Origin: a virus | Reading direction: 5' to 3' (one strand) | Length of the DNA stretch: 39,434 bases | IMG/VR virus record: IMGVR_UViG_3300046096_000241 | Coordinates: 1-39,434 of that record | Shown here: in pieces, positions 1 through 39,434 of the stretch | Layout of the letters: every line of letters begins with the position of its first letter | Position numbering within the stretch: the stretch's first letter is position 1 | The notes under the pieces: model-generated | Databases searched by the model: none | What the model was told of the DNA's origin: nothing | What the model saw: the letters and a program-made list of their open reading frames with translations, nothing else | Translations under genes and position numbers: made by a program

Positions 1-47
1 GGTCTCCCAGCTTTTCTCTTATTTTCTACTGTTTTTATTCTTGGCAT
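1..47 (-). CDS. Ribbon-helix-helix-like protein, N-terminal fragment cut by the window edge
   Basis: An ATG at 47..45 reads leftward into the window edge and gives MPRIKTVENKRKAGRP. The basic KRKAGRP segment is typical of a flexible DNA-binding N-terminus. The reading frame would continue into the minus-strand codons at 39434..39312 (TTVSFRIP...) if the molecule is circular and one base is missing at the junction. Together they make a protein of about 56 residues: basic tail, short beta strand (TVSFRIP), then two helices, which is the ribbon-helix-helix layout of Arc/MetJ-type regulators. A Bacteroidota promoter lies just upstream at 69-101. The family call rests on pattern only; the split across the ends is directly visible. 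Confidence 0.55.
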   Translation of the reverse strand, partial: MPRIKTVENKRKAGR

Positions 48-68
48 TTTGCTGTCATTTTGATAGGA

Positions 69-101
69 CAAATGTAAACATTTATTATTCATAGTTGCAA
101 A
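69..101 (-). promoter_or_regulatory. Bacteroidota-type promoter upstream of the ribbon-helix-helix-like gene
   Basis: On the minus strand TTTG (101-98) is followed after 21 nt by TACATTTG (76-69), matching the Bacteroidota housekeeping pattern TTTG/TTG - TAnnTTTG. The predicted transcript starts near 62, shortly before the ATG at 47, and would run into the RusA and tRNA-like region if the genome is circular. The tract also has two near-identical stretches (GTAAACATTTATT and GCAAACATTTATT on the plus strand). Confidence 0.55.
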
Positions 102-129
102 CATTTATTCGTTATTTTTAAAAAGATTT

Positions 130-375
130 TCAAAGATTGCGTTTAAGAGCTGTGTACCAAACAAAAATAAAAGTTCCCACCAAGGCGATCACAAAAATCA
201 CCAGACTAAAACCGATTTGCTCCAGATTTCGGCCAGGACTATCAGCTTTTTCCCTGTGAGCTGCACCAGCAACTTTTTGCCCAATTCCGTGAGAATTCTG
301 ACTTGCTATTTTTTGCTTATTTAGAAACATTCTAAATAGTGCTTTTGGTCCTGTACTTGTTTTGTATGCTCTCAT
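130..375 (-). CDS. Small hypothetical protein with one C-terminal membrane segment
   Basis: The product is 81 residues. The first ~50 are polar and basic. Residues ~55-76 (IGFSLVIFVIALVGTFIFVW) form one strong transmembrane helix, followed by a short basic tail, as in tail-anchored or single-pass proteins. I do not recognise a family. The gene lies alone between a block of terminator hairpins (620-720) and the promoter at 69-101. One copy of the 23-bp genome-wide dyad (317-339) falls inside its early codons, so the dyad may be selected independently of the protein, or the true start may be further downstream. No consensus promoter was found directly upstream. Confidence 0.5.
   Translation of the reverse strand: MRAYKTSTGPKALFRMFLNKQKIASQNSHGIGQKVAGAAHREKADSPGRNLEQIGFSLVIFVIALVGTFIFVWYTALKRNL
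317..339. promoter_or_regulatory. Dispersed 23-bp dyad, copy A
   Basis: TTATTTAGAA-ACA-TTCTAAATAG: 19 of 20 arm positions match the consensus TTATTTAGAA-N3-TTCTAAATAA shared by six sites in the window. This is the only copy lying inside a predicted gene. Confidence 0.6.
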
Positions 376-612
376 GTTAATCTAAATTTTGCATTCTAAT
401 AGGGTTTATTTTGCTTGTAAGCGTTTAAAATGTTTTTAACGTGTACTTTGTTAGGTTAGTGTATTTTATGGCCTTAAATTCAAAGTATTGCAGTCCTGAC
501 AATATCATATAATTAAGCCAGTCTAATAGCTAGGCTAATTATCTAATCCTATGCCCTTTCCTTTGGTCCTGTAGGGTTTAAACCTGATCAGTAATAGCAA
601 TACCCCAGAAAC
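376..612. other. Gene-free leader region
   Basis: No convincing gene here. An imperfect inverted repeat TTAAGCC...GGCTAA lies near 513-540. On the minus strand a weak promoter-like ATACTTTGAA lies near 480-490, but it lacks one base of the TAnnTTTG spacing. The stretch probably separates the terminator cluster at 620-720 from the gene at 375..130. Confidence 0.4.
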
Positions 613-724
613 GTAAAAAGCCCTAAAAGGGCCTAAATAAATAAAGCCCTAAAAGGGCCTTAAAAATGGGGTTTATTAGTGAACCCCTATTTAAAACACA
701 AAAGGCCCTTAATTAGGGCCTAAT
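613..724 (-). terminator. Cluster of four hairpins acting as tandem terminators for minus-strand transcripts
   Basis: Four stem-loops follow each other: GGCCCT-TAATT-AGGGCC at 704-720, GGGGTT/AACCCC at 668-687, GCCC-TAAAA-GGGC at 646-658, and the same GCCC-TAAAA-GGGC at 620-632. Read on the minus strand each is followed by a T-rich stretch (TTTTG, ATTTTTAA, TTTATTT, TTTTT), as for intrinsic terminators. They sit directly downstream of the gene ending at 729. Two of the hairpins are identical copies. Confidence 0.65.
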
Positions 725-728
725 GTTT

Positions 729-956
729 TTAACTGAAACAGTCAAGATACTTATACAAATTTCGATTTGAATTAAAAAAGGTTAATTCTACCCTTTTACC
801 TGTATTTGCGAACTCTATAGGTAGGGAGGCTAAAAATATAGCCTTTATTTCTTTTATGGAATTATAGCCAAAATATCTACATTTTTCCACTATTTCTCCT
901 TTGTGCCTACAAATTACTATAATTTGATCGCTGGGACTTACTGTGAAACGCTGCAT
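729..956 (-). CDS. Hypothetical 75-residue protein
   Basis: The product begins MQRFTVSPSDQIIVICRHKG and is predicted to be a mixed alpha/beta globular protein without membrane segments or signal peptide. I do not recognise a family. It is the last gene before the terminator hairpins and starts 2 nt after the stop of the clamp-like gene, so the two are very likely co-transcribed and possibly translationally coupled. Confidence 0.6.
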   Translation of the reverse strand: MQRFTVSPSDQIIVICRHKGEIVEKCRYFGYNSIKEIKAIFLASLPIEFANTGKRVELTFFNSNRNLYKYLDCFS

Positions 957-958
957 AA

Positions 959-1519
959 TTAAAAGTCCTTTAAAGTAATGGGCATAATAACGGCCTGGGC
1001 TTCACTTTCTCTAAAATTGGCCTTAATTGCCTTACCTGAACCGTAAAAAGTTAATTTAATATCCTTTTTGCCCATGGCACTATAAAGAGCCCCTAATTTA
1101 TCGGGATTAATAGAAACGCTTTCTAAACTTTCTGTTTGTGCTTCGCTTGTGTGCAGGACCTGGTCACAATTAGGGAAGCGGCTGTATAATTTCTCAAAAT
1201 CGCTTGATTTATGAACCTGTAAAAATCCTAGGCTTTTTTTGTTGTCTAATATTTCGATTAGATCGCTTTCAGGCTTAAATTTAAAAATACAACCCTTTTC
1301 TACTTTTGCATTTTTCCAATTTTCAGCACTAAAATACATTTCAGCCCCATAATGTGCCGTTAATTCATCAAATAAGGGCCTAGGGATCACCTCGTAAAAA
1401 GGTACTTTTATTAGGATTATTGCGTCTGTTGCATAAAAATTGCCCTCTAATAGTCTAATGTATTCCATTTGTGGACGAAATGGCTCGTTTTTGCTGCATA
1501 CTAAGTTTAATGCTTTCAT
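959..1519 (-). CDS. Sliding-clamp (DnaN beta-clamp)-like protein
   Basis: The product has 186 residues, about half the length of a bacterial beta clamp. Near the N-terminus RPQMEYIRLLEGNFYATDA resembles the clamp pattern 'RP.L..V.......ATDgHRL'. The C-terminal stretch INPDKLGALYSAMGKKDIKL, then YGSGKAIKANF and IMPITL, resembles the last clamp domain (helix, two strands, conserved 'MPv' end). In DnaN this ring tethers polymerase to DNA. Here no polymerase gene is visible, so it could recruit or divert host replication proteins. Start choice: ATG after an A-rich leader. Family assignment is by remembered motif pattern, not by search, and could be wrong. Confidence 0.5.
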   Translation of the reverse strand: MKALNLVCSKNEPFRPQMEYIRLLEGNFYATDAIILIKVPFYEVIPRPLFDELTAHYGAEMYFSAENWKNAKVEKGCIFKFKPESDLIEILDNKKSLGFLQVHKSSDFEKLYSRFPNCDQVLHTSEAQTESLESVSINPDKLGALYSAMGKKDIKLTFYGSGKAIKANFRESEAQAVIMPITLKDF

Positions 1520-1563
1520 GTTTTTGTGTGTTAAATGTGATAAAATAAAGGTTTGTTAAAATA

Positions 1564-2007
1564 TTAATTTGCGTATTCTTTCAAATAGTATTTGAATAGT
1601 TCTAAAAAAGTAAAATTTTTGCCGTATTGAGTGCACTGGGTTTGTGTTAATCCTCCTGCAATATTAATACAGTTATCAGAAGCGGCAAAAATATCAAAAT
1701 CCTCCTTTGCATTTATTGCGTTTTCTATGAAATTATAGTCTAGTTCCTCATTGATAAACTCGTATAAACCAAAGTATGCTAATTGAGAAATATTTGTAGC
1801 GTCTCCTAGTTGATACCCTGTAAAACTTGTAAGGCTTAGTGCCTCCGCAATTTCAAAACAGTCTTGATAATATATAACTTGATTATCTAGGTCCGCTGCA
1901 ATATGATCACCTATATAATCGGCTCGATCTAAATAATTGTCTAAAATAGCCTGCAATAAAAGGTCTTGTAAATCCTCAATGTATCCGTATTTATTGAAAT
2001 TGTTCAT
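1564..2007 (-). CDS. Highly acidic hypothetical protein, 147 residues
   Basis: The sequence holds about 24 Asp/Glu against about 6 Lys/Arg and many Tyr/Phe, spread along the whole chain. It has no signal peptide, membrane helix or recognised catalytic motif. The central VIYYQDCFEIAEAL segment resembles a motif I associate with small phage and plasmid proteins of unknown role. Strong uniform acidity in an early phage gene is compatible with a DNA-mimic inhibitor of restriction or other DNA-binding host proteins, but this is inference. It lies 44 nt upstream of the clamp-like gene in the same leftward unit and just downstream of three small membrane proteins. Confidence 0.6.
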   Translation of the reverse strand: MNNFNKYGYIEDLQDLLLQAILDNYLDRADYIGDHIAADLDNQVIYYQDCFEIAEALSLTSFTGYQLGDATNISQLAYFGLYEFINEELDYNFIENAINAKEDFDIFAASDNCINIAGGLTQTQCTQYGKNFTFLELFKYYLKEYAN

Positions 2008-2018
2008 AGATGTAAATT

Positions 2019-2144
2019 TTAAAAGTTGATTGATAAGATTAATAAAGTAATAAAGACAATAAGCGAAGCGAAAAGCATTTCGTTTGTTTGGGCCTCCATT
2101 GGTTCACCAGAAAGGGCCGCCAATAAGTTTGAAAAGTATTTCAT
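2019..2144 (-). CDS. 41-residue single-pass membrane peptide
   Basis: The ATG at 2144 opens a 41-codon gene ending with TAA at 2021..2019. The product starts MKYFSNLLAALSGEPMEAQ and ends with a hydrophobic helix (residues ~24-39, LFASLIVFITLLILSI). It lies 11 nt downstream of another membrane micro-gene (2156-2266) and 11 nt upstream of the next ATG at 2007, consistent with one early operon. No family recognised. Small early phage membrane peptides often act on host envelope proteins or proteases or block superinfection; that is only a general parallel. Confidence 0.5.
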   Translation of the reverse strand: MKYFSNLLAALSGEPMEAQTNEMLFASLIVFITLLILSINF

Positions 2145-2155
2145 AGTGTTATTTA

Positions 2156-2266
2156 TTAAAATTTATTATTTGAAAAGGCAGCAATACCAGCAATTACAAG
2201 CATTGCAACAGATAAAAGGAAAAAAGCAACTGTAAGAATTTTTTCAGAGATTGAGTAATTTTTCAT
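2156..2266 (-). CDS. 36-residue single-pass membrane peptide
   Basis: The ATG at 2266 gives MKNYSISEKILTVAFFLLSV followed by AMLVIAGIAAFSNNKF and a TAA at 2158..2156. Residues ~10-31 form one transmembrane helix flanked by short polar ends. The start is preceded by an A/T-rich leader and the gene sits 25 nt after the end of the 96-residue membrane protein. It is too short for homology calls; support is the spacing, the clean start and stop, and the strongly membrane-like composition. Confidence 0.5.
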   Translation of the reverse strand: MKNYSISEKILTVAFFLLSVAMLVIAGIAAFSNNKF

Positions 2267-2291
2267 CTTAGTAATTTTTAAAGGTGGATAA

Positions 2292-2582
2292 TTATAAAGT
2301 GTTTTTAACTTGTAAGCATTTTTTTAACAAGGCTTTATCATTTGTGAAAATGGATAAACCTAAAACGTTTTTTGCTGTTTTAAGATCAGCGTATAAATTA
2401 GCCTCGTATTGAGTCATTAAAACAAAACAAACAGGCACAAAAACAGCACACAAAAAAGCAAGCAAGGCAAAACCTAGGAAAGGTAAAACAAGTAAGCCAG
2501 CAAGTCCAGCAATACCCGCAAATGCAAAAAGGTTAGTTAAGAATGAATTTCTAGCGATTGAGTTCAAAAGTGATTTTTTCAT
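2292..2582 (-). CDS. Small membrane protein with a long hydrophobic region; first gene of the early unit
   Basis: I choose the ATG at 2582 (MKKSLLNSIARNSFLTNLF, 96 residues) rather than the in-frame codon at 2636, because the latter lies inside the promoter at 2606-2637. Residues ~15-57 form one or two closely spaced transmembrane helices (FAFAGIAGLAGLLVLPFLGF, then LLAFLCAVFVPVCFVLM), followed by a polar C-terminal half (YEANLYADLKTAKNVLG). No family recognised. It is the promoter-proximal gene of the leftward unit and is expected to be among the earliest and most strongly expressed products. Confidence 0.6.
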   Translation of the reverse strand: MKKSLLNSIARNSFLTNLFAFAGIAGLAGLLVLPFLGFALLAFLCAVFVPVCFVLMTQYEANLYADLKTAKNVLGLSIFTNDKALLKKCLQVKNTL

Positions 2583-2605
2583 TTTGTTTTTCGTTTTTGT
2601 TGAGA

Positions 2606-2637
2606 CAAACTTAAGACAGTTAATTAATGTAAACAAA
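2606..2637 (-). promoter_or_regulatory. Strong Bacteroidota-type early promoter, leftward
   Basis: On the minus strand TTTG (2637-2634), 20 nt, TAAGTTTG (2613-2606): an exact match to TTTG - TAnnTTTG. The transcript would begin around 2599, about 17 nt before the ATG at 2582. Dyad copy B ends 10 nt upstream of the TTTG box, a position suited to regulation. Confidence 0.7.
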
Positions 2638-2646
2638 TATTAATGC

Positions 2647-2669
2647 TAATTTATAACAGTTCTAAATAA
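2647..2669. promoter_or_regulatory. Dispersed 23-bp dyad, copy B
   Basis: TAATTTATAA-CAG-TTCTAAATAA, 18 of 20 arm positions match the consensus. It lies immediately upstream of the early promoter at 2606-2637. Copies B and C face each other as mirror images: 22 nt of copy B pair with 22 nt of copy C with one mismatch. Confidence 0.65.
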
Positions 2670-2732
2670 TGATATCAGATATAAAACAGTGTAAAATGCA
2701 GGTTTAAACGCTATATAATAAGAATGTATACC

Positions 2733-2755
2733 TTATTTAGAACTATTATAAATTA
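2733..2755. promoter_or_regulatory. Dispersed 23-bp dyad, copy C
   Basis: TTATTTAGAA-CTA-TTATAAATTA, 18 of 20 arm positions match the consensus. Its centre is 86 nt from copy B, about eight helical turns. Confidence 0.6.
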
Positions 2756-2886
2756 CAGATAATAATACAATAAGGCTAAAAAGGCCCTTATTTAACCGAT
2801 ACAAGGGGATAAAAATATATTTTACAAAAAGCTTTTTTATTTCAATTTTTTCCTTTTTTTTCCAATTACAATAATTATACCCTTAT

Positions 2887-2946
2887 TATACTAATAGTAT
2901 ACTTATAATATACTTACAATATACCCTAGGTATACTAATAGTATAC
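2887..2946. repeat. Two direct copies of a TATAC palindrome
   Basis: TATACTAATAGTATAC occurs at 2887-2902 and again at 2931-2946. Each contains the perfect dyad TATACT-AAT-AGTATA. Related GTATAC/TATAC words recur through the rest of the control region (for example near 2727, 3263, 3324, 3480 and 3808), so these are probably iterated protein-binding or melting elements. Confidence 0.55.
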
Positions 2947-3029
2947 GCAAAGAATATAGAGAGTTTATACTCTTATAATAATACTAACGTATTGTATTAA
3001 TACTACCGTATTATATAAAGAGAATAATC

Positions 3030-3098
3030 TCTCTTTTCTTTCTTTGTTTACTTCTTTCTTTGCTTACTTTCTTTCTTGTTTTATTTCTTTCTTTAGGT
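3030..3098. repeat. Pyrimidine-rich tract with repeating CTTTCTTTG/CTTAC words
   Basis: About 70 nt on the plus strand are almost entirely C and T, built from imperfect repeats of TTCTTTCTTTG and TTTACTT/CTTACTT. It follows an AT-rich block. Such strand-biased tracts can melt or form triplexes and are common near origins. Confidence 0.45.
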
Positions 3099-3497
3099 CC
3101 TTATTTATAATCATTACTAATAAGATTAACCACTTAGTTAAGCAAGGTAAACAGGTAGTTTATATCTACACTATATAAGATCATTAAACCTAATTAATTA
3201 AACCCTTTGTGTAGGCTCTTGTATTGCCTTGTATTAACGTGTTTCCACAGTGGTAGTATGTTTGTATACATTGATTAATAATAAGGGCTTAAACACAAGG
3301 TATTAACCCTGTTCTATTACACTGGTATACTCTTTGTTTATACATGATAAGTGACAAGGCAGGGAAAGAAGGGTTAAAAGGTCAAAATACAGGGGTGGCT
3401 ACCCTCGGCCTATCATCTATTTAACATAATGTTATCATTGTTTCCTACGTTTATACCCTGTTAGGCCCTTGCTATGGGGGTATACAGTGGTAAAACA

Positions 3498-3540
3498 GGG
3501 GCACAAGGGTAAAAAGGTGGGGAGCAAAAGGGGGAGGGGG
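3498..3540 (+). other. G-run cluster, possible G-quadruplex
   Basis: In an otherwise AT-rich region the plus strand has G runs of 4, 3, 4, 5 and 5 at 3498-3501, 3507-3509, 3519-3522, 3530-3534 and 3536-3540, with spacers of 5, 9, 7 and 1 nt. Four runs of at least three G within about 40 nt meet a loose quadruplex pattern. Confidence 0.45.
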
Positions 3541-3679
3541 TAGTTTTTCCTGGTAACCCTCCAAAAAAATCCTACCAAATTTTGGTTAATAGTTGTTTAC
3601 AAATGGTATTTGAATATTGTAATAAAAAGAGAATAGGGTTGTTTGGAGAGAGTTTAATGTTTATGTTTACACAATCAAT

Positions 3680-3702
3680 CTATTAAGAATGGTTCTAAAT
3701 AA
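3680..3702. promoter_or_regulatory. Dispersed 23-bp dyad, copy D
   Basis: CTATTAAGAA-TGG-TTCTAAATAA, 18 of 20 arm positions match the consensus. It lies about 225 nt upstream of the first late gene. Confidence 0.6.
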
Positions 3703-3757
3703 GGTAAATCGTGGCGGAATTTAATCAATAAAGTGTTGGTTATTAAGTAGTTAAGTG

Positions 3758-3780
3758 TTATTTAGAATAGTTATAAATAA
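3758..3780. promoter_or_regulatory. Dispersed 23-bp dyad, copy E
   Basis: TTATTTAGAA-TAG-TTATAAATAA, 19 of 20 arm positions match the consensus. It is 78 nt from copy D, between D and the late gene at 3927. Confidence 0.65.
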
Positions 3781-3926
3781 GAAAAGATATATATATTATA
3801 TATTAAGTATACTCTTAGTATAATAAGTATATAAATGGTGTAAGTGATTTTTGTTTATTGAAATGATTTTAAAAAGTGCCTAAAAAAATTCTAAGTTTTT
3901 TGGGCTTAATATAAACTACTACGATT

Positions 3927-4424
3927 ATGGAAGCTGAAGAACAACCTTTAGTTGAAACGAAGCCTAGGGGTAATTACGAAAACATTAGACAATACTCTAT
4001 TAAGCCTGGAGAGGTTAGGAATCCTTATGGTAGGCCAAAGAGTGTAATCAAGGAGGTGATGAAGAACTTAGACGAGCAATATCGTTTAAGGATGAGTAAA
4101 CCTGAGGTGGTTAAGGTGATGACTTACATAAGTAGCTTGAGTGTTGCTGATTTAAAGCGTTTAGTTGCTGATAGTAATACTCCTGGGTTTATGGCTGTAA
4201 TGGCTTCTTCTATCTTGGGTGACATAAACAATGGTGAGTTAAAGAATACTGCTTTTATGTTGGAGTTTGAGCATGGTAAGAGCACACAGCGTATTGAGCA
4301 AGACTTGAGTATTCATAATGATACTGTTAATCCTAAATTATTAAGTGATGACCAAATTAGACAACGACTTAGCGAAATTAGAGAGAGAAATATTGACGAG
4401 GGAACTTTCGAGGAGGTCATTTAG
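3927..4424 (+). CDS. terS: Terminase small-subunit-like protein (DUF5681-type N-terminus)
   Basis: The product has 165 residues. Residues 26-38 (KPGEVRNPYGRPK) match the short 'GxxxNPxGRP' motif of small DNA-packaging proteins found next to terminases. The rest is largely helical, with a charged C-terminus suitable for coiled coils or oligomers. Small terminase subunits recognise the packaging site on DNA and stimulate the large subunit. It directly precedes and overlaps the large terminase gene by 77 nt, which is the strongest support. It opens the late unit after the control region. The motif alone would not prove the role; position does most of the work. Confidence 0.7.
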   Translation: MEAEEQPLVETKPRGNYENIRQYSIKPGEVRNPYGRPKSVIKEVMKNLDEQYRLRMSKPEVVKVMTYISSLSVADLKRLVADSNTPGFMAVMASSILGDINNGELKNTAFMLEFEHGKSTQRIEQDLSIHNDTVNPKLLSDDQIRQRLSEIRERNIDEGTFEEVI

Positions 4425-5730
4425 TAGTTTTGTTTCTTATATCAAGCCTGATTATGATATGAGGTGGTTTCATAAGGTGATTGCTGATCACTTAGACTTG
4501 GTATATGCAGGTAAGATAAAGAAGTTAATGATATTTGTGCCTCCGCAACACGGAAAGTCTGAATTATCTACTCGTAGCTTTCCTGCTTACTTGCTTGGTA
4601 GAAACCCTGATTTAAAATTAGCCTTAGCTTCCTATAATGCTACCTTAGCTGAACAGTTTTCAACTGAGATACAGCGTAGGATGCTTAGTGAGGAGTTTAA
4701 GATGTTGTACCCAGATAGTAGGATAGGGGAAAAGAAGGGTGAGGCAGTCAAGACTGCTGAATTCTTTCAAACTGTTAATAGAAGGGGTTATTTAAGGGCT
4801 GTAGGCCGTGGAGGCTCACTTACTGGTACTGCGGTAGATATTGGGATTATTGATGATCCGCTAAAGGATAGACAAGAAGCTCAAAGTATTATCATTAAGG
4901 AACAATTATGGAACTGGTACACCGATGTGTGGGAAACTAGATTACATAACGACAGTGCACAGGTTCTTATCCAAACTCGGTGGTATGATGATGATTTAGC
5001 TGGTAGGTTGTTAGAAAGGGATAACGATTGGACTATCATTGAATTCCCTGCTATTCGTGAAAAAGCCGAGAATAATTACGATGAAAGAAAGTTTGGTGAA
5101 GCTTTATGGCCTGAGAAGCATTCCTTGGAGAAATTATTAAGGGTTAAGAAGAATGAGCCATTTACTTTCGAATCTCTTTATCAGCAATCCCCTAAACCAA
5201 GTTCAGAATCCTTAATTTACCATGATTGGCAGCCTTGTGAGCTGTTTCCTAAGGATGCTGATGTTATCTTTAGTGGACTTGACTTTGGATTCTCTAATGA
5301 CCCTACTTCACTGATTAGAATTGCAAAACTCGGAAATAAGTTATACCTTGACGAGGTAATTTATGAGAAGGGATTAACAAATTCCGATTTAATTAAGAAG
5401 ATTAAGATGTATCCAGATAAATTGAATGAGATTTATGCTGATAGTGCTGATCCTAAAAGTATTGAGGAATTAAAGAGGGCAGGTATTAAGGTCGTGAAAG
5501 CGGTTAAAGGAAATGACTCTGTTAACGCTGGTATAAGTAAGTTGCGTGAATACGAAGTATATTATACTCGTAGATCAAAGAACATCAAAAAGGAGATTGA
5601 TAACTATCAATGGATAACAGTGGGTGGTAAACCGATTAATAAACCAATTGATGACTTCAATCACGCTTTAGATGCGATTAGATATGGGGTATATACCAAG
5701 TATTCAAAGAAAAAACTCTTAATATTCTAA
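4348..5730 (+). CDS. terL: Terminase large subunit (packaging ATPase and nuclease)
   Basis: Packages phage DNA into the procapsid. The N-terminal ATPase has Walker A PPQHGKS (residues 65-71) and Walker B DIGIIDDP (about 164-171). The C-terminal RNase H-like nuclease shows SGLDFGF (about 309), IYADSADPKS (about 362) and DDFNHALDAIRYG (about 435), carrying the acidic metal ligands. Length (460 residues) is normal. I start at the ATG at 4348 because the conserved helix before SFSSFVSYIKPDYDMRWFH is needed and the next ATG (4459) would remove it; this creates a 77-nt overlap with the preceding gene. Followed 2 nt later by the portal gene. Confidence 0.95.
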   Translation: MTKLDNDLAKLEREILTRELSRRSFSSFVSYIKPDYDMRWFHKVIADHLDLVYAGKIKKLMIFVPPQHGKSELSTRSFPAYLLGRNPDLKLALASYNATLAEQFSTEIQRRMLSEEFKMLYPDSRIGEKKGEAVKTAEFFQTVNRRGYLRAVGRGGSLTGTAVDIGIIDDPLKDRQEAQSIIIKEQLWNWYTDVWETRLHNDSAQVLIQTRWYDDDLAGRLLERDNDWTIIEFPAIREKAENNYDERKFGEALWPEKHSLEKLLRVKKNEPFTFESLYQQSPKPSSESLIYHDWQPCELFPKDADVIFSGLDFGFSNDPTSLIRIAKLGNKLYLDEVIYEKGLTNSDLIKKIKMYPDKLNEIYADSADPKSIEELKRAGIKVVKAVKGNDSVNAGISKLREYEVYYTRRSKNIKKEIDNYQWITVGGKPINKPIDDFNHALDAIRYGVYTKYSKKKLLIF

Positions 5731-5732
5731 AA

Positions 5733-7091
5733 ATGGGCTTATTCGATTTTTTTAATGGCAAAAAAGCCATGACTTTGGTTAAAAACTCTATCCCCTGGAA
5801 AGTTATTGGTGGTCAATCTTATTCGATGTATAAGACTGATTATCGTGAAGCGATTGAGAAGGGATATGAGATGAATGTGGATGTGTATTCAATTGTGGCT
5901 GATATAGCATCAAGAGCAGTTGAAGTACCTTTGGAAATGTACCAGGCTAATAACAAGACTCAAACTAAACAATTAGCTAAATACAAGGCAATAAACACAA
6001 GACCTACTCAAAGAGGTTTAGTGGAGGCAAATCAGATTCGTAAAAACTCTTTAAAAGAGATTGAAGCTAATCCTATACTAGATTTGCTTAAAAGACCTAA
6101 TGGTTACCAAACTCAAAAGCAATTCTTCGATACTTTATTCTCTTATGACCTTTTGTTAAAGGATGTGGGTATCTGGGCAGAGGAAGACCCTTTGAAACTA
6201 GGTAAGATTGCAAGACTTCACGTTATTGCACCTTGGGATTATCAAATCTTCACTGATGGCTTTAGGGTTATTACTGGATATCATATTACTTCGTTAAATA
6301 TGGATGTTGAGCCACAATGGTTCTTATCGTTTAGATCATTCAATCCAAGCTTTAATGACCAAAAAACTATTGCTCGTGGATTCTCTCCATTGACTGCTGG
6401 TTCTCGTGTATTACAAAAGGCTAACGCTGCAGAAGAAGTTGGTATCGAAAACTTTGAGACTCGTGGAGCTGTAGGTTTTGTTTATAAGGACGATTTAAAC
6501 GTAGATGACCTTGATCCAGAACAACAAGGTGCTTTTGAAGATAGAATGTATGATAAAATCTACAATTCTGCTTCTAAAGGTCGTGTTCAATGGTCAAATG
6601 CTAAAGTTGGTTACACGAAGTTATCAACAACTAACATTGACTTGGATTTAAGAGCCATGAGTAAGTTATCTACGGAACAACTTTGTAGATTATGGCATTA
6701 CCCATACGTTTTATTGAATGCTGATAACCTAACTGAGAGTAACTTGGCTGAATTTATACGTAGAATGATTATTAACTGTGTTATTCCAATGCAATCTCGT
6801 ATTTGTGAAGGATTGTTGGAGTTCTTAGCTCCTTCAATGGGAATTAACCCATCTCAATACGTTTTACGCTTTGATACAGATGCTTATCCAGAAATGAAGC
6901 AAAACTTCTTAGATGCTGCTAACATTATTGATAAGTTAGATGGTGTGCTTTCTCAAGATGAGAAGCGTGTGTTTATGGACTTTGAGCCAACATACGATGC
7001 TGCAATGCAACAAGTATACATTCGTTCAAATCAAGTGCCTGTAAGCAGTTTAAACATTGATCCTACAACATTGGGGTCTATGAATGAGTAA
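5733..7091 (+). CDS. Portal protein, HK97 family
   Basis: Forms the ring at the head vertex through which DNA passes. The protein has 452 residues. Recognisable portal features are YSIVADIASRAVEVPLEMYQ near residue 50, the WDYQIFTDG and ITGYHI segments in the middle, GFSPL and LCRLWHYPYVLL (the stretch before the stem/wing turn), and a C-terminal LSQDEKRVF...DFEPTYD segment. The position between terminase and the head morphogenesis gene is the canonical one. Starts two bases after the terminase stop, within ATTCTAAAAATG. Confidence 0.92.
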   Translation: MGLFDFFNGKKAMTLVKNSIPWKVIGGQSYSMYKTDYREAIEKGYEMNVDVYSIVADIASRAVEVPLEMYQANNKTQTKQLAKYKAINTRPTQRGLVEANQIRKNSLKEIEANPILDLLKRPNGYQTQKQFFDTLFSYDLLLKDVGIWAEEDPLKLGKIARLHVIAPWDYQIFTDGFRVITGYHITSLNMDVEPQWFLSFRSFNPSFNDQKTIARGFSPLTAGSRVLQKANAAEEVGIENFETRGAVGFVYKDDLNVDDLDPEQQGAFEDRMYDKIYNSASKGRVQWSNAKVGYTKLSTTNIDLDLRAMSKLSTEQLCRLWHYPYVLLNADNLTESNLAEFIRRMIINCVIPMQSRICEGLLEFLAPSMGINPSQYVLRFDTDAYPEMKQNFLDAANIIDKLDGVLSQDEKRVFMDFEPTYDAAMQQVYIRSNQVPVSSLNIDPTTLGSMNE

Positions 7092-7093
7092 TT

Positions 7094-7234
7094 ATGGAAA
7101 ATCTTCATATCATAGTGATATCCGTTTCTTTAACCAGTTCATTCTGGTTTGGATTCTTCCTATGGTATGAAGGTTTTATTAAGAAAGCGGAAAAAAAGAA
7201 AGTAGAAAAGGTTTTTAAGGATAAAAAATGGTAA
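7094..7234 (+). CDS. 46-residue membrane protein between portal and minor head genes
   Basis: The ATG at 7094 follows the portal stop by 2 nt, and the TAA at 7232-7234 overlaps the start of the next gene. The product starts MENLHIIVISVSLTSSFWFG, has one transmembrane helix (residues ~5-24) and a lysine-rich tail (KKAEKKKVEKVFKDKKW). A membrane peptide embedded in the head gene block is unusual; it might anchor procapsid assembly at the membrane or have an unrelated role. The tight overlaps support it as a real gene. Confidence 0.6.
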   Translation: MENLHIIVISVSLTSSFWFGFFLWYEGFIKKAEKKKVEKVFKDKKW

Positions 7235-7965
7235 GTGACGAAATGTATAAGGTTGCTTGGCGAAGAAGGCACGACATAAACGAACGTGCCTTATTTGCTT
7301 TTGTTAGAACTAAGCTTGGTGCAGAGACTAGGGCTTACCTAGCTACACTCGAAGGTAGAAACCCCAATACATTTCATATTACTAACAACTTTAGCGAAAA
7401 ATGGATGATGGACATCTTAAAAGATGCTTATTCGAAGTTTGGGCTTAAACAATACGAGTTTCTTAATAGATTTAAAAGCAAAGACGAAGAAGAAGACAAC
7501 TTTAATGATGAGTGGTTACTTCTGTTGTTATTGCGTTTTAGAGACATTACTCAATTTATAGTTGTATTGGGTATTATTGCCACAATTAAGTATGATATAC
7601 AAAAGTTTATAGACGATAAAGTCAAACAAGGCATTCCCGCCTCCGCTATCATTACTCTATTAAGCGTTTATTTGGCACAGAAGAATATAATTCGTAGTCA
7701 GACGATAGCTAGGACAGAAGTGACTAAAATAATGAATCTAGCAAGCGATTTGTGGGCTTCTTTACAACCTAAAGTTACCAAAAAAAAATGGATGGTAATT
7801 TTGGATGGTAAAGAACGTAAATCTCATCACGATATGGATGGGTATCCTGCAATTGCTTTAAATGAAAAGTTTCTTGTAGGAGGTTATCCTATGGCCTATC
7901 CTGGAGATGGTTCTGCCCCTGCTAATGAGATTGTTAATTGTAGATGTGGGGTTAGATATATTTAA
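7228..7965 (+). CDS. Minor head / head morphogenesis protein (Mu gpF / SPP1 gp7 type)
   Basis: The 245-residue product carries the family signature at its C-terminus: RSQTIARTEVTKIMN (residues ~153-167), then WMVILDGKERKSHHDMDG, and the end motif ANEIVNCRCGVRY. Proteins of this family sit inside or at the portal vertex and take part in capsid assembly or DNA delivery. A hydrophobic stretch is visible near residues 105-120 (FIVVLGIIATIKY). It is encoded between portal and protease, as in many HK97-like phages. It overlaps the preceding membrane-peptide gene by 7 nt. Confidence 0.85.
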   Translation: MVSDEMYKVAWRRRHDINERALFAFVRTKLGAETRAYLATLEGRNPNTFHITNNFSEKWMMDILKDAYSKFGLKQYEFLNRFKSKDEEEDNFNDEWLLLLLLRFRDITQFIVVLGIIATIKYDIQKFIDDKVKQGIPASAIITLLSVYLAQKNIIRSQTIARTEVTKIMNLASDLWASLQPKVTKKKWMVILDGKERKSHHDMDGYPAIALNEKFLVGGYPMAYPGDGSAPANEIVNCRCGVRYI

Positions 7966-7968
7966 AAT

Positions 7969-7997
7969 TTTGTATTTAGTTATTTTTATTATATTTG
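7969..7997 (+). promoter_or_regulatory. Bacteroidota-type promoter before the protease and capsid genes
   Basis: TTTG (7969-7972), 17 nt, TATATTTG (7990-7997), followed by GCAAGC and an A-rich leader to the ATG at 8017. It lies in one of the few gaps of the late unit and would add extra transcription of protease and major capsid genes. Confidence 0.65.
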
Positions 7998-8016
7998 CAA
8001 GCAATAGATAGAAAAT

Positions 8017-8739
8017 ATGAGAGATTATAAGATAAAATCTGAAGGGGAGATAGTTGATGTAGATATGACTAATCGTATCGTAATGGGCTATGCTGCTAAA
8101 TTTGGTAATATTGACCTTCATGGCGATATGATTATGCCTGGTGCATTTACCAAGACTATTCAAGAACGTGGTCCTCAAGGGAAGAATGAAATATGGTTTT
8201 TACACAATCATAGTTCTGATAGTCCACTTGGAAAGCCATCTGTATTGAAAGAAGATAATTATGGTTTATATTTTGAAGCTGCTATCATTGACACTGAGAT
8301 TGGTGAAGATATCCTTAAATTATATGAGAATGGTTTAATTAACCAACACTCTATTGGATTCTCTACAATTAAAGAATCAAAGGTAGAAGAAGGAAATACA
8401 AAGCCTTATTATCAAATTCAAGAAGTAAAATTGTACGAATTTTCGTCAGTTCTATGGGGTGCTAATCCTGAAACTCCATTCTTAGGTTTAAAATCTATGG
8501 ATGCTAAAGGATTGCAAGATCGTTTTGATAAACTATACAAGCAATTGCGTGGTGGAAATTTAAAGAACGAAACTTATGAATTGATTGAAATTGAGTATAA
8601 CTTTATAAAATCGGAGTTATTCAAACTAATTAATGATAAGGAGTCGGTTAAGTCCACTCCTGAGATTATTAATCCAGAAGAATTACAAAGACAAGTGCAA
8701 ATCGAATTTTTAAAACAATTAAAAAACTCTTTTAAGTAA
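8017..8739 (+). CDS. HK97-type prohead protease (peptidase family S78)
   Basis: Serine protease that cleaves the scaffolding part of the capsid protein during maturation. The 240-residue protein begins with the strand GYAAKFGNIDLHGDMIMPGA typical of the family. The catalytic histidine region is IWFLHNH (residues ~59-65) and the nucleophile region NQHSIGF has Ser112. The helical C-terminal ~80 residues may serve as a capsid-targeting or self-removed segment. Its own promoter lies just upstream, and its stop overlaps the capsid gene start by one base (TAATG), indicating coupled expression. Confidence 0.92.
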   Translation: MRDYKIKSEGEIVDVDMTNRIVMGYAAKFGNIDLHGDMIMPGAFTKTIQERGPQGKNEIWFLHNHSSDSPLGKPSVLKEDNYGLYFEAAIIDTEIGEDILKLYENGLINQHSIGFSTIKESKVEEGNTKPYYQIQEVKLYEFSSVLWGANPETPFLGLKSMDAKGLQDRFDKLYKQLRGGNLKNETYELIEIEYNFIKSELFKLINDKESVKSTPEIINPEELQRQVQIEFLKQLKNSFK

Positions 8740-9923
8740 TGGAAGATATTAAAAAAATTGTTGATGAAGTAAAAAGCGACATCAACGAAATGATTCAAAA
8801 AGGTGTTGGTCGTGAAATGGAAGGCTTAGGCTTATCTGACTTGATCGAGCAGACTAAAAATGCAGGAACTAAATTGCAAGAAGTAGAAGGTAAGTTAGGA
8901 AACATTGAAAAAGCTGTTTCTGATGCTATCTTAGATATGAAAGCTAAGTCTGTAGAGCCAACTAAGAAGGAAGATTTCTTAGCGAAGAAATTTGAAGCTC
9001 GTGAGCAAGAATTCAAGTCTATGACTACTTCTCGTTCTTCAGTTGCAATGGAATTGAAAGCAGTAGGTGATATGAACCTTACAGCTAACATTGGTTCTGA
9101 TTGGGCTTCTAAGATTGCTGGTTTATCTAACGTAATCTTAACTGATCCTTTCCGTTCAGTTCACTTGCGTGATTTGATGCGTTCTTCTGTAATTGAGCAG
9201 AATGGTGTATTCAAATTCGCTAAGAAATCAGGTGGCGAAGGTGCTCCAGCAGTTCAAACTGAAGGTGCTTCTAAAGCTCAAGTTGATTATGACTTCACAA
9301 TCACTGAGGTAACTCCTAAGACTATTGCTGCATACAGCAAAATCTCTAAGCAGATGTTATCTCGTTTATCTTGGTTACAAAACTTCGTTTCTACACAAAT
9401 GGTTAATGATTTGTTAGAAGTTGAAGATACTAAGTTATTTGATTTTGCAGGAACTGGTGAATTCACAGGCTTATACGAAGCTGCTACAGCTTACTCTCCA
9501 TCTGGATCAGTAGTTGTAGGTTCTAATCGTTGGGATAAATTGGCTAATTCAATTGCTCAATTAAAAGCTGCTCGTTTCCGTCCTTCTATCATCTTGGTAA
9601 ACCCAATTGATGAGATGGAATTGTTAATCAACAAAGAATCAGGTGCTGGTTACTCTCACCCATCTTTAATCTCTGGAACTGGTTTAACAGTTGCTGGTGT
9701 ACCAGTAGTTTCTACTGATATCATCCCTGCTAACACTTTCTTCGTAGGAGATATGAACAAGGCTGCTGAATTGTTATTCGAAGACAACGTAATGGTTGAA
9801 TTCGCTTACGAAGATGGCGATAACTTCACTAAGAACTTGGTGACTGTAAGAGCTGAAGAATCTATTGCTTTACCAATCTACTTCGGTGGTGCGATGAGAA
9901 AAGGTACTTTTGTGATTGCATAA
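8739..9923 (+). CDS. Major capsid protein, HK97 fold
   Basis: The 394-residue protein has an N-terminal charged coiled-coil domain (residues 1 to ~100; e.g. IKKIVDEVKSDINEMIQKGV), comparable to the HK97 delta domain that works as internal scaffold and is cut off by the upstream protease. Cleavage is expected around residues 100-115 (MTTSRSSVAMELKAVGDM). The rest is the capsid subunit, with DPFRSVHLRDLMRSSVIEQN, a GEGAPAVQTEGASK loop (E-loop type), and the P-domain/A-loop stretch GAGYSHPSLISGTGLTVAGV. Codon use is noticeably more optimised than in neighbours. A strong terminator follows. Confidence 0.93.
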   Translation: MEDIKKIVDEVKSDINEMIQKGVGREMEGLGLSDLIEQTKNAGTKLQEVEGKLGNIEKAVSDAILDMKAKSVEPTKKEDFLAKKFEAREQEFKSMTTSRSSVAMELKAVGDMNLTANIGSDWASKIAGLSNVILTDPFRSVHLRDLMRSSVIEQNGVFKFAKKSGGEGAPAVQTEGASKAQVDYDFTITEVTPKTIAAYSKISKQMLSRLSWLQNFVSTQMVNDLLEVEDTKLFDFAGTGEFTGLYEAATAYSPSGSVVVGSNRWDKLANSIAQLKAARFRPSIILVNPIDEMELLINKESGAGYSHPSLISGTGLTVAGVPVVSTDIIPANTFFVGDMNKAAELLFEDNVMVEFAYEDGDNFTKNLVTVRAEESIALPIYFGGAMRKGTFVIA

Positions 9924-9948
9924 TCATTTTCTTATTTAGTGTATTATG

Positions 9949-9985
9949 TAAGCCTACTTCCCATAAGAACAGTAGGCTTATTTTT
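9949..9985 (+). terminator. Intrinsic terminator after the capsid gene
   Basis: A perfect 10-bp stem TAAGCCTACT/AGTAGGCTTA with a 12-nt loop is followed by TTTTT. It would reduce transcription of the connector genes relative to capsid, or stabilise the capsid mRNA end. Confidence 0.85.
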
Positions 9986-10005
9986 AAACCTTAAACTTAA
10001 ATAAA

Positions 10006-10209
10006 ATGGCAAAGGTAACTTGTGAACAACACTTTTTCGATATGGAAGCTAATCATCCTCGTATGGTAGGTGATTCATTCGAAACAAGTAATGACAGAGC
10101 AAAAATGCTAGAATCGAAAGGTTTAGTAGTTATTGTAGAAATGGAAGAAGAAACTGATCCAGTTAATCCTCCTCAAAATAAAGTTGTAAAACCTTCTAAG
10201 AAGAAATAA
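10006..10209 (+). CDS. Small head-associated hypothetical protein
   Basis: The 67-residue product MAKVTCEQHFFDMEANHPRM continues with a short alpha/beta core (SNDRAKMLESKGLVVIVEME) and ends in a lysine-rich tail (KVVKPSKKK). It sits between capsid and head-tail connector genes, the position of small completion or decoration-type proteins in HK97-like phages. The stop overlaps the next ATG (TAATGG). No family is recognised with certainty. Confidence 0.75.
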   Translation: MAKVTCEQHFFDMEANHPRMVGDSFETSNDRAKMLESKGLVVIVEMEEETDPVNPPQNKVVKPSKKK

Positions 10210-10745
10210 TGGCTTACATACCTGAAGTAGTTAAAACAAGGGGTTTAGAAATACAAATGGTTGAGGAAATCACCCCTTTAGCTGAAGTAGTAACTTTAGA
10301 TTCAGTTAAGAGACATTTGAATATTGAAATTTCAAATAATGACGATAATCAAAAGCTTAGTGATTTAAGGTATTCTGCTATTCACGAGGTTGAGACTTAT
10401 ATTCAAAAGAATCTAAAGCCTAAGCGTATGATTCAATCTTACATTGAGGTAAATGGTACAATTGATTTGTATTATGGTCCTGTAACTGAGATTGAATCTG
10501 TAAAAGATGCTGCTGGAGTTAATTTGTCTCACACTGTTAGTGAATTAAACCAAAAGATTTCTGCTTATTCTTCAGGTGGTATGGTAGTTACTTACGTTGG
10601 AGGGTATCTTCCTTTGCCTTATGATATTGAAAACGCTGTATTAGATATTATAGCAGTTGATTATGATCAGGCAGTAGAAGACAAGAAATTGGCAATTAGA
10701 GCTATTAAAGAACGTATTAGACATTACAGACCTATCTATGTATAA
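10209..10745 (+). CDS. Head-tail connector protein (HK97 gp6-like)
   Basis: The 178-residue product contains the adaptor pattern VTLDSVKRHLNIEISNNDD (residues ~28-46) followed by LSDLRYSAIHEVETYIQKNL, i.e. the 'LxxvKxhLri...DD..L..li..A...ie' motif of connectors that bind below the portal ring. The C-terminal half (LPYDIENAVLDIIAVDYDQA) is helical, as expected. It overlaps the following gene by 8 nt. Position and motif agree; assignment is confident at family level. Confidence 0.85.
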   Translation: MAYIPEVVKTRGLEIQMVEEITPLAEVVTLDSVKRHLNIEISNNDDNQKLSDLRYSAIHEVETYIQKNLKPKRMIQSYIEVNGTIDLYYGPVTEIESVKDAAGVNLSHTVSELNQKISAYSSGGMVVTYVGGYLPLPYDIENAVLDIIAVDYDQAVEDKKLAIRAIKERIRHYRPIYV

Positions 10746-11088
10746 TAAACTTAGCAGATTTAGAGCTAACTTTCAAACCATGGTAGAGCAAATACCAGAT
10801 GGTGCTGGAGGTGTTACTGCAGCTTCTCGTCAAGGGTATAGCTGTAATGTACATATAAAGTCTACAAGTTCATTTTATGGCAACTATGGTGGTGTTAGAA
10901 ATGAAGAAGGTGGACAAATTGGTACTGATCAATCATTTGAATGTATAGTTAGATACAATAGTGAGTATCAATTTAAAACCACTACTGTAATGGTTTTCAA
11001 GAATAAAAGATATGCACTTTCTGATATCACAAACGTTGATTTTAAGAATCAGTGGATAACTTTTAAAGCAACTGTAAGAAATGATTAA
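10738..11088 (+). CDS. Head closure / head-tail joining protein
   Basis: The 116-residue protein is mostly beta-stranded. Features such as FQTMVEQIPDGAGGVTAASR at the start, FECIVRYNSEYQF, MVFKNKRYALSDITNVDFKN and WITFKATVR at the end match the small beta-barrel joining proteins (SPP1 gp16 / HK97 gp9-like: '..dg.gg....w......aei....g.......t....iRy......d.ri...gr.y.I..i...d.....ie..a.e'). It closes the head after packaging and gives a docking site for the tail. Overlaps both neighbours by 8 nt. Confidence 0.8.
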   Translation: MYNKLSRFRANFQTMVEQIPDGAGGVTAASRQGYSCNVHIKSTSSFYGNYGGVRNEEGGQIGTDQSFECIVRYNSEYQFKTTTVMVFKNKRYALSDITNVDFKNQWITFKATVRND

Positions 11089-11521
11089 AGTTAAGTTTAC
11101 AGGCTTAAAGATTTTAATTAATAGATTTGAACGTGCACAAAATAGAGCTAAAGATATAACTGAAATGGTTATGCAAGAAGCTGAAGCACTTTCAAGTCAA
11201 TCTAAATCATTAGCACCTGTAAAGACTGGAAAACTTAGAAATAGTCATTATTTTAAAAAACAAGAGGGTAGAAATAAAGTAACTGCTACAATTGGATTTA
11301 GAGCTCATTATGCTCCTTATCAAGATTTTGGTACAGGTAAGAAATTTAATTTAACAGGTACTTTATCTCCATACCAAGATTATATTGCTGGCTTTAAAGG
11401 TGCTAATCAAAATCATAAAGGATTAAGAGCTAGAAAGTTTTTATTCCATCATTATGTAATTACCACTAGAAGAATAACTAGAAAAGCTAGGACTAGATTT
11501 AAAAACATCATGAAAACTTAA
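11081..11521 (+). CDS. HK97 gp10-like tail completion/neck protein
   Basis: The 146-residue product has the family's characteristic segment LAPVKTGKLRNSHYFKKQEG (residues ~46-65), followed by VTATIGFRAHYAPYQDFGTG, equal to the 'aP..TG.Lr.si.........v.v......YA.yvEfGT' signature. The C-terminus is strongly basic. Proteins of this type act at the head-tail interface or in tail completion. It is encoded between the joining protein and the tail terminator, as in HK97. Confidence 0.85.
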   Translation: MIKVKFTGLKILINRFERAQNRAKDITEMVMQEAEALSSQSKSLAPVKTGKLRNSHYFKKQEGRNKVTATIGFRAHYAPYQDFGTGKKFNLTGTLSPYQDYIAGFKGANQNHKGLRARKFLFHHYVITTRRITRKARTRFKNIMKT

Positions 11522-11525
11522 TAAA

Positions 11526-11969
11526 ATGGTAGCAAAAGACCCACAATTTGAATTAAGAAAGGCTTATTTTGAGACTTTAACTAATATTACTAGCAATGGT
11601 CAGCCTGTTGAGGTTTTTGATGAAATAGTTCCTAGTACGGCAGCATTCCCTGCTATTGTATTTATGCAACAGACAGGTAGAAATGATGGCAATAAAGATA
11701 TGTTTATTCGCGATGAGATTATTGACATTCACGTTATTACTAAGTTTTTATCAGATACAGGAGGCAAAAAAGTAGCTAATGATGTAGTTAATCAAATCAT
11801 TGGTAAAGTCCTATTAGGACCAAGCAATTTTGGTATTAGTTCACACCTAACTAATTGGCAGGTTTTGAATTGTGAATATCAAACAAATACATTAACTTCA
11901 CAATTGCCAACAGGATGGCAAGTAGAAATTATCGTAACATTTAGTCAATTATTAGAACAATTAAATTAG
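11526..11969 (+). CDS. Tail terminator-like protein (DUF3168-type)
   Basis: The 147-residue product shows the layout of tail terminator proteins: N-terminal helix (FELRKAYFETLTNI), VEVFDEIVPSTAAFPAIVF, then IIDIHVITKFLSDTGGKKVA leading into a helix, and a late strand (EIIVTFSQLL). The terminator caps the tail tube at its full length and joins it to the head. Directly followed by the major tail protein gene. The product lacks transmembrane or signal segments. Confidence 0.8.
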   Translation: MVAKDPQFELRKAYFETLTNITSNGQPVEVFDEIVPSTAAFPAIVFMQQTGRNDGNKDMFIRDEIIDIHVITKFLSDTGGKKVANDVVNQIIGKVLLGPSNFGISSHLTNWQVLNCEYQTNTLTSQLPTGWQVEIIVTFSQLLEQLN

Positions 11970-11976
11970 AAATAAA

Positions 11977-12387
11977 ATGGCATTAGTAAAAGGAACAGAC
12001 TTGCGTATCTTCGTAGGTACTAAGGTTATAGCAAACGAAACAACTTGTGATATCGAATTATCAACTACAATGATTGATACTTCATCCAAGGATTCAGGTG
12101 TATGGGAAACTGCAATTCCAGGTCGTAAAGCATGGAATTTGTCAGCTACAGCTCAATTAGATTATGCAGATGGTGGAACAAACTACACTTACGATGAATT
12201 ATTAGCTGCATGGATGGATCAAACAGAATTAACTGTTTCATTCAAAACTGCTGCTACAGGAGCTACAGTATTAACTGGTTTAGCTTATGTTGAGTCAGTA
12301 CCAGTAAAAGGTGGTGATCAAGAAATTGCAACTGTAGATATTAAGTTAAAAGGTAATGGTCCATTAACAAAGACTACTGCTGCTTAA
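11977..12387 (+). CDS. Major tail (tube) protein
   Basis: The 136-residue protein begins MALVKGTDLRIFVGTKVIAN and continues with TTCDIELSTTMIDTSSKDSG, WETAIPGRKAWNLSATAQLD and an end with two strands (VDIKLKGNGPL). This is the pattern of the short tail-tube proteins that stack in hexameric rings ('...G..l.l.v.g..ia..t.csl......ie.t.k.s..w.....g...w..s.e.l'). Well-adapted codons and the terminator just downstream fit a highly expressed structural protein. No sheath gene follows, so the tail is non-contractile. Confidence 0.88.
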   Translation: MALVKGTDLRIFVGTKVIANETTCDIELSTTMIDTSSKDSGVWETAIPGRKAWNLSATAQLDYADGGTNYTYDELLAAWMDQTELTVSFKTAATGATVLTGLAYVESVPVKGGDQEIATVDIKLKGNGPLTKTTAA

Positions 12388-12413
12388 TATTTAAAAATTT
12401 TTGTTTACATTTG

Positions 12414-12441
12414 GGGTAGGGATATAATCTCTACCCTTTTT
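12414..12441 (+). terminator. Intrinsic terminator after the tail tube gene
   Basis: GGGTAGGGA-TATAA-TCTCTACCC forms a 9-bp stem (one G-T pair) followed by TTTTT. It separates the highly expressed tube gene from the chaperone and tape-measure genes. Confidence 0.75.
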
Positions 12442-12469
12442 GGTTAAATACACACAAAACACACACACA

Positions 12470-12847
12470 ATGCGTAGTATTACATTTGAAGGAAAGAAAA
12501 TCAACTTTGATTTTTCCTTAGGTTGCATCAACGATGTATATGTAAGAGAACTTGGAGGGCAATTTAATGATCTTGTAAGTATGCAAGATTATCAAGATAA
12601 CCCTTCTAAATTATTAGATATAACTAGAGATATGCTCCTTAGTGGACATATTTATTGGTTATTCTTAAATGGTCAAGATGAAGAAGCTGAATCTATTTTA
12701 AGTAAACTTAGAGGATCAAGAATGTTAGCTACTAAATGGTTAATTAATGCTCAAGTTGTTAATGTTGTAGAATGGATTACTGCTGATTTAATGCCAAGTG
12801 ATTTAGACCAGCCAAAAATAAGTAATGCAACAAAAAAAAAGAGGTAA
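12470..12847 (+). CDS. Tail assembly chaperone, short form (gpG-like)
   Basis: The 125-residue product starts at the ATG at 12470 (MRSITFEGKKINFDFSLGCI); an in-frame upstream TTG near 12440 lies in the terminator and is rejected. It is helical after an N-terminal strand and ends in a lysine run (SNATKKKR). Location between tube and tape-measure genes is that of lambda gpG, which coats the tape measure protein during tail assembly. Near its end lies a slippery A-run that allows a -1 shift to make the longer form. Confidence 0.8.
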   Translation: MRSITFEGKKINFDFSLGCINDVYVRELGGQFNDLVSMQDYQDNPSKLLDITRDMLLSGHIYWLFLNGQDEEAESILSKLRGSRMLATKWLINAQVVNVVEWITADLMPSDLDQPKISNATKKKR

Positions 12848-13155
12848 TTACTTGGGGTAAAGTTCTTACAAGAATATATATTACAGGGTTGAAGCCATGG
12901 GAATGGAAAAGAATGACTTTCGGGGAATTTCTGGACTATGAACATGGCTTTGAGTTTAGAAGGGCTTATGAGTGGGAAAGGACTAGAAAAATAATGTGGG
13001 CTTCATTAGCTGCCATGGGAGGAAAGGATGCACCAAAAGCTCAAGATTTAGTTCCATTGTGGACAGATAACCTAGGAAAAGTTTTAGAAAAACCAAAAGA
13101 AAAAGAGTATCTTTCGGATGATATAGTGAAAAATTGGGTTAATTCTATAGAATAA
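12470..13155 (+). CDS. Tail assembly chaperone, long form by -1 ribosomal frameshift (gpGT-like)
   Basis: After reading to AAG at 12839-12841, a -1 slip on A AAA AAG (12835-12841) puts ribosomes into the frame GAG GTA ATT ACT TGG..., open up to the TAA at 13153-13155. The fusion would have about 228 residues: the short form without its last Arg, plus a 104-residue helical extension (EVITWGKVLTRIYITGLKPW...KNWVNSIE). No good ATG starts this extension on its own. G/GT frameshifting is conserved in long-tailed phages. The stop overlaps the tape measure ATG (TAATGG). Confidence 0.8.
12835..12841 (+). promoter_or_regulatory. Slippery heptamer for -1 frameshift
   Basis: A AAA AAG, the same heptamer as in bacterial dnaX, within a run of nine A (12832-12840). 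The zero-frame stop TAA follows at 12845-12847. Confidence 0.8.
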
Positions 13156-15368
13156 TGGCAGAAACTAATGAGTTTTATATAAAAATTGGGGCTGATGTAG
13201 ATGAGGCTATGAGTAAGCTTGGTGCTTTATCAGGCAAATTATCGTCATTAGCATCAAGTACCCAAAGAAGTGGTAGTCAAATAAGCAATAGCATGACTAG
13301 CACTTCTAATGTAATTTCAGCAGCATTCTCATCAATGGGAATGGCTTTAACAACAGTTGGTATTGTTGGTGGAATTATTGGAATTGGTAGAGCTGCATTA
13401 AAAACTGCTGCAGAATTAGAACAAATTTCAGTATCATTCGAAGTATTTACTGGTAATGCTGAAGTAGCTAAGAATATGCTTTCTGAGTTAAAAGCTCAAG
13501 CATTAGCTTCTCCTATGCAATTCCAGGATATTGCTAAAGGTGCACAAACATTATTAGGTTATGGATTAACTGCTGAACAGGTTATTCCTGTAACCAAGAT
13601 GTTAGGAGATATTTCTGGCGGTAATGCAGATAAATTCTCAAGATTATCTTTAGCTTTTGGACAAGTAAACGCAGCAGGTCGTTTAATGGGGCAAGAAGCT
13701 CGTCAAATGATTAATGCTGGGTTTAACCCATTACAAGCAATTTCGGACAAGACAGGCCAATCTATGGCTGTTTTAACCCAAAGAATGCACGATGGTCAAA
13801 TTAGTGTTAGAGAAGTAGCCCAAGCATTTATATATGCAACTTCAGAAGGAGGAAGATTTTATAAGAATGCTGAAAAGCAATCTCAAACGCTTGCTGGTGC
13901 TTATAATAAAATGTCTGAAAGCATTAGCTTTACACTAGCTACACTTGGTGAAAATCTAAATAAGACATTTGATATAGCTGGTATTGCTGGACACGTTTCA
14001 TTCCTTGTTGAACAACTAGCAAAAAACTTTGAGTCTACGAATGACCAGATGCAAAAGTCAAGTTTCTGGAGTGGAGTATTAAAAGATGCTTTAGATGTAT
14101 TAGCTGTAAGCTTGGACCTAATTATAATGACTGTAAGTTATTTAGGAGACAAGATAGAAGATGTATTTAATTCAGAAAAGTTTAAGAATTTTTCTAGTTG
14201 GTTAGATGATACATCAATTAAAATAGCTGGTTTATTTGGTAAAACTGCACAAGACAATTTTGTTAAATTCCTTAATTATGTAAATGATTTTGGCAAAGAA
14301 GGTTTTTCTATTGACAAACAAATGAAAAACTCTCTTACGAGAAAAATTACTGATTATGAAAAGTTTTTAGCACAATTTAAAAATTTAACAACTAAGACAG
14401 ATAAAGGATCAACTACAAAGAAAAGAGAAGGTGTTGAGACTATTGCTGGTACTGACTTTATTACTATTGCCGAAGGCGAAAGAATAAAGAAGTTAATCCA
14501 GATGGAAAAAGATGCTGGAACTGAAATTAGACAACTTGGCTTGTCGGCTAATGAAAGAAAATTAGCTGATTTAAAATTATCTCACGCTAAGTTAATGGCT
14601 GAGATGAAAAAAGCTGGTGTTGATTCTACGGCTATTGAATTTAAAAATCTTTCAGAGATATCTTTATTATCACAACAAATTTTAGCAGAAAAGAATTCTG
14701 CTATTATGAAGTTAATAAAGCCTGTAAGCACATTTGAGAATTATAAGTTACAAAATCCTATAAGTAAGATTACTGAAGGATGGGATCAATCAGTTATTAA
14801 TAATCAAATTGATTCATTTCAAAACTTAGGTAAATCATATTATGATGCTGCTAAAGGTTTATCAGAAAATATTGCTGGTGGTTTAGGAGAGATTGCAGGA
14901 TCAATTATGTTAGGTGAATTGACTGTAGGAGATGCTTTTAAATCTCTTGGAGCTTTAATCCTTAATATGTTGGGAGATTACTTGATTAAAGTCGGTGGGG
15001 CAGCAATTACATTTGGTGTTGTTAATACAGTATTGAAGAATGCTTTAACTGCTGGATTTGCATCACCAGAATCAGCAATCGTAGCAGGTATCGCTGCGGT
15101 ATCTGTCGGTACAGCCCTTAAAGGACTTGCAGGTAAGGTTACATCTTCAATGGATAAAAATAAGTCCACAGATGGCAAATCTATAGCATCTGGTGGAACA
15201 GGAGCTTCATCAAGAATATCTGGTAGCACTTATTCTTACGGAAATATGAGCAATGTTCAACAATCTGTAAGATTATTTGTAGATTTGACTGGTTCAATTA
15301 CTCAGACTTCTACTGGATATGCTATCAATAAGTCAATGGAAACAACTCTTAGAATAACTGGAAGATAA
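13155..15368 (+). CDS. Tape measure protein
   Basis: The 737-residue protein sets tail length and is ejected ahead of the DNA. Early residues (EFYIKIGADVDEAMSKLGAL) and the hydrophobic segment near residue 60-85 (MALTTVGIVGGIIGIG) are followed by the conserved N-terminal tape-measure domain: LEQISVSFEVFTGNAEVAKN, LLGYGLTAEQVIPVTKMLGD, EARQMINAGFNPLQAISDKT. More hydrophobic stretches lie near residues 560-660. At roughly 0.15 nm per residue this predicts a tail near 110 nm (inference). Its stop overlaps the next start (TAATGA). The C-terminus is Ser/Gly/Thr-rich. Confidence 0.9.
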   Translation: MAETNEFYIKIGADVDEAMSKLGALSGKLSSLASSTQRSGSQISNSMTSTSNVISAAFSSMGMALTTVGIVGGIIGIGRAALKTAAELEQISVSFEVFTGNAEVAKNMLSELKAQALASPMQFQDIAKGAQTLLGYGLTAEQVIPVTKMLGDISGGNADKFSRLSLAFGQVNAAGRLMGQEARQMINAGFNPLQAISDKTGQSMAVLTQRMHDGQISVREVAQAFIYATSEGGRFYKNAEKQSQTLAGAYNKMSESISFTLATLGENLNKTFDIAGIAGHVSFLVEQLAKNFESTNDQMQKSSFWSGVLKDALDVLAVSLDLIIMTVSYLGDKIEDVFNSEKFKNFSSWLDDTSIKIAGLFGKTAQDNFVKFLNYVNDFGKEGFSIDKQMKNSLTRKITDYEKFLAQFKNLTTKTDKGSTTKKREGVETIAGTDFITIAEGERIKKLIQMEKDAGTEIRQLGLSANERKLADLKLSHAKLMAEMKKAGVDSTAIEFKNLSEISLLSQQILAEKNSAIMKLIKPVSTFENYKLQNPISKITEGWDQSVINNQIDSFQNLGKSYYDAAKGLSENIAGGLGEIAGSIMLGELTVGDAFKSLGALILNMLGDYLIKVGGAAITFGVVNTVLKNALTAGFASPESAIVAGIAAVSVGTALKGLAGKVTSSMDKNKSTDGKSIASGGTGASSRISGSTYSYGNMSNVQQSVRLFVDLTGSITQTSTGYAINKSMETTLRITGR

Positions 15369-17446
15369 TGACAGGATACGGAATACTATATCGCTTTGAG
15401 TTTGATGGATTTTGTAATCCATTTAACGAGATGCTTGTTAGCAACAATAAGATACTTATTCTTAAAAAAGACTACACTGGTACAATTACTGATATCCCTC
15501 ATGGGCAAGTAGGACCAGTTGAGATTGATTATCCTACAGCAGATGATGATATCTTCTATCCATTAAAGGGATCGTCGCTTACATTCAAAGTATTGGGTGG
15601 TGTAATCAATATGGATTCACTTATTAGTGAAGATGAGAAAGAATACATTATTGAGTATTATAGACAAGGTAATTTATTTTGGAGAGGTTTTGTTAGCCCT
15701 GAACTGTGTGATGAAGATGTATTTTTAAAATACCCAGCTATTCAATTTAAGACAATTGATGGTTTAAGTACATTAAAGAAAAATAAACTTGACATTGATG
15801 GTAAGATGCCTCCTGGTATTCTTAATTTGTTAAAGGTTTTACAAGGAGCGTTAAACGGAATTGGATATGAATTCCCTTTAAATGTATTGTGTAAAATGTG
15901 GAATGAAACTCATGTTAAAACAGCTTATTCAACTCCATTAGAACAAACTTATGTTTATACTCCTTCATTAAAGGATAATAACTTTGAGTTTAGAAGTGAT
16001 TTAGAGCTATTGCTTGACATTTGTCAAGTGTTTAATGCTTTCGTATACCAAAACTATGGTGAGTGGTATTATGTGAAGCCTAAGGACTTAATTTTTGGAG
16101 TTAGTGATGCTAGTAAATTTGCAACAGATGGAACTTTAAATACTTCATCTAAAAAGCATATTCCAACATTAGTCCATGGAACTGACTTTAAAATTTTAGC
16201 AGAGCCTAAACGTAGAATTAGAAGATTCTATAAATACACTGAAGTAGAGTATCAAGGAGCTACAAATAAGTTTATTAATGGTGATTGTACAATTTGGGGA
16301 GATAATCCTAATGAAATTCTATTAACTGATACAACTTCATTAACAGGAACTTCACAAGCACAAACTACGTTTAAGTTCTTTAATAAAGGATCAGCTATAA
16401 ACTCATACTTACTTTATAGTGCCTTAGAGAATAAGTATAAACTTGGTTTAACAGCAGGTTCAGCTCATAATCAGAATAATTACTTTACAACTGGTAAGGT
16501 AGATATTAGATGGGGTGAAGGATTTACTTTGTCGGTTCAATGCCCTACAAATAACCCTACATTCTCATTAATAGCTCAAATACCTTATATAACAGGTGTA
16601 GCTGAGTATTACTATGATTTCCAATCAGGAACTTGGAAAAACTCACCACATTACTACCAAAAGTCATCTGATTATCCAGATGTAGATACTATTAATTCAT
16701 TCTCACAGAATTTTCCATTCCCTGATATTTTAGACGATTGGGATATTTATAAGTATGAAGCTTATTCAGTTTACTTAGTAATGTATGCTGGTAAAAAAGT
16801 AGGTACTTCTGGAACTTATGAATCGTGGTATTCTGACATCATTATTAATGGTCCTAAGCCATTAACTTATCTTGGAAATCAATTACCTACTAGAGAGATA
16901 TTCCATGTTGATAACTTAAAGTATACATCCATTATTCCTGAAAGAAAAAAGGTTTATTGTGGTGATAACTTTAATCAAAAGACATTTACTATCACTGATA
17001 CTCAAGAGCCTTCAGCATTTTTATATAAACAAGGTGGAGAATATTACCCTATTCAATCATATTTAACAGATGTATTCACAGGTGAAGTTAAGGGATCGTG
17101 GTATGAAAGAGAGGAAGACGATAGATTTACTATTTTGGAGTATTGTGCTAGAAATATTCTTAATCAATATTCTGATTATCGTAACATCTTTGTTGGCACT
17201 CTAATTGGTATAGATTTACAATATGGAGCTATTTATGAGTTTCCTAATCAAGGACCATTAGGTGGTAAGAAGTTTTGGCCATTGTCAATGAAATTAAATG
17301 ACTTTGAGTGTACAGCCGAAGTAGTATTTATGGAATTAACTTCCAATGAAATCTACGGACAGCTTACTCGGTCAAGATATGACGATGCAGGACTCTTAAT
17401 TACAGCCGATGTTACGGCATCTAAAAAAAAAACTCTAACGGGATAG
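15368..17446 (+). CDS. Tail-tip / baseplate protein (distal-tail-like), Bacteroidota phage type
   Basis: The 692-residue product follows the tape measure directly, the position of distal tail or tail-hub proteins. It begins YGILYRFEFDGFCNPFNEML, then VGPVEIDYPTADDDIFYPLK, a beta-rich segment I associate with Bacteroidota siphovirus tail-tip proteins, and is beta-rich throughout, with WRGFVSPELCDEDVF near residue 100. No catalytic motif or coiled coil is obvious. The zero-frame stop lies just after a run of ten A; a -1 slip there would add 32 residues and end 1 nt before the next gene (see 17423-17529). Function is inferred from position and layout. Confidence 0.7.
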   Translation: MTGYGILYRFEFDGFCNPFNEMLVSNNKILILKKDYTGTITDIPHGQVGPVEIDYPTADDDIFYPLKGSSLTFKVLGGVINMDSLISEDEKEYIIEYYRQGNLFWRGFVSPELCDEDVFLKYPAIQFKTIDGLSTLKKNKLDIDGKMPPGILNLLKVLQGALNGIGYEFPLNVLCKMWNETHVKTAYSTPLEQTYVYTPSLKDNNFEFRSDLELLLDICQVFNAFVYQNYGEWYYVKPKDLIFGVSDASKFATDGTLNTSSKKHIPTLVHGTDFKILAEPKRRIRRFYKYTEVEYQGATNKFINGDCTIWGDNPNEILLTDTTSLTGTSQAQTTFKFFNKGSAINSYLLYSALENKYKLGLTAGSAHNQNNYFTTGKVDIRWGEGFTLSVQCPTNNPTFSLIAQIPYITGVAEYYYDFQSGTWKNSPHYYQKSSDYPDVDTINSFSQNFPFPDILDDWDIYKYEAYSVYLVMYAGKKVGTSGTYESWYSDIIINGPKPLTYLGNQLPTREIFHVDNLKYTSIIPERKKVYCGDNFNQKTFTITDTQEPSAFLYKQGGEYYPIQSYLTDVFTGEVKGSWYEREEDDRFTILEYCARNILNQYSDYRNIFVGTLIGIDLQYGAIYEFPNQGPLGGKKFWPLSMKLNDFECTAEVVFMELTSNEIYGQLTRSRYDDAGLLITADVTASKKKTLTG

Positions 17447-17529
17447 GTACTGATTTAGGCCAAGCTGGTAAAGAGGGAACTATATTTGATACATTCACAG
17501 TGTTCTACTTAGACGATTTTGTACCTTGA
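17423..17529 (+). other. Candidate -1 frameshift site and 32-residue extension of the tail-tip protein
   Basis: Ten A (17423-17432) are read AAA AAA AAA ACT in the zero frame, then a TAG stop at 17444-17446. A -1 slip on A AAA AAA opens NSNGIGTDLGQAGKEGTIFD and TFTVFYLDDFVP, ending with TGA at 17527-17529, one base before the ATG at 17531. The extension fills what would otherwise be an 84-nt gap in a tightly packed tail operon. It may be programmed frameshifting, or an A-run of 11 misread as 10. Confidence 0.55.
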
Positions 17530-17530
17530 T

Positions 17531-18112
17531 ATGGCTAGAGAGATAGGATATTTTAAATACAAGTCACGTTCTTCCATAGAATTATATGGTAGTGGCTTGT
17601 TTACCGATAAAGAAGATAGCGGTTATGTTTATGGATGGGAGAATAAGTTAGGACAATACACGCTAACAGCCCATCTAAAGCTATTTAATGGCACGACAAG
17701 CGATGCAAAAGCTGGATTGATGCTTCGTACTATGGCGAAGTCAGATTCAGCCTTTATTGCAGTCTTTGTTTGTGGGGATAATAAGATCAGAATTATTCGT
17801 AGAATTAATAGAGGAGATAATTTAACTATTGTCTCCACTATTGATATTGGTAGAAATGATGCTGTATGGTTAAGAATTAATAACCTAGGTGGAGACTTAA
17901 CAATCAGTTACTCTCTTAATCTTGATAACCTAGATGCCTCTTATGTTACTTTTACCGAAATAGGTACATTTACAGGTATAACTTCTGGGTGGAATAATCA
18001 GTATAAATATTTGAGTTGTAGTAGTGGTTCAGATAATGTAAATTTGGCTTACTTTACAAGAGTAATTACAGAGGAGTGTTATGTTAGCCCTAATGGGCAA
18101 AAAGAAGGATAA
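17531..18112 (+). CDS. Concanavalin-like (jelly-roll) tail protein
   Basis: I start at the ATG at 17531 (MAREIGYFKYKSRSSIELYG), which follows the putative extended stop by one base. The 194-residue product has the look of a lectin-like beta sandwich (DUF1349/LamG type): YTLTAHLKLFNGTTSDAKAG, LMLRTMAKSDSAFIAVFVCG, VWLRINNLGGDLTISYSLNL, and a final strand VNLAYFTRVITEE. Such domains bind glycans. Between tail tip and giant fibre it is a good candidate for a receptor-contact or fibre-adaptor protein. It lacks a signal peptide, as expected for a virion protein. Confidence 0.6.
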   Translation: MAREIGYFKYKSRSSIELYGSGLFTDKEDSGYVYGWENKLGQYTLTAHLKLFNGTTSDAKAGLMLRTMAKSDSAFIAVFVCGDNKIRIIRRINRGDNLTIVSTIDIGRNDAVWLRINNLGGDLTISYSLNLDNLDASYVTFTEIGTFTGITSGWNNQYKYLSCSSGSDNVNLAYFTRVITEECYVSPNGQKEG

Positions 18113-18114
18113 AA

Positions 18115-21100
18115 ATGGCTATTAAAACGATACGAGTATTTGCTGAATATACATCTGATGGATACGTTCCTATGCCATCACAAGGCAATATTGACTATGG
18201 AATTACAATAGGTAATTCATTCCCAGAGACTCAGCCTAGTTCCTATCAAACAGATGATCCCAACATTGATGTAGCAGTCAATACAATGACTGATTTTTAT
18301 GTTTGGATTAGAACTCATGGTAGCCCTTGGAATCCTAGTTATACTCGTGTAGTTAGAGTTTATCCTGATTCTCCTTCTATTAACTCTGTAGTCATGAATA
18401 TGATTGTAGCAGTTGGTGGTGGTGGAACAACAATTAGCAGTGGAGGTGGTGTTAATTATTATCTTAATGGTGGAACATCTCAAGGTGTTTTAGATGGTTC
18501 TACTTATTATGAAATGAGCAAAACTCCTGTAGAAGGTGCAGGAGTAGACTTCTTTAAGATTAATACTACAGGATTTCAAAACATTGCTCAATTCGTTACA
18601 GATGCAGGTGATCCAGGATTATTAAACATACCTGCTGGTAATTGGCCTATTGGTTTTTACTTTTCAGCTTCTGATAATAGTGGTAATCCTAAGTTCTATG
18701 CTGAAATATATAAGTATTCTGCAGCAGGAGTATTTACATTATTAGGAACAGGTTCTGCTACTCCAGAAGTTATTACCAATGGAACAGCTATTGATTTCTA
18801 TACAACTAATACTGTAATCCCTGAGACTACATTATTAACTACTGATAGAATTGCTGTTAGAATCTTTGTTAATACAGATGGTAATAGAACTGTAAACTTA
18901 CATACTCAAGATTCTCACTTATCTACAGTTGGAACTACTTTCACAAGGGGTTTAACAGCTATTAATGGTTTAATCAAGCAAGTACAATACATTGCAATAG
19001 GAAATGCTGGTAGTGATGCTGCTATAGTTTCTAGTGATGATACACATACAATCAATCTACCTACAGCCTCCGCAACTAAGAGAGGTCTTTTAAATAGCAC
19101 AGATTGGTCTACATTTAACGCAAAACAAGCAGCCCTTAGTGGAACAGGTTTTGTAAAAATTAGTGGCTCTACGATAAGTTATGACAATAGCACTTATCAG
19201 CCTTTAGATGGAGACTTAACAGCTATTGGAGCTTTAGCAGGCACAACTGGTATACTAAAGAAAACAGGAGCTAATACTTGGGAATTAGACACTACAACTT
19301 ACTTATCTACAGGGGTTGCTGCTGATACTTATCAAAGAAAAGACAAAATGGTATCCAACTTGCTTGCAAGTGATACTGAATACCCTAACTCTAATGCTGT
19401 ATTAGCCAAATTAGCACTTAAAGCAGACATTGCTAACCCTCAATTTACAGGGTCAATGAATATTAAAGGGGCTGAATCAAGAATTAACTTCTATGATGAA
19501 GCTGATGCTATTAAGTATTTTATTGGTTATGATAGTGGTTTTTTAAGAATATATCAAAGTGCTGGTTCTGCATCTAGGTTTTATATTAACTTAGATGGTA
19601 AAACGTTTATACCAGGTATTGTAGAAGCAGGAACTATTATTAAAACTGGTGGTACTGCTAGTCAATTCCTTAAAGCTGATGGAACTGTAGATAGTAATAC
19701 ATATTTAACTTCTTATACAGAAACTGATACATTAGCTTCAGTTACAGCAAGAGGAGCTACAACTTCTACTCCAATAACTGTAACTGCTTCTGAAGGTAGA
19801 GAGGTAAAAGTGTATATGGCATCTACATATACTACAAATGATTTAGTATCTGGTCACGAATATGGTTGGTATAATGACCATTGGAGACTCGGTATGACAA
19901 GGTCAGGTAATGCTTTTGGTGCTGATTTTGTAATTCAATGGAATGGTGCTAGAAGATTATCATTAACTAATGGAGGTAATCTTACAGTTACTGGTACAAT
20001 TAGTGCAACTAATTTAAGTGGTACAAATACAGGAGATCAAACTTTAACAAGTTTAGGTGCTCAAGCTAAATTAGATGGAACTGGATTTGTTAAAGCTTCT
20101 GGCACTACTATTTCTTATGATAATAGTACATACTTGACAACTACTTCTGCAGCTAGTACATATCAAAGATTAGACAAAATGGTGTCTAATTTATTGGCTT
20201 CTAGCACTGAATACCCTAATAGTAACGCTGTATTAGCTGCTTTAGCATTAAAAGCAAACGCTGCTAATCCAACATTTACAGGAGACTTTACAATTAGTGG
20301 TGTTACTCCAAGATTATACTTTGTAGATACGGATAATAATCCTGATTACACAGTATTTACTGATTCAGGATACTTTTATATTTATGACCAAACAGCAGGA
20401 GCTACTAGATTTTCAATAAACTCTAGTGGTAATATAAATTCTGGTGTTGGTAAAAGTATTACTGCAGGTTCATTTGTAAAAGAAAGTGGAACAGCAAGTG
20501 AGTATTTAATGGCTGATGGTTCAGTTTCAACAGCACTTTCAAATGTAATTACAGGATCATTGACATCAGGATATATTCCAAAAGCAACAGGTGCAAATAC
20601 AATTGGTAATGGAATAATTTATGATAATGGTTCATTTATTGGAATAAGTACAACAACAGATGCTGGATACAGATTTGATGTAAATGGATCAGGAAGATTT
20701 ACAGGCAAAATTTACGGAAATACAGGTATACAAATTTCAGGTGGCAGTCCTTATACTTCATATACAACTGATGGGTTATTTGGAACAACAGCAACACCTA
20801 ACTTTGTGTCAACTTCTGGTAACGGAGGTGCTTATGGAAATAATGCTTTATTGCTAGGCTATCAAGATAATGAAAGTGGCTTATACTCACCTGCTTATGG
20901 ATTTCAAGTAAAATCTACAGATGGTGCAGGTAATATTAATAGATTGGTAAAATCAATAGTTCTAAGGGATGTTGATAAAAATACTCAGCCATTTATTATT
21001 TACAATAATGGTGATGTAGTATCATCATCAAAAGGAACTTTTGGTTTATCTGTTACATCTCAAGATTATAGATATGACAATAATGGTTATATAACTTATA

Positions 21101-23169
21101 ATGTAGGAAATGTAAGCACAAGAACATTTACTATAAGAAACTATTCAACATCTGTACTATCATTTAATTCATCTAATTTAGCAACATTTGCAAATGGTGT
21201 ATCATTGGCAACTAATAATGCCTACCAATTTCCATCAGGAGGATATGGCTGGCTAGGATATGCTTTAACAGAATCTAATGGAATGTCAATTGCATTGAGT
21301 TCATCTACTCGACCTGGTGGGCCATTTCAAATGAGTTTTAATTCAGATAATGGATTTAATTTTGGTAATGCGACTAACAATACTATTTGGTTAAATATAA
21401 AATCAAATGGAAATACTATAATTGGCTCAACAACTGACGCTGGATACAAGTTTGATGTTAATGGAAATGCAAGATTTTTAAACGGTGTTACATCAAAAGG
21501 TAGTGCTGCTTATAATGGTATTTTTATAGCTGATAATACTGGAACAACTGGAGGAGGAATTTACTCAATTAGACAAAATGGTGTTTCAAGCGGATTTATT
21601 AGTGTTAGAGGTTCTGCTTTAGGTAATACAGATAGAAATATGGCTTTTGCTGCCGAACCAGGTTTGGGCCATTATTTTTATGTTAATGATGGAACATTAT
21701 CCCTTTCTTTAAATTCTAGTGGATCTGCAAGTTTTACTGGACAACTTAGTACAGGAGCATTATATCCTTCATATCTTTCATTTTATAATGCTGCCGCTGC
21801 AAATAAATTTATAAAATTAGCTGACGATGGATCAGAAATTGATGCAATAGGTTTTAGTAAAAGTGGATCAACTGCAACTGTATGGTTTCCAAATGGTAAT
21901 GTATTGATTGGTATGTCTACTAATGCTGGATATAGATTAGATATAAATGGATTTGCAAGAGCAACTCAATTAAAAGTTGAAAACTCAAACAATTCAATTT
22001 TAAGATTAACAAATACAAATGCAACAAGTGGAAAAGATTGGATATTGCAATCATATTCTGATGGATATTTTTACATGGGCATTGATGGGCAATGGAATGC
22101 ATTAACAATATCTAATTCATCTGCTGCTACATTTAGAAGTAGTTTAACAACAGGTGGTTCTTTAATTGTAAATGCTAATACAGCAGATTCTGCATTTTTT
22201 AGAGGAAGTGGCGAATTTGATGGTTCAAATAGAGTTTATGTTACAAATAATGCTTATATCCATGGTCGAAATAATTTAGTTTTAACAGGTAGATTGGATA
22301 ATTCAAATGATGGTTATTCATTTGGAACAAATTGTAGAAATGCTCTTGTATTTAATGTGAATGAAGGGGGATCGCAAGGAGCTACAGGAAATCCTTATTA
22401 CAGCTTTCAATTGCAAGGGGTTACAAAGGGTATGTATGTTCAATCAAAGTGGGGTAATGATAATTCAATAGGTGGATTTTTATTTACATCTGATAATAAA
22501 TTATTAATTAGAACTATTGTTGATAATGGATATGTTTTTGCTGTTAATGGAAATGCTAATATTTCTTCGACAATTACTGGCCAAGGAGGTATAAAAATTA
22601 TAGGAGGGGGAGCTTATTCTGGAGGCTATACAAGTGATGGATTATGGGGTGGAACAGCAACACCTAATTATATTTCAACAACTGGCACTGGTAAATTTAT
22701 TTTTGGATATCAAGACAATGGTTCTGGACTTTATTCTGGTGCTTATGGTTTTGAGGTTAAATCAACTGATGGGGCTAATAATCAAAATAGAGTTGTTGGT
22801 GCTTTGATAATGAAAGATGTAGATAAAAATACAAATCCATTCATTTTATATAATAATGGTACAATTTCTACATCTGGATCAGTAACTGCTACAGCATTTT
22901 ATGAATCTTCAGATAGTAGATTAAAGACATTAATTAAAAATGATATTGATGTTGAAGGCATAGAAAACTTAACTGCTAAACTTTATATTAAAGATGGCAG
23001 AGAGGAATATGGTTATTATGCTCAAGAAGCTCAAAAGTATATGCCATCTGCTGTAACTGTAAATGATAAAGGATATTTAAACTTATCTTATCGTGAAGTT
23101 CATACGGCTAAAATTGCACGATTGGAAAAAAGAGTTGCAGAATTAGAAAAACAATTAAATGTAGCTTAA
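18115..23169 (+). CDS. Giant tail fibre with C-terminal S74 self-cleaving chaperone
   Basis: The 1684-residue protein is the largest in the window and probably binds the host receptor. The N-terminal ~300 residues (start AIKTIRVFAEYTSDGYVPM) likely attach to the tail. The middle is repetitive beta material: twice DKMVSNLLAS.TEYPNSNAVL (residues ~416 and ~694), four times a T(D/N)AGYRFDVNG-type repeat, and a ~90-residue duplication near residues 880-970 and 1500-1590 (DGLFGTTATPN / DGLWGGTATPN). Residues ~1595-1684 are an endosialidase-type S74 domain: ESSDSRLKTLIKND, GYYAQEAQKYMPSAV, and a coiled coil AKIARLEKRVAELEKQLNV. In this family the chaperone folds the trimer and cuts itself off between Ser and Asp. 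Confidence 0.9.
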   Translation: MAIKTIRVFAEYTSDGYVPMPSQGNIDYGITIGNSFPETQPSSYQTDDPNIDVAVNTMTDFYVWIRTHGSPWNPSYTRVVRVYPDSPSINSVVMNMIVAVGGGGTTISSGGGVNYYLNGGTSQGVLDGSTYYEMSKTPVEGAGVDFFKINTTGFQNIAQFVTDAGDPGLLNIPAGNWPIGFYFSASDNSGNPKFYAEIYKYSAAGVFTLLGTGSATPEVITNGTAIDFYTTNTVIPETTLLTTDRIAVRIFVNTDGNRTVNLHTQDSHLSTVGTTFTRGLTAINGLIKQVQYIAIGNAGSDAAIVSSDDTHTINLPTASATKRGLLNSTDWSTFNAKQAALSGTGFVKISGSTISYDNSTYQPLDGDLTAIGALAGTTGILKKTGANTWELDTTTYLSTGVAADTYQRKDKMVSNLLASDTEYPNSNAVLAKLALKADIANPQFTGSMNIKGAESRINFYDEADAIKYFIGYDSGFLRIYQSAGSASRFYINLDGKTFIPGIVEAGTIIKTGGTASQFLKADGTVDSNTYLTSYTETDTLASVTARGATTSTPITVTASEGREVKVYMASTYTTNDLVSGHEYGWYNDHWRLGMTRSGNAFGADFVIQWNGARRLSLTNGGNLTVTGTISATNLSGTNTGDQTLTSLGAQAKLDGTGFVKASGTTISYDNSTYLTTTSAASTYQRLDKMVSNLLASSTEYPNSNAVLAALALKANAANPTFTGDFTISGVTPRLYFVDTDNNPDYTVFTDSGYFYIYDQTAGATRFSINSSGNINSGVGKSITAGSFVKESGTASEYLMADGSVSTALSNVITGSLTSGYIPKATGANTIGNGIIYDNGSFIGISTTTDAGYRFDVNGSGRFTGKIYGNTGIQISGGSPYTSYTTDGLFGTTATPNFVSTSGNGGAYGNNALLLGYQDNESGLYSPAYGFQVKSTDGAGNINRLVKSIVLRDVDKNTQPFIIYNNGDVVSSSKGTFGLSVTSQDYRYDNNGYITYNVGNVSTRTFTIRNYSTSVLSFNSSNLATFANGVSLATNNAYQFPSGGYGWLGYALTESNGMSIALSSSTRPGGPFQMSFNSDNGFNFGNATNNTIWLNIKSNGNTIIGSTTDAGYKFDVNGNARFLNGVTSKGSAAYNGIFIADNTGTTGGGIYSIRQNGVSSGFISVRGSALGNTDRNMAFAAEPGLGHYFYVNDGTLSLSLNSSGSASFTGQLSTGALYPSYLSFYNAAAANKFIKLADDGSEIDAIGFSKSGSTATVWFPNGNVLIGMSTNAGYRLDINGFARATQLKVENSNNSILRLTNTNATSGKDWILQSYSDGYFYMGIDGQWNALTISNSSAATFRSSLTTGGSLIVNANTADSAFFRGSGEFDGSNRVYVTNNAYIHGRNNLVLTGRLDNSNDGYSFGTNCRNALVFNVNEGGSQGATGNPYYSFQLQGVTKGMYVQSKWGNDNSIGGFLFTSDNKLLIRTIVDNGYVFAVNGNANISSTITGQGGIKIIGGGAYSGGYTSDGLWGGTATPNYISTTGTGKFIFGYQDNGSGLYSGAYGFEVKSTDGANNQNRVVGALIMKDVDKNTNPFILYNNGTISTSGSVTATAFYESSDSRLKTLIKNDIDVEGIENLTAKLYIKDGREEYGYYAQEAQKYMPSAVTVNDKGYLNLSYREVHTAKIARLEKRVAELEKQLNVA

Positions 23170-23170
23170 A

Positions 23171-23614
23171 ATGTATTGGACATCAATTCCATCTAATCAA
23201 TCTATAACATTTGAAAACCTTAAGGAGGCTTGCGATAATGGTTTTTTCTTACAACTATTACCAATGCCTCCTTCTGGAGTTTCAGCAAAGAAGTGTATTA
23301 GAGGTGATCAGGTTCAATCTTATGTAGATATACAATCTTCTCCTTTAAGCGGAACTGCAGCTAATCAAACAGTTGCTAAAAGTAAAATAGTTGCTAATTC
23401 TTATACATATTACCAATTAAATGCTTGTAATGGAGGTGCTGCTGCTTGGACTAGAATTGCCCCTACTTTAGGTTATGGGCAAAGATATATTCTTCCTAGT
23501 AGCACTCCTGTATACTATTGGTATAATGGAACATCTCAAGGCCCACAAACAAATGTTCCTTCTGGCTTCAATGGCTCAATCCAGATTGTAAGTGGAGCTA
23601 CTTATTGTCCTTAA
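23171..23614 (+). CDS. Hypothetical tail-associated protein
   Basis: The 147-residue product starts MYWTSIPSNQSITFENLKEA two bases after the fibre stop and is beta-rich in its second half (SYTYYQLNACNGGAAAWTRI, then YILPSSTPVYYWYNGTSQGP), with Cys in LNACNGG and near the C-terminal end (GATYCP). This pattern resembles short domains repeated in Bacteroidota phage and surface proteins that may bind glycans. Position next to the fibre suggests a fibre accessory or virion-surface protein. No enzymatic motif. Confidence 0.65.
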   Translation: MYWTSIPSNQSITFENLKEACDNGFFLQLLPMPPSGVSAKKCIRGDQVQSYVDIQSSPLSGTAANQTVAKSKIVANSYTYYQLNACNGGAAAWTRIAPTLGYGQRYILPSSTPVYYWYNGTSQGPQTNVPSGFNGSIQIVSGATYCP

Positions 23615-23633
23615 ACTTAAACTAATAAATAAA

Positions 23634-23951
23634 ATGAAATTAATCGAATCGGTATCAATTTGGAGTAATGGTCAAGCTAATAAAGCTTCTATTTTAAATG
23701 CTTATGCTGTTAATGTTACTTTAGACAAATCAGCTACATTCTTTTATTCTTTAAACTCAATTAAAGAAGATGGTAATTTAGGTGAACAATTAGCACAAGG
23801 TAACGTAACTATGAGTGGCGATGATTATCCTACATGGCAAGAAGATACTGCTGCTTGGGAGTTTATTGCATCTAAGTTAAACTTGACTATTACTGGTGAT
23901 TATGTAGCTCCTGTACAGGAAACAATTGTGAATGAGGAAATATCAGAATAA
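23634..23951 (+). CDS. Hypothetical protein following the tail fibre
   Basis: I start at the ATG at 23634 after AATAAATAAA, giving 105 residues (MKLIESVSIWSNGQANKASI...); an in-frame TTG/ATG region further upstream overlaps the previous gene and lacks support. The product looks like a small beta-rich domain (FFYSLNSIKEDGNLGEQLAQ, WEFIASKLNLTITG) with an acidic tail. No known family. It is likely part of the tail-fibre or virion block by position. Confidence 0.65.
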   Translation: MKLIESVSIWSNGQANKASILNAYAVNVTLDKSATFFYSLNSIKEDGNLGEQLAQGNVTMSGDDYPTWQEDTAAWEFIASKLNLTITGDYVAPVQETIVNEEISE

Positions 23952-23987
23952 TTATTAACTTTACGATATAATCAAACACACAAAACA

Positions 23988-24284
23988 ATGAAATTAAACT
24001 TTAACTTTAATCTTACAGATTTAGAGGGGAAAGAACTTCTTGAAAGAGATGGTTCAAAAGTAAACGCAGGTAAATTACTTGCAAACTCTTTGGTTCAACA
24101 AACTAAAGGTGATGCTATTAAATACTTTGAATGGGCTTTAGCTCTTAACAAAGGAGAAATTCTTGACTTAGATACTTCTGACCAAGATGTATTAAAAGGA
24201 TTTATTAAGGATAGCGAAGCAATCATCATCTTAGCTAAAGGACCATTATTACAAGTATTCACTAAAGTGCAAGACAAGAAATAA
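23988..24284 (+). CDS. Hypothetical 98-residue phage protein
   Basis: The product starts MKLNFNFNLTDLEGKELLER and continues with an amphipathic helical region (KLLANSLVQQTKGDAIKYFE, then DVLKGFIKDSEAIIILAKGP). It resembles a small family I recall next to lysis genes of Bacteroidota phages, function unknown. The stop overlaps the next ATG (TAATGG). Confidence 0.65.
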   Translation: MKLNFNFNLTDLEGKELLERDGSKVNAGKLLANSLVQQTKGDAIKYFEWALALNKGEILDLDTSDQDVLKGFIKDSEAIIILAKGPLLQVFTKVQDKK

Positions 24285-24433
24285 TGGATCAAGACGATTT
24301 AAAAGTGGGAATCTTTAATATGATAGCATTTAGTCTATCAATGACAGACTTAGAGCAATCTTTGAAGATTCTGCTTTTAGTCGCTACCATTGGTTATACC
24401 TTGCACAAATGGTATAAACTACATAAAAAGTAA
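24284..24433 (+). CDS. 49-residue single-pass membrane peptide, holin-region
   Basis: The ATG overlaps the preceding stop by one base. The product starts MDQDDLKVGIFNMIAFSLSM and has one transmembrane helix (about residues 27-40, LKILLLVATIGYTL) followed by a basic tail (HKWYKLHKK). The acidic N-terminus, single helix and basic C-terminus, together with its place just before a two-helix membrane protein, a spanin-like protein and the lysin, suggest a holin-type or antiholin role. Tight spacing (4 nt to the next ATG) supports it as real. Confidence 0.6.
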   Translation: MDQDDLKVGIFNMIAFSLSMTDLEQSLKILLLVATIGYTLHKWYKLHKK

Positions 24434-24437
24434 AACA

Positions 24438-24725
24438 ATGGCATTACTAGACATTTTTAAGGATGACAATGATATCAATGAGAAATCCGTATTAGGATTT
24501 GCTTCATTTGCTATCTTAGCAGTTTATGGAATTGCTGATGTTATTACAGGATTAGAGCAACAACAATTTGTTATTGAGCCTATTATCCTAGAAGTATTTG
24601 CTGGACTTACAGCAGCTTGTTTTGGTATCTCTGCTTTTGAGAAAACACAAAACAGAAAGACTGATGCTGAAAGAGAAAAGAATCTACCAGGTGGCTTAGA
24701 CCCACTACCAGAAGATGAAGGTTAA
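24438..24725 (+). CDS. Putative holin (two membrane helices)
   Basis: I start at the ATG at 24438 (MALLDIFKDDNDINEKSVLG, 95 residues), because upstream in-frame codons overlap the previous gene. Two helices, about residues 18-36 (VLGFASFAILAVYGIADVI) and 46-66 (IEPIILEVFAGLTAACFGIS), are followed by a charged tail. Small size, two helices and a charged C-terminus, two genes before the endolysin, fit a class II holin that permeabilises the inner membrane. It overlaps the next gene by 11 nt. Identification is by topology and context, not homology. Confidence 0.6.
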   Translation: MALLDIFKDDNDINEKSVLGFASFAILAVYGIADVITGLEQQQFVIEPIILEVFAGLTAACFGISAFEKTQNRKTDAEREKNLPGGLDPLPEDEG

Positions 24726-25320
24726 TATAGCCCTTTTTGTTTGTTGTATCATAGCTTTATTCTATGCTTACACTAAACACGTTCAAGCTGGAAAGGCTAG
24801 ACCAAATGATACTTTAGTTGTACACGATACATCTTGGAGTATTCACGATTCAATCATAGTAAAAAAAGTACCTGTTTTAAAGGAAGTAAATGTAGAGGTA
24901 GCATCCAAACCTGAGATGTTACCTGATACTAATTATGCTACCCTTAAAAGACAGTACATGGCACTATTACAACTTTATTTAAACAAGGTTATTTATTCTG
25001 ATACCATTAGAATAGGTACTTATGGTTACATAGCTGTATTAGATACCATTAATGAGAATAAATTAACAAGTAGAAAAACTCGTGAGAATTATCAAATTCC
25101 TATTGTCAAGGAGACAAAGACTATTACTAAGTATTCCCCACCAACAAGGAACTTATTTGTCGGTGGTGGAATTAATACAAGTAATTCTTTAGGCATAAGA
25201 GGAATTGAAGCTGGATTGCTTTATAAGACTAAGAAAGATGCTTTATTCAACATTAAAGCTTCTGTAGACTTAGATGGCAAGCCTCTCTATGGGTTTGGGT
25301 ATTACACCAAAATTAAATAG
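24715..25320 (+). CDS. Envelope-anchored protein in the lysis block (spanin-like)
   Basis: The 201-residue product has an N-terminal membrane anchor (residues ~3-19, VNIALFVCCIIALFYAY), a charged periplasmic middle with helical potential (ATLKRQYMALLQLYLNKVIY), and a C-terminal set of beta hairpins (NLFVGGGINTSNSLGIRGIE ... LYGFGYYTKIK). Its place between holin-like and lysin genes suggests a role in disrupting the outer membrane, like spanins, but the end looks like short beta-barrel strands, so a different envelope role is possible. It is separated from the lysin gene by 2 nt. Confidence 0.55.
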   Translation: MKVNIALFVCCIIALFYAYTKHVQAGKARPNDTLVVHDTSWSIHDSIIVKKVPVLKEVNVEVASKPEMLPDTNYATLKRQYMALLQLYLNKVIYSDTIRIGTYGYIAVLDTINENKLTSRKTRENYQIPIVKETKTITKYSPPTRNLFVGGGINTSNSLGIRGIEAGLLYKTKKDALFNIKASVDLDGKPLYGFGYYTKIK

Positions 25321-25322
25321 TT

Positions 25323-26171
25323 ATGCTTTTAAAAGTTGGTTCAACAGGAGACGATGTAGTTAAACTTCAAATTAAACTTGGAGTTGATCCTATTGGTAAG
25401 TTTGGTCCTAAGACTGAAGCTGCTGTAAAAGGTTGGCAAACAGCTCATGGATTAACTCCTGATGGTATAGTAGGAGATGCTACATGGGCTAAGTTATTTG
25501 CTCCTGTGGTAGAAACTCCTATTGCTCCTGTTATCGTAGCTCCTGTGGCAACTATTGAGCCTACAAAAGGGTTTAAACTTGATAAACTTAAAGGACACAT
25601 TCCTCAAAATGTTATTGATCAGATTCCTGATACAGCATCTAAGTTTGGCATAACTAATAACTTACGTTTAGCACACTTCTTAGCTCAATGTGGCCATGAA
25701 AGTGGAGGCTTTAGAGCTGTTAGTGAGAATCTTAATTATTCTGCTAAAGGATTGTGTGGAATATTTAGAAAGTATTTCCCTAGTGTAACTATTGCATTAC
25801 AATATGAGAGAAAGCCTGAGAAGATTGCTAATAAAGTGTATGCTAGTAGAATGGGGAATGGTCCAGAATCTTCTGGTGATGGCTATAAGTTTAGAGGTCG
25901 TGGGTATATACAGCTTACAGGAAAAGACAATTACTCTTTATTTGATGCTACTGTACCTGAAAGTATTCTTGATATGCCTAATTTAGTTGCTAGTAAGTAT
26001 CCTTTAGCCTCCGCAGCATTCTTCTTTAAGAGGAACAACTTGTGGGCTATATGTGATAGAGGTGCAACTCCTGATGTAGTAACTTCTGTAACTAAAAGAG
26101 TTAATGGCGGTACTATTGGTTTAGCTGACAGACAAAAACACTTTACTGAATACTATAAACTACTTTCATAA
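25323..26171 (+). CDS. Endolysin: peptidoglycan-binding domain plus GH19 (chitinase/lysozyme-like) domain
   Basis: The 282-residue enzyme degrades the cell wall at lysis. Residues 1 to ~60 are a PG_binding_1 domain (VGSTGDDVVKLQIKLGVDPI ... GIVGDATWAKLF). A Pro/Val/Ala linker (about 61-80) leads to a glycoside hydrolase family 19 domain with AHFLAQCGHESGGFRAVSEN (E126 and E135 are the expected catalytic acids), YKFRGRGYIQLTGKDNYSLF (about 188-207) and a typical VTKRVNGGTIGLADRQKHF end. No signal peptide, so it relies on a holin. Its stop overlaps the next gene (TAATGG). Confidence 0.93.
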   Translation: MLLKVGSTGDDVVKLQIKLGVDPIGKFGPKTEAAVKGWQTAHGLTPDGIVGDATWAKLFAPVVETPIAPVIVAPVATIEPTKGFKLDKLKGHIPQNVIDQIPDTASKFGITNNLRLAHFLAQCGHESGGFRAVSENLNYSAKGLCGIFRKYFPSVTIALQYERKPEKIANKVYASRMGNGPESSGDGYKFRGRGYIQLTGKDNYSLFDATVPESILDMPNLVASKYPLASAAFFFKRNNLWAICDRGATPDVVTSVTKRVNGGTIGLADRQKHFTEYYKLLS

Positions 26172-26296
26172 TGGCAAAAGCTACTAAATCAGCAGAAACT
26201 AAAAAGATTACTTTTGGTACTAGAAGAAAGGGTAAGGCTAAGAAGTCTTATTCTAAGTATCAAGAGAAACCTAAACCAAATAGAGGACAGGGATGA
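26171..26296 (+). CDS. 41-residue very basic peptide
   Basis: ATG overlaps the lysin stop and the TGA overlaps the next ATG (ATGA), which argues for a real gene. The product, starting MAKATKSAETKKITFGTRRK, has 14 Lys/Arg in 41 residues and no hydrophobic segment. It looks like a ribosomal-protein-like or nucleic-acid-binding peptide. It opens the envelope/secretion module, although nothing else links it to secretion. Function unknown. Confidence 0.6.
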   Translation: MAKATKSAETKKITFGTRRKGKAKKSYSKYQEKPKPNRGQG

Positions 26297-26805
26297 AACT
26301 ATTTACTATAACAGCTTGGATTGTTTCAATCATAATAGGAATGAGCTTCACAGTTCAATCCTTTTTTATTTATAAGCACTTCTTCCCTACTGAGCCTATT
26401 ACAGTAGCTCCTGTGGAGAATAAAGTGCAAATAGGAGCACTTGCAGGTAATAGAAACCTAGCTTTTGGTGTAAAGAATATACTAGAAGAATACTTGGTAG
26501 TTAAAGAATACGATTTATCTGATGATTCTAAGCAGGTAATAAAAGTAGAAATATTATATCTTGATGTATTTAAGCGTGAGGCTAATTTATCCGTATTTCA
26601 TGGAGCAACTGAAGCTGTTGTAATTAGACTTAGAGGTACATTATATGATAATGGTAAAGTGATTAAGAAGGCTATTGTAGAAGAATCTGCGGAAGAAGTC
26701 TCAATGTCTACACTTTTAGTTGATGAAGGAGGTAACTTTAATCAACAAAATCTTTCTAGTGCTTTTAAAAAATCGTGTAATTCTTTAATTAACAAGCTAT
26801 TATGA
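26293..26805 (+). CDS. Membrane-anchored periplasmic protein, possible divergent CsgG-like domain
   Basis: The 170-residue product has an N-terminal membrane helix (residues ~5-26, TITAWIVSIIIGMSFTVQSF), then a periplasmic domain. The domain's order of elements follows the CsgG-like gene at 29229: GVKNILEEYLVV, a strand IKVEILYLDVF, a strand pair VVIRLRGTLYDNGKVIKKAI, and a closing helix NFNQQNLSSAFKKSCNSLIN. The parallel with GVTNIVVEFLEE, FVYIEVYDFSV, VTRLGLQVKFINAETGEYF and KFNQSTIGASTKKALEGAAS suggests two diverged copies of one fold. Known members of such folds include CsgG, LpoB and ABC auxiliary lipoproteins. This is inference from eye alignment. Confidence 0.5.
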   Translation: MKLFTITAWIVSIIIGMSFTVQSFFIYKHFFPTEPITVAPVENKVQIGALAGNRNLAFGVKNILEEYLVVKEYDLSDDSKQVIKVEILYLDVFKREANLSVFHGATEAVVIRLRGTLYDNGKVIKKAIVEESAEEVSMSTLLVDEGGNFNQQNLSSAFKKSCNSLINKLL

Positions 26806-28565
26806 AAAAGATATTTTTTCTTTTATTCTTGCTAATTGGTTTTCAATCATCTAGCCAAGTAGTAAAAGTATATTTCAATAATGATTCTACCAATACTAAC
26901 CTTGCTGGCAATGTTATTAACAAGGGAGATTCTTTTGATGTATTAGTTAGTGCTGATGGCAATAACAATACTTCTGTTAGGTCACTTTATTTTGACTTCG
27001 AATACACAAACACTGCTTTTGAGTTCTTAGGTGTAGACCATACAGGAACTGGTGGTAATGGTGGTATTATTCCTTATGGTTCACAAATCTCTATGAGCTA
27101 TCAAAATTATCCAGGGTATAATTATGTTACTACCCAATCAAATAATGTCGCAGATGGCAATTTAAAGTACATTTATGGGCAATATAACTACACTCCTAAT
27201 GGCTCAAAATCTATTCTTCGTGTTTATTTAAACTGGGCTATTGCTAGTGGAGGCTTAGGTAAGGATACTATTCTTAAATTACACTTTAAGCTAAAGACTA
27301 CAGCTCCTGGTTATGCTTGGGATGCTATTAAGTTAAACTTTGCTGCTGCATTTAATCAAAATGGTTCTAGTGGTTCAACAATAATGACAACTCCATTGAA
27401 TAACATTATTATGTTAGACCCTGTAGCTACTAGATACATTAATCCTACTTTAATGGTTAATGCTAATGTAGATGCTATGTCACTTCATAGGGTAGCATTT
27501 ACTGATTCTGTAGCTAATACAACTTACTTAGTAGATGCTTTATCAGATGGAACTATTCCTGTTGATCAGACTAGATTCTCTCCTAATACAGTATACCATG
27601 TTAGAGTATTGTTTAACATGGATTCTATTAAGGATTTATCAACTGCTGCTGTAACTGTTTCTGATTATACTACAGCTCAAGCTGAATTTGTTACTCAAAA
27701 CCTTGATGGTACTTTTAGAAATCAGAACATCATTACAGGAGCTGGGTATTTTGCTGCAGATGTTAATAGGAATAAACTCTTTGATGGAGGAGACTTAGTT
27801 AAGCTATTCTCTCAAGTAACTGGTGTAGAAAACTTAGTTACACTACCAGAAAGCTATGTAGCAGGTACTGATATGTATATGAGTGCACCTACGTTTACTG
27901 ATTCTACATTTAATGGCCTTACACAAGCTAATTGGAAAAACCTAGATAAGACATATGTTAGATTTAAAACAGATGTTATAGGTAAAAATCTCCCTTTAAA
28001 GTTACGTTTTGTTATTCCTGGTGATATTAACCGATCACATAGCTCTCAAGTATTAATTAATAATGCTATTGCTACTAATGCAGTTCCTAGCTTAAAGAAA
28101 AGTTTAGCTAAGACAGCTAACTTATTGATTAATACTCCACAATTTGTGCCTAGCATTAATGTTAATCTAAAGAATGTTACAGTTACTTCTAATAGCATTG
28201 AGATACCTGTTAAGGTAGAAGCTGGTGATGTTAGTGTTAGTGCATTACAATTTGAGTTTACTTATGATGCTACTAAATTAAAGTTTGAGAGCATTTCTAA
28301 TGACTTACCTAATACTTGGTATACATTTGTAGATAATAAGGATGGTAAGGTTAAATTTGGAAGTATTGATAAGGATATTAAGAATCCTGTTACAGGAAAT
28401 ATTATACCTTTTAAGCTGAAGTTTAGTACCTTAGCAAGTGGATTGGATATCAATTCATTTATTAGAGTAACTCCTAATATGGATGCAAGCTCTAAAACAG
28501 GTTATCAATTAGGTATTAACTTATCCACTGATGTCATCAAATTGACAGGATACAATAACTTTTAG
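26802..28565 (+). CDS. Secreted protein with cohesin-like domains and dockerin-like motifs
   Basis: The 587-residue product begins with a clear signal peptide (MKKIFFLLFLLIGFQSSSQ). Residues ~20-205 (GDSFDVLVSADGNNNTSVRS, YFDFEYTNTAFEFLGVDHTG) and ~449-587 (EIPVKVEAGDVSVSALQFEF, TYDATKLKFESIS) have the cohesin-type beta-sandwich pattern. In between, ADVNRNKLFDGGDLVKLF (about 317-335) and GDINRSHSSQVLINN (about 407) resemble the two calcium-binding loops of a dockerin, separated by an insert. Cohesins and dockerins bind each other in surface complexes. Finding this in a phage late operon after the lysin is unusual. Starts 4 nt inside the previous gene (ATGA). Confidence 0.6.
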   Translation: MKKIFFLLFLLIGFQSSSQVVKVYFNNDSTNTNLAGNVINKGDSFDVLVSADGNNNTSVRSLYFDFEYTNTAFEFLGVDHTGTGGNGGIIPYGSQISMSYQNYPGYNYVTTQSNNVADGNLKYIYGQYNYTPNGSKSILRVYLNWAIASGGLGKDTILKLHFKLKTTAPGYAWDAIKLNFAAAFNQNGSSGSTIMTTPLNNIIMLDPVATRYINPTLMVNANVDAMSLHRVAFTDSVANTTYLVDALSDGTIPVDQTRFSPNTVYHVRVLFNMDSIKDLSTAAVTVSDYTTAQAEFVTQNLDGTFRNQNIITGAGYFAADVNRNKLFDGGDLVKLFSQVTGVENLVTLPESYVAGTDMYMSAPTFTDSTFNGLTQANWKNLDKTYVRFKTDVIGKNLPLKLRFVIPGDINRSHSSQVLINNAIATNAVPSLKKSLAKTANLLINTPQFVPSINVNLKNVTVTSNSIEIPVKVEAGDVSVSALQFEFTYDATKLKFESISNDLPNTWYTFVDNKDGKVKFGSIDKDIKNPVTGNIIPFKLKFSTLASGLDINSFIRVTPNMDASSKTGYQLGINLSTDVIKLTGYNNF

Positions 28566-28922
28566 ATGAAAAAGGCAATAGCATTTATATCAATAGTATT
28601 CTTACTTTCTTGTGAGAAGTTTGAAGTTGAACAAACCCCTACAATTGAGCTAGGAGCTACTTCTTCCTCTGCTAATATACTTTCTATCAAGACAGAAGGG
28701 AATAAGGCAACAGTGATAGCTAAAACAACTCCTGGAGCTAAGTATAGCTTACAATTATTTAAGTTTGGTGTACTTGATCCTATAGATACTAGAGGATTTA
28801 CAGCAAATATGGATACTACTAGAATGGTTCTTGAGTTTAAGACTATTCCTAGTGGAATTTACGATATATCTTTAACGGATATTTCAGGTAATACAGATAA
28901 AAAACCTTTAATTTTAAATTAA
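28566..28922 (+). CDS. Small lipoprotein
   Basis: The 118-residue product begins MKKAIAFISIVFLLSCEKFE, a lipoprotein signal peptide with lipobox LLSC; the mature chain would start at Cys16. The rest is a short beta-rich domain (NILSIKTEGNKATVIAKTTP ... GIYDISLTDISGNTD), probably Ig-like. It directly follows the cohesin-like protein with no spacer. A likely role is attachment to the outer membrane of the neighbouring secreted proteins; specific function unknown. Confidence 0.65.
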   Translation: MKKAIAFISIVFLLSCEKFEVEQTPTIELGATSSSANILSIKTEGNKATVIAKTTPGAKYSLQLFKFGVLDPIDTRGFTANMDTTRMVLEFKTIPSGIYDISLTDISGNTDKKPLILN

Positions 28923-28923
28923 T

Positions 28924-29235
28924 ATGTCAGAAGAAAATAACGATGGAACTTGGTCTGGTTTAGTTAAGACTATTGTTGGAACAGTAGGAACTGTTGTGAC
29001 TGCTGGTGGAGCTTATTTAGGCTCACAATTATTTGGTGGTGGAGAAGAAAAAGAAGCTACTTCTGTACAGACTGTAGCTCCAGCTCCTGTTATTAACATT
29101 ACAACTAATAACACACAACAACAAAAACAAGCTTCTAGTGGAGGCACTAAGGTTATTGAACGTGTAGTAGAGAAGCCTGCAGCTCCTAAGAAGAAAACTG
29201 AAAAAGAAGCTTTAGCTGAAGAACCAAAATGGTAA
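28924..29235 (+). CDS. Glycine-rich hydrophobic protein with charged tail
   Basis: The 103-residue product has an acidic start (MSEENNDGTWSG), a Gly/Val-rich helix-prone segment (LVKTIVGTVGTVVTAGGAYL, residues ~13-32), a polar NTTNN/QQQKQ spacer and a C-terminus rich in Pro, Lys and Ala (KPAAPKKKTEKEALAEEPKW). It overlaps the CsgG-like gene by 7 nt, so the two are co-translated and may act together, for example as a membrane-inserting or plug partner. No homology recognised. Confidence 0.55.
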   Translation: MSEENNDGTWSGLVKTIVGTVGTVVTAGGAYLGSQLFGGGEEKEATSVQTVAPAPVINITTNNTQQQKQASSGGTKVIERVVEKPAAPKKKTEKEALAEEPKW

Positions 29236-29936
29236 AATACTTAATCGCCTTTTCGTTTATTTCGTTTACAGGGTTGTCACAGATAGCTTCCACTAAAACG
29301 GAGGCTTATGTGGCTTCTTTTGAAAAGAAGATAAACATTGATTCTTTAATGGATTATGATGGACCTAAAATTCCTATCCAAATTCTATCATTAGGTATTA
29401 ATGATGAAGTATATGCTGCTTATCCAGAATTAAAAGATAAACGTGTAGGATTAGGTGTAACTAACATTGTTGTCGAATTCTTAGAAGAAACTAATCGTTT
29501 TACTTTTACTGAAGAAAAAGCTGAAATTAAAAATAGAATGGTGAAGCAATTTCAGGCATCTCAATCAGGTATTACCGAGAATAAACTAGATGGTAGAGGT
29601 AAGATTAAGTTAGCCCAATACTTTGTCTACATTGAAGTTTATGACTTTAGTGTAAGTGAAGATGAATCTATTTCTTTAAAGGATGGTGTAAAACAAACTG
29701 TAGTTACTCGTTTAGGCTTACAAGTTAAGTTTATTAATGCTGAAACAGGAGAATACTTTACAGGAAGTGGTTTAGGTGATGCTAAGACTACCAGGGAGGC
29801 TACTCTAATGAACGATAATAACTTTAGTGAGATAAAGTTCAATCAATCAACTATTGGAGCTTCTACGAAGAAAGCTCTTGAGGGTGCTGCAAGTAAGATT
29901 ATTGTTAGAATGATCAAGAAAAAAATCTTCAAATAG
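29229..29936 (+). CDS. CsgG-like (curli secretion pore family) protein
   Basis: The 235-residue product has an N-terminal signal peptide (MVKYLIAFSFISFTGLSQ; no lipobox Cys, unlike bacterial CsgG). The body follows the CsgG pattern: KIPIQILSLGINDEVY, RVGLGVTNIVVEFLEETNRF ('..a..lv..L.....f...eR'), KIKLAQYFVYIEVYDFSV ('ga...v.G.i......'), VTRLGLQVKFINAETGEYFT ('v.v..rvvd..TGe....'), and a C-terminal helix STKKALEGAASKIIVRM. In bacteria CsgG makes a nonameric outer-membrane channel for curli subunits. Here it may form a channel in the host envelope late in infection or in a carrier state. It is among the strongest functional hints in the module. Confidence 0.62.
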   Translation: MVKYLIAFSFISFTGLSQIASTKTEAYVASFEKKINIDSLMDYDGPKIPIQILSLGINDEVYAAYPELKDKRVGLGVTNIVVEFLEETNRFTFTEEKAEIKNRMVKQFQASQSGITENKLDGRGKIKLAQYFVYIEVYDFSVSEDESISLKDGVKQTVVTRLGLQVKFINAETGEYFTGSGLGDAKTTREATLMNDNNFSEIKFNQSTIGASTKKALEGAASKIIVRMIKKKIFK

Positions 29937-31159
29937 TGAAATGGTTATTACTACTACTATTCCTTCCTTTATTAACCCAAGCACAAGTTCTGACACAAAC
30001 TTTTGTAGACCCTTGTTCTAATCAGGTAGTAGTGGTTACAGTACCTATTGCAAATGGAAAAACTACCATAGTATATCGTGGGAAATATCGGGTAGTAACA
30101 GCAAATGATATCACTACAGGTGAATTACAAGCCTGGATTAATAACTTAACTGTAAACTTTCCGTGCCCACAAGCTGAAGTTGCTGTAACACAAACAGTAG
30201 CTAGGGCAGTACAACAAGCAGTAGCTCAAGCTACAAGTGCTGCTACATCTCAAGCAACTTCTTCTGCTACAAGTGCTGCAGCTAGTGCTGCTACTTCTGC
30301 TGCTGTTTCTAGTCCACCTCCTGTATCTACTCCTGCACCTTCTAGTTCTTCTTCATCATCATCTTCTGAAACTCCTAAGACTGAAACTAAATCAGAAACT
30401 AAAACGGAATCTAAGAGTAAAGAAAAAAGTGAAAGTAGTTCTGAATCTAAAAGTGAGGACAAAAAGGAGTCTAAATCAGAAAGTAAATCAGAAAAGAAGT
30501 CTTCTTCTAAGAGTGTGGCCAAGGTTAATCCTATTATTTACAATAGTGATTTTACAATAGCACCTACTACGGATGTGGTATCTATCATAGCTTCTGTAGG
30601 AATGTCTCAATCTTCTTTAATGGGAAATACTTCTTGGGGTATATCTTCAATGATTTGGTCTACATTTGATCAGTTTGCTTTAAGTGGTAGATATACCTTA
30701 ATGAACTTTAATGAAGGTAAGCTACAATCTATAAGCAATTATGGTATTACTGGAGTTTATCTAGGAGGAACTATGCTAGGCTTTGCTACTGCAGCTTATA
30801 TCTATCCATTAGGTAAATATGGTGTGAGTGGAGCTAACTATACTTTTAGTGTAGCAGGAGCTGATAATGGTCTTAATTTGTCAAATAACATCTTATTATT
30901 CTATACTATTCCTGTAAAAGTGAGCAAAAGACTTACTATTAGTCCAGATGTTTATCTATCTGGTAGTTCAACAGGATATCTTACTGATCAAAAAGTTTTT
31001 GTAACTGGTGATGATATTGGTGTAATGACTGGATTTAATTTCGATATTGCCTTTACTAAACGATTTAAGTTAAATTTTGCATTAAAGACATCATTCAATA
31101 CAAACCCAATTGTACCTCAAACCTATATGGGAATGATAGGAACTAAACTGAATTTATAG
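29936..31159 (+). CDS. Outer-membrane-like protein with long low-complexity linker
   Basis: Starts with GTG (overlapping the preceding TAG), giving signal peptide MKWLLLLLFLPLLTQA. Residues ~17-85 form a small beta domain (QTFVDPCSNQVVVVTVPIAN). Residues ~86-195 are low complexity: first Ala/Ser/Thr repeats (ATSAATSQATSSATSAA), then Pro/Ser, then alternating Ser, Lys and Glu. Residues ~200-407 show alternating amphipathic strands (MSQSSLMGNTSWGISSMIWS, FALSGRYTLMNFNEGKLQSI, IPVKVSKRLTISPDVYLSGS, FKLNFALKTSFN) like an 8- to 10-stranded outer-membrane barrel. It is the last late gene before the terminator. The linker could span the periplasm or peptidoglycan. Confidence 0.6.
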   Translation: MKWLLLLLFLPLLTQAQVLTQTFVDPCSNQVVVVTVPIANGKTTIVYRGKYRVVTANDITTGELQAWINNLTVNFPCPQAEVAVTQTVARAVQQAVAQATSAATSQATSSATSAAASAATSAAVSSPPPVSTPAPSSSSSSSSSETPKTETKSETKTESKSKEKSESSSESKSEDKKESKSESKSEKKSSSKSVAKVNPIIYNSDFTIAPTTDVVSIIASVGMSQSSLMGNTSWGISSMIWSTFDQFALSGRYTLMNFNEGKLQSISNYGITGVYLGGTMLGFATAAYIYPLGKYGVSGANYTFSVAGADNGLNLSNNILLFYTIPVKVSKRLTISPDVYLSGSSTGYLTDQKVFVTGDDIGVMTGFNFDIAFTKRFKLNFALKTSFNTNPIVPQTYMGMIGTKLNL

Positions 31160-31220
31160 TTCTGATATTAATTCCTAAATTGCAGTACGTTTTGTGTGAT
31201 TTGGATTGTGTGTGCAATTA

Positions 31221-31242
31221 GGGGGATTATATCCTCCTTTTT
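31221..31242 (+). terminator. Terminator of the late unit
   Basis: GGGGGAT-TAT-ATCCTCC stem-loop (one G-T pair) followed by TTTTT on the plus strand, 60 nt after the last late gene. Confidence 0.75.
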
Positions 31243-31252
31243 GCGTTATAGA

Positions 31253-31285
31253 CAAAAATCCCCAAGGTCAATAACCAAGGGGATT
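31253..31285 (-). terminator. Terminator of the leftward replication unit
   Basis: Read on the minus strand, AATCCCC ... GGGGATT (inner GG/CC pairs, short loop) is followed by TTTTTGTC. It lies about 30 nt beyond the helicase stop and faces the late-unit terminator, so the two converging transcripts are both stopped here. Confidence 0.75.
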
Positions 31286-31315
31286 AATTTACAACTATGA
31301 AAAAAATTAACTTAC

Positions 31316-32668
31316 TCAAAATTTGTTCCCTACAAAGTTATGTTCTTTTATTTTAGATGTGGCTACATCAATGAACATTTCGTGGGTTGCAGTTAGGCCA
31401 TCTCTATTCTTCATAAAGATGTATTCAATGGTATTATCAAACTCTACATTGTTATTTCCTTCTTCCTTAGCTCTCTCAAACTTATAATAGTCATCTCTGT
31501 ATAATCCAATAACTACGGAAGCATCTTGTTCAATTTGTCCAGAAGAACGTAAATCAGATAACTTTGGCCTATGTGAGCTTCTACCTTCTAATTGCCTATT
31601 TAATTGGGCAGCACATAAGAATGGGATATCTAGCTTCTTAGATAGCTGTTGTATCTTTTTGGATACACTACCTACTACGGCTGTTTCATCATTACTCTTA
31701 ATATTAGAATCAGTTATCAATTGCATATAATCAACAAGTACCATCTTGATATCTTTCTCTCTTACAATCTTTTGCACTAAAGCGGATAAATAATTAATGT
31801 CTCTATTAGCTCCATCATACCAAGTGATAGGTAGCTTTTCGAGTTTAGTGATAGCATCCTTTTGAATAGCTGAAAATTGGTCAATATTTATCCTTCCTGT
31901 CTTTATTTTAGAGTAAGGAGTATAACTATCCAATGTTCCAGAAATCATTCGGTAAATTAAAGATATTACTGGCATCTCAAGGGATAAGAATAGTACATTA
32001 TGCCCCATAGCGGAGGCATTCCTAGCGTGTTCTAGTAGACAAATAGTTTTACCTTGTCCTGGCCTTGCAGCAAATAGGATAACATTACCTTTAAGCCATC
32101 CACCTGTAATTTCATCTAACTTAGGATATCCTGTAGGAACTCCTGCAGTTTGTCCATTAGTCATAACATCTCCTAGATTATTTAAGGCATCAACTAAGGC
32201 AGACTTCATATCTACTATCTCCTTATCATCATCCTTAAACATCTCTTGATTAGTAATAGAGTTTACCTTGTCTACTAAAGAAAAGTAATCTGATCCGTTA
32301 GCTAAATCATTGGTAATTTGTCTTGATAAGTCCATTAAATCTCTTTTACCCTTCAATTCAGCTAGGTAAATAAGCAATTCATTGGTACTTGTTGATGAAT
32401 GAGTAGTTGTGGAGGCTAATAAAGTAGCCCAATCATTGTTTCCGCTTGATTTAAGCCTTAATACTACATCCGTTAAGGTATAGTTACCCTTTTCAGAAAA
32501 TAACTCAGCACAAGCCAAAAATACACTTCTAGTTTGTTCAAAGTGAAAAATGTTTGGTTTGATTATTTTTTGCACTTGCTTAAATGCAGAAGGATTAGAA
32601 GTGATTAATGATATAACTTCCTTTTCCGCATCTAAGTCGGTAAATGATATTTTCTCTTTAGCTTTCAT
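31316..32668 (-). CDS. dnaB: Replicative DNA helicase, DnaB family
   Basis: Unwinds DNA at the replication fork. The 450-residue protein has an N-terminal helical domain (DAEKEVISLITSNPSAFKQV, about 12-32), a linker, and a RecA-like ATPase with Walker A AARPGQGKT (about 200-208), GHNVLFLSLEM (about 222-232), Walker B MVLVDYMQLI (about 309-318), and the DnaB signature LRSSGQIEQDASVVIGLYRD near the end. Length is typical. It is the last gene of the minus-strand early unit, next to the putative loader. Confidence 0.95.
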   Translation of the reverse strand: MKAKEKISFTDLDAEKEVISLITSNPSAFKQVQKIIKPNIFHFEQTRSVFLACAELFSEKGNYTLTDVVLRLKSSGNNDWATLLASTTTHSSTSTNELLIYLAELKGKRDLMDLSRQITNDLANGSDYFSLVDKVNSITNQEMFKDDDKEIVDMKSALVDALNNLGDVMTNGQTAGVPTGYPKLDEITGGWLKGNVILFAARPGQGKTICLLEHARNASAMGHNVLFLSLEMPVISLIYRMISGTLDSYTPYSKIKTGRINIDQFSAIQKDAITKLEKLPITWYDGANRDINYLSALVQKIVREKDIKMVLVDYMQLITDSNIKSNDETAVVGSVSKKIQQLSKKLDIPFLCAAQLNRQLEGRSSHRPKLSDLRSSGQIEQDASVVIGLYRDDYYKFERAKEEGNNNVEFDNTIEYIFMKNRDGLTATHEMFIDVATSKIKEHNFVGNKF

Positions 32669-32685
32669 AGTTGTAACTCTTAATT

Positions 32686-33162
32686 TTAATCGAATCTAAA
32701 TACTATATTCTTTTTAGCTTCTTGGGCTTTTGGTAAGTACATTTCATCCTCCCAAGTCCTTTGATTTAAGTAAGTAAAGGGATCTTTTCTAAACTTAACA
32801 TCTGGAGTTGCCTTTAAATAGTGTGGAAGGGTTGCAAATATAGCATCTATTTCTTTCCAATTCAGCTTTAAGAATCTAGGTTTTGCTTTAATTTGACCTG
32901 TTTTCTTGTTGTATTTATTCCAAAACTCTAAGAATTTAGCTTCTTTGTTCTCTACATCTTCTAAGATATCTTGAGAATTAACCATGGGAATGCCTAATGG
33001 CTCTAATTCTTTAGTCTTAGTGTATAGAATTTCTAAACCAGGAGTTGCAGTAAGCTTGGTTTGATTTAATGAAGTTAATAATTCTTCATCCCTGATCACT
33101 AAATTCATATTAGATAGAACCTCTTGAAAGAAATCTCCTAATCCTAACATCTTGTTTCTCAT
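32686..33162 (-). CDS. Replication initiation / helicase-loader-like protein
   Basis: The 158-residue product's second half, FLEFWNKYNKKTGQIKAKPR, then LNWKEIDAIFATLPHYLKAT and KFRKDPFTYLNQRTWEDEMY, matches the short module common in phage replication proteins (pattern 'FW..YP.K..K..A...W..L.....I...L..y......fip.p.tyLN.rrWede'), which occurs in lambda O/DnaD-like proteins. Position directly upstream of DnaB supports a role in bringing helicase to the origin. The N-terminal half shows no recognisable DNA-binding domain. It overlaps the upstream membrane-peptide gene by 4 nt (ATGA). Confidence 0.7.
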   Translation of the reverse strand: MRNKMLGLGDFFQEVLSNMNLVIRDEELLTSLNQTKLTATPGLEILYTKTKELEPLGIPMVNSQDILEDVENKEAKFLEFWNKYNKKTGQIKAKPRFLKLNWKEIDAIFATLPHYLKATPDVKFRKDPFTYLNQRTWEDEMYLPKAQEAKKNIVFRFD

Positions 33163-33293
33163 CTCATTAAAGCAAATACTGTTAAACCACCAATTACACC
33201 ACCTAGCACTAAACCTATGATTAAAGCTGAAAATACAGCATATTCAACAAATTTAAGTGCTTTCTTAATGTCTTCACGCATTTCATTTTCCAT
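33159..33293 (-). CDS. 44-residue single-pass membrane peptide in the replication operon
   Basis: Starts at the ATG at 33293 with MENEMREDIKKALKFVEYAV, followed by a transmembrane helix FSALIIGLVLGGVIGGLTVF (about residues 21-40). The TGA overlaps the next ATG by 4 nt and the start is one base from the preceding gene's stop, so the gene is well embedded. No family known; a membrane peptide between replication genes might tether the replication complex or be a lysis or immunity factor. Confidence 0.6.
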   Translation of the reverse strand: MENEMREDIKKALKFVEYAVFSALIIGLVLGGVIGGLTVFALMR

Positions 33294-33294
33294 C

Positions 33295-33747
33295 TTAATT
33301 ATTGATTTCGTTATAAATATCCTCTAATGTTTTATTAAGGTGTACTATTCCAGTCCAACTACATTCAGCCATATTCAATGCTTTACTTGCAAAGTCTAAA
33401 GTTTGCTCTTTCTCCATTTGTTTGGCTTGTAATATATATTTTCTCATTTGAGCCATTCCTTGATTTAAATCATAGTTGATAATTTTATCTTCCAACCATT
33501 CTACTGCCGTTTGTTTATTTTCCATTATATAATATTTAATTATGTTAAACTTATCACTAATATTTCTTAAAGTAAATCCTAGCATTATAGCTAAATCTTT
33601 TAAAGCTTCATTGTCCAAACTATTTAACCATTCAAATTGTCTATCTTCTGGACAATCTTCAAAACAGGTAGGCTGCCTACGTTCTTCATCTTCAAACTTA
33701 TGTAGTATGTAAATGCCTGATAAATGCCTTCTATTAATCTTTTCCAT
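33295..33747 (-). CDS. Hypothetical two-part protein
   Basis: The 150-residue product has two segments that each look like separate small phage proteins: residues ~1-74 (PTCFEDCPEDRQFEWLNSLD, then ALKDLAIMLGFTLRNISDKF) and residues ~75-150, which begin with an internal Met (MENKQTAVEWLEDKIINYDL) and continue LQAKQMEKEQTLDFASKALN. The second part resembles a small stand-alone family I recall from Bacteroidota phages. It could be a gene fusion, or the internal ATG near 33525 could be a second start. Function unknown. Confidence 0.65.
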   Translation of the reverse strand: MEKINRRHLSGIYILHKFEDEERRQPTCFEDCPEDRQFEWLNSLDNEALKDLAIMLGFTLRNISDKFNIIKYYIMENKQTAVEWLEDKIINYDLNQGMAQMRKYILQAKQMEKEQTLDFASKALNMAECSWTGIVHLNKTLEDIYNEINN

Positions 33748-33920
33748 TATTTCTCCCTTAAAGTTGCAATTACATTAGTAAATCCTTCATTACTTAATAA
33801 CTCCCTTTGGAATTCACCATTTTGAATACCTATAAGCATTTCTTTAACAGCTTCAGTAGCATTATCTACTTTATCATCAATAGTGAATAATAATCTTAAT
33901 TCATATTTTATTAATCCCAT
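33747..33920 (-). CDS. 57-residue hypothetical protein
   Basis: Opens with the ATG at 33920 (MGLIKYELRLLFTIDDKVDN) and ends with TAA overlapping the next start (TAATGG) at 33747. It is predicted to be a strand followed by two helices (ATEAVKEMLIGIQNGEFQRE, NEGFTNVIATLREK). No family recognised; tight packing on both sides is the main support. Confidence 0.6.
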   Translation of the reverse strand: MGLIKYELRLLFTIDDKVDNATEAVKEMLIGIQNGEFQRELLSNEGFTNVIATLREK

Positions 33921-34149
33921 TATACCAATCTTTAAATTTTTTAATTCTTATAAACGCTGCTCTTTCTTCAGCTCCTTTGTTATTTAATAATCTGGTTTTC
34001 CAGAGTTCTAATGTGTAGTGAGAGTTATGTATAATGTGGCCATCAAAAGAAATAAAGTCAATTAATGGCTCATTATTCTTTATAAACTCATCTACCCATT
34101 CAATAGCTTTCTGGTTGTAAAATGCTTGGTTTTTTCCTTGGCCTATCAT
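33901..34149 (-). CDS. Hypothetical 82-residue protein
   Basis: The product (MIGQGKNQAFYNQKAIEWVD...) is alpha/beta, with a motif FDGHIIHNSHYTLELWKTRL and a basic aromatic tail (IKKFKDWYNGINKI). It overlaps the upstream zinc-ribbon gene by 50 nt and the downstream gene by 20 nt. Codon-level plausibility and an uninterrupted frame support it, but no homology is recognised. Confidence 0.5.
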   Translation of the reverse strand: MIGQGKNQAFYNQKAIEWVDEFIKNNEPLIDFISFDGHIIHNSHYTLELWKTRLLNNKGAEERAAFIRIKKFKDWYNGINKI

Positions 34150-34336
34150 TTCTTAATACTAAAAACCCATTTACATTTACTTCCATCTTAATCTTCTGAT
34201 CACAAGACATACATCTATATTTAACTGACCATTCAGCAAAACTAGCATCAAAGTAATCCCATAATTGCTGTACAGGATGTTTATGTCCACATTTAGGGCA
34301 CTCTGTTCTGTCTGTTTTTATTGCTATTCTTTGCAT
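34100..34336 (-). CDS. Small zinc-ribbon protein
   Basis: The 78-residue protein contains CPKCGH (residues ~13-18) and, 26 residues later, CMSCDQK, giving four cysteines in a CxxC...CxxC zinc-ribbon arrangement. The rest, DYFDASFAEWSVKY between the pairs and a basic end, fits a compact zinc-binding, possibly nucleic-acid-binding protein. Overlaps both neighbours (44 and 50 nt), which is more than usual in this operon. Confidence 0.6.
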   Translation of the reverse strand: MQRIAIKTDRTECPKCGHKHPVQQLWDYFDASFAEWSVKYRCMSCDQKIKMEVNVNGFLVLRNDRPRKKPSILQPESY

Positions 34337-34475
34337 TTGTTAGTTTTAATAATCTGTAAGCCTCTTTTAACATTTTAGCTTGATGTGACCATGCTTCTTG
34401 GATTGTATAACCCAATTCATTACGTTTTTGATTTTGGCTAATAATAGTGCCATCTGCGTTAATAATTTGTGCCAT
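34293..34475 (-). CDS. 60-residue hypothetical protein
   Basis: MAQIINADGTIISQNQKRNE continues with a helical, amphipathic segment (TIQEAWSHQAKMLKEAYRLL) and a basic Asn-rich tail. The ATG overlaps the nuclease stop by one base (TAATG), which supports translation. No recognised function. Confidence 0.55.
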   Translation of the reverse strand: MAQIINADGTIISQNQKRNELGYTIQEAWSHQAKMLKEAYRLLKLTNAKNSNKNRQNRVP

Positions 34476-35215
34476 TAGAATAAAACTTTAGATACATAAT
34501 ATTGATTAACATCTTTTGTAGCATTAGGGCTATGATATAAATGATACATACCCATAGCTTGCTCTACTTTCATTCTTCCAGATTCCATAAACTCATCGGA
34601 GCATTCAAAGAAACCTAAGCGATTAGAACCTTTCTCAATTACAATAAAGGCTAACTCTTTACCAAACAGGTGATTGTAGATAAATGCTTGAGAATCGTAG
34701 TTGTACTTCTTAGCGGAATACTTAAAGTCATCCAAAGAAGTAGTAGTCTTTAAATCATAGATAAAGTCTCCATTAATAATATCAGCCTTACCTTTCCATT
34801 GCAAGCCTTCAATTTCACCTATTGCTGGCACTTCATATTTAATACCACTATCCCAAACTAACTTAGATAAATCGGTATTAGCTCTTAGTGCTTTAACCAT
34901 TTCATCTACTTCTTCAGCTTCCTTAACCAATAACATAAAAGGCTCATTGCTTTCTTTACAAGCATCCTTGTAGATGTTAGTAGTTCTTGTGGAGGCATCA
35001 ACTAAAGGAAATGATTTTAGTTTATGAGGCTCTAAACAAGCTGTATGAAAATAACTTCCTTGTAGCATTGCTAAAGTCTTTTCAGACTTCTTCTTAAACA
35101 TTACAGGGTTATTAAGTAGAACTCCAATGTCTGAATTAGACAAGTAGCTTCTACCTAAGCCATTATAATATTCATTGTCATCTTTAAGCGTTTGTATGAT
35201 TTGATCGTGTGTCAT
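34475..35215 (-). CDS. RecE-like PD-(D/E)XK exonuclease
   Basis: The 246-residue product matches RecE/YqaJ-type nucleases: N-terminal YLSNSDIGVLLNNPVMFKKK, then LQGSYFHTACLEPHK with His57, and the active-site core YEVPAIG...QWKGKADIING (Asp145) and FIYDLKTT (Asp154, Lys156), followed by YDSQAFIYNHLFG. These enzymes resect double-stranded DNA ends for recombination or concatemer processing. A single-strand-annealing partner gene is not evident, but an SSB-like protein lies upstream in the same unit. It overlaps the adjacent 73-residue gene by 4 nt. Confidence 0.85.
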   Translation of the reverse strand: MTHDQIIQTLKDDNEYYNGLGRSYLSNSDIGVLLNNPVMFKKKSEKTLAMLQGSYFHTACLEPHKLKSFPLVDASTRTTNIYKDACKESNEPFMLLVKEAEEVDEMVKALRANTDLSKLVWDSGIKYEVPAIGEIEGLQWKGKADIINGDFIYDLKTTTSLDDFKYSAKKYNYDSQAFIYNHLFGKELAFIVIEKGSNRLGFFECSDEFMESGRMKVEQAMGMYHLYHSPNATKDVNQYYVSKVLF

Positions 35216-35433
35216 AATTTTTCTATTTCTTGTTTAACTTCATTATAAAATCTAATTGCATTATCAGAATATGTATCATAATCTATTTCATTCAATAAAT
35301 TTAAAATCTCATCCACTGCAATTAATACACAATTAAATGATACAAAATTTCTAGCAGCATTATGTTTAATTTCATTAATTAATGCACTGTTAAATTTATT
35401 AAACAACTGTTCAGCCTTTTCTTTGGGTATCAT
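35212..35433 (-). CDS. Hypothetical 73-residue helical protein
   Basis: MIPKEKAEQLFNKFNSALIN continues with AARNFVSFNCVLIAVDEILN and ends FYNEVKQEIEKL. Entirely helical by eye, with the usual look of small phage proteins of unknown role in Bacteroidota genomes. Joined to both neighbours by 4-nt overlaps (ATGA), so it is part of the same polycistronic unit as the nuclease. Confidence 0.65.
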   Translation of the reverse strand: MIPKEKAEQLFNKFNSALINEIKHNAARNFVSFNCVLIAVDEILNLLNEIDYDTYSDNAIRFYNEVKQEIEKL

Positions 35434-35627
35434 TGTCTTGCTGTGATTTTAAACTTATTCTTAAAATAATCTTTTACTACTCCATCGGGAGAAAATTCTT
35501 TGAAATCAGAAGGATAAACATCATTCATCATAAACTCAAGCATTGCAAAGGTGTAATCCCAGTAATGATTGGAAAGCATAAGTTGATGTGATTCCCAAAA
35601 CTCCTTATCAATTATTTCTTCGTTCAT
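35430..35627 (-). CDS. Hypothetical 65-residue protein
   Basis: The product starts MNEEIIDKEFWESHQLMLSN and is acidic and aromatic in its first half, with DFKEFSPDGVVKDYFKNKFK near the end. No recognised motif. 4-nt overlap downstream and 20-nt overlap upstream place it in the early operon. Confidence 0.6.
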   Translation of the reverse strand: MNEEIIDKEFWESHQLMLSNHYWDYTFAMLEFMMNDVYPSDFKEFSPDGVVKDYFKNKFKITARQ

Positions 35628-35814
35628 CTTTAATTATGTTTATTTCTTCTTCTATTTGACTGTCATTGATTCTATTGTACACATGGCTAACAATTATAGC
35701 CTGGGTGTATTTTCGTGCTCTAAGAGGAATCTTTCCCTTTTGGTTTAACCTATCAGCAATAATTTGATAGAGTTCCATTAAGGATTCATCCCTGGTTATT
35801 TCTAAATCTATCAT
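35608..35814 (-). CDS. Hypothetical 68-residue protein
   Basis: MIDLEITRDESLMELYQIIA continues with DRLNQKGKIPLRARKYTQAI and ends in a charged tail (IEEEINIIKDERRNN). The basic middle and helical prediction could fit nucleic-acid or protein binding; no family is identified. 4-nt overlap with the upstream gene. Confidence 0.6.
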   Translation of the reverse strand: MIDLEITRDESLMELYQIIADRLNQKGKIPLRARKYTQAIIVSHVYNRINDSQIEEEINIIKDERRNN

Positions 35815-36098
35815 ATCAATATAAATTCAGTTATGTTACTTATTGGAATTAGCATCTCCTGGACTAACTTAGGTAGCCTTTCTTTCTTCTTTGTTACAGG
35901 ATTTTCTTCTATAATCATCAAAGAATTATTAATGAAAGGCTTTGGATGCTTAATTCTTAAACAAATTAATGAATCTGTGTATCCAAGGACTACAGCTTCT
36001 ATGCTTTCTAAACCTTTACCTAGCTTATAGGTAATTAAGGCTCTCCTATTTAGATTCTTTTGAACTACTCTTAGGAGAAAATTAGTTTCTCTTTTCAT
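35811..36098 (-). CDS. Hypothetical 95-residue basic protein
   Basis: The product begins MKRETNFLLRVVQKNLNRRA with many Arg/Lys, followed by a beta-rich part (IEAVVLGYTDSLICLRIKHP, MLIPISNITEFILI). Its start overlaps the SSB-like stop by one base, so it is translated right after that gene. The basic N-terminus is compatible with DNA or RNA binding. No family recognised. Confidence 0.6.
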   Translation of the reverse strand: MKRETNFLLRVVQKNLNRRALITYKLGKGLESIEAVVLGYTDSLICLRIKHPKPFINNSLMIIEENPVTKKKERLPKLVQEMLIPISNITEFILI

Positions 36099-36736
36099 TA
36101 AAAAGGAAGGGCATCTGCAGGGTCTTCAGCTACCATATCAACATTAGGTGAACTAGCAGGTAAATCACCAAACTTAGCGTTAAACTCTGGAGTTGCTGTA
36201 ATCTTCTTAGCTAACCATTCGGGTAAACCCATAAACACTTCTTGATTCCAATCAGAATAAGATAAGATTCTAGTAGGATTTACCTGATCAGGGCAAGTTA
36301 AACCCTTAGGGATAGGAGAAATACTGTTGATATTAGCATAAGTCTTAGTGCCATCAGCAGACTTCTTATGAGTAATGTTAAGCATACAAGCTTTGCCTAC
36401 TAATCTAGTAATATCAAAGTTCTTAGCCTCCTCATCTGTAAATGTTGCACCTCTCCAAGCTTCTAAATGTAATCTAAGCGTAGCTTTTTCATTGAATGAT
36501 AGATTATACTCCTTAGAAATAACAAAGGGCTTCTCGTCCTCTCCTTCACGAAATACAGCAGTCTCTAAAGGTAGCTCAAAGTCTACAATAACTTTGTGGC
36601 CTACTTTCTTCTCTCCTTTGTATTCTGTTTCTTCTGTACCTACTTCAATCATTCCGTAGCATCTAGCAACGTGAGAGCCTGCAGGTGTAACTTGTTTTGG
36701 ATAATTTGATCCACTTGATTTTGCAATAATTGCCAT
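36098..36736 (-). CDS. Single-stranded DNA-binding-like protein
   Basis: The 212-residue product has an OB-fold-like N-terminal part with strands (HVARCYGMIEVGTEETEYKG, KVIVDFELPLE, EYNLSFNEKATLRLHLEAW, ACMLNITHKKSADGTKTYAN) and an acidic, Pro-Phe-ending tail (VDMVAEDPADALPF), as in SSB proteins where the C-terminal tip recruits partners. It resembles the phage DUF669/SSB-like group. Located in the same unit as the RecE-like nuclease and helicase, where it would protect single-stranded intermediates. Ends 1 nt inside the next gene. Confidence 0.75.
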   Translation of the reverse strand: MAIIAKSSGSNYPKQVTPAGSHVARCYGMIEVGTEETEYKGEKKVGHKVIVDFELPLETAVFREGEDEKPFVISKEYNLSFNEKATLRLHLEAWRGATFTDEEAKNFDITRLVGKACMLNITHKKSADGTKTYANINSISPIPKGLTCPDQVNPTRILSYSDWNQEVFMGLPEWLAKKITATPEFNAKFGDLPASSPNVDMVAEDPADALPF

Positions 36737-36748
36737 AATAATTATAGT

Positions 36749-36979
36749 TTAAGAAAATGTAAATTCGAATGTGTTGTCGGGGTGTGTTAATGTAACCATC
36801 CCACTAGGTGTAATTCTGTTTTTATACCCAGCAGTAATAAATTTTACTATAACATGAGACTTATAATCTCCCTGGGCAGTAGTAGCTTGATTCTTCCATA
36901 CAGACATAATCCATAAGTCATCCTTGGTAATACCAACTCTTTCAAGCTCCTGATTAAATAGCTCTATTTTTTCATCCAT
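36749..36979 (-). CDS. Hypothetical 76-residue protein, promoter-proximal
   Basis: The product (MDEKIELFNQELERVGITKD...) has an N-terminal helix and a beta-rich end (IVKFITAGYKNRITPSGMVT, NTFEFTFS). It is the first gene after the promoter at 37002-37031, followed 12 nt later by the SSB-like gene. Being promoter-proximal suggests early expression, but the function is unknown. Confidence 0.65.
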   Translation of the reverse strand: MDEKIELFNQELERVGITKDDLWIMSVWKNQATTAQGDYKSHVIVKFITAGYKNRITPSGMVTLTHPDNTFEFTFS

Positions 36980-37001
36980 GATATATTTGTTTTGTGTGAT
37001 A

Positions 37002-37031
37002 CAAATGTAGTATCTTATTTATTGTTTACAA
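37002..37031 (-). promoter_or_regulatory. Bacteroidota-type promoter for the SSB-nuclease-helicase unit
   Basis: Minus strand: TTG (37031-37029), 19 nt, TACATTTG (37009-37002). The transcript would start near 36995, shortly before the ATG at 36979. Dyad copy F lies about 32 nt upstream. Confidence 0.7.
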
Positions 37032-37062
37032 TAATATTTAAAAATATTTTCAAAAGTTGATG

Positions 37063-37085
37063 TAATTTAGAATTATTCTAAATAC
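37063..37085. promoter_or_regulatory. Dispersed 23-bp dyad, copy F
   Basis: TAATTTAGAA-TTA-TTCTAAATAC, 18 of 20 arm positions match the consensus. It overlaps the stop codon of the gene at 37073-37252 and lies just upstream of the promoter at 37002-37031, the same arrangement as copy B at the 2606 promoter. Confidence 0.65.
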
Positions 37086-37252
37086 TTATTGTTAAAATAG
37101 TCCATATCAATGCTGTTATCCTCGAGGCCATCTGTTACACCATCATCATAAGCTATGTTAATAATTTCTTCTTCTAAAGCTAAATAATAGCTTTCTGGCT
37201 TAACCTTATCATTTTCTAGGTCCTCTAAGTATTGTCTAAATGCTGCCTTCAT
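37073..37252 (-). CDS. 59-residue acidic hypothetical protein
   Basis: ATG at 37252 gives MKAAFRQYLEDLENDKVKPE, continuing with SYYLALEEEIINIAYDDGVT and an acidic end (DMDYFNNKYLE). Mostly helical and strongly acidic. It overlaps the preceding gene by 17 nt; its stop lies inside dyad copy F. No family recognised. Confidence 0.55.
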   Translation of the reverse strand: MKAAFRQYLEDLENDKVKPESYYLALEEEIINIAYDDGVTDGLEDNSIDMDYFNNKYLE

Positions 37253-37646
37253 TTGTATAAGGGTTTTTAGTTGTTATTTTATCTGCAAGCCAATAACTTG
37301 ATGCATTAGGTACGCTTGAAATTTTATAAGAAGCATTTTGTTTCCCTAAAAAATGCCCAATACTCCAATCAGTAGTAAGAAAACTTTTACCCCAAACTAT
37401 ATCCCCTATATTAGGTAATACCTCTGGCCTTTCTTGAGTAAATCCTTCAAATTTGTATTCTTTAAAAGATAATGTAGGCATCATGTAATCAAATAATTTG
37501 CCATCTAAATTGTAGCTATCATTGTGATAATTATCAAAATATACTTCAATTGGATAATTGTTCTGTCCAGATAAAGATTTAACAGTACCCCATCCATAAT
37601 GTATACAAAAAACTCTATCTTCTATTCTAATATCTAAAAGTGCCAT
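37236..37646 (-). CDS. Hypothetical 136-residue protein of two SH3-like beta units
   Basis: The product has two similar beta segments: RVFCIHYGWGTVKSLSGQNN with PIEVYFDNYHNDSYNLDGKL, and GDIVWGKSFLTTDWSIGHFL with SYKISSVPNA. Each looks like a small beta barrel of the sort found in phage early genes. The central FKEYKFEGFTQERPEVLP linker joins them. I have seen similar proteins as hypothetical genes in Bacteroidota phages but know no function. Overlaps the genes on both sides by 13-17 nt. Confidence 0.6.
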   Translation of the reverse strand: MALLDIRIEDRVFCIHYGWGTVKSLSGQNNYPIEVYFDNYHNDSYNLDGKLFDYMMPTLSFKEYKFEGFTQERPEVLPNIGDIVWGKSFLTTDWSIGHFLGKQNASYKISSVPNASSYWLADKITTKNPYTNEGSI

Positions 37647-38176
37647 CCTCTTTTCTTTTTAGTGTGATTTTCTTTTTTTAATTCAGTAATTTCAATTTCT
37701 AATAAATCAATAGCCTTATTTAATTTTTTATTTTCAAATTCAATTGATGCCTTTTCTTTAATTACTGTATTAATATTTTCTTTTTGTCTATCAATTTGAG
37801 CTAATAATTTATCAATTCTATCACTATATGAATTAGCAACTCCTTGAAAATCTAATCCTGTTCTATTAAACTCAATATTCATAGCCTTAATCTCTTCCTC
37901 TTGAGACATTATAACCCTGTTAAGATTATAGATAATTCTATCCTTTGTCTCGTGTGAAGCTTCAACTTTACCTGTAGTGTTATAACTACCTTGTATCTCC
38001 AGGGCTTTCTTGAGCTTCTCCAGGTACAATGTTAGGTCCATTGCTTCCTGTTTAGCGTGTTCTATCCAATCAAGTGTAGATAAATCCTCTCTATCAAGAG
38101 TAACACCATATTTTTTCTCACCAAATTCAGCTCTAATCTGATATTGCTGAATAATTTCACTAACTATTGAATCCAT
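37634..38176 (-). CDS. MazG-like nucleotide-pyrophosphatase-type domain fused to a coiled coil
   Basis: Residues ~10-60 (RAEFGEKKYGVTLDREDLST, then LDWIEHAKQEAMDLTLYLEK) match the small all-alpha phage proteins of the MazG/NTP-PPase-like type ('R..fG.kkYG.tldr.dl...dWl.ha.eE..D...Yl'). The E-x-x-D pair in QEAMDLTLYLEK is the expected metal-binding end. Residues ~70-175 form a long coiled coil (e.g. KLNKAIDLLEIEITELKKEN). Enzymatic activity is uncertain: only part of the usual motifs is visible. Overlaps its neighbours by 13-17 nt. Confidence 0.6.
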   Translation of the reverse strand: MDSIVSEIIQQYQIRAEFGEKKYGVTLDREDLSTLDWIEHAKQEAMDLTLYLEKLKKALEIQGSYNTTGKVEASHETKDRIIYNLNRVIMSQEEEIKAMNIEFNRTGLDFQGVANSYSDRIDKLLAQIDRQKENINTVIKEKASIEFENKKLNKAIDLLEIEITELKKENHTKKKRGWHF

Positions 38177-38537
38177 CGTATGTCTTTAAGTCTATGTTAT
38201 ATTCCTTTAATAAATCATTAATTCTAGTATTCATTTCTTGCTTCTTATCGTATGGCATTTCATCCATAAATAACCCAATTCTAAAGAAAAATTGCATCAC
38301 ATAAGAGGCATTAACAAACTGATCAAGGACATTACTCATATCAACACCATCGGTATTTTTATTGGTAAAAACGTGATCAACTGATTTTTCTAATTCTTGC
38401 TTTAACTGGTTTGTTAGAAGTTTAACCTTCCTAACATTGTAGGAACTGTGTACCCATTTCTCATCAACAAAATCTGTCATGAAGTTGCATAGGGCATAAT
38501 AAGTTAGGTAATTGTGTGATTGCTCTTTTGTCATCAT
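38160..38537 (-). CDS. Hypothetical 125-residue helical protein
   Basis: The product starts MMTKEQSHNYLTYYALCNFM and is mostly helical (VRKVKLLTNQLKQELEKSVD, AMPYD-type turn before KKQEMNTRINDLLKEYNIDL). It is the first gene downstream of the tRNA-like region and overlaps the MazG-like gene by 17 nt. No motif of known function. Confidence 0.6.
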   Translation of the reverse strand: MMTKEQSHNYLTYYALCNFMTDFVDEKWVHSSYNVRKVKLLTNQLKQELEKSVDHVFTNKNTDGVDMSNVLDQFVNASYVMQFFFRIGLFMDEMPYDKKQEMNTRINDLLKEYNIDLKTYDGFNS

Positions 38538-38561
38538 AGTTGTTAAAAATTAATTGTTAGT

Positions 38562-38664
38562 GGGGAAGATGGGATTCGAACCCATAATGTAGACTTAGCA
38601 TAAGTAGCCTGCCGTTTGGCCTTTCTCGTACTTTGTCAGTCCGCAGCATATCTATTACTTCCCC
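38562..38664 (-). tRNA. tRNA-like gene 1 (anticodon uncertain)
   Basis: On the minus strand a perfect 7-bp acceptor pair GGGGAAG/CTTCCCC encloses 103 nt, with a perfect T-arm ATGGG-TTCGAAT-CCCAT. A D-arm-like GCC-AAACGGCA-GGC is present. However, the anticodon arm is not standard: TAGAT (38654-38650) can pair with GTCTA (38594-38590), with 55 nt between them, and the word ATGCT occurs twice (38649-38645 and 38601-38597) flanking a 43-nt insert. No CCA is encoded. It may be a tRNA with an insert, a degenerate tRNA, or another tRNA-like RNA. Confidence 0.5.
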
Positions 38665-38781
38665 TGGACAGGTCTTTCCCTGTTTGTCACCTATCGCTAT
38701 TTTGGCCATCAATTTGGATTTACTTCCTAAAAGCTTTTCCTCTTATCTATTGGAGCTGCGTAGTTGGTTCTCACTCCTCGT
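38665..38781. other. Gene-free spacer between the two tRNA-like genes
   Basis: About 117 nt with somewhat higher GC than the surroundings. On the minus strand CTC-CAATAGATAA-GAG looks like a tRNA D-arm, and ACAGG/CCTGT forms a hairpin, but I could not assemble a third tRNA. It may be a decayed one or part of a structured precursor. Confidence 0.35.
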
Positions 38782-38867
38782 AGTCAGGACAGGATTCGAA
38801 CCTGTATATTAAATGCTTTATAGACTTATTACATTTATAACATTACCATAATTTCTGCCACCTGACT
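38782..38867 (-). tRNA. tRNA-like gene 2, class II-like (anticodon uncertain)
   Basis: 86 nt on the minus strand with a perfect 7-bp acceptor (AGTCAGG/CCTGACT) and perfect T-arm ACAGG-TTCGAAT-CCTGT. A D-loop with GG (AAATTATGGTAA) and a variable arm TAAA-GCA-TTTA are visible. The best anticodon stem-loop, TAAAT-GTAATAA-GTCTA, has one mismatch and an unusual loop; TTAT-AAATGTA-ATAA is an alternative without U33. The class II shape suggests Leu, Ser or Tyr, but I cannot name the amino acid. Discriminator base A, no encoded CCA. Confidence 0.55.
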
Positions 38868-38870
38868 ATA

Positions 38871-39215
38871 TTATAAAAACTTCAATTCAAATTCTACTCT
38901 AGGATTTATCTTATCTACTCCTTTGCGTATATGCAACAAAAGACACCGATTATCGTTAGAAAATGCTTTTACTTTCTTTTGAAGTGTATCTAGGATAATC
39001 TTTAAACTACCATCTATATCGCTTCTGTTGCTTTGAAAGTATACATCCATGTATAATTCGAAAAATCCTTCATGGTTTAAATCTCGGTATTGCACACATT
39101 GTAAGTAAAATGATTCCTCATAATCAATTACAGCTTTCTTCTTGTACATAAAGTGTCCAGACATTCTGTAACCATTAGACTTACTTGGCACTTGGCCATA
39201 GATTATTTGTTTCAT
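38871..39215 (-). CDS. rusA: Holliday junction resolvase, RusA family
   Basis: Cuts four-way DNA junctions arising from recombination or replication. I use the ATG at 39215 (MKQIIYGQVPSKSNGYRMSG, 114 residues) because the extended start would be a TTG. The core RSDIDGSLKIILDTLQKKVK followed by AFSNDNRCLLLHIRKGVDKI matches the RusA pattern '..D.DN..K...DaL.g.....D..v....' with the catalytic aspartates. Normal RusA length is about 120. It lies next to the tRNA-like genes and downstream of the ribbon-helix-helix-like gene. Confidence 0.85.
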   Translation of the reverse strand: MKQIIYGQVPSKSNGYRMSGHFMYKKKAVIDYEESFYLQCVQYRDLNHEGFFELYMDVYFQSNRSDIDGSLKIILDTLQKKVKAFSNDNRCLLLHIRKGVDKINPRVEFELKFL

Positions 39216-39311
39216 ACCCAAAAATAAAATTTCCAAAAAGTGATAAAATTAGAAAATTGGAAAAAAAATTTCTCAAATTTTACTGTACTACACCTTTATT
39301 AATCACTGTTT

Positions 39312-39434
39312 TTAACCCTTATCTTCAGCCAATAAAACGGCTATAAAGTCTTTGAAAATTTGTGGCCAATGTTTTCCATATCTATTCTCAACTTGATTCT
39401 TTAAATGAATCGGAATTCTGAAGGAAACTGTTGT
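39312..39434 (-). CDS. Ribbon-helix-helix-like protein, C-terminal fragment cut by the window edge
   Basis: Open from the window edge (codon 39434-39432) to TAA at 39314-39312: TTVSFRIPIHLKNQVENRYG, then KHWPQIFKDFIAVLLAEDKG. The strand VSFRIP followed by two helices (HLKNQVENRYG, WPQIFKDFIAVLL) fits a ribbon-helix-helix DNA-binding domain. It would continue the fragment at 1-47 with one missing base. A likely role is transcriptional regulation, possibly at the 23-bp dyads (inference). Confidence 0.55.
   Translation of the reverse strand, partial: TTVSFRIPIHLKNQVENRYGKHWPQIFKDFIAVLLAEDKG

Follow-up and report, generated by a model that had tools for sequence, protein, structure and literature searches.

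Directly downstream of its endolysin gene, a phage genome encodes a module of proteins that is conserved in gene set and order, inherited as one unit, spread over different phage backbones and nearly absent from the sampled bacterial genomes. The window analysed is the whole 39,434-nucleotide stretch of IMG/VR record IMGVR_UViG_3300046096_000241, and the block (26171-31159) makes up 12% of this 39-kb phage. Two of the proteins are predicted to fold as members of the CsgG class, and the 587-aa protein carries a cohesin domain recognised by Pfam. From these properties we infer how the module may assemble, where and when it would act, with what effect, and how its carriers live. Our preferred reading, held with a little less than even confidence, is a late envelope and surface assembly with an adhesive scaffold on the dying Bacteroidota cell.

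A gene block beside the lysis genes

Seven plus-strand ORFs follow the endolysin gene, with intergenic gaps of -1, -4, -4, 0, 1, -7 and -1 nt from the endolysin onward. The sequence-only reading had described this abutting run and a late terminator at its end; the ORF coordinates bear out the first, and for the second a terminator-like stem lies behind the block, before a convergent helicase gene. A scan of both strands of positions 22800-31700 gave 8 stems, 3 of them versions of this one, versus 3.5 in shuffled sequences. Six of the seven genes form the genuine module. We took the 170-aa, cohesin, 103-aa, CsgG-fold and barrel genes as the core five. The 41-aa gene is outside the core: clustering, which undercounts a protein this short, places it in 17 of 70 loci, and direct BLAST recovers it in 40 of 71 records. 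A frequent additional member (37/70 loci), a membrane protein of 185 aa, is missing from the window.

The lysis genes lie variously upstream of, inside or downstream of the module among the loci. The 95-aa protein resembles a PHROG holin weakly (E 0.084, using a copy two residues short), and in many relatives its gene is an internal member of the module, with the 103-aa gene on one side and the CsgG-fold gene on the other. The 201-aa protein is called spanin-like on the strength of its sequence.

Table. Features of the module and of its surroundings in the window (loci: well-flanked, non-redundant)
Feature	Coordinates	Strand	Remarks
Small membrane protein, 49 aa	24284..24433	+	Adjoins lysis genes; 8/95 non-redundant loci; not core
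Holin-like membrane protein, 95 aa	24438..24725	+	Weak PHROG holin match; 46/70 loci
Spanin-like protein, 201 aa	24715..25320	+	N-terminal membrane helix; 39/70 loci
Endolysin	25323..26171	+	PG-binding and GH19/endolysin domains (Pfam, PHROG); 55/70 loci
Basic protein, 41 aa	26171..26296	+	Variable association; not counted as core
Membrane-anchored protein, 170 aa	26293..26805	+	N-terminal membrane helix (residues 2-30) and predicted periplasmic LptE/PelC/CsgG/TraT-like domain; 65/70 loci
Exported cohesin/dockerin-like protein, 587 aa	26802..28565	+	Signal peptide; 69/70 loci
Dockerin-type calcium loop	27759..27794	+	Residues 320-331 of the 587-aa protein; DVNRNKLFDGGD
Cohesin domain	28161..28427	+	Residues 454-542 of the 587-aa protein; Pfam
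Lipoprotein, 118 aa	28566..28922	+	Lipobox; 41/70 loci
Gly-zipper-like membrane protein, 103 aa	28924..29235	+	Pro/Lys tail, C-terminal Trp, without signal peptide; 59/70 loci
Exported protein with predicted CsgG fold, 235 aa	29229..29936	+	AlphaFold; Foldseek; VIA
Exported protein with predicted barrel, 407 aa	29936..31159	+	DPC..C N-terminal domain, linker, predicted barrel; 69/70 loci
Intrinsic-terminator-like stem	31220..31239	+	Late operon end

Predicted folds and domains of the module proteins

The kinship of the 235-aa protein to CsgG could not be recovered from sequence alone, so that structure was required. Pfam CsgG (PF03783) matched 0 of 20 family members at E ≤ 10, the E. coli CsgG control scoring 4.1e-83. 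BLASTP and hhalign against E. coli CsgG were not significant, and a PDB profile search with the family returned unrelated matches only. The AlphaFold model (pLDDT 67.5, moderate confidence) matched CsgG in Foldseek (5.7e-8) and in VIA (Z 11.8, rmsd 4.0, 170 residues), which predicts a CsgG fold. In a virus-only structure library the best match was a phage protein annotated as CsgG; the next matches, single-strand-annealing proteins, were treated as partial folds. The positions of both CsgG membrane hairpins exist in the protein, in charge-rich stretches that fall short of their E. coli CsgG counterparts by 6 and 7 residues. The protein of the window has a plain signal peptide without a lipobox; a loose lipobox pattern occurs in 15 of 95 CsgG-fold members, some of them unconvincing, with a clear lipobox in locus L065. 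Judged by dN/dS (0.045 versus 0.117 for the endolysin), it is the module member under the strongest purifying selection. The Pfam families that we take to be those of CsgF, CsgE and curlin gave no match in the ten window proteins scanned at E ≤ 1.

The model of the 170-aa protein (pLDDT 80.8) predicts an alpha plus antiparallel beta fold of the LptE/PelC/CsgG/TraT class. VIA gave Z scores of 12.5 for Cj1090c, 12.3 for CsgG, 12.2 for PelC and 10.1 for TraT, and the best 50 matches range from 12.5 to 9.5. Pfam Lipoprotein_16 was recognised in 14 of 26 relatives, and the TraT family (PF05818) weakly in one of 26 (E 0.15); a PDB profile search with the family gave nothing useful. Alignment of the two CsgG-class proteins with hhalign reached a probability of 70%, which is suggestive only.

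The 587-aa protein matches cohesin (PF00963) with E 2.3e-9 and a score of 38 bits (cut-off 24.1); in its family, 27 of 31 members match at E ≤ 0.1. Pfam is the clear test here, rather than the PDB profile of the family, which found two endoglucanase entries only (E 0.065 and 0.071). The protein also contains one full F-hand loop and a partial one, GDINRSHSS; the loop pattern occurs in 76 of 111 family proteins versus a shuffled mean of 0.08. Pfam dockerin (PF00404) was recognised in 3 of 31 members (best 5e-4), and T9SS sorting tails were found in the family (3/31 members; immuto gp15, L192). Some relatives carry C-type lectins. The protein of the window gave no match to PF00404 at E ≤ 1 and no T9SS C-terminal sorting domain was found in it, unlike the T9SS export route of some relatives.

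A lipobox is present in 56 of 57 members of the 118-aa family, of which 34 have at least two acidic residues at positions +2 to +6 after the cysteine. These residues, frequent in the family, resemble the surface-export signal of Bacteroidota, and the lipoprotein is possibly surface-exposed. Its PHROG match to Cor was rejected as evidence of exclusion, being weak (E 0.011) and including the signal region. In the 103-aa protein, Trp103 is invariant in 27 of 27 aligned sequences. The linker of the 407-aa protein is a low-complexity Ser/Ala/Lys/Glu stretch, followed by a predicted C-terminal outer-membrane barrel from about position 30533 (alignment of 27). Its beta moment (z 2.2; the two CsgG-type families score 0.63 and 0.11) is consistent with such a barrel; PDB and Pfam matches of the family were dismissed as low-complexity chance.

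Much of what had been proposed from the DNA alone is retained. An exported, envelope-directed module, indicated by signal peptides and a lipobox, is supported, as are its linkage to lysis genes and its predicted CsgG-type folds; the lipoprotein and the secreted cohesin protein hold as described. The CsgG-like assignment stands by predicted structure and not by Pfam, the second CsgG-like domain in terms of the wider fold class (Z about 12), and the barrel with a long linker as a prediction with which beta amphipathicity agrees. The dockerin claim reduces to one clear F-hand loop. Surface display draws on the lipoprotein's acidic residues and on T9SS tails and lectins that only some relatives carry, and "glycine-rich" is better replaced by a Gly-zipper-like hydrophobic segment with a Pro/Lys tail and C-terminal Trp.

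Distribution and inheritance of the module

Viral contigs contain the CsgG-fold gene in at least 497 stretches; in 6 of 153 records no ORF clustered with it. Starting from this gene, all five core genes are present in 54 of the 70 well-flanked, non-redundant loci counted, four in 15 and two in one, so that by the gene calling used the core set is sometimes incomplete. The order 170-aa, cohesin, (lipoprotein), 103-aa, CsgG-fold, barrel is kept in 66 of 70. The frequency with which the cohesin, barrel, 170-aa and 103-aa genes are retained (counts in the table) exceeds chance. Searches of 394 genomes of the class and 298 of the genus did not find the CsgG-fold gene, except on the phage-like seed contig. 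Terminases of the carriers are divergent or were not found. Since many contigs are fragments, a missing terminase says little alone; the weight falls on five records whose terminases share only 34-37% identity. A count of backgrounds by shared neighbours had been dropped in favour of this comparison, single linkage having given five groups, two of them large. The module is thus mobile among phages and rare among sampled bacterial genomes, and from this near absence its carriers are apparently virulent. The only cultured carriers found are the immuto phages, on Flavobacterium sp. LMO8. Their module is embedded among genes of nucleotide metabolism; gp236, the annotated endolysin, is some 7.7 kb away, and the homologous endolysin domain roughly 29 kb.

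Of 33 dereplicated two-flank loci around the shared endolysin family, 25 carry the complete core set of five and 8 carry no core gene, without intermediates. Two collinear phage pairs differ in the presence of the module. Loci L215 and L228 are collinear, with 74-93% DNA identity, and L215 lacks all three cassette pieces, which in L228 are separated by the endolysin and holin-like genes. This all-or-none split and the joint absence of three pieces show that the module behaves as one accessory unit. The holin-like family is present in 24 of the 25 module-bearing loci versus 1 of the 8 others, where the spanin-like family is absent (0/8); most of the latter are therefore probably different phages and not clean deletions. 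No CsgG-fold gene was found in the 15 endolysin-bearing records covered that lack a nearby module (part of a larger set whose other records are mostly short); in a separate control, an identical query recovered a known copy.

A putative late surface assembly and its relation to known systems

Being encoded alongside the lysis proteins, the module is probably produced with them. The inner membrane would house the 103-aa protein together with the anchored protein of 170 aa, and the exported CsgG-fold protein would build a ring in the periplasm or the outer membrane. The 407-aa barrel would insert in the outer membrane, its long linker extending inward. Outside, the cohesin/dockerin protein and the lipoprotein might be shown as a calcium-dependent adhesive scaffold, which in some relatives includes lectins and T9SS tails. 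The dying cell and its debris would most probably be coated or cross-linked, masking the receptors on debris, excluding rival phages or retaining neighbouring cells.

The company of lysis genes could also point to an aid to outer-membrane lysis, an extra step or timer alongside holin, spanin and endolysin, which we consider unlikely. Endolysin, holin-like and spanin-like genes are the commonest non-module neighbours (counts in the table), the holin-like gene often sits inside the module and its family tracks module presence, and a lysis-regulating role for phage CsgG is proposed in a report on OM43 phage Melnitz (PMC9004378). However, L215, L216, L172 and L174 are collinear with carriers and keep endolysin and holin-like genes, the last two also the spanin-like gene, yet lack the module. 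This natural absence argues against a requirement for lysis and weakens the earlier idea of delayed release; nor is a lytic purpose obvious for cohesin, lectins or sorting tails. The lysis reading gains, and the surface assembly loses, from the scarcity of holin-like and spanin-like families in most module-less endolysin loci.

That the CsgG-fold protein is a gated outer-membrane pore, exporting the cohesin or 103-aa protein as cargo or importing nutrients in the way suggested for the curli of pelagiphages, seems improbable to us. CsgG is its top structural match, its best viral match is annotated CsgG and both hairpin positions are present, but the hairpins are short and charge-rich, Pfam CsgG and the partner families are missing from the proteins scanned, and the cohesin protein comes with a signal peptide of its own, T9SS tails giving some relatives an alternative export route. 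Lectin and cohesin-like domains may occur on phage particles, and the genes lie late, downstream of the tail genes; packaged or attached virion components, such as glycan-sticking decorations, are nevertheless very improbable. Signal peptides, lipobox and predicted barrel point to the envelope, the module is kept beside divergent terminases, and every PHROG match to the six proteins has an E value above 0.009, with hits to structural families confined to the low-complexity linker. Ordinary late genes grouped by chance or shared transcription, without joint function, are scarcely credible: neither the lipoprotein nor the 41-aa gene is universal, but the absence of intermediates, the joint absence of separated pieces and the order conserved across backbones already disfavour this.

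A bolder form of the surface-assembly reading, which we find doubtful, is a phage organelle in its own right, shared horizontally: a trans-envelope machine of several proteins that turns the surface of the infected Bacteroidota cell into a cohesin-dockerin-lectin coat shortly before lysis. If true, progeny would be spared from loss to debris, rivals kept out and neighbouring hosts held, and the lytic cycle would have a third stage, neither virion nor lysis, on many different backbones. Collinear phages with and without the module, and the cultured immuto carriers, make the question testable.

The open-access literature searched, mostly at listing level, held no description of this gene set, in line with the earlier statement that none was known. 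The Bacteroidetes phage Cryophage carries T9SS type A sorting domains on variable enzymes and a PA14 protein (PMC7468147). Both cases have phage genes bearing T9SS sorting domains; here, unlike in Cryophage, the tail is on the cohesin protein of a conserved block, in some relatives only and not in the window. Llp of T5 and Cor are small phage lipoproteins that serve superinfection exclusion and debris masking. The module likewise encodes a phage-made lipoprotein, with the weak Cor match; unlike Llp and Cor it is one piece of a larger set, and the match spans residues 1-61. Cohesin-dockerin scaffolds occur in cellulosomes and elsewhere. The module shares with them a cohesin domain and a dockerin-type loop, sometimes within one protein, but is phage-carried and without an attached enzyme among the scanned proteins. 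The 235-aa and 170-aa proteins resemble the CsgG/PelC/LptE/TraT class in predicted fold, at about 5-18% sequence identity to solved matches; unlike that class, the window's 170-aa protein has a membrane anchor and is not lipidated.

The nearest precedent comes from pelagiphages and OM43 phage Melnitz, for whose curli (type VIII secretion) clusters uptake, sibling capture, exclusion or lysis control are proposed (PMC7029224, PMC9599517, PMC9004378). In both systems a conserved cluster of several genes, found across different phage families, encodes a protein of CsgG type. Our module differs in giving no Pfam match to CsgG, CsgF, CsgE or curlin, in its Bacteroidota hosts, and in its partners, which are a second CsgG-class protein, the Gly-zipper-like protein, the lipoprotein, the predicted barrel with its linker and proteins with cohesin, dockerin or lectin features. 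Its key gene is under strong purifying selection and occurs in at least 497 viral contig stretches, yet for none of the six proteins did a PHROG family match below E 0.009. If our preferred reading is true, Bacteroidota phages would commonly remodel the host surface near lysis, in parallel to the curli of marine pelagiphages.

Predicted proteins of the block

The sequence-only reading had placed a seven-gene run after the endolysin, and seven plus-strand genes were indeed confirmed 3' of it, stopping ahead of a terminator-like stem. The 39,434-base virus record is that of a tailed phage, with terminase, portal, major head protein and tail tape-measure genes all upstream of the block; a DnaB-type helicase gene lies beyond the block and is convergent to it. 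Without the 41-aa gene, the block represents 12.3% of the window.

Searches of Pfam, NCBIfam and PHROG with the 235-aa protein returned nothing below an E-value of 0.009. The Pfam CsgG profile, against which its proposed CsgG likeness was checked, matched 0 of 20 relatives; in the same library the positive control, E. coli CsgG, scored 4.1e-83. The AlphaFold model (pLDDT 67.5, pTM 0.58) is predicted to adopt the CsgG fold: CsgG ranks first in both Foldseek (5.7e-8) and VIA (Z 11.8, rmsd 4.0, 170 residues), and PelC, FlgT and LptE appear among the lower matches. The likeness thus failed at the profile level and was recovered in the predicted structure. The suspected second CsgG-like domain corresponds to the 170-aa protein, whose model is better (pLDDT 80.8) and comprises a membrane helix followed by a domain of the LptE/PelC/CsgG/TraT class (VIA Z 12.5 to 9.5 among the matches listed). 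Pfam Lipoprotein_16 matches 14 of its 26 relatives (best 9.2e-5).

The secreted cohesin-like protein and the lipoprotein that had been proposed were both upheld. Pfam detects a cohesin domain in the 587-aa protein and in 27 of 31 family members. This protein also carries a dockerin-type loop; 76 of 111 family proteins contain the strict pattern (shuffled mean 0.08), which is that of the textbook dockerin loop and was picked after the window sequence had been looked at. Part of the family bears T9SS sorting tails (3/31 members, gp15 of the immuto phages at 9.3e-12, and the protein of relative locus L192) or C-type lectin domains (2/31 members; 4/10 hand-picked proteins). The 118-aa family has a lipobox in 56 of 57 members, and 34 of the 57 carry two or more acidic residues between +2 and +6. 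This pattern, counted in the lipoprotein family alone, resembles SDDFE, the signal for surface export that was derived for Flavobacterium johnsoniae (PMC5080379). The C-terminal Trp of the 103-aa protein is present in 27/27 aligned sequences. In the 407-aa protein a long low-complexity linker precedes a beta-amphipathic C-terminal part, the predicted barrel (family median z 2.2, range -0.29 to 3.47, versus 0.63 and 0.11 in the two CsgG-class families); the 27 aligned members of this family all have Leu as last residue.

Coordinates of the block and associated features in the window and in relative loci on other viral contigs (L-numbers)
Feature	Window	Relative loci	Remarks
Endolysin gene	25323-26171		
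41-aa basic protein	26171-26296	L057:10033-10167	C-terminus RGQG; relative ends in KYRGQGK
Module	26293-31159		
185-aa membrane protein		L024:7420-7986; L071:6905-7477	MTRRWLITAIVLGGFMLIIGGI in L024; between 103-aa and CsgG-fold genes; absent from window
NUC1 (DNA/RNA endonuclease G-like) protein		L001:5196-5774; L043:16032-16616	signal peptide; near module in 13/95 non-redundant loci
GroEL-like chaperonin gene		L043:185-1825; L065:3260-4873	two relatives have it upstream of the module; assigned by inspecting the sequence
Two small genes (119, 134 aa)		L215:10151-10922 versus L228:10990-13034	at the site in L215 where CsgG-fold and barrel genes are missing

Distribution and linkage of the module

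A first scan of viral contigs yielded 68 loci with the CsgG-fold gene, and a profile scan at least 497 stretches on contigs of up to 317 kb, of which the best 80 were taken further. Both figures count this gene; the remaining module genes were checked in 95 non-redundant loci, where the cohesin and barrel families were each found in 89. Among annotated phages, the CsgG-fold gene occurs only in four records of the immuto phages of Flavobacterium sp. LMO8 (160 kb; 52% identity), in the order cohesin (with T9SS tail), 103-aa, CsgG-fold, barrel; these phages also encode a 151-aa protein clustering with the 170-aa family. Scanning bacterial genome contigs gave two loci, both of which we read as phage-like contigs of MAGs, and CsgG-fold profile searches of 395 genomes of the seed MAG's class and 299 of its genus found no carrier beyond that MAG itself.

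Around the CsgG-fold gene of 70 well-flanked non-redundant loci, the core families are cohesin (69), barrel (69), 170-aa (65) and 103-aa (59), accompanied by endolysin (55), holin-like (46), lipoprotein (41), spanin-like (39) and 185-aa (37) families; the next commonest occurs in 19. Compared across these phages, the block is conserved: all five core genes are present in 54 loci, four in 15 and two in one, and their order is kept in 66 (exceptions L105, L001, L072 and L065). The lysis genes lie upstream of, within or downstream of the module. An exported NUC1-like nuclease encoded near it could cut incoming or released DNA.

Median dN/dS (Nei-Gojobori; non-independent pairs with dS 0.15-1.2) was lowest for the CsgG-fold gene (0.045), followed by endolysin (0.117), holin-like (0.122), 185-aa (0.123), spanin-like (0.126), 170-aa (0.127), barrel (0.155), cohesin (0.181) and lipoprotein (0.278). 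The 103-aa value (0.469; 725 pairs), from a short, poorly alignable protein, is not relied on.

The window's terminase had a match in 0 of 30 chosen module-bearing records. In a control set of 15, the window itself and one other record gave matches of 99-100% identity, five gave partial-length matches of only 34-37%, and eight had no match. The CsgG-fold proteins of those five are 86-88% identical to that of the window; the module therefore appears, from these sequence comparisons, to move between phage backbones. The 104-kb IMG/VR contig of L003 (record G046) encodes, some 14 kb past the module, a terminase with 99% identity to that of the window. A circularly permuted genome would show this arrangement, but the contig is 2.6 times as long as the window.

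Loci without the module and its possible role

For the converse control, anchored on the endolysin, we retrieved the best 80 of 279 relatives of this gene, 37 having 5 kb on each side. All five core genes were present in 27 and none in 10 (25 and 8 after dereplication, with no intermediates). Holin-like and spanin-like families accompany 24 and 20 of the 25 loci with the module, versus 1 and 0 of the eight without, so that most of the latter are probably different phages with the endolysin alone in common. Whole-record searches of 15 endolysin records lacking a nearby module, which may be fragments, found no CsgG-fold gene.

Two pairs are clean with/without cases. L215 and L228 are collinear (74-93% DNA identity). 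The L228 module forms three pieces (170-aa-cohesin-lipoprotein, 103-aa-185-aa, CsgG-fold-barrel), separated by endolysin, holin-like and membrane genes, and all three are missing from L215, where the third site holds 0.8 kb of other genes; two smaller differences occur elsewhere. The 119-aa L215 protein has the look of an exported protein; it may be what is left of the missing genes or stand in for them. L172 lacks the block present in L175, with ~82% identity on both flanks, and retains a 47-aa remnant matching the 170-aa anchor. These natural absences suggest that the module proteins depend on each other.

Judged by sequence, apparently virulent phages carry the module as an exported, co-inherited accessory set that adjoins their lysis genes and includes adhesive surface domains. 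Its position could indicate a direct role in lysis, which we consider unlikely: it is weakened by the absences in L215 and L172, since phages naturally lacking the module would lyse without its proteins. The predicted CsgG fold recalls a pore, which we hold to be less likely still than a lysis role. The equivalents of the CsgG membrane hairpins are shorter in the 235-aa protein (42 versus 48 and 29 versus 36 residues) and both contain conserved charges, so a membrane pore is no more than a candidate role. We tentatively favour, at somewhat under even chances, a surface assembly; encoded beside the lysis genes, it would act at lysis and afterwards.

Comparison with known systems

No description of this gene set was found in the open-access papers searched. 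T9SS tails are reported in a Bacteroidetes phage (PMC7468147), and csgG is listed as abundant in marine phages (PMC7003362). The nearest known system is the curli clusters of pelagiphages, for which uptake or sibling capture has been suggested (PMC7029224) and whole clusters are described as moving between phage families (PMC9599517); a role in lysis regulation is proposed for phage CsgG (PMC9004378).
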